Of a stretch of DNA of 43,074 nt, positions 1 to 43,074 are shown piece after piece. The DNA comes from Burkholderiales bacterium (GTDB lineage Bacteria > Pseudomonadota > Gammaproteobacteria > Burkholderiales > Burkholderiaceae_C). The notes beneath the pieces are model-generated. The model was not told the origin of the DNA. It saw nothing but the letters and a program-made list of their open reading frames with translations, and made no database searches. The stretch is from contig CANFPU010000015.1 in assembly GCA_947448955.1 (NCBI GenBank), positions 1 through 43,074 of the forward strand, given 5' to 3'. How positions within the stretch are numbered: the first letter of the stretch is position 1; every line of letters starts with the position of its first letter. The position numbers were made by a program, and so were the translations under genes.

Positions 1-1182
1 CAGGCCGCTGAGAGCTTTGGCATCCCGGCCGTCAACGGCGCCAAGGTGCTGCTCGAGGCCTTCAACAAAGGCGCCGCACCCGCGCCCTACAACAAGGTCG
101 GCTTCGGCGGCATGAGGCTCGAGTTCGTCTACGTCGACGAGAACGGCGGCGCGACCAAACAGGTGCAGGAGTTGAAGAACCTGTACGACCGCGAGAAAGT
201 CGACGCGGTGCTGGGCTATGTCGGCTCCGGCGACTGCCTGGCGGTGGCGCCCGCGGCCGAGGAAATGAAAAAGTTTTTGATCCTCTACGACTGCGGCTCA
301 CCACGGATCTTCGAGGACAACAAGTTCAACTATGTCTTCCGTACCGCCGCGCACGGCGCGATGGACAACGTCGCGCTGGCGCGCTACATCAAGGCCAAGA
401 ATGTCAAGGCCGACACCTTCAACATGATCAACCAGGACTACGCCTGGGGCCAGGATTCGAAGAAAGACTTCACCTGGTCGATGGAAAAGCTGCTCCCTGC
501 CGCCAAGGTCGGCGAAGACCAGTTGCCCAAGTTCGGCGCCGGCCAGTACGGCACCGAGATCTCGGCCTTGATGGCCAAGCCCGCCGACGTGACGCATTCC
601 AGCCTGTGGGGCGGCGATCTGCAGGCTTTCATCCTGCAGGCCGGCCCGCGCGGCCTGTTCAAGAAGACCCAAGTCGTGCTCTCGGCCGGCGACCATGTGC
701 TGCCTGGCCTGGGCGACAAGATGCCCGACGGCGTGATCCTCGGCGCCCGCGGCGCCTACGGCCTGATGTCGCCCAAGAGTGCGCTCAACGATTGGTGGTG
801 GGATCTGTACTCCAAGGCCTACAACGTCTACCCGGTGCAAGCACCTTACCGCATGGTGCAAGGCCTGCTGGGCTTGAAGCTGGCGGCCGAAAAGGCCATG
901 GCCGCCAACGGCGGCAAGAAGCCCAACCACGACCAACTCGCCGCAGCGCTCAAAGGCCTGGAATGGGATTCGCCGGCCGGCAAGATCAAGATGGCGATTG
1001 CCGATGGCCACCAGGCGATCCAGGAGACAGCGATCGCCAAGACGCGCTACGACGCCGCGAAGAAGATGGTGATGCTCGACGACATCATGCGTTTCCCGGC
1101 CGAATGCGTGAATCCGCCAGCGACGATGAAGTCGGAAGACTGGATCAAGGCTGGGTTCCCGGGCGCCAAAGGATGCCCATAA
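1..1182 (+). CDS. Liv-type ABC transporter substrate-binding protein, 5' partial (cassette A)
   Basis: Periplasmic binding protein of the type 1 fold (Peripla_BP_6), which captures a small organic ligand and delivers it to the LivHM-type permeases encoded just downstream. The frame is open from base 1, so the start codon and signal peptide lie outside the window; a GTG at 46 is internal, because the residues before it (QAAESFGIPAVNGAK) already fit the family. The segment LEFVYVDENGGATKQVQELKN is the usual first-lobe region in which a ligand-loaded protein uses auxiliary substrate-processing helices, and VDAVLGYVGSGDCLAVAPAA is the typical pocket-wall stretch. The C-terminus (PAECVNPPATMKSEDW) resembles binding proteins for aromatic or hydroxylated acids more than LivJ, but this is only an impression. 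Ligand unknown. It is first of seven co-directional genes. Confidence 0.9.
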   Translation, partial: QAAESFGIPAVNGAKVLLEAFNKGAAPAPYNKVGFGGMRLEFVYVDENGGATKQVQELKNLYDREKVDAVLGYVGSGDCLAVAPAAEEMKKFLILYDCGSPRIFEDNKFNYVFRTAAHGAMDNVALARYIKAKNVKADTFNMINQDYAWGQDSKKDFTWSMEKLLPAAKVGEDQLPKFGAGQYGTEISALMAKPADVTHSSLWGGDLQAFILQAGPRGLFKKTQVVLSAGDHVLPGLGDKMPDGVILGARGAYGLMSPKSALNDWWWDLYSKAYNVYPVQAPYRMVQGLLGLKLAAEKAMAANGGKKPNHDQLAAALKGLEWDSPAGKIKMAIADGHQAIQETAIAKTRYDAAKKMVMLDDIMRFPAECVNPPATMKSEDWIKAGFPGAKGCP

Positions 1183-1273
1183 GCTCCCTGCGCAGCGGCC
1201 TGACAGCCGCCTTGCAGGCATGCCCCCAGCGGACCGGCAGCGCCGGATCCGCGGCGGCCACTTAACGGACGGC

Positions 1274-1290
1274 GGCGCGCGCTGCGCGCC
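1274..1290. repeat. Perfect triloop hairpin between binding protein and livH (cassette A)
   Basis: GGCGCGC, loop GCT, GCGCGCC: a perfect 7-bp stem in the 144-bp gap 1183-1326. There is no T-run, so it is not a classical intrinsic terminator. Hairpins behind a binding-protein gene often protect the upstream mRNA and so give more binding protein than permease; that role is inference. A good Shine-Dalgarno sequence (GAGGAAG near 1313) follows it for the next gene. Confidence 0.4.
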
Positions 1291-1326
1291 GACCGCAGCC
1301 GATAGCCACACCGAGGAAGTCGCCCG

Positions 1327-2223
1327 ATGGCAGCAACACTCACCATACTGATCGACGGCCTGACCTATGCGTCCTGGCTGTTCATCGTCGCGCTCGGGCT
1401 CACGCTGGTATTTGGCGTGCTCAAGATTCTCAACATCGCGCACGGCAGCTTTTACGCACTGGGCGCTTACGCAGCGGCCAGCTTCGTCGGCTGGGCCGCC
1501 AGCATGAAATGGGCGCCCGGGCTCTCGCTGGTGGCGATGCTGCTGGCGGCGGTGGCGGTGGCGGCGATCGTCGCGCCGTTAACCGAGCGTGGGCTGATGC
1601 GATTCTTCTATGGCCGCGACGAAGTGTTGCTGGTGCTGGTGACCTACGCGATGTTCCTGATCATGGAGGATGTCACCAAGCTGGTCTGGGGCGCCAACCC
1701 TTATTACGTGTCCGAACCCTACAGCCTGTTCGGCAACCTCGACATCGGCGTGCAGACCTATGTCGGCTATGACTTCGCGCTGGTCGCGCTGGCGCTGATC
1801 GTTGGGCTGGCGGTCTGGTGGGGGCTAAACCGCACCCGCAGCGGCAAGATCGTGCTGGCGGTAATCCACAGCGCCGAGATCGCTGCCAGCATGGGCGTCA
1901 ACGTCTCGCGCGTCTACATGGGCGCTTTCTCGGTCGGCATTTTCCTGGCCGCGCTCGGCGGGGCCTTCACCGCACCGATGATCTCGGTTCAACCGGGCGT
2001 ATCGGTCGGGGTGATCATCGTGTCGTTCGCGGTCGTGATCATCGGCGGGCTGGGCAGCATCGAAGGCGCCGCGGTGGGCGCGCTGATCGTCGGCATGGCC
2101 AGGTCGCTGGCGGTGCATGTGGCGCCGGTGACCGAGCTGTTCTCGGTCTACGTCGTGATGGCCATCGTGCTGATGTTCAGGCCTGAAGGCCTTTTCCAGC
2201 GCATCCAAGCCAGAAAAATATGA
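1327..2223 (+). CDS. LivH-type ABC permease (cassette A)
   Basis: Inner-membrane permease subunit of a branched-chain amino acid/HAAT family ABC importer (BPD_transp_2). The 298 residues are almost all hydrophobic segments. Family hallmarks are visible: GLTLVFGVLKILNIAHGSFY near residues 26-45 and the C-terminal VVIIGGLGSIEGAAVGALIVG. The start is preceded by GAGGAAG at about 7 bases. The stop overlaps the next start as ATGA (2220-2223), showing translational coupling to the LivM partner. It should pair with LivM to form the transmembrane channel energised by the two ATPases downstream. Confidence 0.92.
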   Translation: MAATLTILIDGLTYASWLFIVALGLTLVFGVLKILNIAHGSFYALGAYAAASFVGWAASMKWAPGLSLVAMLLAAVAVAAIVAPLTERGLMRFFYGRDEVLLVLVTYAMFLIMEDVTKLVWGANPYYVSEPYSLFGNLDIGVQTYVGYDFALVALALIVGLAVWWGLNRTRSGKIVLAVIHSAEIAASMGVNVSRVYMGAFSVGIFLAALGGAFTAPMISVQPGVSVGVIIVSFAVVIIGGLGSIEGAAVGALIVGMARSLAVHVAPVTELFSVYVVMAIVLMFRPEGLFQRIQARKI

Positions 2224-3176
2224 GCCAGACCCAAACCACTGTTGGCCATGGCCGCACCGTGGCCCTGGGCCTGGCTGCCTTGACCGTGCTGGCCCTGGCC
2301 GGCCTGGTGATGCCGAAATGGCTGACCTTCCTGCTGACGATGGCCGCCGCCAACGGCCTGGTCTCGCTCGGCATCGTCGGTCTGATGCGTGGGGGCGTCG
2401 TGCCCTTCGGACAGGGCATGATGCTGGCGCTGGGTGGGTACGCTGCGGCGCTGGCTTTCAACAAGCTCGGCCTCACCGATGCGTTGCTGCTCGCGCTCGG
2501 CGGTGGCGTGGTGGCCACTTTGGTGGCCGCGCCATTTGCGCCGCTGCTGTCGCGCTACCGCGGCATCTTCTTTGCGATGCTGACACTCGCGCTGTCGATG
2601 GTGACCTACGGCCTGCTGATGAAGCTCAGCATGCTGGGGGGCTCAGACGGCTTCAACCTGGGCCGACCGACGCTGTTGGGCCGGGTGCTGGCGGACGCCT
2701 GGGTTGGCTACGCGCTGTATGTGCTGACGATCGCGCTGGCCACCGTGATGGCCTTGCTGGCGCGGATCTACTTCGACTCGACGCGCGGCCTGGTGACGCT
2801 GGCGGTGCGGGAGAACGAACTGCGGGTCGAATACCTGGGCGGATCGGTGCGGCAGGCGATGACGATCAACTTCATCCTCGCCGCTTTCTGCGGCGGCATG
2901 GGTGGCGCGCTGGCCGTGATGTCACTGGGCCATGTGGAGCCCACCTTCAGCTTCTGGACCACCTCGGGCGAGTTCGTCTTCGTCGCGATCCTGGCCGGTT
3001 GGCAGAGCGTGGCGGCGGTGTTCATCGCCAGCACCGTGCTGGAGGTGGTCCGCTCGTTCTCGAGCGCCTATTTCCCCAACACCTGGCAGCTGGCACTCGG
3101 GCTGTTCCTGCTGTTCGTGATCCGCTTTCTACCCAAGGGCATCGGTTCGCTGTGGATGCGTGGGAGCACGAAATGA
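2220..3176 (+). CDS. LivM-type ABC permease (cassette A)
   Basis: Second membrane subunit of the cassette A importer, 318 residues. It carries the LivM pattern: a central RYRGIFFAMLTLALSMVTYG stretch, the cytoplasmic coupling region LVTLAVRENELRVEYLGGSV, and a C-terminal run ending in VIRFLPKGIGSL. It overlaps livH by 4 bases (ATGA) and livG by 4 bases (ATGA at 3173-3176), so the three are translated as a unit. The coupling helix normally reads LRAIRDNExxA; here it is TLAVRENELRVEYLG, a mild deviation. Substrate unknown. Confidence 0.92.
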   Translation: MSQTQTTVGHGRTVALGLAALTVLALAGLVMPKWLTFLLTMAAANGLVSLGIVGLMRGGVVPFGQGMMLALGGYAAALAFNKLGLTDALLLALGGGVVATLVAAPFAPLLSRYRGIFFAMLTLALSMVTYGLLMKLSMLGGSDGFNLGRPTLLGRVLADAWVGYALYVLTIALATVMALLARIYFDSTRGLVTLAVRENELRVEYLGGSVRQAMTINFILAAFCGGMGGALAVMSLGHVEPTFSFWTTSGEFVFVAILAGWQSVAAVFIASTVLEVVRSFSSAYFPNTWQLALGLFLLFVIRFLPKGIGSLWMRGSTK

Positions 3177-3928
3177 GCCTGCTGCTGCAAGCCCAGGGAC
3201 TGGGCAAACGATTCGGCGCCGTGGTCGCGGCGGCCGATCTGAACATCAACGTGCACACGGGTGAGCGGGTCAGCCTGATCGGCAGCAACGGCGCCGGCAA
3301 GACCACCTTCGTCAACATGATCACCGGCTACATGAAGCCCGACCAGGGTCGCATCACGCTGGACGGTCTGGACATCACGCCGCTGGCGCCGCGCGCCATC
3401 ACCCAGTTGGGCGTGGCACGCTCGTTCCAGATTCCGCAGCTCTTCGGCGACCTGACGGTACAGGACAACATGCTGGTGGCCAATGCCTGCCACGACCAGA
3501 AACTCAGCTTCTGGCAGCCGGCGCGCCGGCCCGAGGCGATCGACCGCGCCGAGACCTTGCTCGAGCGGTTCGGCCTGGCCGAGCACCGCGATCGCCGGGT
3601 TGCCGAATTGCCGGGCGGCGTGCGCAAGCTGCTCGACATCGCGATGGCACTGACCGCCAGCCCGAAACTGCTGCTGTTGGACGAGCCGACCAGCGGGGTT
3701 TCGGCCGACGAGAAGTTTCCGATGATGGACACCATCATGGCCGCGCTCGGCCAGGAGGCCGGCACCACGGTGCTGTTCGTCGAACACGACATGGACATCG
3801 TCGAGCGCCATGCCAGCCGGGTCATCGCTTTCTACGCCGGCCGCGTGATCGCCGACGACCAGCCTGCCATCGCACTGGCCACCGACGATGTGCGCCGCTA
3901 CGTCACCGGCGAACTGCTGCAAGAGTAG
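3173..3928 (+). CDS. LivG-type ABC ATPase (cassette A)
   Basis: Cytoplasmic ATPase, 251 residues. Walker A GSNGAGKTT lies at residues 37-45, Walker B LLLLDEP near 167-173 and the H-loop VEHD near 203. The signature region reads LPGGVRKLLDIAMAL, a Liv-family variant of LSGGQ. The C-terminal tail DDVRRYVTGELLQE is the short LivG-type extension. I start the gene at the ATG that overlaps the livM stop; the frame stays open far upstream, but that part lies inside livM in another frame and has no family similarity. Confidence 0.92.
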   Translation: MSLLLQAQGLGKRFGAVVAAADLNINVHTGERVSLIGSNGAGKTTFVNMITGYMKPDQGRITLDGLDITPLAPRAITQLGVARSFQIPQLFGDLTVQDNMLVANACHDQKLSFWQPARRPEAIDRAETLLERFGLAEHRDRRVAELPGGVRKLLDIAMALTASPKLLLLDEPTSGVSADEKFPMMDTIMAALGQEAGTTVLFVEHDMDIVERHASRVIAFYAGRVIADDQPAIALATDDVRRYVTGELLQE

Positions 3929-3946
3929 CCCAGGAAAGCTCAAACC

Positions 3947-4600
3947 ATGCTGAAGATTGAAGCCATCCATGTCGCGCACGGCTCGGTGCTCGCACTGCGC
4001 GGTCTGTCACTGACGGTGGCCGATGGCACGATGGTCGGACTGGTCGGACGCAATGGCGCTGGCAAGACGACCCTGCTGCGGTCGGTCATGGGCCACCTGA
4101 AGCCGAGCCAGGGCGGCATCACTTTCGACGGCCAGGACCTGGTCGCGCTGCCCAGCCATGCACGCGCAGCGATGGGCATAGGCTACATGCCCGAGGACCG
4201 CGGGCTGGTGCCGGAGCTGACCGTCGAGGAGAACATCCTGGTGCCAGTCTGGACCAACCCGGCGCTGAAAGAGTCCGAGCGACTGGCACTGGTCTACCGC
4301 GTGCTGCCCGAATTGCTCGAGATGCGTGAGCGCCGAGCGCTGCTGCTGTCGGGCGGCCAGCAAAAACTTGTCGCGCTGGCGCGGGCGCTGGCGGTGGGCA
4401 CCCGACTGCTGCTGCTCGACGAGCCTTTCGAGGGGGTCGCGCCGGCGCTGTCCAAGCGCCTGGGCGACGTGATCGCCGGCCTGAAGGGCAGCGCGGTGTC
4501 GGTGCTGATCGCCCAGAGCGACCTGAACCACTCGCGCAAGCTGGTCGACGCTGAATTCGTGATCGAGCGCGGCGCCAATGTGACGCTGGCCGCCGCTTGA
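3947..4600 (+). CDS. LivF-type ABC ATPase, short form (cassette A)
   Basis: Second ATPase of cassette A. Walker A GRNGAGKTT is at residues 34-42, signature LSGGQQK near 134-140 and Walker B RLLLLDEP near 152-159. At 217 residues it is shorter than the usual LivF of about 235: the segment after Walker B is condensed and the C-terminus stops at VIERGANVTLAAA, without the usual tail. After the switch-region strand it reads LIAQSDLNHS where LivF usually has LLVEQN. AGGAAAG lies upstream of the ATG with an 18-base gap after livG. The catalytic motifs are intact, so it should be functional. Confidence 0.9.
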   Translation: MLKIEAIHVAHGSVLALRGLSLTVADGTMVGLVGRNGAGKTTLLRSVMGHLKPSQGGITFDGQDLVALPSHARAAMGIGYMPEDRGLVPELTVEENILVPVWTNPALKESERLALVYRVLPELLEMRERRALLLSGGQQKLVALARALAVGTRLLLLDEPFEGVAPALSKRLGDVIAGLKGSAVSVLIAQSDLNHSRKLVDAEFVIERGANVTLAAA

Positions 4601-4661
4601 TGGACGTGAGCGCAGCGCGAGTCGATGGTCGAGGCCACGCCATCGCCAGCGATGCCCGGCG

Positions 4662-6203
4662 ATGACCCAAAGCCCCTTTGAAAACCTCGCCAGCCTGCTG
4701 GCCGGCCATCCCAACGCTGCCGCGCTGCGCGATGAACACCAGTCACTGGGTCGCGAGCAACTGCTGTTAGCCGCAGGCCACGCCGCGCGCGCTCTGCATC
4801 ACCTGGGTCTGAAGCGAGGCGACGCGTTGGCGGTCTGGTTGCCCAACGGCGCAACCTGGCTGCAGCTGCTGTTTGCCGCAGCCCAGCTCGGCCTGCTGGT
4901 GGTGCCGGTCAGCACCCGCTACAAACCGGCCGAGGTCGGTCACCTGCTCAAGGTATCGCGGGCTCGTCTGCTGGTCCATCCCGGCCGCTTTCTGGGCGAG
5001 GACCGTGGGGAGGTGGCCCAAGCATTGCTCGCCGAGACGCCGACGCTCGAACAACTGTTGACGGTCGACGACGCCTCTGGGCTGATGCCGTTCGAGCGCA
5101 CGCGCACGCTGCCGCTGCCCGCCCAGACCGGCCAGGCGGGCGACCTGTTGTGCTGCTTCAGCACCTCGGGCACCACGGGCCCGCCCAAGCTGGCAGCGCA
5201 CAACCATGCCAGCATCACCCGCCATGCGCTGCAGGTGGCCCGCGCGATGGACTTGCGCCCGGGCGACGCGATGCTGTGCGCGCTGCCGCTGTTCGGCGTG
5301 TTCGGCTTCATGACCGCGCTGGCAACGCTGGCAGCGGGCGCGAGCTGCGTGCTGATGCCGGTCTTCGACGCCGGCGCCGCTGCGCAGTTGATCGCCGGGC
5401 AACACATCAGCCATGCGGTCGGCGCGGATTCGATGTTCGACCCGATGCTCAAGATCCCGAGGGCCGATTTCACCAGCCTGCGTCACCTCGCACTGGCCGA
5501 CTTCGCCGGGCTCTCGCTGCAGCTCACCCAGCAGGCCGATGTGATCGGTATTCGCAGCTCGGGCACCTACGGCTCGTCCGAGGTGTTCTCGCTGGTGGCG
5601 CTGCAGGATTGGCAGGCGCCGGCCGAACAACGCGCGCTGGCCGGTGGCACGCCGGTCGACCCGGCGATCGAGATTCGGGTGGTCGATCCGCAAACTCGCC
5701 TGCCGGTGCCTGATGGCCAAGCCGGCGAGTTGCAGATCCGCGGCCCCAACGTGCTGGCGCAGTACCTGAACAACCCCGAGGCCACGGCCCGCGCGCTGGA
5801 TGCTGACGGCTGGTTCAGCTCGGGCGATCTGGCCACCGCCCAGGGCAGGCGCTTCCACTACCTGGCACGCATTGGCGACAGCCTGCGGCTGCGTGGTTAC
5901 CTGGTGAACCCGGCAGACATCGAGGCCTGCCTGATGCAACACCCGGCAGTCGCGGGGGCCCAGGTGGTCGGCGTCAAGGTCGCGGGGGTCGGCGACCAGG
6001 CGATCGCTTTCGTCGTGCTGGCAAAACCGGATCCCGGCGAGGATGTGCTGCTGGCGCACTGCCGCCAGCACATGGCCTCGTACAAAGTCCCGCAGCGGGT
6101 TCAGGTGCTGCCCGCTTTCCCTAGCCTGGACGGGCCAAACGGCGTGAAGATCCAGAAGCGTTTGCTTCGAGAAATGGCCAGCGACTTGTTGGCCGCCCGC
6201 TGA
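4662..6203 (+). CDS. AMP-forming acyl/aryl-CoA ligase
   Basis: ANL-superfamily enzyme (AMP-binding plus C-terminal AMP-binding domain, 513 residues) that would activate a carboxylic acid with ATP to an acyl-adenylate and then a CoA thioester. Visible motifs: the phosphate loop STSGTTGPPK near residues 167-176, SSGTYGSSEVFSL, GWFSSGDLA, then RIGDSLRLRGYLVNPADIE as the hinge, and GVKIQKRLLRE near 493-503 containing the expected catalytic lysine. The P-loop has PPK where TGxPK is usual. It follows livF by 61 bases in the same direction and precedes a thioesterase, so the imported compound is probably a carboxylate that is trapped as its CoA ester. Acid specificity (aromatic, alicyclic or fatty) cannot be read here. 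Confidence 0.85.
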   Translation: MTQSPFENLASLLAGHPNAAALRDEHQSLGREQLLLAAGHAARALHHLGLKRGDALAVWLPNGATWLQLLFAAAQLGLLVVPVSTRYKPAEVGHLLKVSRARLLVHPGRFLGEDRGEVAQALLAETPTLEQLLTVDDASGLMPFERTRTLPLPAQTGQAGDLLCCFSTSGTTGPPKLAAHNHASITRHALQVARAMDLRPGDAMLCALPLFGVFGFMTALATLAAGASCVLMPVFDAGAAAQLIAGQHISHAVGADSMFDPMLKIPRADFTSLRHLALADFAGLSLQLTQQADVIGIRSSGTYGSSEVFSLVALQDWQAPAEQRALAGGTPVDPAIEIRVVDPQTRLPVPDGQAGELQIRGPNVLAQYLNNPEATARALDADGWFSSGDLATAQGRRFHYLARIGDSLRLRGYLVNPADIEACLMQHPAVAGAQVVGVKVAGVGDQAIAFVVLAKPDPGEDVLLAHCRQHMASYKVPQRVQVLPAFPSLDGPNGVKIQKRLLREMASDLLAAR

Positions 6204-6222
6204 ACCATGCCCGAGGACTTTC

Positions 6223-6654
6223 ATGCCAGATGACGCTCCGCCACAAGACCTGCAACGCTACCCGTTCTGGACTGAAGAGAAGCTGCGCAACGCCGACACC
6301 GACCGTCAAGGTCATGTCAACAACGCGGTGTTCGCGACCTTCTTCGAGGCTGGACGGATCGAGGTGCTGGGTGATCCACGCATCGCCGACCTCACCGCGT
6401 CGACCAGCATCGTCGTGGTTCGGCTGCTGATCGACTACCGACAAGAGCTGTTCTTCCCGGGACGGGTTCGCGTCGGCACGCGCACCGCGAAAGTCGGCAG
6501 GACCTCGTTCCAGTTCGAGCAGAGCTTGCAGTCGGCCGACGGTGAACATGGCCATGCTGAAGCCACCTGTGTACTGATCGACAAGGCCAGCCGCAAACCA
6601 ACGCCGGTGTCGGAGGCCTTGCGCAGCTTCCTGCTCGACCCGCAAGGTCGATAG
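6223..6654 (+). CDS. Hotdog-fold acyl-CoA thioesterase (4HBT type)
   Basis: A 143-residue YbgC/4-hydroxybenzoyl-CoA thioesterase-like protein. The signature DTDRQGHVNNAVFATFFEAGR lies at about residues 25-45, with Asp27 in the position of the 4HBT catalytic aspartate. The central strand VVRLLIDYRQELFFPGRVRVGTR and the late CVLIDKASRKPTPV also fit the family. GAGGAC stands about 6 bases before the ATG. Next to the acyl-CoA ligase it may release CoA from a dead-end thioester or act as a pathway step. It ends the cassette A operon; the next gene is on the opposite strand. Confidence 0.82.
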   Translation: MPDDAPPQDLQRYPFWTEEKLRNADTDRQGHVNNAVFATFFEAGRIEVLGDPRIADLTASTSIVVVRLLIDYRQELFFPGRVRVGTRTAKVGRTSFQFEQSLQSADGEHGHAEATCVLIDKASRKPTPVSEALRSFLLDPQGR

Positions 6655-6705
6655 CGGGCACTCTCAAGCAAATGTGGCTTTGCGGCTTGACCTCCACGGG
6701 GGACG

Positions 6706-6721
6706 GCCGGCTTCCGCCGGC
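6706..6721. terminator. Hairpin between convergent operons A and B
   Basis: GCCGGC, loop TTCC, GCCGGC: a perfect 6-bp stem inside the 77-bp gap (6655-6731) between the thioesterase and the convergent livF. Position and symmetry suit a bidirectional terminator, but neither side has a T-run, so the call is weak. Confidence 0.3.
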
Positions 6722-6731
6722 ACCGGGGCAA

Positions 6732-7436
6732 TCAATACAGGTCCATCAACGCCGCGTTGTCGTCGAGTTCAGCAGGCAAGGCTTCGCGCACCATGCGACC
6801 GGCTTTCATCACCACCACCCGGTCTGAGACCTTGAGCGCCTCGCGCACGTTCTGCTCGACCAGCAGGATGCTCATGCCGCGCGCTTGCTGCAGCGCACGG
6901 ATCGGTTGCATCAAGTCCTGGAACAGCTTCGGCGCCAGGCCTATCGAGGGCTCGTCCATGATCAGACAGCGCGGCTGGCCGAGCAACGCACGGCCTATCG
7001 ACACCATCTGCTGCTGACCGCCCGACAACAAGCCGGCGCGCTTGGTGTAGAAGCCCTTGACCGGCGGCAGCACCGACAAGACCCAGTCAATGCGCTCGGC
7101 GCGCTCGGCCTTGGCAATGCGAGCCAGTCCCAGGCGCCAGATCTCCTCGACCGTCAGGCTGGGGAAGATGCCGCGCCCTTCGGGCATTAGCGCAATCCCC
7201 AAATCAGCCAATTCGCTGGGCAAATGCGCCGCCAGCACCTGGCCGTCAACTTCCATCCGACCGCTGCTGGGTTTGATCAACCCGAACAAGGTCCGCATCA
7301 AGGTCGACTTGCCGGCACCGTTGTGGCCGATCAGGCACAGCACCTCGCCGGGCTTGAGTGCGATCGAAACATCCATCAGCACCGGCTTGCCGCCGTAGCC
7401 AACATGCAGGCCTTTCGCCTCGAGCACCGGTGTCAT
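6732..7436 (-). CDS. LivF-type ABC ATPase (cassette B)
   Basis: ATPase of the second Liv-type importer, 234 residues, the normal LivF length. Walker A GHNGAGKST at 37-45, signature LSGGQQQ at 137-143, Walker B CLIMDEPSIG near 157-166, and the LivF-typical LLVEQNV after the second strand. It is the last gene of cassette B, three bases after the livG stop. Confidence 0.93.
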   Translation of the reverse strand: MTPVLEAKGLHVGYGGKPVLMDVSIALKPGEVLCLIGHNGAGKSTLMRTLFGLIKPSSGRMEVDGQVLAAHLPSELADLGIALMPEGRGIFPSLTVEEIWRLGLARIAKAERAERIDWVLSVLPPVKGFYTKRAGLLSGGQQQMVSIGRALLGQPRCLIMDEPSIGLAPKLFQDLMQPIRALQQARGMSILLVEQNVREALKVSDRVVVMKAGRMVREALPAELDDNAALMDLY

Positions 7437-7439
7437 CGC

Positions 7440-8195
7440 TTAAGCCCGCTCACCAAAGTAGATCGACGCCAGCGCTGGGTCGGACAGGATGCTCTGCGGA
7501 TCGCCCTCGGCGAGCAAGCGGCCCTGGTCGAGAAAGGCGATCCGGTCGGAGATGCCTTTGACGATGTCGAGGTTGTGCTCAATGATGCAGATCGTGATGC
7601 CGCGACCGACCTGGTCGCGCAGCAACTTGATGAAACGCTCGTACGAACGCGGGTCCAGACCCGATGCCGGCTCATCGAGCAGCCACAGCCTGGCGCCTGC
7701 GCTAAGGATGCGCGCGATGGACAGGAACTTGCGCTCGGCATAGGCCAGGTCGATCGCACGGGTGTGGCGATGGTCGGCCAACCCGACTTGCTCGAGCGCG
7801 GACTCAGCGCGCGCCAGCCGCTCGGCCGCAGCAGCACGGCCGCCCGACTGCCAAAGCCAGGACCTGCGTTCAGTCACCGTCAGCGCGTTCTCCAGCACCG
7901 TCATCTGGTTGAACAGCTTGAGATCTTGAAACGTCCTGCCAATGCCGGCCTGCGCGATCTTCCAATGCGGCTGGCCCTTGATCGATCGGCCCAGCCAAGA
8001 AACGTCACCGGCGTCAGGCTCAAGCTGACCGGTGATCAGGTTGAACAGCGTCGTCTTGCCAGCGCCGTTCGGACCAACCAGCGTCGTGATGATGCCTTCG
8101 CGCAAGGCCAGCGAGACTCCGTCGACCGCCTTCAGCCCGCCGAAGGTGATCGCCAGACCCTGGGTCTCGAGCAGGATGTTCGGCGATTCGCTCAC
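7440..8195 (-). CDS. LivG-type ABC ATPase (cassette B)
   Basis: ATPase of cassette B, 251 residues from a GTG start. Walker A GPNGAGKTT is at 41-49, Walker B LWLLDEPASGLD follows, and the H-loop is IIEHNLDIV. The signature region is LAYAERKFLSIAR, a recurrent LivG-family deviation from LSGGQ. I chose the GTG at 8195 because it overlaps the livM stop as GTGA and places the ATPase start ten residues before the first strand; the longer open frame upstream lies within livM. Pairs with LivF downstream. Confidence 0.9.
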   Translation of the reverse strand: MSESPNILLETQGLAITFGGLKAVDGVSLALREGIITTLVGPNGAGKTTLFNLITGQLEPDAGDVSWLGRSIKGQPHWKIAQAGIGRTFQDLKLFNQMTVLENALTVTERRSWLWQSGGRAAAAERLARAESALEQVGLADHRHTRAIDLAYAERKFLSIARILSAGARLWLLDEPASGLDPRSYERFIKLLRDQVGRGITICIIEHNLDIVKGISDRIAFLDQGRLLAEGDPQSILSDPALASIYFGERA

Positions 8196-9073
8196 CTGCC
8201 GGCCTTTGACTTCGCGGCCCACAGACCTCCCGGACGGTAGATCATCAGCAAGACCATCGCCAGCCCGTAGATGATCTGCTGGATCGAGCCGACCTCGGTC
8301 TGCGGCAGACCCGGCAGAAAGGACAGCACAGCCGGCAGCAACAAGATCAGCACCGTGCCCACCACCGGCCCCCAAAGCGTCGCGGTGCCGCCGATGATCA
8401 CCATCGCCATCAGGTAGACCGAGGTATCGAGCGTGAAGCTCTCGACATTGATGAAGCTGAGAAAGAAGGCATAGAGCGAGCCGGCGACCGCCGCCAATGC
8501 CGACGACAACACGACGGCCAGGGTCTTGACCACCGCGACGTTCTTGCCAGCCGCCGAGGCGGCAGTCTCGTCGTCGCGGATCGCCTTCAGGCTGCGGCCA
8601 AAGCTAGAGTTCACCAGACGCGAGACACCCCACATCACCAGCGCCAGGCAGACCAACGCCAACACCAGGTACTGCTGCGGGCTGCTGACCTCGAAGCCGG
8701 GAAACCTGGCCGGCGGGATGTTGGTGATGCCGCCGATGCCCCCGGTGACTGCTTTCCACTCCGAGAACAAGGTCAGCACGAGCATCTGCAGCCCCAGCGA
8801 AGCAGCGACAAAGTATTCACCACGAACCCGCAAGGCCGGCAAGGCCAGCGCCAGCGACAGCAGGCCCGCCACCGACATGCCCGCAGCGGTCGCGAGCAAA
8901 AAGCCGCCACCCAGCTTGATCGCCACCAACGCTGCGGTGTAGGCGCCGATGCCGAAGAACGCTGCATGCGCCATCGAAAAGATCCCGGCATAGCCGAGCA
9001 CGAAGTTCAGCGTGACCGCGAGGATCGCGTTGATCGTGATCAGCACAGCCAGGTTGTTGAGGTAGGCCCACAT
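8192..9073 (-). CDS. LivM-type ABC permease (cassette B)
   Basis: Membrane subunit of cassette B, 293 residues. It has clear LivM features: LNFVLGYAGIFSMAHAAFFGIGAY near residues 22-45, the coupling helix SLKAIRDDETAASAAGKNV, and MVIIGGTATLWGPVVGTVLI. The C-terminus LLMIYRPGGLWA is typical. It follows livH by 15 bases and overlaps livG by 4. Confidence 0.93.
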   Translation of the reverse strand: MWAYLNNLAVLITINAILAVTLNFVLGYAGIFSMAHAAFFGIGAYTAALVAIKLGGGFLLATAAGMSVAGLLSLALALPALRVRGEYFVAASLGLQMLVLTLFSEWKAVTGGIGGITNIPPARFPGFEVSSPQQYLVLALVCLALVMWGVSRLVNSSFGRSLKAIRDDETAASAAGKNVAVVKTLAVVLSSALAAVAGSLYAFFLSFINVESFTLDTSVYLMAMVIIGGTATLWGPVVGTVLILLLPAVLSFLPGLPQTEVGSIQQIIYGLAMVLLMIYRPGGLWAAKSKAGR

Positions 9074-9088
9074 TGGCGCTCGTCCTGT

Positions 9089-9964
9089 CTATTTCGCGTT
9101 CTGTGCCCGACCGAGAAAACCGGCAGGCCTGAAGATGATGAAGACGAAGAGCACGACAAAGGTCACCGCCTCGCTCCACTGCGGGTCGAGCTTCCAGACC
9201 GCAACGCTCTCGGCCAGGCCCAGCAGCATGCCGCCCATCGCCGCGCCTTTGAGCGAGCCGATGCCGCCGACGATGGTCGCTGCCAGGCTGATCAGCATGA
9301 TGTGCGAACCCATGCCGGGGTTGATCCCCTGTGAGACCGCGGTCAGCGCTGCCGCCGGCACGACCAGCGCTGACCCGAGTGCGAAAGCGACCTGCGCCAG
9401 CCGGGTCGGCTCTAGCCCAAAGATCCGCACCAGATCCGGGTTGTCGGACAGTGCGCGCAAGCCGGTGCCGACCTGGGTTCGCGCCAGGAACAGGTTCAGC
9501 CCGAAATAGAAGATCAGCCCGACCAAGATCGCGACCCCGGCGATCGGCGCGACGAACAGGTTAGGGGCGAGTTCGACCGAACGCGACAACTCCGCGCTGA
9601 CCGTCTCGAAGCCACGACCAAACACGGTACCGACCAGGTTTTGCACCACGATCTGCATGCCGAATGCAGCGATGAAGACGGTAAAGAATGCGCCCTCGTG
9701 TCGCTGGATCGGCCGGTAGATGAAACGCTCCATGAAGAGCCCGAACAGCACGACCGCGACGACCGCGAGCGAGACACTGGCCAGCCAGTGCCACTTGAGC
9801 GCGGTCATGCCCCACCAGAACAGATAGCCGGCCAGCGTGAACGACGCGCCATGCGCGACGTGGAACACCTTGGTCGAGCCGAAGATCAGCGCAAAACCGA
9901 CGGCGGTCAGGCCATAGATCGCGCCAAGCTGCAGCCCGTTGACCAGCAGTTGGAACAGCAGCAC
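9089..9964 (-). CDS. LivH-type ABC permease (cassette B)
   Basis: Membrane subunit of cassette B, 291 residues. It shows LQLGAIYGLTAVGFALIFGS near the N-terminus, KVFHVAHGASFTLAGY, and the LivH-type SLAATIVGGIGSLKGAAMGGMLLGL near the C-terminus. The start is GTG at 9964, with GAGG about 8 bases upstream on the coding strand, and lies 18 bases after the binding-protein stop. Confidence 0.92.
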   Translation of the reverse strand: MLLFQLLVNGLQLGAIYGLTAVGFALIFGSTKVFHVAHGASFTLAGYLFWWGMTALKWHWLASVSLAVVAVVLFGLFMERFIYRPIQRHEGAFFTVFIAAFGMQIVVQNLVGTVFGRGFETVSAELSRSVELAPNLFVAPIAGVAILVGLIFYFGLNLFLARTQVGTGLRALSDNPDLVRIFGLEPTRLAQVAFALGSALVVPAAALTAVSQGINPGMGSHIMLISLAATIVGGIGSLKGAAMGGMLLGLAESVAVWKLDPQWSEAVTFVVLFVFIIFRPAGFLGRAQNAK

Positions 9965-9982
9965 GCTGGGGGCCTCTCAGCG

Positions 9983-11110
9983 TCAGTTCGGCGCGAGGTT
10001 GGCCTTGACGACCTTGGTCGTGCCGTTGTCGATCTCGTTGAGTTGCAGCGGCATGGACACCGTGCCGTTGGGCAAGAACACCATGCGACCCCCCGCAACA
10101 TCGAAGCTGGCGCTGCGCAGACGCTGCTTGAGCAGGTTCTCGCCGGTGATCGGCAAACCGGCTTTTTCGAGCGCTTGCGCAAGCTTGACGAACACCATTA
10201 CCGCGTTGTAGTAGTTCGCAACATAGGCGTTGGGCTCCTTGCCCTTCTTCGCCTTCCAGTCGCTGGCCAGGCGCTGCGACACCGCGTCGGCCCCCCAATT
10301 GATCGACTGGGTCGGGAACAGCGCGCCCTTGGCCTCGGGCAGTTGCAGCACGGCAGGCACCGAGAATGCCGAGTAACTGGCAATCTGCTGCTTGACGCCG
10401 TTGTCGCGCAGCTGCTTGATGATCTGCGCTTGCTGCGCGCCGAACGACGCGATGAACACCATGTCAGGTTGCGATTCCCGCACCTTGGCGGCGATGCCCG
10501 AGAACTGCTGCGAGGCCCGCGGCACCTGCAATGCCGTGACCAGCGAGCCGCCGTTTTTGGGCACGTGGATCTCCAACTCCTTCTTGATCGCTTCACCAGC
10601 CGGGTCGTCGACATAGATCAGCGCGATCTTCTTCCAGCCGCGCTCCTTGATCAGGTACGGCGCAAAAGCCTGGACCTCGAAGTTCACCAGCGGGATCACG
10701 TTCCAGAAATAGTCACCCAACTCGGCCAAGTCCGGGCTGACGCCACCGCCATTGATCGACACCACATGGGCTTTGTCACCGACCGGTGCGATCGCTTTGG
10801 AAACGCCTGTGAAGGCCGACAGCACATAAGGCACTTTGTCGACATTGACCAGCTTGTTCATCGCGACGACGCCTTGCTGCGGCGTGGCCTGGCTGTCCTC
10901 GATCAGCATCACGAGTTTCTTCGACAGCATCTTGTCGGCATTGGCATGCTCGACCGCGATCGCCGCGGCACCGGCGAACTGTTCGCCGTATTCGGCATTG
11001 GGTCCGCTCATGGGCAGGTTGGCGCCAATCCTGATGTCCTGCGCCTTGAGCGGCGAAGTCGCAAAGATGGAGGCGGCGGCCAGCAGGCCTAGCAGTTTGG
11101 GCAATTTCAT
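9983..11110 (-). CDS. Liv-type ABC substrate-binding protein (cassette B)
   Basis: Periplasmic binding protein (Peripla_BP_6), 375 residues. The N-terminus MKLPKLLGLLAAASIFATSPLKAQD is a Sec signal peptide with likely cleavage around the KAQD site. The mature protein opens with IRIGANLPMSGPNAEYGEQF, the family entry motif. I start at the ATG at 11110 because GGAG lies about 7 bases upstream and the signal peptide begins there; an upstream in-frame ATG at 11152 would add residues without hydrophobic character. It is first in its operon, transcribed away from cassette C. Confidence 0.92.
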   Translation of the reverse strand: MKLPKLLGLLAAASIFATSPLKAQDIRIGANLPMSGPNAEYGEQFAGAAAIAVEHANADKMLSKKLVMLIEDSQATPQQGVVAMNKLVNVDKVPYVLSAFTGVSKAIAPVGDKAHVVSINGGGVSPDLAELGDYFWNVIPLVNFEVQAFAPYLIKERGWKKIALIYVDDPAGEAIKKELEIHVPKNGGSLVTALQVPRASQQFSGIAAKVRESQPDMVFIASFGAQQAQIIKQLRDNGVKQQIASYSAFSVPAVLQLPEAKGALFPTQSINWGADAVSQRLASDWKAKKGKEPNAYVANYYNAVMVFVKLAQALEKAGLPITGENLLKQRLRSASFDVAGGRMVFLPNGTVSMPLQLNEIDNGTTKVVKANLAPN

Positions 11111-11313
11111 CGATGATCTCCATCCTTCAGATAGGCCGACATTGTTGGTCAAATCGCCCCCTGAACCGACGCAGATGGGTCAGTGATTACCCTGACAGAT
11201 CGGGGGCGGTCCGCGGTAGCGACACCGGATTGGATCGGGGTATTCACCCAAATTTCGCCGGTGGGAAATGGCATCATCGAACCAGATATTCGTTCCGTGA
11301 CCTCTTCCCGCAG
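11111..11313. promoter_or_regulatory. Divergent intergenic region between cassettes B and C
   Basis: This 203-bp gap separates two divergent transporter operons, so both promoters should lie here. I could not find a convincing -35/-10 pair on either strand. The one symmetric element is GTCAG-N8-CTGAC at 11179-11196, a possible operator for a dimeric regulator. No regulator gene is encoded in the window. The cassette C start has no strong Shine-Dalgarno. Confidence 0.45.
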
Positions 11314-12198
11314 ATGCAGACAGTCCTTCAGCTCCTGGTTTCTGGCATCCTTCTTGGCGGTGTCTACGCGCTGGCAGCCGTCGGGCTGAACCTGATTTTC
11401 GGTGTCGCCAAGGTCGTCAATTTCGCCCATGGCGAGTTCCTGATGCTGGGCATGTATGCCGGCTACTGGCTGATGGTCAAGACCGGTATCAACCCGTATT
11501 ACGGCGCTCCGATGATCGGTGCGGCTTTCTTTGTGCTGGGCGTGATGTTCTACGCAGGGCTGATGCGGTTCACGATCTACAAGCCCGAGATGACCCAGGT
11601 GTTCGCCACGCTGGGCCTGGGGATCGCGCTACAGAACTTGGCGCTGCTGCTGTGGTCGGCCGACTACCGCACGATCCAGGTGTTGCCAGCGGCCAGTGAA
11701 TCGGTATCGGCCTTCGGCATCACGCTGAGCACCAACCGCCTGATTGGCTTCTGCTTTGCGGCAGCGCTCGTCTCGGGCGTGCTGCTGTTCATGCGGTCCA
11801 CATTTTTAGGGCGCGCGATCGAGGCGGTGTCGCAGGATCTGGTCGCCGCCCGGCTGATGGGCGTCGATCCGAACAAGGTGTTCGTGGTCACCTTCGGCAT
11901 CGGCATCGCGCTGACTGGCATCGCTGGCGCCGTGCTGGTGCCTTCGTTCTATGCCTTTCCCACGGTCGGATCATTCTTTGTGCTGGTGGCCTTTGTCGTC
12001 GTGGTCTTGGGTGGGCTCGGCAGCATGACGGGCACTATCTTGGGTGGCCTGATCCTGGGGGTCGTCGAATCGGTGGCCGGCTTCCTCAGCCCGGACCTGA
12101 AAGAAGCGACGCACTTCGTGCTGCTGATCCTGCTGCTCGCGGCCCGGCCTCACGGCATCCTCGGCGTCAAGGGCGCCGAAAAGGAGGCGCTCAAGTGA
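11314..12198 (+). CDS. LivH-type ABC permease (cassette C)
   Basis: First membrane subunit of cassette C, 294 residues. It begins MQTVLQLLVSGILLGGVYALAAVGLNLIFGV and continues AKVVNFAHGEFLMLGMYAGYW, the standard LivH opening. Near the end VVVLGGLGSMTGTILGGLILG matches the LivH loop. The start is placed at the ATG at 11314; the frame is open to 11113 but those residues are charged and lack family similarity. No purine-rich ribosome-binding site is obvious. AAGGAGG near the 3' end serves the next gene. Confidence 0.9.
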   Translation: MQTVLQLLVSGILLGGVYALAAVGLNLIFGVAKVVNFAHGEFLMLGMYAGYWLMVKTGINPYYGAPMIGAAFFVLGVMFYAGLMRFTIYKPEMTQVFATLGLGIALQNLALLLWSADYRTIQVLPAASESVSAFGITLSTNRLIGFCFAAALVSGVLLFMRSTFLGRAIEAVSQDLVAARLMGVDPNKVFVVTFGIGIALTGIAGAVLVPSFYAFPTVGSFFVLVAFVVVVLGGLGSMTGTILGGLILGVVESVAGFLSPDLKEATHFVLLILLLAARPHGILGVKGAEKEALK

Positions 12199-13232
12199 GC
12201 GTACTCAAGCGTTACCTGCTGTTGCGCCGAAGCGATGCGCTCGGGATGGGCTCTCTGGTCATGCTGGTGCTGTTGCTGCCTCATTTCGCCGGCAACGACT
12301 ACTACCTGAACCTGATGATCCTGGCGCTGCTCTACGCGGGTCTGGCATCGTCTTGGAATATCGTTGGTGGCATCGCGGGGCAGTTCTCACTCGGCCACAC
12401 CGCGTTCTTCGGCATCGGCGCGTACACATCGACGCTGCTGTTCAATTACGCGGGGGTCACACCTTGGCTTGGCATGCTCGCGGGCGGCGTGATCAGCGTG
12501 GTGTTTGCCTGGCTGATCGCCTATCCGGCCTTCCGGATGCGGGGCGTGTTCTTCGGCATGACCACGCTGGCCTTCGGCGAGACGGTGCGCATCCTGCTGA
12601 TCTATTCGCGCAAGCATGTCGAATTGCCGTATGGACTGAGCATCAACTTCAAGCCCGGGTTCTTCAACATGGTGTTTGAGGATCGCTGGAGCTACGCTTA
12701 TCTGGCAGGCGGCTACCTCATGGTCGTGCTGGTCGTGGCGATGGTGCTGTCACGCGGTTACATCGGTTTCTACCTGCGTGCGCTGCGCGATAACGAGGAC
12801 GCCGCAGAGGCCGCCGGCGTGCCGGTGCGCGCGTACAAGTTGCTCGCGTTCGTCGTCAGCGCATTCCTCACGTCGATTGGCGGCACGCTGATGGCTCAGT
12901 ACGTGATGTACATCGAGCCGGGCACGGTCTTCACCATCAGCTTCTCGGTAGACCTGGCGCTGATGACGATCCTGGGCGGCGTTGGCACGCTCGCCGGGCC
13001 GGTGATCGGTGCGCTGATCGCGCTGCCGCTGCGCGAGTTCCTGGTCGAGGCCTTCGGCAATGCCGGGGCGGGTACCCACCAGTTGGTCTACGGCTTGCTG
13101 CTGGTCGTGATCGTTGTGCTGTTGCCGCAAGGACTGAAGGGCGGCTTCACGTCGCTCAGACTGCGTCTGGCAAGCCAGCGCAAGCCGGCGGCGCAGCCAG
13201 ATGCTTCGCTACCACCGGGAGGCTCGCGATGA
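12195..13232 (+). CDS. LivM-type ABC permease (cassette C)
   Basis: Second membrane subunit of cassette C, 345 residues from a GTG start that overlaps the livH stop (GTGA). A strong AAGGAGG sits at 12181-12187, 7 bases upstream, and settles the start. Family features: GLASSWNIVGGIAGQFSLGHTAFFGIGAY, the coupling helix LRALRDNEDAAEAAGVPV, and MTILGGVGTLAGPVIGALI. The C-terminal 30 residues are a hydrophilic Arg/Pro tail that is longer than in cassettes A and B. Confidence 0.93.
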   Translation: MSVLKRYLLLRRSDALGMGSLVMLVLLLPHFAGNDYYLNLMILALLYAGLASSWNIVGGIAGQFSLGHTAFFGIGAYTSTLLFNYAGVTPWLGMLAGGVISVVFAWLIAYPAFRMRGVFFGMTTLAFGETVRILLIYSRKHVELPYGLSINFKPGFFNMVFEDRWSYAYLAGGYLMVVLVVAMVLSRGYIGFYLRALRDNEDAAEAAGVPVRAYKLLAFVVSAFLTSIGGTLMAQYVMYIEPGTVFTISFSVDLALMTILGGVGTLAGPVIGALIALPLREFLVEAFGNAGAGTHQLVYGLLLVVIVVLLPQGLKGGFTSLRLRLASQRKPAAQPDASLPPGGSR

Positions 13233-13960
13233 TGCTCGAGGTTCGCTCGCTGACCAAGCGCTTTGGCGGCGTGGTCGCGGTGGATTCGGTCAACTTTTCG
13301 GTTGACAGCGGCGAGATCATGGGACTGATCGGGCCCAATGGCGCCGGCAAGACAACCCTGTTCAACGTGGTCGCCGGGGCGCTCGCGCCTGATTCGGGCG
13401 AGGTGCTTTTCGAGGGCAACTCCATCGCCGGCATGTCGTCAGCCGCCATCTGCCGACGCGGTCTGGCCCGCACCTTCCAGATCCCGCAAGTGTTCACCTC
13501 GATGACGGTGCTCGAGACCATCGCCACTGGCAGCTTGGCGCTGACTCGGGCCGTGGCCGACGCCTTGCACTCAGCCGTCGCCATTGCGCAGCGGGTCGGT
13601 CTGGCCGGGCGCGAGAGCGTGCTGGCGTCATCACTGACCACCGCCGAGAAAAAGCGCCTCGAGCTGGCGCGCGCGCTGGCGACGCATCCGCGCATGATCC
13701 TGCTCGACGAAGTGCTGGCCGGGCTGAACGCGTCAGAGATCGCTGACATGCTCGACCTGATCCGAAGCCTGCGCGACGAGGGCATCACCGTGCTGTTTGT
13801 GGAGCACAACATGGAGGCGGTCACCGGCGTGTGCGATCGCATCCTGGTGCTTGATTCTGGCCGCAGGATCGCGCTGGGCCGGGCCGACGAAGTGATGGCC
13901 AACCCTGACGTCATCCGCGCCTACCTGGGCGATGTGATGGTGGAGGCACCCGATGCTTGA
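13229..13960 (+). CDS. LivG-type ABC ATPase (cassette C)
   Basis: ATPase of cassette C, 243 residues. Walker A GPNGAGKTT is at 35-43, Walker B MILLDEV near 156-162 and the H-loop VEHN at 191-194. The signature motif reads LTTAEKKRLELARAL (from residue 136): the canonical glycine pair of LSGGQ is absent. Similar forms occur in LivG-like proteins of HAAT importers, so this is not evidence of inactivity. Two consecutive ATG codons (13229 and 13232) both fit; the first overlaps the livM stop as ATGA. Confidence 0.9.
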   Translation: MMLEVRSLTKRFGGVVAVDSVNFSVDSGEIMGLIGPNGAGKTTLFNVVAGALAPDSGEVLFEGNSIAGMSSAAICRRGLARTFQIPQVFTSMTVLETIATGSLALTRAVADALHSAVAIAQRVGLAGRESVLASSLTTAEKKRLELARALATHPRMILLDEVLAGLNASEIADMLDLIRSLRDEGITVLFVEHNMEAVTGVCDRILVLDSGRRIALGRADEVMANPDVIRAYLGDVMVEAPDA

Positions 13961-14687
13961 GGTGCGCAATGTGCATGCCGGTTACGGCCAGACCCAGGTG
14001 CTGTTCGGCATCGATCTGCAGGTGCACCGCGGCGAAGTGGTGGCGATCATCGGCTCCAACGGCGTCGGTAAGACCACACTTCTGGGCACCATCGCCGGTT
14101 TGGTGAAGCCCACAGCGGGAGAGGTCACGTTCGAGGGCCGGATGCTGTCGGGCCGGTCGAGCGATGAGATCGTCGAAGAGGGCGTGATCCTGGTGCCTGA
14201 AGGTCGACGCCTATTCCAAAGAATGAGCGTTCAACGCAACCTCGAACTCGGCGCATACTCACGGCGCGCGCGCCCGCATCTGGCGAGTCGCCTGGCCTAT
14301 GTGCAGGCGTTATTTCCGGTGCTCGCCGAGCGCGCCGAACAACTCGGCGGCACGCTCTCGGGTGGCCAGCAGCAGATGTGCGCGATCGCGCGAGGGCTGG
14401 TGGCAATGCCCGAAGTGCTGATGCTCGACGAAGTGTCGCTCGGTCTGGCGCCCGTCGCGGTGTCGCGCGTCTATGAGGCAATCCGCGCCATCCGTGATGC
14501 CGGCACCACCTTGTTGATCGTCGAGCAAAATGTTGGTCATGCGCTGTCCATCGCCGACCGCGCTTATGTCATCCAGAACGGGCGCGTTGTGCTAGAGGGC
14601 ACGGGCCGAGAGCTGTCCCGTAACCCCGAGGTTCAGCGTATCTATCTCGGCCTTGGCCATATCAAGAAACAGGAGACGAATCGATGA
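13953..14687 (+). CDS. LivF-type ABC ATPase (cassette C)
   Basis: ATPase of cassette C, 244 residues. Walker A GSNGVGKTT at 34-42, signature LSGGQQQ at 135-141, Walker B LMLDE at 156-160, and LLIVEQNV in the switch region. It overlaps livG by 8 bases and the following binding-protein gene by 4 (ATGA), so all cassette C genes appear translationally coupled. Confidence 0.93.
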   Translation: MLEVRNVHAGYGQTQVLFGIDLQVHRGEVVAIIGSNGVGKTTLLGTIAGLVKPTAGEVTFEGRMLSGRSSDEIVEEGVILVPEGRRLFQRMSVQRNLELGAYSRRARPHLASRLAYVQALFPVLAERAEQLGGTLSGGQQQMCAIARGLVAMPEVLMLDEVSLGLAPVAVSRVYEAIRAIRDAGTTLLIVEQNVGHALSIADRAYVIQNGRVVLEGTGRELSRNPEVQRIYLGLGHIKKQETNR

Positions 14688-15952
14688 CACCCATTTCAAG
14701 ACGCTCATTCAACGCGCTTACGGCGGGCACCGTCGCCACGCTCGCCGCCCCGGCAGTGCTGGCACAGAAGCCGCCGATCAAGCTGGGCGTGCTGTTGCCG
14801 CTGTCCGGTCCGCTAGCCACCCTGGGCAATGACGTGTTCCGAGGCTTCCAGTTGGCGCAGGAATGGGCCAACGCCGAAGGCGGCGTGTTCGGGCAGCCGG
14901 TGGAGTTCGTCGTCGGCGATGTCCCGAGCTCGACGGAAGCTGTCTCGCAGGCCACACGCCTGATCAACAAGGACGGTGTCAAGGTCATCTGCGGCTCGTT
15001 TGCGAGCTCGATCTCGCTACCAGCCAGCCAGGTGGCCGAGCGCAACAAGGTGATTTACTTCGAGCAGGGTGCGGTGGCTGACGACATCACCAAGCGCGGT
15101 TTCAAGTATCTGTTCCGCATGATCTACCCAGCGACCGAACTGGGCGCCGGTGCGGCCCAGTACGCGATCGACGTGATGATCCCGGGTTGCGGCCTGGACC
15201 TGAAGACGGCCAAGATCGCGATGCTCACGGAAGACTCCTCTTACGGTGCGTCAGTGGCCGAGGGCGCCAAGGCCTATCTTGCTAAGAAGGGTGCCAAGCT
15301 GGTGGATGCTGCCAGCTACAGCTACAAGACCACCGACATGTCGTCGTTTGTGCAGCGCTACAAGTCGATGGAACCCGACATCATCATTCTGTGCCAGTAC
15401 GCACCGGATGCGATCCTGTTCGCACGCCAAGCACGCGAAGCGGGCCTGAAGTTCAAGGGCATGATCGGCACGGGCGCTGGGCACAACGTCGGCGACTTCG
15501 CCGACGCGATCATGGACGACGTCAACGGTGTGTTCAACGCGGGCACGTCGGTCTACATCAACCCGAAGGGCTTGACGCCGGAGGCAGCCGCCTTGTTCAA
15601 GCGCTTCCACGCCGAGCACCCGAAGCGCTTTGAAGGACGGGCGCCATCGGCGCATACCGGCATGGGATTTACCGCGATGAATCTGTTGCTCAAGCGGTTG
15701 CTACCGGCTGCTGGCGAGATGGACGTGGAAAAAATTCGCCGCGCCATGCTGGCCACCGACATGCCGATGGGCTCGACCATCGTGGGCTGGGGCGTGAAGT
15801 TCGACCCGACCAGCCAGAACAATACCCGCGCCTTCCCGACTTACGACCAGTGGCGTTCGCGCAAGATCGTGACGATCGGGCCGGAACCGTTCGGCCTGGA
15901 CAAGCCGGTGGCGATGCCGCTGCCCGACTGGGGCAAGCGCGGCGCGATCTGA
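14684..15952 (+). CDS. Tat-type Liv ABC substrate-binding protein (cassette C)
   Basis: Periplasmic binding protein, 422 residues. The N-terminus MTPISRRSFNALTAG followed by VATLAAPAVLAQ is a twin-arginine signal (SRRSF), implying export in a folded state, unlike the Sec signal of the cassette B protein. The mature protein opens KPPIKLGVLLPLSGPLATLGND, the Peripla_BP_6 motif. It is the fifth gene of its operon rather than the first and overlaps livF by 4 bases. Family members with this length and the phrase YFEQGAVADDITKRGFKY suggest organic-acid rather than amino-acid ligands, but I cannot name one. Confidence 0.9.
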   Translation: MTPISRRSFNALTAGTVATLAAPAVLAQKPPIKLGVLLPLSGPLATLGNDVFRGFQLAQEWANAEGGVFGQPVEFVVGDVPSSTEAVSQATRLINKDGVKVICGSFASSISLPASQVAERNKVIYFEQGAVADDITKRGFKYLFRMIYPATELGAGAAQYAIDVMIPGCGLDLKTAKIAMLTEDSSYGASVAEGAKAYLAKKGAKLVDAASYSYKTTDMSSFVQRYKSMEPDIIILCQYAPDAILFARQAREAGLKFKGMIGTGAGHNVGDFADAIMDDVNGVFNAGTSVYINPKGLTPEAAALFKRFHAEHPKRFEGRAPSAHTGMGFTAMNLLLKRLLPAAGEMDVEKIRRAMLATDMPMGSTIVGWGVKFDPTSQNNTRAFPTYDQWRSRKIVTIGPEPFGLDKPVAMPLPDWGKRGAI

Positions 15953-16070
15953 CGGGCAGCGCCGCTCGGGATTCAGTGGCTGGACCAACCGGTGCCCGCC
16001 GCTAGGCATGCGCTCAACAGCGCACGCCGTCACGCCTCATCCGCCATTCCCTGCCACCCCGTTGAAGTCC

Positions 16071-16094
16071 ACCGGGTACATCACCGGGTACATC
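16071..16094 (+). repeat. 12-bp perfect tandem duplication upstream of the cyclase gene
   Basis: ACCGGGTACATC occurs twice head to tail in the 245-bp gap 15953-16197. Nothing else recognisable lies in this gap apart from the ribosome-binding site of the next gene. Two copies may be slippage or a binding site; no function is claimed. Confidence 0.7.
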
Positions 16095-16197
16095 ATGGAG
16101 CACAACAGCGATTACTTGAGCACATAAGCGATCCGCAGGCCGAAGCAGTGTGCGGACATTTTCTGGAAACCCTTTGTCCACCAACGAGGAAATGAAC

Positions 16198-17142
16198 ATG
16201 AAGCATCTTCAAAAGGCGCTGATCGGCGCCGCCACGCTGGCACTGAGCCTGTCGGCCATCGCCCAGCAGACCTGGTTTCCGAGCAAGTTCGGCGCCGCCG
16301 ACGAGCTGGGTTCTGCCAACTACCTGACCCCTGCCTTGGCGCTTGAGGCTTCCAAGCTGGTCAAGACCGGCAAGACCTATTCGCTGGGCATCACCGTCAA
16401 CACCACCACGCCCGCCTACCCGCCGCGTACCTGCTCGATCTACATCGTGCAGCCTGGCCAGCAAGGCGGATCCGAAGGGCTCGGGCCTACCAAGACGACC
16501 TACAACGACGACATCCTGAACTGCTGGACCGGCATCGGCACGCAGATCGACGGTCTGGGCCACATCGGCGTCGGCGAGCGCTACTACAACGGCAACAAGT
16601 GGCAGGACTTTGCCAACATCGGCGGGCTGAAGAAGCTGGGCGCCGACAAGATCCCGCCTTTCGTTGCCCGCGGCGTGCTGCTGGACATGGCCGCCTACTA
16701 CGGCGTGGACATGCTCAAGGAGGGCACCGCGTTCAACAAGGCCGAGATCGAGGGCGCGGCCAAGAAGCAGGGCGTCGAAATCCGCCAGGGCGACGTGGTG
16801 ATCTTCCACACCGGCTGGCTGAGCATCATCGACAAGGATCCCAAGCGCTTTGGCTCGGTCGAACCCGGCCTGGGCCGCGAGGGCGCTCGCTACCTGGTGA
16901 GCAAAAACGTCGTCGCGGTCGGCGCCGACACCTGGGCGCTCGAGGTCATCCCGTTCGAGCAGGGCGCGGGTGTGTTCGAGGTGCACCAGATCCTGCTGCC
17001 AATGGGCGGCACCTACATCCTGGAGAACATCAACACCGCCGAACTGGCCAAGGACAAGGCCTATGAGTTCATGTTCGTGCTGGGCCAGAACAAGTACCAG
17101 GGTTCGGTGCAGTCGATGATCAATCCGGTGGCGATCCGCTAG
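16198..17142 (+). CDS. Secreted cyclase-family (kynurenine formamidase-like) hydrolase
   Basis: Protein of the Cyclase family PF04199, whose known members are metal-dependent amidases such as kynurenine formamidase. It has 314 residues. The start MKHLQKALIGAATLALSLSAIAQQ is a Sec signal peptide, so it should act in the periplasm. Start chosen at 16198, not 16192, because AGGA at 16187-16190 is then about 7 bases away. The metal motif, HxGTHxDxPxH in the classic enzymes, reads GIGTQIDGLGH at residues 112-122: Asp118 and His122 are kept and two histidines replaced, as seen in a longer-protein branch of the family. Later conserved parts are FHTGW and VGADTWALEV. It follows the cassette C binding protein by 245 bases. 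Confidence 0.82.
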   Translation: MKHLQKALIGAATLALSLSAIAQQTWFPSKFGAADELGSANYLTPALALEASKLVKTGKTYSLGITVNTTTPAYPPRTCSIYIVQPGQQGGSEGLGPTKTTYNDDILNCWTGIGTQIDGLGHIGVGERYYNGNKWQDFANIGGLKKLGADKIPPFVARGVLLDMAAYYGVDMLKEGTAFNKAEIEGAAKKQGVEIRQGDVVIFHTGWLSIIDKDPKRFGSVEPGLGREGARYLVSKNVVAVGADTWALEVIPFEQGAGVFEVHQILLPMGGTYILENINTAELAKDKAYEFMFVLGQNKYQGSVQSMINPVAIR

Positions 17143-17154
17143 GCCAGCAAAGTC

Positions 17155-17182
17155 GCGGGCGGGCGGCCACCAGCCCGTCCGC
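17155..17182 (+). terminator. Possible terminator-like hairpin after the cyclase gene
   Basis: GCGGGCGGGC, 8-base loop, GCCCGTCCGC: a 10-bp stem with one G-U pair, 12 bases after the cyclase stop. No T-run follows, so intrinsic termination is uncertain. Confidence 0.35.
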
Positions 17183-17221
17183 CACTGGCCGATTCTGCCC
17201 ATGCGGCCTGCCGACGAAGAC

Positions 17222-17374
17222 ATGCATGGTATGGAGCTTCAGTTCACCGAAAAAGTGCCTCTACTGCGAATGGTGATCTTGATCGCCTCCCCGGTCATCG
17301 GGCTGTGGCTGCTGAGCCGCGTGTCGCCGGTCATGCCGCTGCGCCAAGCTGACCCCATGAACTCGATCCACTGA
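17222..17374 (+). CDS. Small single-pass membrane protein ORF coupled to ruvC
   Basis: An unrecognised 50-residue ORF (an internal ATG at 17231 would give 47). It has a short polar N-terminus, one hydrophobic segment, roughly [21 protein letters not shown] (residues 14-34), and a basic-polar tail. Its TGA stop overlaps the ruvC ATG by one base (TGATG, 17372-17376), a translational-coupling arrangement that also explains why ruvC has no Shine-Dalgarno of its own. A weak GAAGA precedes the ATG. Coding status is unproven; it could be a leader ORF for ruvC or chance. Confidence 0.35.
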
Positions 17375-17916
17375 TGCGAATCTTGGGCATTGATCCCGGG
17401 TTGCAGCGCACCGGCTTCGGCGTGATCGAGATCGAAGGCTCGCGGCTGCAGTACGTGGCCAGCGGCACGATCAGCACACTCGAACTCGCGCGCGGCAACC
17501 TGCCAGGGCGCATCAAGCTGATCTACGAAGGCGTGGCCGAGGTCAAGCGGCGCTACCAGCCGCAGGCAGCGTCGGTGGAGATCGTCTTCGTCAACGTCAA
17601 CCCCCAGTCCACGCTGCTGCTGGGCCAAGCCCGCGGCGCGGCGCTGGCCGCGCTGGTCAGCGACGACATGCCGGTGGCCGAGTACACCGCGCTGCAAATG
17701 AAAAAAGCAGTGGTCGGTCACGGCTTGGCCAACAAGAGCCAGATCCAGGAGATGGTGATGCGCCTGCTCAAACTGCCCGGTCTGCCAGGCAAGGACGCCG
17801 CCGATGCGCTGGGCTTGGCCATCACCCACGCCCATGCAGCACGCAGCTTCGAGGTCCTGGCGGGTGCCAACACGCCGCGCAGCCATGCGCAGTTCAAGGC
17901 CGGCCGCAGCTATTGA
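17374..17916 (+). CDS. ruvC: Holliday junction resolvase RuvC
   Basis: Dimeric endonuclease that cuts Holliday junctions during recombinational repair, working with RuvAB. The 180-residue protein matches the family length and begins [19 protein letters not shown], with catalytic Asp7. The next acidic residue lies in [24 protein letters not shown], and the C-terminal pair lies in [16 protein letters not shown]. The basic [11 protein letters not shown]-type helix (here [11 protein letters not shown]) is present. ruvA and ruvB are not in the window downstream, where a dienelactone hydrolase-family gene follows instead. Confidence 0.97.
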
Positions 17917-17954
17917 ACCAGGCCGGCTGGCAACGTCAGCATTGAACCATCGCG

Positions 17955-18038
17955 TCACCTATCCCATCACCTATCCCATCACCCATCCCATTACCCACGC
18001 CATCACCCACGCCATCACCCACCCCATCACCTAAACCA
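17955..18038. repeat. Seven-copy 12-bp tandem repeat between ruvC and the hydrolase gene
   Basis: Seven 12-base units with consensus TCACCYAYSCCA run head to tail within the 145-bp gap 17917-18061. The period is constant and only positions 2, 6 and 8-10 vary. The top strand is pyrimidine-rich, and no Shine-Dalgarno is visible for the hydrolase that starts 24 bases later. There are no unique spacers, so it is not a CRISPR array. Translation in frame would give THPITYPIT-type repeats, but no start or gene context supports a protein. Confidence 0.85.
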
Positions 18039-18061
18039 TTCCCTAGCCCTCCCAAACCGAC

Positions 18062-18769
18062 ATGAGCGACCCTGTGCACACCCAATGGATCAACCTCCCC
18101 ACAGCCAGCGGCGGGATCGACGCCTATCTGGCGCTGCCACCGGGGGGCCGCGGCCCCGGACTGCTGCTGCTGCAAGAAATCTTCGGCGTCAACGAGCACA
18201 TCCGCGCGGTGGCGGAACAGTACGCGTTGGCGGGTTTCGTGGTGCTCGCGCCCGACGTGTTCTGGCGTCAAGCGCCGCGCGTCGAACTCGGCTACGAAGG
18301 GGACGATCGACAGCGCGGCGTGGCGCTGGCCGGTGCGCTGCAACCCGCGGAGCTGCAGGCCGACCTGCAGACCGCAGTGGCAGCACTTCGCGCCCGGCCT
18401 GAAGTGGCTGGGGCCAAAGTTGGCGCGATAGGCTACTGCTTGGGGGGTCGGTTGGCCTACAACGTGGCCGCACTGACCGACGTTGATGCTGCGGTGGCCT
18501 ACTACGGCGGCGGCATCGCTGGCCAGTTGGCGCTGGCCCCGAAAGTGCGTTGTCCGATCCAGTTCCACTTCGCCGGCAGCGACGCCCATATCCCACCGGA
18601 GGCAGTGGCTGCGGTACGCACCGCATTTGCCGACCAGCACGCCGAGGTTCACGAGTACCCCGGTTCGCTGCACGGCTTCAATTGCTGGGCCAGGTCTAGC
18701 TACCACGCCCAGAGCAGTGCGCTCGCGCTGGGGCGCAGCCTGGGTTTTCTGTCACAGCATCTGTTCTGA
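18062..18769 (+). CDS. Dienelactone hydrolase family protein
   Basis: Alpha/beta-hydrolase of the DLH family, 235 residues, cytoplasmic. The catalytic residues line up with those of Pseudomonas dienelactone hydrolase: Glu39 in LLQEIFGVN, nucleophile Cys126 in GYCLGG, Asp174 in AGSDAHIP and His204 in SLHGFNCW. The cysteine nucleophile instead of serine is characteristic. Real DLH acts on 4-carboxymethylenebutenolide in chlorocatechol breakdown, but most genomic paralogues are of unknown substrate, and there are no catechol genes nearby. The start has no clear ribosome-binding site. Confidence 0.9.
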   Translation: MSDPVHTQWINLPTASGGIDAYLALPPGGRGPGLLLLQEIFGVNEHIRAVAEQYALAGFVVLAPDVFWRQAPRVELGYEGDDRQRGVALAGALQPAELQADLQTAVAALRARPEVAGAKVGAIGYCLGGRLAYNVAALTDVDAAVAYYGGGIAGQLALAPKVRCPIQFHFAGSDAHIPPEAVAAVRTAFADQHAEVHEYPGSLHGFNCWARSSYHAQSSALALGRSLGFLSQHLF

Positions 18770-18795
18770 AGACGCGGCGTCTGAGGCCCGTCCCA

Positions 18796-18981
18796 CTACA
18801 GCATCAGCGCCAACCGCTCGAGAATCAGCACGCCAAAGAATCCCGCCGCGGCGATCAGTGCCCATTTCAGGATCTTCACACCGCGGCGGCGCCAGACCGC
18901 ATCACCGGTGCCCACGCCCATCGCAAAGCACAGCACGCAGCCGAGCAACAGCAAGCCGAAGACGAGGCGGAACATCAGCAT
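18796..18981 (-). CDS. Small two-segment membrane protein downstream of lpxC
   Basis: Unrecognised 61-residue protein (59 if the second ATG at 18975 is used). It contains two hydrophobic stretches, FRLVFGLLLLGCVLCFAMGVG and LKWALIAAAGFFGVLILERL, separated by a basic loop WRRRGVKI: a helical hairpin with positive-inside loop. It lies 91 bases after lpxC on the same strand and could be the last gene of the dcw transcript. No Shine-Dalgarno is obvious. The frame stays open further upstream, but that part is arginine-rich and unlike a signal peptide. Confidence 0.6.
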   Translation of the reverse strand: MLMFRLVFGLLLLGCVLCFAMGVGTGDAVWRRRGVKILKWALIAAAGFFGVLILERLALML

Positions 18982-19023
18982 CTGGCGGAAGCTATTTGTG
19001 CCGCGCCGGGCCGCGCCAAGCCG

Positions 19024-19068
19024 GACCCTCCCCTTTGAGCGGGAGACCGCGAGACGGTGTTGAGGGTC
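19024..19068 (-). terminator. Possible hairpin after lpxC
   Basis: Outer arms GACCCTC and GAGGGTC pair over 7 bp; an inner ACCG/CGGT stem with a 5-base loop lies between. It starts 4 bases past the lpxC stop, at the end of the dcw cluster. No U-tract follows, so terminator function is uncertain. Confidence 0.3.
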
Positions 19069-19072
19069 ACCA

Positions 19073-20008
19073 TCACCAGGCCGGCGCCAAATCGGCAAAG
19101 CCAGCAGGCGCCAGCGATGAATCGTGGAAGCTGACGATCTCCCAGGCCTGCGGCTGCGACAGCAGCTCCCGCAACAGCAGGTTGTTCAGCGCATGCCCGC
19201 TCTTGAAGCCGGTGTAATGCGCCAGCATCGGGTGACCGACGTTGTACAGGTCACCGATCGCATCGAGAATCTTGTGCTTGACGAACTCATCGTCGTAGCG
19301 CAGCCCGCCGCTGTTGAGCACCCGCGAGTCGTCGACCACGATCGCGTTGTCCATGCTGCCGCCCAGCGTCAGCCCGCGTGAGCGCATCGCCTCCACATCC
19401 TTGGTGAAGCCAAAGGTGCGGGCGCGCGCGATGTCTCGCTTGTAGCGCCCGGACCCCATGTCGAAGCTCACGCGCTGTCCGGTGGCGTCGACGGCCGGAT
19501 GGTCAAAATCGATCTCAAAACTGAGCTTGAAGCCGTGGCAGGGTTCGAGCCTGGCCCACATCAGACGCTTGCCCTCGCCTTGGCGAACTTCCACGGTCTG
19601 CTTGACCCGCAGAAAGCGCTTGGGCTGGTCCTGCAGCGCAATGCCTGCGCTCTGCAGCAAAAAGACAAAGCTGGCCGCGGAGCCGTCGAGGATAGGCACC
19701 TCGTCGGCAGTGATGTCGACCTGGAGGTTGTCAAGGCCCAAGCCGCAACAAGCCGACATCAGATGCTCGATGGTCTGCACCTTGGGCGCACCGGGATCCC
19801 CGCCGACCGAAATCGTCGAGGCCATGCGGGTGTCGCTGATCGAGTCACAGCGAACCGAAATGTCCACCGGCACGGCCAGATCGACGCGGCGAAAAACGAT
19901 GCCGCTGTCGACGGCTGCGGGCCGCAACGTCAACTCGACTTTTTGGCCACTGTGCAGACCCACACCGACGGCGCGGGTGATCGACTTGAGGGTGCGTTGC
20001 TGCAACAT
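19073..20008 (-). CDS. lpxC: UDP-3-O-acyl-N-acetylglucosamine deacetylase LpxC
   Basis: Zinc enzyme of the committed step of lipid A synthesis, cytoplasmic, 311 residues. The start [21 protein letters not shown] is the normal family N-terminus, which is why I reject longer starts in the same open frame. Zinc and catalytic residues are all visible: Glu81-His82 in TIEHLMSA, His245 and Asp249 in [10 protein letters not shown], and His272 in GHALNN. It is the last gene of the dcw block, 82 bases after ftsZ; that gap holds a 7-bp hairpin with a 3-base loop (20061-20077). Confidence 0.97.
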
Positions 20009-20060
20009 GGGGGACCATTTTCGTCGATTCGACATCAGCACCGGCAGCGTCTCAACAACC

Positions 20061-20077
20061 GCCCCCGACACGGGAGC
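20061..20077 (-). repeat. Triloop hairpin between ftsZ and lpxC
   Basis: On the coding strand GCTCCCG, loop TGT, CGGGGGC: 7 pairs including one G-U, 13 bases past the ftsZ stop. No T-run follows. It could shape the ratio of ftsZ to lpxC message; that is inference. Confidence 0.35.
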
Positions 20078-20090
20078 GGCATCGACGCCA

Positions 20091-21287
20091 TCAATCGGCT
20101 TGCTTGCGCAGGAACGCTGGTATCTCGATCTCGTCCATACCATTCGACGACAAGGCCTCGACCTTGGCTGCCGCTTGGGTACGCGGCGAACGCCAGACGC
20201 TGGGCGTACTCAATGCGCTGTAGTCGCCGCGTCCAACGCCGGCCGGCTTGCCGACCGTGACATTGAGAATGGGCAGGTTGTCGGTGCCGGTGCGCAGGGT
20301 GGGCTGCACCACGGTCAGCGGTGGCTGCTGCCGGGTCCGCGACAAACCGGTGGCGATCACCGTGACGCGCAGTTGGTCGCCAAGGCTCTCGTCGTAGGCT
20401 GCGCCGTAGATCACATGGGCGTCCTCAGCGGCAAAACGGCGGATGGTGTTCATCGCCGCACGGCTCTCCATCAACTTGAAATTGGCCTTGCTCGCCGCGA
20501 TCAGCACCAACACGCCTCTGGCACCTGACAGGTCGATGCCCTCCAGCAAGGGACAAGCCACCGCCGCCTCCGCCGCCTTGTTGGCACGGTCAGGACCACC
20601 GGCCACCGCCGTGCCCATCATCGCCTTGCCAGGCTCGCTCATCACGGTCTTGACGTCCTCGAAGTCAACATTGACCAGACCGTGCATGTGGATGATGTCG
20701 CTGATGCCGCCCACCGCGTTCTTCAGCACGTCGTTGGCATGGGCAAAGGCCTGGTCCTGCGTCACGTCATCGCCCAGCACATCGAGCAGCTTCTCATTGA
20801 GCACCACGATCAGGCTGTCGACATTGGCCTCGAGCTCGGTCGTGCCAGAGTCGGCCTGGTTCATTCGACGGGGGCCTTCGAATTCGAAGGGCTTGGTGAC
20901 CACACCCACCGTCAGGATGCCCATCTCCTTGGCAATGCGCGCAACGATCGGCGCCGCCCCGGTACCCGTGCCGCCGCCCATGCCGGCAGTGATGAACACC
21001 ATGTGCGCGCCTTCAAGCGAAGCGCGTACGCGACTTTCGGCTTCCTCGGCAGCAAGCCGCCCTTTGTCAGGTTTGCCACCGGCACCCAGACCGTTGTCAC
21101 CGAGCTGGATCAGCTGGTGGGCGCTGCTGCGGTTGAGCGCTTGCGCATCGGTGTTGGCACAGACGAACTCAACGCCCTGCACCCCCTGGCTGATCATGTG
21201 CTCGACGGCATTGCTGCCGCCGCCGCCCACGCCCACCACCTTGATGCGGGTCCCTTGGTCGAATTCTTCGATCATCTCGATAGGCAT
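20091..21287 (-). CDS. ftsZ: Cell division GTPase FtsZ
   Basis: Tubulin homologue that polymerises at midcell and organises the divisome. 398 residues. Tubulin signature GGGTGTG is at residues 104-110, and the T7 synergy loop region [13 protein letters not shown] starts at 206. The C-terminal peptide [14 protein letters not shown] (385-398), which binds FtsA and ZipA, is intact. Start set at 21287 by AAAGGAG about 7 bases upstream; an earlier in-frame start would place the site inside the gene. The 99-bp gap after ftsA contains this site and a small GGACG/CGTCC stem (21354-21369). Confidence 0.98.
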
Positions 21288-21386
21288 GTCAATCTCCTTT
21301 TTCGTCGTCAAGCGGTTGCCAATGAAAACTCTGTTGTCAAATCAAAGAGCGCAGGACGGGTCATCGTCCCGGTGATACGGAAAACG

Positions 21387-22619
21387 TCAAAAATTACCTA
21401 GAAACCAGTCTTTGGCGCGGCCGAAGAAGGTCTGAACCGACCCTGCCTGCAACGCCACTTTCTGCCCACGCGCTCTCGCTGCGCGGGCTTCTTCGAGCAA
21501 GCCCATCACCGTGGCCGAGCGCGGGTTGGCCACCATGTCGAACAGCGGGCCGTTGTAGGTCGGCAAGCCCTTGCGGACGGGCTTGAGAAAGATGTCTTCG
21601 CCGAGCTCGACCATGCCAGGCATCACCGAGGTGCCACCGGTGATCACGATGCCCGATGACAGCAGCTCTTCGTAGCCCGATTCGCGGATCACCTGATGCA
21701 CCAGCGAATAGATCTCTTCGACCCGTGGCTCGATCACACCTGCCAACGCCTGGCGTGATAACAAGCGTGGCGCGCGGTCGCCCAAGCCGGGCACTTCAAG
21801 GTTCTCACTCGGGTCGGCCAGCATCTGTTTGGCCACGCCGTACTCGACCTTGATCTCCTCGGCGTCCTTGGTCGGCGTGCGAAGCGCCATGGCAATGTCG
21901 CTGGTGATCAGGTCACCGGCGATCGGGATCACCGCGGTGTGCCGGATCGAACCCTCGGTGTAGATGCTGACGTCGGTGGTGCCGGCGCCGATGTCGACCA
22001 GCGCGACGCCGAGCATCTTTTCGTCTTCGGTCAGCACGGCTGCGGCACTGGCACTGGGGTTGAGCACCAGGCGATCCACCTCGAGACCGCAGCGGCGCAC
22101 GCATTTGAGGATGTTCTCGGCGGCACTCTGGGCACCGGTGACGATGTGAACCCTGACCTCGAGCCGGCTGCCACTCATGCCCACGGGCTCTCTGACCTCA
22201 TGGTTGTCGATCACGAACTCCTGCGGCTCGACCAGCAACAGACGTTGGTCGTTCGGAATGTTGATCGCCTTGGCGGTCTCGACAACTCGGTGTACGTCCA
22301 GCGGCGTGACTTCTCGGTTGTCGCGAACGATCACCATGCCGGTTGAGTTCTGGCCTCGAATGTGACTGCCGGTGATGCCGGTGTAGACCCGCTCAATCTT
22401 GCAGGCGGCCATCATCTCGGCCTCTTTCAGTGCGGCCTGGATGCTCTGCACCGTGGCATCGATGTTGACCACCACGCCGCGCTTGAGGCCATGTGACGAG
22501 GCCACGCCCAGACCGGCCAGTCTGAGCTCGCCCGATGGCATCACCTCGGCGGCCACCACCATCACCTTGGCAGTGCCGATATCGAGTCCAACGATCAAGT
22601 CCTTGTATTCTTTGGCCAT
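21387..22619 (-). CDS. ftsA: Cell division protein FtsA
   Basis: Actin-like ATPase, 410 residues, that tethers FtsZ to the membrane and recruits later division proteins. The phosphate-1 loop is IVGLDIGTAKVMV near residues 9-21, the second phosphate loop is LVDIGAGTTDVSIY and the adenosine motif IVITGGTSVMPGM. The C-terminal VQTFFGRAKDWFLGNF is the amphipathic membrane-targeting helix. It lies 20 bases after ftsQ. Confidence 0.98.
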   Translation of the reverse strand: MAKEYKDLIVGLDIGTAKVMVVAAEVMPSGELRLAGLGVASSHGLKRGVVVNIDATVQSIQAALKEAEMMAACKIERVYTGITGSHIRGQNSTGMVIVRDNREVTPLDVHRVVETAKAINIPNDQRLLLVEPQEFVIDNHEVREPVGMSGSRLEVRVHIVTGAQSAAENILKCVRRCGLEVDRLVLNPSASAAAVLTEDEKMLGVALVDIGAGTTDVSIYTEGSIRHTAVIPIAGDLITSDIAMALRTPTKDAEEIKVEYGVAKQMLADPSENLEVPGLGDRAPRLLSRQALAGVIEPRVEEIYSLVHQVIRESGYEELLSSGIVITGGTSVMPGMVELGEDIFLKPVRKGLPTYNGPLFDMVANPRSATVMGLLEEARAARARGQKVALQAGSVQTFFGRAKDWFLGNF

Positions 22620-22639
22620 GGGTGGGCGGTCTCCAGTGT

Positions 22640-23443
22640 CTAGCGTTTGGCCGGCTTGGCTGCCGGCGCATAGGTGACGCCCTTCAGGCGCAGTGCAAAT
22701 CCATCGGCGTGACGCAAGTCGGCCGACGCCAAGGCCTGCTGAAAGCGCGCACCCACTCGGGGCATGGTGCGGACAAAGTGCTCGGTGCGGCTGACGACCT
22801 CGTCGTCACTGCCACGACCAAGCTCGATCGTCGCGCCCTTGTCAAGTTCGGCGCGCCAAGAGCCGCGCGCTGACAGTGTTAGCAACACCAAGTCACCCGC
22901 ATTCAAAGGCGCGAGCAAGACGCTGAGTCGACGATGCATCGCGAGCATCTGCGGCGCACTGCCTTCGGGGCCGGACAAACTCGGCAGTTCGTCGTCTTCG
23001 ACATCACCCACGTTGGCTTCGAAGACCTCGCCGAAGCTGTTGACCAGACGATCGTTGCCATCCGCACCGGCCCACAACGCAACCGGCTGGTGCTCCTCGA
23101 GTTGCACCGACAGTCGCAATGGCCAGGTCCGGCGAACTACAGCACGGCGCACCCAAGGCACCGACTCGAAAGCGGCCCGGCACTCCTGCAGATCGATCGT
23201 CAGAAAGTTACCGCTCAATCGGTGCAAAACGTTGGCCCGCAACGTGCTCTCGCTGTTGCGCGTGACCTGGCCCTCGACCCGCAAGCCCTGGAGCGCCAAC
23301 ACCGGCAGCCTCGAAGCCCACCACAGCGCGACCGCGCAGGCGGCCAGCGCGACCAGAGCAAACAGCACGTCGGCGGTGGCTTGCATCAGGCGCACCTCGG
23401 CCGGCAGGCTGATCGGGGCGACGAACGGGGTGGCGCGGGTCAT
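22640..23443 (-). CDS. ftsQ: Cell division protein FtsQ
   Basis: Bitopic inner-membrane divisome protein that connects FtsB and FtsL to the rest of the complex. 267 residues: a short cytoplasmic N-terminus, a transmembrane helix at about 25-43 (VLFALVALAACAVALWW), the POTRA domain opening LPVLALQGLRVEGQV and closing with FESVPWVRRAVVRRTWPLRLSVQLEEHQPVALW, then the beta domain. The basic tail APAAKPAKR is ordinary for the family. Six bases separate it from ddl. Confidence 0.96.
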   Translation of the reverse strand: MTRATPFVAPISLPAEVRLMQATADVLFALVALAACAVALWWASRLPVLALQGLRVEGQVTRNSESTLRANVLHRLSGNFLTIDLQECRAAFESVPWVRRAVVRRTWPLRLSVQLEEHQPVALWAGADGNDRLVNSFGEVFEANVGDVEDDELPSLSGPEGSAPQMLAMHRRLSVLLAPLNAGDLVLLTLSARGSWRAELDKGATIELGRGSDDEVVSRTEHFVRTMPRVGARFQQALASADLRHADGFALRLKGVTYAPAAKPAKR

Positions 23444-23449
23444 GGCGGG

Positions 23450-24460
23450 TCAGGCGCGCGGTCCGTCTGCAGGCCTGGTGCCCGCAACATGGTCCAGGGT
23501 TGCGGTCGACAGCAGGTACAGGCAAAGCTGCTCGTAAGAAATACCTGCCGCACGGGCTGACATCGGCACCAACGAGTGGCCGGTCATGCCGGGCGAGGTA
23601 TTCATCTCAAGCAGGAAGGGCTGGCGGTCGCTGGCGCGCACCATCAGGTCAGCGCGACCCCAGCCGCGACAACCCAATGCCCGGTAAGCGGCCACCACGA
23701 TGCGCTGGATTTCACGCTCTTCGGCCGCCGGCAGGCCACTCGGACAGAGATAGGACGTGTCGTCGGTGAAGTATTTGTTCTGGTAGTCGTACTTGCCCTC
23801 GGGCGCGACGATGCGGACCACTGGCAAGGCCCTGGCTTGGGCGCCGCTGCCAATCACCGGACAGGTCAGTTCTTCGCCTTCGATGAAGGCCTCGCACAGC
23901 AAGTCGGGGTCGTAAGTGGTGGCCAGTGTCACCGCGTCGCCGAGGTCGGAATAGCCACGGACCTTGGTGATACCGATCGACGAGCCTTCGCGCGGCGGCT
24001 TGACGATCAACGGCAGACCGAGTTCGTCGGGCACGGCACGCAAGCGCTCGCGCGATTGTTCGTCGGCGTCCAACCAGACAAAGCGCGGCGTTGGCAACCC
24101 GACCGCGCCCCAGAGGCGCTTGGTCATGGTCTTGTCCATCGCGACCGCCGACGCCATCACGCCAGAACCGGTGTAGGGGATCGCCATCAATTCCAGCGCA
24201 CCTTGCACCGTGCCGTCCTCGCCATGGCGGCCGTGCAGCGCGATAAAGACCCGGTCGAAACCCTCGCGCTTCAAATCACCCAGATCGCGACTGGCCGGGT
24301 CGAAGGCCTGCGCATTGACGCCTTGGCTGCGCAGCGCGGCGAGCACGCCGCCACCCGACAGCAGGGAGATCTCGCGCTCCGCGCTGCGACCGCCCAGCAA
24401 CACGGCGACCCGGCCCAGCGCCGCAGCGCTTACCGGCGGTAACGAGTAGGTCGCCATCAT
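23450..24460 (-). CDS. ddl: D-alanine--D-alanine ligase
   Basis: ATP-grasp enzyme that makes D-Ala-D-Ala for the pentapeptide, cytoplasmic, 336 residues. Motifs: [19 protein letters not shown] near residues 18-36, [10 protein letters not shown] in the ATP-grasp loop, [17 protein letters not shown] as the omega loop, and the metal-binding [23 protein letters not shown] use the ATG at 24460, which overlaps the murC stop as ATGA; a second ATG follows immediately at 24457. Slightly longer than the usual 300-330 because of the N-terminus and the C-terminal [14 protein letters not shown]. Confidence 0.96.
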
Positions 24461-25884
24461 GAGCACACCGCCTGTTCCAGCACCCGGCCCGGCACCGCGC
24501 CGATCGACCCGGCGCCCATCGCGATCACCACATCGCCGGCTCGGGCTTGGCGCAAGATCGCTTCGGGCAATCCAACCACATCATCAACAAACAAGGGATC
24601 GACCCGGCCGGCCAGGCGCAGCGCTCGGGCCAATGCCCGACCGTCGGCCGCGACGATCGGCGCCTCTCCTGCGGCGTAGACCTCGGTCAGCAAGACCGCG
24701 TCGGCACTGCCCAGTACCTTGACGAAGTCCTCAAAGCAGTCGCGGGTGCGGGTAAAGCGATGCGGCTGGAAAGCCAGCACCAGACGTCGGCCCGGAAAAG
24801 CACCGCGCGCGGCGGCGATCACTGCGGCCATCTCCACCGGATGGTGGCCATAGTCGTCGATCAGCGTGAATTCACCGCCGCCGTTCTGCGCCAATGCCGG
24901 CACTTCACCGCATTGCTGGAAGCGGCGACCGACACCGGCGAAACCGGCCAAGGCTCGCAGCACCGGCGCATCAGGCAGCTCAAGCTCGGCGGCCACCGCG
25001 ATCGCTGCCAACGCATTGCGCACGTTGTGTTCGCCGGGCAGGTTCAACCTGATGTTCAGATCGGGCATCCGCGCCGCTTCAAATTCCGAATATCGACGTT
25101 GACAAACGAAATGCATCTGGCCGCCGGGCAAGTGCCGCACATCGACCGCGCGGACCTGCACGTCGGCGCCCAATCCATAGCTGACCACCGGTCGCGAGAG
25201 CATCGGCAGGATGGACCGCACGCCAGGGTCGTCGCCGCAGACGATCGCCGCGCCGTAGAACGGCATGCGGTGCACGAAGTCGACGAAAGCCGACTTCAGG
25301 CGCGCAAAGTCGTGGCCATAGGTGTCCATGTGGTCGGCGTCGATGTTGGTCACGACGCTCATCACCGGCAGCAGGTTCAGGAATGACGCATCGCTCTCGT
25401 CAGCCTCGACGACGATGTAGCCACCCGACCCCAGCCGTGAATTTGCACCCGCTGAATTGAGCTTGCCGCCGATCACAAAAGTCGGGTCGACCCCGGCCTC
25501 GGCCAGTACGCTGGTCACCAACGAGGTGGTGGTGGTCTTGCCGTGGGTGCCCGCAATCGCAATGCCGGATTTCAGTCGCATCAGCTCGGCCAGCATCACC
25601 GCCCGCGGCACCACCGGAATTCGACCCGCGCGCGCAGCGACGACCTCGGGGTTGTCACCGCGAACCGCGGTGGAGGTGACGACTGCCTGGGCGCCAGTGA
25701 TGTGCTCGGCAGCGTGACCGACGAAAATTCGCAAGCCCAGGCCAGCCAGGCGGCGCGTGCTCGCACTGTCCGCCAGGTCCGAGCCCGATACCGCATAGCC
25801 CAGGTTGTGCAGGATCTCGGCAATGCCGCTCATGCCCGCGCCGCCGACGCCGACGAAGTGAATGCGCTTGACCGCGTGCTTCAT
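24457..25884 (-). CDS. murC: UDP-N-acetylmuramate--L-alanine ligase MurC
   Basis: First ligase of the stem peptide, cytoplasmic, 475 residues. It begins [25 protein letters not shown], the UDP-binding Rossmann motif of MurC. The ATP site [10 protein letters not shown] lies at 111-120, and the later [10 protein letters not shown] and FQPHRFTRT motifs are diagnostic of MurC. It overlaps murG by 4 bases (ATGA at 25881-25884) and ddl likewise. Confidence 0.98.
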
Positions 25885-26957
25885 GGCTTGCTCACCAGGC
25901 GTTCGAGTTCGTCGGCGACCCGCTCAGCCGCATGGGGCCGCGCCAGTGCGCGGGCCTGGTTGGCCATTGCCAGCAAGGCTTCCCGGCTCAAGTTTTGCAG
26001 TTGCGCTGCGAGCGATTCGGCGGTCAAGCCAGACTGCGGCAGATGCAGCGCTGCACCATGTCCGGCCAGGTACTCGGCGTTGTCGCGCTGGTGCGCGGTG
26101 GTGCTCAAGACCAGCGGCACCAACAGGCTCGGCACGCCGGCCGCGCACAACTCGCTGACCGTGACCGCGCCAGCGCGGCAGACGATCAAGTCGCAGACCG
26201 CCAGCCGCGCGGCCATGTCGTCGATGAAAGGCAAGACCTCAGCCTCAACGCCATGGCGCGCATAGGCGGCGCGCACCGCATCGAGTTGAGGCGTGCCGGT
26301 CTGGTGCACGATCCGCGGCCGCTGCTGGGCAGGCATCAGCGCCAGCGCGGCTGGCAGCGTCTGGTTGAGCACCTGCGCACCCAAGCTGCCGCCCACGACC
26401 AGCAACTGCAAAGGCCCACTGCGGCCGGCAAATCGCTCGGCCGGCGCCGGCAGCGCCTCGATCTCAGCGCGCACCGGATTGCCGGTGACCAGGCCTTGCC
26501 GGACTGCTGCGGCAGGGCCCTCGAACCCAAAGGCCACGCGGTCAGCGAAGTGCAGCAAGACCTTGTTCGACAACAGCAGCGCAGCGTCCGCATTGACCAA
26601 CAGCAGCGGCTTGCGCAGCAGGCCAGCCATCAGGCCGCCGGGCAAACAAACATAGCCACCCATGCCCAGCACCGCGCTGGCGCCGCGTCGGCGCAGTACA
26701 GCCGCAGCGTCCCAGAAGGCGCGGATCAGCCGCAGTCCACCGCCCACGCTGTGTCGCCAGCCTTTGCCGCGCATGCCGCTGAAGGCCAAGCGGTCCAGTG
26801 CGATACCGGTCGGTGGCACCAGTCGATTTTCCATGCCGGTGGTGGTGCCCAGCCAGCTCACGCTCCAGCCGCGACGCTGCAGCTCGCGGGCGACCGCGAT
26901 CCCGGGAATGATGTGGCCGCCGGTGCCAGCGGCCATGATCACGAGGTGGGGCATCAT
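25881..26957 (-). CDS. murG: Lipid II synthase MurG
   Basis: Peripheral membrane GT28 glycosyltransferase that adds GlcNAc to lipid I to give lipid II. 358 residues; the start [23 protein letters not shown] has the GTGGH loop at 11-15. Further motifs: [19 protein letters not shown], and the donor-site [27 protein letters not shown] lies 6 bases before the ATG at 26957 and 9 before the ATG at 26954; both starts are possible. This ribosome-binding site lies inside the 98-bp repeat. The frame is open further upstream, but that part is repeat DNA. Confidence 0.96.
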
Positions 26958-27174
26958 GCGCGGCCTCCGCACATCAATTGGCGATTCTGGCTTCGCCAGA
27001 GCAGCCACACTGCGCTTTGCGCAGCCGCCCTGCCCGTGCCGGGCCGGGCGCTCATGCGCGGCCTCCGCGCATGAGCTGTCTGTTCTGGCTCTGCCGGAGC
27101 AGCCACACTGCGCTTTGCGCAGCCGCCCTGCCCGTGCCGGGCCGGGCGCTCATGCGCGGCCTCCGCGCATGAGC
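26955..27174. repeat. 98-bp hairpin-rich tandem duplication at the ftsW-murG junction
   Basis: CATGCGCGGCCTCCG recurs at 26955, 27053 and 27151, exactly 98 bases apart, and the blocks between are nearly identical. Every block carries four short hairpins, each with a 3-base loop. On the plus strand these are GCTCATGCGCGG/CCT/CCGCGCATGAGC (27050-27076 and 27148-27174), TCTGGC/TTC/GCCAGA (26986-27000; imperfect copy at 27084-27098), CTGCGC/TTT/GCGCAG (27010-27024, 27108-27122) and GCCCG/TGC/CGGGC (27032-27044, 27130-27142). The copy next to murG has diverged on one hairpin arm. The array lies between the ftsW stop and the murG start and includes both. Confidence 0.93.
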
Positions 27175-28412
27175 TGTCTGTTCTCAATATCCACGCGGAC
27201 GACGATTGCTAGGGCGATCATGTTCATCAGGATTGCCGATCCGCCGTAACTCAGCAGCGGCAGCGTCAGGCCTTTGGTCGGCAACACACCCAGCGTGACA
27301 CCCATGTTGATCAAGGTCTGGCCGCCAATCCAGATGCCGATGCCTTGCGCCATCAGCCCCGCAAAGACCCGGTCCATCGCCACGGCCTGACGACCGATCA
27401 CGAAAACCCTCCGGATGAGCCAGAAAAAAGCCAGGATCACTAAGGCAACACCCAGGAAACCCAACTCCTCGCCGATCACCGCCATCAAGAAATCGGTGTG
27501 GGCCTCAGGCAGGTAATGGAGTTTCTCGACACTGCCGCCCAAGCCTTGCCCGAAAAACTCGCCGCGGCCGAAGGCGATCAGCGAGTGCGTCAGTTGGTAA
27601 CCCTTGCCTGCCGAATAGACCGGATCCCAGGGGCTCATGAACGCCAAGATGCGCTCGCGCCGGAACGGGCTGGTGGCGATCATCAACACGAACGCAGCCA
27701 GCAGCACTGCGAGACTGAGAAAGAACATCTTGCCGTTCACGCCACCCATGAACAACACACCCAGCGCCATCAGCGCGATCACGACGAAGGCGCCCATGTC
27801 AGGCTCGGCCAACAGCAACACACCGATAAAAGCCAGCGCCAGCGCCATCGGCCACACCGCCTGGATGAACCGCTCCTTGACGTCCATCTTACGGACCATG
27901 TAGCTGGCCGCGTACATCGCCATACCCAACTTGGCCAATTCGCTGGGCTGAAAATTCATCACCCCCAAGGGCAGCCAGCGCCGTGCACCGTTCACACCCT
28001 TGCCGACATGCGGAATCAGCACCACCGCGAGCAGCAGCAGCGACAGCAAAAAAATCCTGGAGGCCCACTTCTCCCAGACCTTGACCGGCACCTGCACCGC
28101 GAGGAGCGCAGCCACAAACGCGATGCCCAAGGACAGCGCGTGACGGTTCAGAAAGAAGGTGGGCGAATAGCGCGCGTACTTGGGACTGTCGGGCAGCGCG
28201 ACACTGGCCGAATAGACCATCACCAGGCCCAGGGTCAGCAATCCGACCACGCACCACACCAGCGCCGGGTCAAAGCCAGCGATCCGGGTCGGTTGATCGA
28301 TCGCCTGGCCATCCCAATTGCGGATCGGCAAGCGGTTCTCGCGCTCACTGCGCCAAGCCTGCAGGCGCTGCATCCAGGGCGCGAGGCCGATCGCCTGAGC
28401 CAGCTTGCTCAC
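27150..28412 (-). CDS. ftsW: Peptidoglycan glycosyltransferase FtsW
   Basis: SEDS-family septal glycan polymerase, partner of FtsI; multi-pass inner-membrane protein of 420 residues. Family motifs: the extracellular [25 protein letters not shown] region and the late [42 protein letters not shown] and [16 protein letters not shown]. The start is a GTG at 28412 overlapping the murD stop (GTGA); a longer open frame upstream is inside murD. The last ten residues, [10 protein letters not shown], and the stop lie inside the first copy of the 98-bp repeat. Confidence 0.95.
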
Positions 28413-30235
28413 AGCACCGCCTCGCCGCGCTCGGCGGCCCGCGCCCGCACCGCCGCCACAAACACCTCGGCCCGGTGACCGTAGTTGCGGAACATGTCCA
28501 GGCTGGCACAAGCCGGGCTCAGCAACAGCGCATCACCGGCCTGCGCCTGGTCGAAGCACCAATTCACGGCGCCCTCCAGGCTGTCATGGCGTTGGCGCGG
28601 CACACCGGCCGAGGCAGGATCGGCGGCCAACGCGGCATCGATCGTGCCGGCATCCCGTCCGATCAAGGCCACCGCCCTGGCATGCCAGGCCACAGGTTGG
28701 GTCAGCGCAGAGAAATCCTGGCCCTTGCCGTCGCCGCCCAAAATCGCCAGCAATTTGGCCGGAGCCTGATCGGCCCCCAGGCCCAGCAACGCCGCCACGG
28801 TGGCGCCAACATTGGTGCCCTTGCTGTCGTCGAAGACCTCGACACCGCCAACTCGGGCGACAAACTCAACCCGGTGCGGCTCACCGCGGTACTCGCGCAG
28901 ACCGTGCAGCATCGGCGCCAAGGGGCAATCGATCGCGCAAGCCAGCGCCAAGGCCGCCAACGCGTTGGCGGCGTTATGCCGGCCTCGCACGCGCAGTGCG
29001 TCGGCTGGCATCAACCGCTGCAGGTAGATCTCTTCATCCTGATCTTCCCCACGGCGACGCTTGAGCGTTTCGTCGACCTCACGCGCACGCACCAACCAGG
29101 CGATGCCGTTCTCGACCACCAGACCGAAATCACCAGGCCGCTGCGGTGCATCCAGTCCGAAACGAAACACCTTGCGACCAACCGATCGTGTGGGTCGGCC
29201 TCGGCCACCTTTGACGGTCACAGGTGCCGGCACCATGGCTTCGACCTGCAGGTCATCACGATTGATGACCATCACGCTTCGCTCGCCAAAGACCTTCGCC
29301 TTGGCCTCAGCATAAGCAGCCATCGATCCATGCCAATCCAGGTGGTCCGGGCTGAGATTGAGCAAGGTCGCGGCGTCAGGCTCGAAGTCCTGCATGCCGT
29401 CAAGCTGGAAGCTCGACAGCTCGAGCACCCAGACCTCAGGCAGATGCTCGAACACCGGCCCGACGGGCGAGCGGCAGGAGCCCGCCGGATCCAAGACCGT
29501 CAGCGCATCGGTCGCCTCGGCGACGTCGGCCGCCGGCTCGATCGGCTCGGCGGTTGGACCGACGGTCAGCTCGGTAGTCAGCTCGGTAATCAGCTCGGTG
29601 ATCAGCTCAGTGACCGGATGACAGACCGGCTCAGCGCTTGCCCCGAAGATCGACGCATTGATCGATGCTTCGCAAGCTGAGACCGGCAGGCCAGTCTCCA
29701 CGACCTGGACAGGCTGCGCCGGCTCCAAGGCCAGTGCCTGGGCCAGCGTGTCGAGCATCGTCGGCCCGATGTTGCCGGCTGCCGCGACCCGTAAACCGCA
29801 TCGACCCACCAGCAAAGCACACATCGCGGTGGTCGTGGTTTTGCCGTTGGTGCCGGTGATCGCTAACAGCTTGGGTGAGTATCCTCGCTCAGCCTTGAGC
29901 TCGGCCAGCGCGGCGACAAAAAGGTCTAGCTCTGCGGCCACCGCGATGCCCTGAGCCTGCGCCGCGGCCAGCAAGGGTGCGATCCGCTCATCGCCGGGCG
30001 CCAGGCCCGGGCTCTTGAGCAGCAGTTGCACGCCAGCGAGATCGACCACACCCGGCAGGCCGCTGTGCAGGCCGATCTCGGGCAAGGTCTCGCGCAGCAA
30101 CGCCGCCTGAGGCGGGTCTTCGCGAGAATCCCAGACTTGAACCTTTGCGCCCCGGCTGGCGCACCAACGTGCCATCGCCAGGCCGGAGTTCCCGAGGCCC
30201 AGTACCAGCACGTGGAGGTCAACCAATGGCGTCAT
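28409..30235 (-). CDS. murD: UDP-N-acetylmuramoylalanine--D-glutamate ligase MurD with a long insertion
   Basis: Adds D-Glu to UDP-MurNAc-L-Ala, cytoplasmic. The core is complete: [15 protein letters not shown] at the N-terminus, ATP loop GTNGKTTTT at 128-136, LELSSFQLD at 271-279, [13 protein letters not shown] at 293-305, HRVEFV near 454 and DDSKGTN at 469-475. At 608 residues it is far longer than the usual 440-500. Most of the excess is a low-complexity insertion at about residues 170-262, between the helix after the P-loop domain and the LELSSFQ strand, containing [17 protein letters not shown] second, smaller expansion with basic and acidic patches (about 341-405) is common in Burkholderiales. 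Seven bases after mraY. Confidence 0.96.
29565..29612. repeat. 12-bp tandem repeat inside murD
   Basis: Four 12-base units (plus-strand form GTCAGCTCGGTA) head to tail. They encode the TELI/TELT tetrapeptide repeat of the MurD insertion. Being a multiple of three, copy-number change keeps the reading frame. Confidence 0.88.
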
Positions 30236-30242
30236 GTTTCGA

Positions 30243-31421
30243 TCACCGCAGCTTCAGACTGGCCAGACCGATCAGGCACAACAGCATCGTGATGATCCAG
30301 AACCGGATCACGACCTGGGTCTCTGTCCAGCCGCTCTTCTCGAAGTGGTGGTGCAAAGGCGCCATCTTGAAGATGCGCCGGCCCACGCCGAAGCGCTTTC
30401 TGGTGTACTTGAACCAGCCCACCTGCAGCATCACCGACAAGACTTCGGCAACAAAGACGGCGCCCATCACACCGAGCACGATCTCCTGCCGGGTGATCAC
30501 AGCGACCGTGCCCAGGCCACCACCCAGCGCCAGCGCACCCACGTCACCCATGAACACCTGCGCCGGGTGGGCGTTGAACCAAAGAAACGCCAACCCAGCG
30601 CCTGCCACAGCGCCGCAGAAGATCAGCAATTCACCGGCCCCCGGAATGTAAGGAAACAGCAAGTACCTGCTGTAGACCGAATTGCCAACGACATAGGCAA
30701 AAATGCCCAGCGCACTGCCCACCATCACGACCGGCATGATCGCCAGACCGTCCAGCCCGTCAGTGAAGTTCACCGCGTTGCTGGTGCCCACAATCACGAA
30801 ATAGGTCAGCGCAATGAAACCGTACACCCCCAGCGGGTAGCTGACGGTCTTGAAAAACGGCAGCATCAGGTCAGCCTTGGGCGGCAGATCGTTGGAAAAC
30901 CCGCTTTGAATCCAGCGCGCGAACAACTCCAGCACCCGAAGGTTGGTCGTCTCCGACACCGAGAACGCCAGATAAAGCGCGGCGACGCCGCCGATCAGCG
31001 ACTGCCAGAAGAACTTCTCGCGCGAGCGCATGCCTTCGGGGTCTTTGTTGACCACTTTGCGCCAGTCATCGACCCAACCCACGGCACCGAAGCCGAAGGT
31101 CACCAGCATCACGACCCAGACAAAGCGGTTGCTCCAATCGAACCACAACAGCGTCGCCACGCCCACGCCGATCAGGATCAGCACACCGCCCATCGTCGGC
31201 GTGCCGCTCTTGACCAGGTGCGACTGCATGCCGTAGTCGCGGATCGGCTGACCGATCTTCAATTCGGTGAGCTTGCGGATCACCATCGGTCCGAACGACA
31301 GACCGATCAACAGTGCGGTCATCGCCGACATCACGGCGCGAAAGGTCAGGTACTGGAACACACGCAAAAAGCCCCATTCGGGAAACTGCGCCAGCAGCCA
31401 CTGACTCAAACTAAGCAACAT
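30243..31421 (-). CDS. mraY: Phospho-N-acetylmuramoyl-pentapeptide transferase MraY
   Basis: Integral membrane enzyme that makes lipid I from UDP-MurNAc-pentapeptide and undecaprenyl phosphate. 392 residues, typical for beta-proteobacteria. Motifs: SGTPTMGG near residues 72-79, the catalytic aspartates in [12 protein letters not shown], and [11 protein letters not shown]. The start at 31421 gives [13 protein letters not shown] and has GGAAGGG upstream; the longer open frame is inside murF. It overlaps murF by 11 bases. Confidence 0.97.
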
Positions 31422-32838
31422 GATCAAGCCCTTCCAAAGCGTGCTGCTGCAGGGCCACCACCACCGTGGGCATGTGCATGAATTTCGATCCCTTGACCAG
31501 TACCGCACCGACGGCAGGAGCCTGCGCAATGGCGGCAATCACGGCCGGCGCATCGGCGAAGTGCAGCGCGTCAGGCCCGAAAGCCTGTGCCGCATCAAGA
31601 CAAGCCTGCCCGACGGCCCAAAGCTTTTCGATCCCCGCGGCACGCGCGTAAGCGCCCACCTCGGCATGGAAGTCCGAACTCCGGTCGCCGACCTCGCCCA
31701 TGTCTCCCAACACCAGCCAGCGAGGGCCGGGCAGCGCGGCCAGCACGTCAATCGCGGCACGCACCGAATCTGGGTTGGCGTTGTAGCTGTCGTCCACCAG
31801 ACTGACCTCACGGCCAGCCCAGCGCAGCGACAACAGGCGGGAGCGGCCCGCCACTGGGCGGAAGCTGGCCAGGCCCTGCGCCACCGCGGCCAACGGAACA
31901 CCTGCGGCCAACGCGGCAGCAGTGGCTGCCAACGCGTTGTGCAGGTTATGGCGCCCAGGGATATGCAATCGCAAGCTGGTCGCGCCGACCGGTGTGTTCA
32001 CCCGAAGCTGCCAATGACCACCGCCGGCATCACTGACCCAAGCGGGTGACGACGTCGTATCCAAGGTCACATCGGCAGCGCCGGTGAGGGCAAAGCTGAT
32101 GCTGCGTCGGGGTCCGGCCAGCGCACGCCAGACCGCAGCATGGGCATCGTCAGCCGGGTAGACCGCGATGCCATCGGCTGCCAGCGCCGTGATCACCGCG
32201 CCGTTCTCTTGCGCCACGGCTTGCACCGTGTGCATGAACTCCTGGTGCTCACGCTGGGCGTTGTTGACCAACGCCACTGTGGCTTGCGCGATCGCCGAGA
32301 GCTGTGCGATCTCGCCGGGGTGGTTCATGCCCATTTCCAGCACCGCGACGCGGTGCCAGACCGCCGCGTCTTGCCGCAGCCTCAACACGGTCAGCGGCAG
32401 GCCGATGTGGTTGTTGAAATTGCCGGCGGTGGCCAATGCCGCGTCGCCAACCCAGGCGCGCAGGATCGACGCGATCATCTGCGTCGCGGTGGTCTTGCCA
32501 TTGCTGCCCGTCACCGCGATCAGCGACAGCTTCAGACGGGCCCGCCAGGCCGTGGCGATCTGCTGCAGCGCGGCCAGCGTGTCAGGGACCAGCAGCCCAC
32601 TCAGGCCGGACTCCACCAATCCCCGCTCAGCCAATGCCGCAACAGCGCCTGCAGCACGGGCTTGATCCAGGTAGTTGTGGGCATCGAAGCGATCGCCGCG
32701 CAACGCGACAAAGAAGTCGCCCGCCTGCACGCTGCGGGTGTCGCTGTGCACCCGCAGCAACGGCGTCTCGCCGTCACCGACCTGTGTCGAACCCGGCAGT
32801 AAGGCTTGGAGTTGGGCCAAGGTCATCATCGCGGTCAC
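31411..32838 (-). CDS. murF: UDP-MurNAc-tripeptide--D-Ala-D-Ala ligase MurF
   Basis: Adds D-Ala-D-Ala to the UDP-linked tripeptide, using the ddl product. 475 residues from the GTG at 32838, which overlaps the murE stop as GTGA; ATG codons at 32829 and 32826 would give [13 protein letters not shown], closer to most homologues, so the exact start is open. ATP loop GSNGKTT is at 111-117, [10 protein letters not shown] is the metal-site region, and [17 protein letters not shown] is diagnostic of MurF. Confidence 0.96.
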
Positions 32839-34358
32839 GGCAAACCCCTTCGGGCCAGCGCTTGAGCGGCGATTTGCTGGTCGGCGAAAGGTCGCTTGAC
32901 ACCCGCCAACTCCTGGTAATCCTCGTGGCCCTTGCCTGCCAGCAGCAGCAGGTCTGCAGCGCCGGCCTGGTCGATCGCGTGGTCGATGGCTGCACGGCGG
33001 TCTTCGATCACCTCGACCTGTGCCAAATCGGCGATCCCGGCACGGATTTGCGCCAGGATCGCGGCCGGGTTCTCATCGCGGGGGTTGTCGCTGGTCAACA
33101 CGATGCGGTCGGCCAAGCGCCCGGCCATCGCGCCCATCAGCGGCCGCTTGCTGGCGTCGCGGTTGCCGCCACAGCCAAACAGGCACCACAGCCTGCCGCC
33201 GCGCGCCACAGCCAGCGGGCGCAAGGCTGTCAACACTTTGTCGAGGGCATCCGGCGTGTGGGCGAAGTCGACCACCACTTCGGGCTGGCCGGGGCGGGCA
33301 GCCACGCGCTCCATCCGTCCTGGCACGGGTGTGAGCTGTGGCAGCACAGCCACCGCGCGGTCCAGATCCACCCCCAGCGCTCGCAGCGCGCCGAGCACCG
33401 CCAACAAATTGCTGACGTTGAAATCACCGACCAGGCGGCTGCGCACCGCCAGCCTGGATTGACCCTCGACCAAGGTGAACGCCAAGCCGCCGTCGACATA
33501 GCCTAGATCACGGGCCTGCAAGCGCGCCGTACCGGCTACGGCGGTGGTCCACAGGTCAAGTCCGGCGTCAGCGCATTCGCGCGCCAGGGCGGCACCTTGC
33601 GGGTCGTCGAGGTTGACCACCGCAGCCCGCAGTCCCGGGCTGCCGAACAGTGTGCGTTTGGCGGCCCAGTAAGCCGTCATGTCACCGTGGTAATCGAGGT
33701 GATCCTGGGTGAAGTTGCTGAACTGCGCCACCGAGATCTGCGTGCCGGCCAAGCGGTGCTCGGCGAGGCCGATCGACGAGGCCTCGATCGCACAAGCGAC
33801 AAAGTCGGCGTCGGCCATGCGGCGCAAGGCGAGCTGCAGTGCGACCGGGTCAGGTGTGGTCAGGCCGTTGTGAACCAGGGTCGAGGGCGAGTCTCGAAGC
33901 GGCGGCTCGCCAATCCCCAGCGTGCCGACCAGTCCGCATCGCTGGCCCAATGCGGACAGCGCCTGCGCTGTCCACCAAGCCGTGCTGCTCTTGCCATTGG
34001 TGCCCGTCACGGCGATCACCTGCAACGCGCGGGCCGGCTCGCCAAACCAGGCCGCGGCGAGCGGGCCGGTCGCGGCTTTCAGGCCGGTCAGGCTGGCAAG
34101 ACGCGGGTCGTTGGCATCAAATTCAAAGGAATCGGCACCCTCGGCCTCGAACAAGCAGGCGGCAGCGCCGGCGGCCAACGCCGAGCTCACATAGCGCCGG
34201 CCGTCACTGGCGTAACCCGGCCACGCGATGAAGGCATCGCCTGGCCGCAGCAGGCGGCTGTCAGTGCGTAACCGATCAACGCCCGACTCGCCCGACTGAC
34301 CCAAGCGCTGGGTTAGCCAAGTCCTGGCCTCAGCAACGCCTGACAGCGTGGGCGCCAT
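32835..34358 (-). CDS. murE: UDP-MurNAc-L-Ala-D-Glu--meso-diaminopimelate ligase MurE
   Basis: Adds meso-diaminopimelate to the stem peptide, cytoplasmic, 507 residues. ATP loop GTNGKSS at 119-125, TQDHLDYHGDM at 217-227, and the DAP-recognition motif DNPR at 424-427, which separates DAP-adding from lysine-adding enzymes. The ATG at 34358 shares a base with the ftsI stop (TGATG); a TTG one codon upstream is less likely. Confidence 0.97.
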   Translation of the reverse strand: MAPTLSGVAEARTWLTQRLGQSGESGVDRLRTDSRLLRPGDAFIAWPGYASDGRRYVSSALAAGAAACLFEAEGADSFEFDANDPRLASLTGLKAATGPLAAAWFGEPARALQVIAVTGTNGKSSTAWWTAQALSALGQRCGLVGTLGIGEPPLRDSPSTLVHNGLTTPDPVALQLALRRMADADFVACAIEASSIGLAEHRLAGTQISVAQFSNFTQDHLDYHGDMTAYWAAKRTLFGSPGLRAAVVNLDDPQGAALARECADAGLDLWTTAVAGTARLQARDLGYVDGGLAFTLVEGQSRLAVRSRLVGDFNVSNLLAVLGALRALGVDLDRAVAVLPQLTPVPGRMERVAARPGQPEVVVDFAHTPDALDKVLTALRPLAVARGGRLWCLFGCGGNRDASKRPLMGAMAGRLADRIVLTSDNPRDENPAAILAQIRAGIADLAQVEVIEDRRAAIDHAIDQAGAADLLLLAGKGHEDYQELAGVKRPFADQQIAAQALARRGLP

Positions 34359-36124
34359 CAAAAGCTCTCCCGCTCGGCGGGCATCGCATGGGCCACCACG
34401 CCTGACGTGACGTCGAGGTCGGGCGCGACGTTCATCATGCGAAGCGTCTGCTGAACCACCTGACTGAACACCGGCGCGGCCACATCGCCGCCGAAATACT
34501 TGCCGTTGGTCGGTTCATCGACCATCACCGCAACGATGATCCGCGGCTTGCCGATGGGCGCCATGCCGACAAACCAGGACCGGTACTTGTTGGTGGCGTA
34601 ACCGCGGCCTTCCTGCTTGTGGGCGGTACCGCTCTTGCCACCGACCGAATAGCCCATGGTCTGCGCCAGTGGCGCGGTGCCGCCCGGACCTGCAGCCAAC
34701 TGCAACATGGTGCGGATTTCATGCGCGGTCTGCGCCGAAAGCACCCGTCGGCCGTTGACCGGGTGGTCCTGCTTGAGCATGCTGACCGGGACCATTTCGC
34801 CATCACGCGCGAAGACGGTGTAGGCCTGCGCCATTTGCAACAACGACGCCGACAAGCCGTAGCCGTAGGCCATGGTGGCTTGCTCGATGGGCCGCCAAGT
34901 CTTGTAGGGCCGTAGCCGGCCGGTCACGGCGCCAGGAAAGCTGATCTGCGGCTTCTGGCCATAGCCCACCGCCGAGTACAACTCCCAGAGTTCGTGCGGT
35001 GACATCGTCATGGCAATGCGCGCAATGCCGATGTTGCTGCTTTTCTGGATCACCTCGCGTGCTGACAATGCTGCGTGACCGTGCGCATCCTTGATAGGGA
35101 TGCCGCTGACCACCACACTGCCCGGGGCGGTGTTCAGCACGGTCTCGGGCTTGACGCGACCGGTCTCCAACGCCAACGCCATGACCAGCGGCTTCACCGT
35201 CGAACCGGGCTCGAAGATGTCGGTCAGCGCCCGGTTGCGCAGTTGCTCACCACTTCGCCGACCACGCTCGCCCGGGTCATAGCTCGGGTAATTGGCCAAC
35301 GCCAGCACTTCACCGGTCTGGACATCGAGCACCACGACGCTGCCAGCCTTGGCCTTGTGCTCGGCCACCGCGTCGCGGACCCGCCGATAGGCGAAATACT
35401 GGACCTTGGCATCGACCGACAGCGAGATCTCGGCACCATCGGTGGGCTCGATGTAGGTACCCTGGTCTTCGATCACCCGGCCGAGCCGGTCCTGCAGAAC
35501 GCCGCGAGCGCCGTTGTGGCCCTGCAACTGCTTCTGGAAGGCCAGTTCAATGCCTTCCTGGCCTTGGTCCTCGACGTTGGTGAAACCCACCACATGCGCA
35601 GCCGACTCGCCCTCGGGATAGCGGCGACGGTATTCGCGGGTCTGGTGCAGCCCCTTGAGCCCCAAGGCCTGGATCTTGGTCCAGGCCTCGACCTCGATCT
35701 GGCGCTTCAGCCAGGCGAAATTGCCGCCGCCACTGGTGAGCTTGGCATCGAGTTCCTGCGGCGCCATGCCCAGCAGTTGTGCCAATTGAGCGCGCTGGCC
35801 GACGCTGGCCTGAAACTCCTTGGGGATGGCCCAGACACTGGGCACCGGCACGCTGGTGGCCAATAGCTGCCCACCGCGGTCGACAATGCGGCCTCGCGTG
35901 GCGGGGACCTCCAGCGTGTGGGCGTATCGCTTTTCGCCTTCCTTCTGGAAGAATTCAGGTCCGATGAGCTGGATGTAGCCAGCGCGCCCAAGCAAGCCGG
36001 CAAAGCACACGCCGAAGCCAGCGACAACCAGGCGGCTGCGCCACTTGGGCGTCTTGCTGGCCAGCAAGGGGCTGCTGGCGTAGTTGACACCACGCACACT
36101 GGCGGAGCTTGGCGTCTTCTTCAC
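34358..36124 (-). CDS. ftsI: Septal peptidoglycan transpeptidase FtsI (PBP3)
   Basis: Class B penicillin-binding protein, bitopic, crosslinks septal peptidoglycan with FtsW. 588 residues: cytoplasmic N-terminus, transmembrane helix at about 31-46, the pedestal domain with EVPATRGRIVDRGGQLLATSVP, then the transpeptidase domain. Active-site motifs are complete: Ser308 in STVK, SSN at 362-364 and KSG at 497-499. It overlaps ftsL by 4 bases. Confidence 0.98.
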   Translation of the reverse strand: MKKTPSSASVRGVNYASSPLLASKTPKWRSRLVVAGFGVCFAGLLGRAGYIQLIGPEFFQKEGEKRYAHTLEVPATRGRIVDRGGQLLATSVPVPSVWAIPKEFQASVGQRAQLAQLLGMAPQELDAKLTSGGGNFAWLKRQIEVEAWTKIQALGLKGLHQTREYRRRYPEGESAAHVVGFTNVEDQGQEGIELAFQKQLQGHNGARGVLQDRLGRVIEDQGTYIEPTDGAEISLSVDAKVQYFAYRRVRDAVAEHKAKAGSVVVLDVQTGEVLALANYPSYDPGERGRRSGEQLRNRALTDIFEPGSTVKPLVMALALETGRVKPETVLNTAPGSVVVSGIPIKDAHGHAALSAREVIQKSSNIGIARIAMTMSPHELWELYSAVGYGQKPQISFPGAVTGRLRPYKTWRPIEQATMAYGYGLSASLLQMAQAYTVFARDGEMVPVSMLKQDHPVNGRRVLSAQTAHEIRTMLQLAAGPGGTAPLAQTMGYSVGGKSGTAHKQEGRGYATNKYRSWFVGMAPIGKPRIIVAVMVDEPTNGKYFGGDVAAPVFSQVVQQTLRMMNVAPDLDVTSGVVAHAMPAERESF

Positions 36125-36429
36125 CAGCCCACCCCCGTGCGCCCGAGCGCCGCACTGGCCGGGGATCCCTGCTGGCCTTCGTACATCGTCACCGCCGGCG
36201 TCGCCACGCTCATCTTCAAGCGTTCGCGCGCGGCGCGCTCGACCCGCATATTGGTCGCCTGCAGTTGCCGGTCAGCCTCCAGCCGCCGATGTTCGCCTTC
36301 GAGCCGCAGTGCCTCGGTCTCGGCGCGGTGAATCTCGCTGAACAAGCGACGTGCGTCATACGCTGTCTTGACCAGCACCAGCGCACTGGCCGTCAACACC
36401 AGCAGCAACAGAATGTTCCAACGCGTCAT
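36121..36429 (-). CDS. ftsL: Cell division protein FtsL
   Basis: Small bitopic divisome protein, 102 residues, partner of FtsB and FtsQ. It has the short N-terminus MTRW, a transmembrane helix at about 5-20 ([16 protein letters not shown]), then a heptad-rich stretch [32 protein letters not shown] expected to form a coiled coil. Sequence conservation in FtsL is low; position between rsmH and ftsI supports the call. Both junctions are 4-base ATGA overlaps. Confidence 0.94.
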
Positions 36430-37382
36430 ACTGAAACGTCCTGCAGGACACTGCGTTCAGCCACCCGCAAGGTGGCCGAACGGGCGCGTGGATTGGCACG
36501 CACCTCGGCTTCCGAGGCCTTGATGCGGCCGAGCGCCAACAGCTTCATCACCTTGGGCGGGGCGTAAAGGCTGGGCGCGCGAGGATCAACCTGTTCCCGA
36601 CTCTCGCGCGCGATGAAAGTCTTGACGATGCGGTCTTCGAGAGAGTGGAAGCTGATCACCGCCAACCGCCCACCGGGTGCCAACAGGCCCAGCGCGGCAC
36701 TCAATCCCCGCTCAAGCGCTTGGAGCTCGGCATTGACATGAATCCGAAGCGCTTGAAAGGTGCGCGTGGCGGGGTTTTGGCCCGGCTCACGGGTCTTGAC
36801 CGCACGAGCCACGATTTGGGACAGCTCGAAGGTGGTTCGGACCGCTGCACCGCCTTCCCGGCCAGCAACAATCGCCTTTGCAATCGGTACAGCAAACCGT
36901 TCTTCGCCGTAGTCACTGATGACCTCCGCTATTTGGCGCTCAGAGGCGCGGGCCAGAAAATCCGCCGCGGTTTCGCCGCGGCTGGTGTCCATTCGCATGT
37001 CGAGTGGCGCATCGAAGCGGAAGCTGAACCCCCGTTCGGGGTTGTCAATCTGCGGCGAGCTCACACCCAGATCGAGCAACACGCCGTCGACCCGGCTCAA
37101 GCCGCATGCAGACAGAGCCTCGGCCATGTCCGCAAAGCTGTCGTGCAGGATCGCAAAACGCCTGTCGGCGGCCGCCAAAGCCTGGCCAGCCGCCACCGCC
37201 TCCGGGTCTTTGTCGAAAGCCAGCAGTCGTCCGGTCGGCGCCAAGCGTGCCAGCAGCGCGCGACTGTGGCCACCGCGACCGTAAGTACCGTCGACGTAGA
37301 CGCCGTCAAGACGGTGAAAGACCGCATCGATCGCCTCGCTCAGCAAGACGGTCCGGTGCTGCCAGTCGGTGTCCTGAAGCAT
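36426..37382 (-). CDS. rsmH: 16S rRNA (cytosine1402-N4)-methyltransferase RsmH
   Basis: SAM-dependent methyltransferase of 16S rRNA C1402, 318 residues. Motifs: [13 protein letters not shown] near residues 9-21, the SAM loop [11 protein letters not shown] at 30-40, FDKDP at 56-60, and [20 protein letters not shown]. Near the C-terminus [14 protein letters not shown] is diagnostic. The start at 37382 shares a base with the mraZ stop (TGATG). Confidence 0.97.
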
Positions 37383-37822
37383 CAGAAGACGAAGCTCTTG
37401 ATCGCGTCGGGCATCCCTGCAGCCATCACCTGCGCTTGGTGCGCGGCGTAACGGTTGGCGTCCCACAGCTCCAGCCGCTGGCCCATGCCCAGCAACAGCA
37501 CATCCTTGTCGAGCCCTGCCATCGCCCGTAGTTCTGGCGGCACCAGCAGGCGTGCCGCCGAATCGACCTCGACATCGACCGCACTGCCGACGAAGAAGCG
37601 CCGCCAGCCGTCAGCCTCCATCGGCAAACCGAGCAACTGGGTCCGAAAACTTTCCCAGTTCGGGCGCGGAAAAACCAGCAGACAACCCACCGGGTGCTGG
37701 GTCAGTGTGAGTTGGTTCGCAGACAAAGCGGCCAAAGCGTCGCGATGGCGAACCGGGACAGCCATCCGCCCCTTGCCATCCAACGTCAGTGCAGACGCGC
37801 CTTGAAAAACGAAATGCGCCAC
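37382..37822 (-). CDS. mraZ: Transcriptional regulator MraZ
   Basis: AbrB/SpoVT-fold DNA-binding protein that regulates its own dcw operon. 146 residues with two repeats: [25 protein letters not shown] near 6-31 and [23 protein letters not shown] further on. The start is GTG at 37822; upstream in frame a TAG blocks any earlier start, and the next frame-compatible codons would cut into the first repeat. The four GTGG boxes that begin at this codon are the expected autoregulatory site. Confidence 0.96.
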
Positions 37823-37852
37823 TTTTGCCCACTAAATCCCACGAACCTCCAC
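37818..37852 (-). promoter_or_regulatory. MraZ operator: four GTGG boxes at 10-bp spacing
   Basis: On the coding strand GTGGA, GTGGG, GTGGG and GTGGC stand exactly 10 bases apart (plus-strand positions 37848-37852, 37838-37842, 37828-37832, 37818-37822). This matches the known MraZ site, repeated TGGG boxes one helical turn apart. The last box contains the GTG start codon of mraZ. Confidence 0.85.
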
Positions 37853-37960
37853 TTTAACGCAAAAAATGGGGACTGGCAGCGGTGAGCGCTACAAACAATC
37901 AATAAAATCAATCACTTAGCCGTGGTCTTGAAAGTCAAAAACAAGGCCAATAGGCATTTA

Positions 37961-37988
37961 AAAATAGAGACTTACACAGGCTTGTGAA
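37961..37988 (-). promoter_or_regulatory. Candidate dcw promoter
   Basis: TTCACA (37983-37988) and TATTTT (37961-37966) on the minus strand, 16 bases apart, give 5/6 and 4/6 matches to the sigma-70 consensus. They lie in a strikingly A+T-rich gap (37853-38103, 281 bp with the operator) about 140 bases upstream of mraZ. Nothing else is recognisable in the gap. Weak call. Confidence 0.3.
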
Positions 37989-38103
37989 AGCAGATTCTGA
38001 GAAGTTTTGGGCGCTTTGAGCCCGATCATCAGACTGGGGGGTGGCCACCGGCAGCCCGAAACATGAGGCCCCGGCGGCGCTTCAGCAGCGCTTAGGCAGC
38101 GGT

Positions 38104-38892
38104 TCAGCGACGGGTGAACGCAGGCTTGCGCTTGTTGAGGAAGGCGTCCATGCCTTCTTGCCGATCCTCGGTGGCGAACAAGGCGTGGAACAGCCGACGC
38201 TCGTACATCACCCCATCGGACAGCGTGCCCTCGAAAGCGCGGTTCACGCACTCCTTCGCCGCGATCATGCTGGGCCCGCCCAGACGGTTGATGACCTGAG
38301 CCGCAGCCAGTGCCTCATCGAGCAGTTTGTCTGCCGGCACGACGCGCGACACCAACCCCGCACGCTCGGCCTCGGCAGCCTCCATCATGCGCGAGGTCAG
38401 CACCATGTCCATCGCCTTGGACTTGCCAACCGCGCGCGGCAAACGTTGGGTGCCACCGGCGCCGGGGATGATGCCGAGCTTGATCTCGGGCTGGCCAAAC
38501 TTGGCGTTGTCGGCAGCGATGACGATGTCGCACATCATCGCCAACTCGCAACCACCACCCAGCGCAAAACCTGCCACTGCGGCAATCACCGGCTTGCGCA
38601 CTGAGCGTATGGCCTCCCAATTGCGAGTGACCAGGTCCTGGGTGTAAGCGGTGACAAAGCTGTGCTTGGCCAACACGCTGATGTCGGCCCCGGCGGCAAA
38701 TGCCTTGTCGCCGCCAGTGATCACGATGCAGCCGACGCCCGGGTCGGCGTCGAAAGCCTTGAGCGCGGCCCCCAACTCGTCCATCAGTTCGTCGTTCAGC
38801 GCGTTCAGCGCCTTCGGACGGTTCAAGGTGATCAGTCCGGTGCGGCAAGCGCCGTCACCGCGCACTTCGGTGAGGATATTTTCGTAGGTCAT
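38104..38892 (-). CDS. Enoyl-CoA hydratase
   Basis: Crotonase-superfamily enzyme, 262 residues, hydrating trans-2-enoyl-CoA to 3-hydroxyacyl-CoA. The oxyanion-hole motif AFAAGADI is at 64-71; catalytic glutamates are Glu116 in [11 protein letters not shown] and Glu136 in [21 protein letters not shown], as in short-chain enoyl-CoA hydratases. Start [10 protein letters not shown] at 38892; the frame is open upstream but the added residues lack family similarity. It stands alone before dcw, in the same direction. Substrate chain length cannot be told. Confidence 0.93.
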
Positions 38893-38944
38893 GAGGGGCC
38901 TGGGTTGAAGAGATGTCAGCAATCTACCCGAAAGCCCAGGATCG

Positions 38945-40069
38945 TCAGCGTGCCGGCGGCACCGCCGATGCCTGCAAAGGCGGCGAGATCAAGCTCAGGT
39001 CGACCCAGCTGTCCGGTGGTTGTCGGATCAGGATGCGCACGGGCAGATATTGCAGCGTCGGCGCAATCCAGATCTCTGCACTGAGGTCGCCGCCGCTGGC
39101 CTCACGCCGAGGCTTGACATGGAAAGTCGGCACCGCACCGAACGTAAACTGCAGCAACTCCTCGGCCACGACGTCGTAGATCCAGCGCTCGAGCTTGCGG
39201 CTGATCGCCAGCGGCAGTTCGACCGACCGGCCCACTTGCAGCCGCTCGGGCTGCGTGCTGAACAACCAGGTGAGCTGCACGAACTGGCTGGCCTCGTCCT
39301 GGGCACCGGGCAAGGTGTCGACCTCGCGCCCATCAGACAGCACGACGCGATCCGGTTCGAAGCGCAGCGACCAGCGCCGTGCCGCGCGAAACAAGACCTT
39401 CTGCTCGCCATCAAAGCGGCGCGGCACCAAACCGGCGTCACCAATTTCGCCTTCACTGACGATGTTGCGTGACAACATCGGCCCCACAGAGGTGCCCATT
39501 CTGACTTGGTAGCGCTGGCCAGCGCGCAGCCACTCAACCCGGGCACTGCCGTCGATGGCACCGCGGTAATAGCCGGTCAAGCGATAGTTCATCTGCGTCG
39601 ACGGCGGCCATTCGAAAGCCGCGGCACTTGCCGATGCGGCACTTGCCAATGCGGCGGCTGCCACCGGCGTTGCCATCGGGTCGGGGACGGGGACGGGCTC
39701 AGGCGTCGGCGGTGCGACAGCCGGCGCCGGCACCACCTTTGGCGCGGCAGCGCTCGCATCGGCCGCTGCCAGCGCTACTTCGGTCACCGGCACCACGATC
39801 GCCGCGGGCTCAGACGCCACATCCGAGGCCGCCGGTGCCGGAGGCCGAGCCGCTGCCGGCCGCTGGGTCCGCACGGCCGGCGCCGGCGGTGCAGCGATCA
39901 ACTCGCGAACGAATGCAACCTCGATTCGGGGCGGCGGCTTGTCGCCTGCTGTCCCGACTTGATCGAGCAGGCGCTCAACCAGCAGCAGGTGCAGCAGCGC
40001 GATGCCAGCCGTCAGCGCCCAGAGCCTTGCGCGCCGGGCGCGGCCAGGGTCAAGACTCGAACCAGGCAC
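38945..40069 (-). CDS. DUF3108 domain protein with TonB-like proline-rich N-terminus
   Basis: Envelope protein of unknown function, about 374 residues from a GTG at 40069. After a basic start comes one hydrophobic helix, [20 protein letters not shown], then a long Ala/Pro-rich linker, with a 15-bp duplication at 39621-39650, resembling the N-terminal half of TonB. The C-terminal 200 residues (from [29 protein letters not shown]) match the DUF3108 pattern, a predicted beta-rich periplasmic domain. It overlaps the 3' end of the M61 peptidase gene by 20 bases. The start is uncertain, as the frame is open to 40159. Confidence 0.75.
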
Positions 40070-41795
40070 GTCGGCGCTCGGCCACCGCGCGGCCCGGCTT
40101 GTCGTGCAAGTGCAGCGACACCGTGTGGGCCAGCGCCGACAAGGCATCGGGCTTGACACGCCGCGTCATCACCCGCTGATCGCGCACCAGCAGCAGGTCG
40201 AAAGGCTGGTCACTGCAAACCCAGGCAAGCGCCTCGTCGAGCCGCCGAATGCGCCAACCGTCCACGGCCAACAACTCGTCGCCTGCAGCCAGACCGGCCG
40301 CGGCCGCGGCGCTGTCGGCCAACACCGCCTGAACCTGGACTCCGCTGACCGCTTGTTCGCTCAGCCGCAGACCCAGCCCGGCGGCAAAACCAGCACGCTC
40401 GGGTCGCAGCTCAACCCCGAAGGACTGCAGCAACTCGGCCACCGGCAATTCGTCGGTGCCGTGCACCCAGTCGTTCAACTCGCGGGCCAGGCTGCGGCCT
40501 GCCACAGCGCCGAGCACTTCGACGATATCGGCCTCGCTGATCGGCCCACCGTCACTGCGCTGCCACAAGCCGCGCATCACCTCGTCGAGGCTGGCGCCAG
40601 ATTGGCGCAAGGTCAGATCGAAGCACAGCGCGACCAGCGAACCCTTGAGGTAATAGCTCACCGTGGCATTCGGCGTGTTCTCGTCGGTTCGGTAGTACTT
40701 GACCCAGGCGTCGAAACTGGATTCGGCCACGCTCTGCACCTTGCGGCCGGGCGTGGTGGCGACCGCGTTGATCGTCTTGGCCAACAGCTTGAGGTAACGC
40801 GCCGGGTCGATCAAGCCACAGCGCAGCAACATCAAGTCATCGTAATAAGAGGTGAAGCCCTCGAAGAACCAGAGCAGCCGGGTGTAGTTTTCACGCTGGT
40901 GGTCGATTCGCGCCAATTCGATCGGTTTGAGCCGCTTGACATTCCAGGTGTGGAAATACTCATGGCTGATCAACCCTAGCAACCTGAGGTAGCCGTCGGG
41001 GAGCGCGCCGCCCGCAAGCTCGGGCCGCTCGCGCGGCAAATCGCGGCGCGCGGCAATCAACGCGGTGCTGGCTCGGTGCTCCAGCCCGCCATAGCCCTCA
41101 GTCACCGCGTTGAGCAGGAAGACATAACGATCGAATGGCGGGGCCGCGTCGGCATGCCAGAAGGCGATCTGGCGCTCGCAAATGCGGCGCGCGTCGACCA
41201 GCAGACGTTGGCCGTCAAAGCCCGGCAATGCACCGGCGACGACGACTTCGTGGTCGACGCTGCCCACCTGGAAGCTGCCACGCCAAAAATCGCCCAGTTC
41301 GACCGGGTGGTCGACCAGTTCATCGTAGTCAGCCGCCTCAAACGCCAGGCCAAGGCCGCCCGGCGCGACCGGCATCGCGGTCGCTACCCGCCAACCCGCG
41401 GGCAGCCGACCGAAGCCCAAACGGTGCGGTTCGGCGTCGCGGCCCTCGACCCGCAGGCACAGACTGGAGCTGTTGAAGAAGCCTCGGCGCGCATCGAGAA
41501 AGGCCGTGCGCACCGAATGGTCAAACGCATAGACCCGGTAGCTGACCGTGAGCGCAGCAAGCCCTGTGCATTGAACGCGCCAGCTGGTCTTGTCAAGCTG
41601 CTCGATCGGCAGGTCGCGTCGGCCCTGGCGCGCAGTCAGCCCCGAAAGGTGGCGGCCGAACTCTCGAACCATGTAGCTGCCGGCAATCCACACAGGCAAG
41701 GACAGCCGTTGCTCAGCATCCGGACGAGCGATGGTCAGCGTGACGCGGAAATGGTGACTGTGGGTATCGGCAACATCGACGCGGTAGGCAATCAT
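40050..41795 (-). CDS. M61 family metallopeptidase with PDZ domain
   Basis: Glycyl-aminopeptidase-type zinc protease, 581 residues, no signal peptide. The beta-rich N-terminal domain contains PVWIAGSYMVREFGRHL; the zinc motif HEYFH is at 278-282, with the third ligand Glu312 in FFEGFTSYYDD, and the substrate-site GGLEH at 236-240 is that of gluzincins. A PDZ domain follows from about 470 to 545 (GVQVQAVLADSAAAAAGLAAGDELLAVDG). Substrate is unknown. It overlaps the DUF3108 gene. Confidence 0.93.
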   Translation of the reverse strand: MIAYRVDVADTHSHHFRVTLTIARPDAEQRLSLPVWIAGSYMVREFGRHLSGLTARQGRRDLPIEQLDKTSWRVQCTGLAALTVSYRVYAFDHSVRTAFLDARRGFFNSSSLCLRVEGRDAEPHRLGFGRLPAGWRVATAMPVAPGGLGLAFEAADYDELVDHPVELGDFWRGSFQVGSVDHEVVVAGALPGFDGQRLLVDARRICERQIAFWHADAAPPFDRYVFLLNAVTEGYGGLEHRASTALIAARRDLPRERPELAGGALPDGYLRLLGLISHEYFHTWNVKRLKPIELARIDHQRENYTRLLWFFEGFTSYYDDLMLLRCGLIDPARYLKLLAKTINAVATTPGRKVQSVAESSFDAWVKYYRTDENTPNATVSYYLKGSLVALCFDLTLRQSGASLDEVMRGLWQRSDGGPISEADIVEVLGAVAGRSLARELNDWVHGTDELPVAELLQSFGVELRPERAGFAAGLGLRLSEQAVSGVQVQAVLADSAAAAAGLAAGDELLAVDGWRIRRLDEALAWVCSDQPFDLLLVRDQRVMTRRVKPDALSALAHTVSLHLHDKPGRAVAERRRAWFES

Positions 41796-41845
41796 CCGGG
41801 CTCGCAGCGTGGGTCAGGCAGTCAGGAGTCCTGGTGCGTCTGCCG

Positions 41846-42292
41846 TCAGGTGCCGGCGGCGCCCAGAAAACAGCTCAGCGCGGCCACTGCCGACAAGCGG
41901 AACCGCAAGGTCAGCCAATGCGCCAGACCTTGGGTTGGGTAGATCCTGCGATCCACCGCATAGCACACCAGCAGCATCACGCCGTGCACAACCAATCCGG
42001 CCGATGCCGGCATCATCACCGCCACCCAAGCCGCCAGCGAGGGCACGATTCCCCAGACGAACAGCGAGGCCGGCGGTGCACTGAGCCGAAAACCGATGCC
42101 CCAGTGGATACCGCCCAGAAACGACACCACCACTGCGGCGAAAGCCGACAGCGCCAGCGTCGCATAAGGATGGGCCTCGGCGTTGACGACCCAGACCAGT
42201 GCTGCGCCCAACACGAAGGGCACGAGCCCCAGATGCCCGAGCAGGCGGGCGGTATCGGACAAGGGCGGTTGGTAGACGGCGGCTTGGCTCAT
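41846..42292 (-). CDS. DUF3429 membrane protein
   Basis: Inner-membrane protein of 148 residues with about five hydrophobic segments. It starts MSQAAVYQPPLSDTARLLGHLGLVPFVLGAAL and contains the family-typical FLGGIHWGIGF, followed by VWGIVPSLAAWVAVMM and the C-terminal YPTQGLAHWLTLRFRLSAVAALSCFLGA. This fits DUF3429, whose role is unknown. The start at 42292 is chosen over an earlier in-frame ATG at 42340, whose added residues run nearly into the dsbC stop. Confidence 0.85.
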   Translation of the reverse strand: MSQAAVYQPPLSDTARLLGHLGLVPFVLGAALVWVVNAEAHPYATLALSAFAAVVVSFLGGIHWGIGFRLSAPPASLFVWGIVPSLAAWVAVMMPASAGLVVHGVMLLVCYAVDRRIYPTQGLAHWLTLRFRLSAVAALSCFLGAAGT

Positions 42293-42336
42293 GAGGTCTG
42301 ATTGTCGCCGCGCTGGCGCAAACCCGGCACCGCTGG

Positions 42337-43068
42337 TCAACCCTTCTTAACGGCTGCGACCAGGCGCGATTCGATCTGCGCCGCTGGCATCGCACCGGGT
42401 GATCGCGAACCGTCCTCAAACACCAACGCCGGCGTGCCCTGAACCTTGTACTTGCGGCCCATCTCGCTGTTGCGCTCGAGTGCGGCCGTGTCGCAGTTGG
42501 CCAAGGCCTTGGCAGGCACTTGGCCGTCGACCATCCAGGCTCGCCAAGCCTTGCCAGGGTCCTTGGCACACCAGATGTCGCGCGACTTGGTGGTCGAGTC
42601 TGGTCCCAGGATCGGCAGCACGAAGGTGTAGATCGATACATCCTTGAGTGTGAGCATGTCTTTTTCCAAGCGCTTGCAATAACCGCAGTTGGGATCTGCG
42701 AAGACCACCACTTTGCGCGCGCCACTGCCCTGCTTGATCACCACCGCATCCTTGAACGGCAAGGTGGCGAAATCGATCGCCGTCAGCTTGTCGATGCGAG
42801 CCTGGGTCAGGTCGGCACGGGTCTTGGTGTCGATCAGCGAGCCCTGGATCAGGAATTGACCCGTCTCGTCGGTGTAGACGATCTCGGTGCCCATGCGCAC
42901 CTCGTACAAGCCGGTCATCGGCGTCTTGCTGACCTCGTCGATCTTGGGGAACGTGGGCAGCCGCTCGGGCAGGTTCTTGCGAATCGCCGCTTCGTCGGCC
43001 AGCGCAGGCAGCGCCATGAAACCGGCCATCAATCCAGTGATCAAGGCCGTCGCAAGCGAGGCACGCAC
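42337..43068 (-). CDS. dsbC: DsbC-type thiol:disulfide interchange protein, near window edge
   Basis: Periplasmic disulfide isomerase, 243 residues from the GTG at 43068. The N-terminus MRASLATALITGLMAGFMALPALADE is a Sec signal peptide. The dimerisation domain follows (TPMTGLYEVRMGTEIVYTDETGQFLI), then the thioredoxin domain with the CGYC active site at 128-131, the second cysteine pair at 167 and 192, and the cis-proline in GTPAL. The window ends 6 bases beyond the GTG, so the true start could lie outside, but signal peptide and mature protein are complete. Confidence 0.92.
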   Translation of the reverse strand: MRASLATALITGLMAGFMALPALADEAAIRKNLPERLPTFPKIDEVSKTPMTGLYEVRMGTEIVYTDETGQFLIQGSLIDTKTRADLTQARIDKLTAIDFATLPFKDAVVIKQGSGARKVVVFADPNCGYCKRLEKDMLTLKDVSIYTFVLPILGPDSTTKSRDIWCAKDPGKAWRAWMVDGQVPAKALANCDTAALERNSEMGRKYKVQGTPALVFEDGSRSPGAMPAAQIESRLVAAVKKG

Positions 43069-43074
43069 AGTGCC

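Follow-up and report, generated by a model that had tools for sequence, protein, structure and literature searches.

The window, by which we mean the whole stretch of 43,074 nucleotides that was analyzed, carries the genes ftsW (27150..28511), murG (25881..26957) and murC (24457..25884) one after another on the minus strand. The genes ftsW and murC were taken from the ORF list and murG (358 aa) from the chain analysis described below, and all three score above the cut-offs of their NCBIfam models (TIGR02614, 393 bits; TIGR01082, 521 bits; TIGR01133, 296 bits, respectively). The TTG start of ftsW at 28511 is a mechanical call of the ORF list, and the true start may be further in. The stop codon of ftsW (TGA, 27152-27150) lies inside an ATGA (27153-27150), and the ATG of murG (26957-26955) is followed by a second codon that is likewise ATG.

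At the ftsW-murG junction, Tandem Repeats Finder detected a repeat with a period of 98, 2.4 copies and 92% matches (26954-27184). Anchors of 35 nt begin at 26954, 27052 and 27150, with spacings of 98 and 98, and the two full 98-bp units are 90% identical. These results confirm the tandem structure described in the earlier note and support its suggestion of an insertion that was duplicated. The blocks are not made entirely of hairpins, as had been claimed, because about a third of each block copies the 3' end of ftsW: on the minus (coding) strand, each unit consists of 63 nt of hairpins and then the 35-nt copy. From sequence and tail comparison, the original ftsW 3' end (AGAACAGACAGCTCATGCGCGGAGGCCGCGCATGA, 27150..27184, with the Shine-Dalgarno sequence GGAGG at 27160-27164) is followed by the hairpin part of unit 1 between the tail copies (27087..27149, delimited by repeats and folds) and by copy 1 of the ftsW end (27052..27086), which is identical in 35/35 nt and has GGAGG at 27062-27066 and ATGA at 27055-27052. 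The hairpin part of unit 2 (26989..27051, delimited in the same way) is followed by the diverged, murG-proximal copy 2 (26954..26988, 80% alike), with a Shine-Dalgarno sequence at 26964-26968 and the ATGATG of murG. The copied end carries GGAGG, six bases and then the ATGA in which stop and start overlap, and the whole minus-strand array extends from the final codons of ftsW into the first few codons of murG. The earlier note had overlooked the features that relatives keep, namely the copy of the ftsW end, the mini-ORFs that stay open and the overlaps at ATGA. No other direct repeat was found in the window (settings: at least 22 nt, within 500 bp). Tandem repeats with a period of 12 bp occur inside murD (29566-29608, 3.6 copies), where they add an in-frame run to MurD, and at 17955-18031 in the window (TCACCCACCCCA, 6.4 copies).

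Perfect 12-bp stems that enclose 3-nt loops were located at 27050-27076 and 27148-27174. The window has six more perfect triloop stems, 7 or 8 bp long, which is no more than chance (8 in total in the window versus 1 to 10 in ten simulated sequences). The predicted RNA fold of the minus-strand repeat has an energy of -151.2 kcal/mol (z = -7.1) and the DNA fold one of -90.7 (z = -6.8), and each value was reached by 0/200 shuffles. In the minimum-energy RNA fold, a local stem forms in the middle tail copy only and the outer two tail copies pair together; the DNA fold has local stems in all three. No intrinsic terminator (G+C-rich stem and T run) was found on the coding strand, in agreement with the earlier view that the array is not a terminator, and the two matches are both on the plus strand. 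These plus-strand sites are the ftsW end and its copy, coinciding with the two 12-bp stems and directed against the operon, and their sequence suggests that antisense transcripts could be stopped there. A simple consensus scan found no sigma-70-like promoter at the ftsW-murG junction, and Rfam gave 0 matches at gathering score for the window and for L204, L205 and L206, three further loci considered below.

Under a chain test that permits ATG, GTG and TTG starts and overlaps of 4 or 1 nt, ftsW, two intervening ORFs and murG form an unbroken series of 4-nt overlaps. The two relay ORFs, as we call them (27052..27153 and 26954..27055, minus strand, each of 102 nt and 33 aa), have -4/-4 spacing: the start of relay ORF 1 overlaps the ftsW stop, its stop overlaps the start of relay ORF 2, and the stop of the latter overlaps the start of murG. 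Because 98 is 2 modulo 3, an ORF that starts at the ATG of one ATGA runs in frame to the TGA of the following one, so that each unit is an open mini-ORF of 33 residues. Each unit also supplies its own hand-over site, because it ends in a copy of the ftsW end with its Shine-Dalgarno sequence and ATGA. We consider it probable (about 0.78) that the two 98-bp units are ribosome relays between ftsW and murG. Ribosomes ending ftsW would restart at the ATG within the ftsW stop and translate relay ORF 1, would restart within its stop and translate relay ORF 2, and would then restart at murG; translation of the relays would also open the hairpins. The relay peptides are probably by-products. We infer both the translation of the relays and a dependence of murG on coupling at this locus. 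In one published study, hardly any coupling was left at a spacing of about 20 nt in the six gene pairs tested (PMC10666635).

The ftsW-murG junction was readable in 183 of 190 loci of relatives (L007-L196), giving 165 unique junctions among the matches listed; this sample leans to the better matches of the window's FtsW, and the genomes, being related by descent, are not independent of one another. Among the matches listed, 105 of the 165 junctions are compact, with the ftsW stop 20 to 47 nt before the GTGG motif of murG, and 60 carry an insert, with 71 to 511 nt from stop to motif. These 60 inserts, among the same matches, comprise 56 relays (51 single, 4 double and 1 triple), 4 direct in-frame extensions of murG (L032, L035, L069 and L070) and 0 out of phase. 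At the ftsW stop, the overlapping start is part of ATGA in 52, GTGA in 7 and TTGA in 1 of the 60, and the single failure over all 165 junctions is L174, which has no overlapping start (both among the matches listed). When the inserts are counted per genus, with labels assigned by hand, a relay is present in 31 of the 33 genera with inserts among the matches listed and an out-of-phase insert in none; with one insert per genus, the probability of none out of phase is 1.5e-6 if phase is free. A further sample consisted of named loci from Rhizobacter, Roseateles, Piscinibacter, Rubrivivax, Aquabacterium, Curvibacter, Polaromonas, Comamonas and other Burkholderiales, of which 74 of 80 were parsed (15 already in the first sample, 59 new). 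The 59 new junctions contain 14 inserts, namely 13 relays and one murG extension (L302), again with 0 out of phase; L286, which is without an insert, has no overlapping start.

The relays themselves vary widely. There are two in L007, two over three repeat units in L008 and three in L010, and 8 of the 18 readable junctions from the same genus are compact. The relay of L102 has five codons, and relay ORFs of 63 to 486 nt with unlike sequences all obey one phase rule. Three long inserts (L064, L101 and L271; 511, 466 and 544 nt from stop to motif), with one relay ORF each, have in common the coding stretch QALCFG(D/Y)FHLG(P/Q)QMK, which is perhaps a common mobile sequence. The relay of L086 is an in-frame series of three nearly identical repeats, each about 25 codons long.

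The next junction behaves similarly. In the window, the murC start directly overlaps the murG stop; relatives carry relays at murG-murC, where 24 of 25 unique inserts are relays. In the exception, L372, the relay stop lies one base before the murC ATG. The first set (49 of 51 sufficiently long loci read) has 31 compact junctions, 17/17 inserts that are relays and one 7-nt gap. A set of 60 genomes, which overlaps this first set of 49, has 38 direct junctions, 19 relays, two 7-nt gaps and one broken junction (L372); the 7-nt gaps, which have no overlapping start, belong to L073/L352 (one genome) and L358. A copy of the murC head is clear in 16 of the 25 inserts (score 14 or more) and ends at TTCGTCG in 14 of these 16. 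A plain tandem duplication was rejected for this junction, as a murG tail copy reaches a score of 12 in 0/25.

The ftsA-ftsZ and ftsZ-lpxC spacers further down the operon are, in contrast, free in phase. In the 60-genome set, we read 60 ftsW-murG junctions (overlapping the main sample, with counts kept apart), 60 murG-murC, 28 murC-ddl, 57 ftsA-ftsZ and 34 ftsZ-lpxC junctions. At murC-ddl, 25 of 28 are direct, 2 are relays and one (L395) has no overlapping start. At the control junction ftsA-ftsZ, distances of 0, 1 and 2 modulo 3 occur 24, 12 and 21 times, 43 of 57 have no start at the stop and 7 of 57 connect too. At ftsZ-lpxC, for which the lpxC motif used is loose, the corresponding numbers are 11, 10 and 13, with no start at the stop in 21 of 34 and 3 of 34 connecting. 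The sequences themselves establish that the ftsW end is copied, that the frames are open and overlap, and that relatives follow the phase rule, and inserts in the wrong phase would presumably have been removed by selection. The openness of the frames by itself is no argument here: shuffled inserts of the same length retained a connected chain in 77% and deletions of 1-2 nt in 70%, partly because an in-frame fusion to murG was counted too. Open frames are cheap in this GC-rich DNA, and the case rests on phase; this null was set aside as a weak test superseded by the phase test.

The main alternative is an RNA element: the hairpins would govern mRNA stability, processing or the ftsW:murG ratio, and the open frames would be incidental. 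The folding of this part of the window, which is very strong (z about -7), would fit such an element, as would the hairpins seen by eye in many inserts; in addition, the mycobacterial interspersed repetitive units (MIRUs) located between senX3 and regX3 reportedly drive a separate expression of regX3 (PMC4213456). We nevertheless regard it as unlikely, since unlike inserts with relay ORFs of such different lengths share the phase rule, and neither an Rfam family at gathering score in the window nor a sigma-70-like promoter at the junction in the simple scan was found.

The 98-bp unit occurs at one place in the 4.5-Mb assembly of the window's genome (324 contigs, 95% complete), where the next DNA matches are weak. 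Of the 372 ORF ends examined in 443 kb of this genome (the window and 20 stretches of 20 kb), the ftsW end alone is copied downstream: ftsW scores 37 and the shadow ORF of the 98-bp repeat 47, the others score at most 12, and the control maximum is 12. On these two results, a dispersed repeat in this genome was rejected, and the dispersed REP-like family that had been proposed is not supported here. The refuting condition set in the earlier note, absence of the unit from the rest of the genome and from relatives, fails for the relatives, in which comparable inserts are common at ftsW-murG.

Longer units in relatives have a hairpin block that was found in 23 of 300 family genomes at 29 places, 10 of which are at ftsW-murG by position, and at none in the window's genome. 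Through intermediates such as L010 and L131, the short hairpin of the window appears to be a member of this block. Copies of gene ends were inspected at 20 chosen loci, namely 17 of the 29 places (one of them an ftsW site) and L204-L206; gene families were searched for L204, L205, L210, L221, L227 and L231, and the other loci were read by eye. The copy is clear for nrdA (L204, L221), acetate-CoA ligase (L210, L227) and a xerC-like gene that scores below the family cut-off (L205), and copies of the acetate-CoA ligase end in L229 and L230 were assigned by matching C-termini. It is weak at sucC (L231) and in L212, the hairpin unit alone repeats in L215 and L236, and no gene-end copy was seen at L206, L209, L213, L214, L219, L225, L226 and L235. 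In L204, L205, L210, L221, L227, L229 and L230, the hairpin block stands beside the copied gene ends, partly in tandem. In L206, a hairpin block around 1500 lies upstream of a putative metX (by eye) and has no Rfam match. The block is possibly an element that copies gene ends, as far as its surroundings indicate. At these other gene ends, the repeat copies are spaced by 2 modulo 3 in 3 of 10 cases, two of the ten being repeats of the hairpin unit. L205 offers an example away from the cell-wall operon: two tandem relays (47 and 48 aa, 140-bp unit) connect the xerC-like gene to a long ORF, with ATGA overlaps throughout and the last relay stop overlapping the ATG of the long ORF, and L204 has a relay-like ORF after nrdA with no evident partner gene.

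A selfish or neutral insertion of hairpins with tandem duplication and no selection on translation would account for a low-copy block at other gene ends, several with that end copied, and for the different copy numbers in genomes of the same genus (L007, L008 and L010, with 8/18 compact). This explanation is quite improbable, because 0 of 74 ftsW-murG inserts are out of phase, whereas all three phases occur at the control spacers.

The peptides show what the relays have and do not have in common. An FtsW-like tail peptide ends 36 of the 74 inserts and 14 of the 74 share the hairpin-block peptide, with nothing evident in common among the remainder. In the DNA, a copied ftsW end with a score of at least 12 was found in 33 of the 60 inserts of the first sample (among the matches listed). 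The copy often resembles the tail of its own genome (L011, L029, L121 and L164), which suggests that these copies arose by local copying or gene conversion. Fourteen loci read the shared hairpin block in one frame, which gives the SDVK peptide, and 3 read it in another; both readings are present within one genus; the shared SDVK frame may reflect common descent or some peptide constraint. L087 and L108, from one genus, share insert DNA whose middle is read in different frames, and length differences of 1 nt and 65 nt cancel, so that the final phase is kept. The tail copy that matches best in L108, L121 and L149 is spaced 0 modulo 3 and is passed in the wrong frame; the relay ORF nonetheless continues to a later murG start. 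Since relay peptides differ, as do the frames in which homologous DNA is read, what relatives keep appears to be the hand-over rather than the peptide. That the mini-ORFs encode a functional small protein is the least probable reading and a poor one for most loci, since the unlike peptide groups, sharing at most the FtsW tail or the hairpin-block peptide, and the frame switches of that block, even within one genus, outweigh its use of one frame in fourteen loci and the conserved 56-aa relay of L056, L057 and L059 (one genus), which resembles an ordinary small protein and may be a real one.

Returning to the ribosome relays, we tentatively propose, as a possibility well short of an even chance, that the coupled junctions within the division and cell-wall operon of this family accept inserts only as sequence-free relays, re-formed by a hairpin element that copies gene ends or starts, and that the copy number could tune MurG:FtsW. 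If so, the element would copy the end (ftsW) or start (murC) of the adjacent gene and land with its own hand-over site, a tandem copy number of 0 to 3 could tune MurG relative to FtsW, and relays could revert cleanly by deletion between copies. By comparing the junctions, one can also test how strict the need for translational coupling is: at two junctions of a cell-wall operon, inserts of very different sequence nearly always either would pass the ribosome to the following gene or lengthen that gene in frame. For annotation, they are a warning that a short ORF lying between two genes of an operon may be a relay whose peptide has no function, and natural variants with 0, 1, 2 and 3 relays are usable for measuring the ribosome loss per hand-over.

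REP and BIME elements are palindromes at gene ends, and in this they are like the 98-bp unit, which differs in not being dispersed in this genome. No published account of relay ORFs at ftsW-murG was found in the open-access literature, which is not proof of absence. The nearest likeness is to the MIRUs, short and apparently mobile repeats that insert at start codons with an internal ORF coupled at -4, an arrangement thought to limit harm to expression (accessible part of a 2025 review, PMC12548453); the accessible part of PMC2413405 contains no description of MIRU structure. The units between senX3 and regX3 are 77 bp and 53 bp long in the accessible text of PMC4213456, both 2 modulo 3 like 98, and the -4 spacing of the internal ORF to the flanking gene is present here too, as read from the sequence. 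The 98-bp unit differs in being at one place in its genome rather than interspersed, in holding a copy, specific to its locus, of the end of the upstream gene, and in that unlike sequences play the same role in relatives; as to mobility, the hairpin block stands at other gene ends in other genera and at none in the window's genome. The relays would work like MIRUs, a likeness by description that implies no common ancestry. A functional parallel exists in the short ORFs of integron attC sites and in ORF-11 of attI1, which bring ribosomes through stem-loops or to the next gene by termination-reinitiation (PMC8876359, accessible part), whereas the ftsW-murG relays sit in a chromosomal operon for division and the cell wall. 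Among overlapping gene pairs (ATGA, TGATG), 13 of 14 tested were strictly coupled by termination-reinitiation, according to the part of PMC6728339 that was accessible; the hand-over step is the same but direct in those pairs, and here one to three added ORFs bridge the insert.
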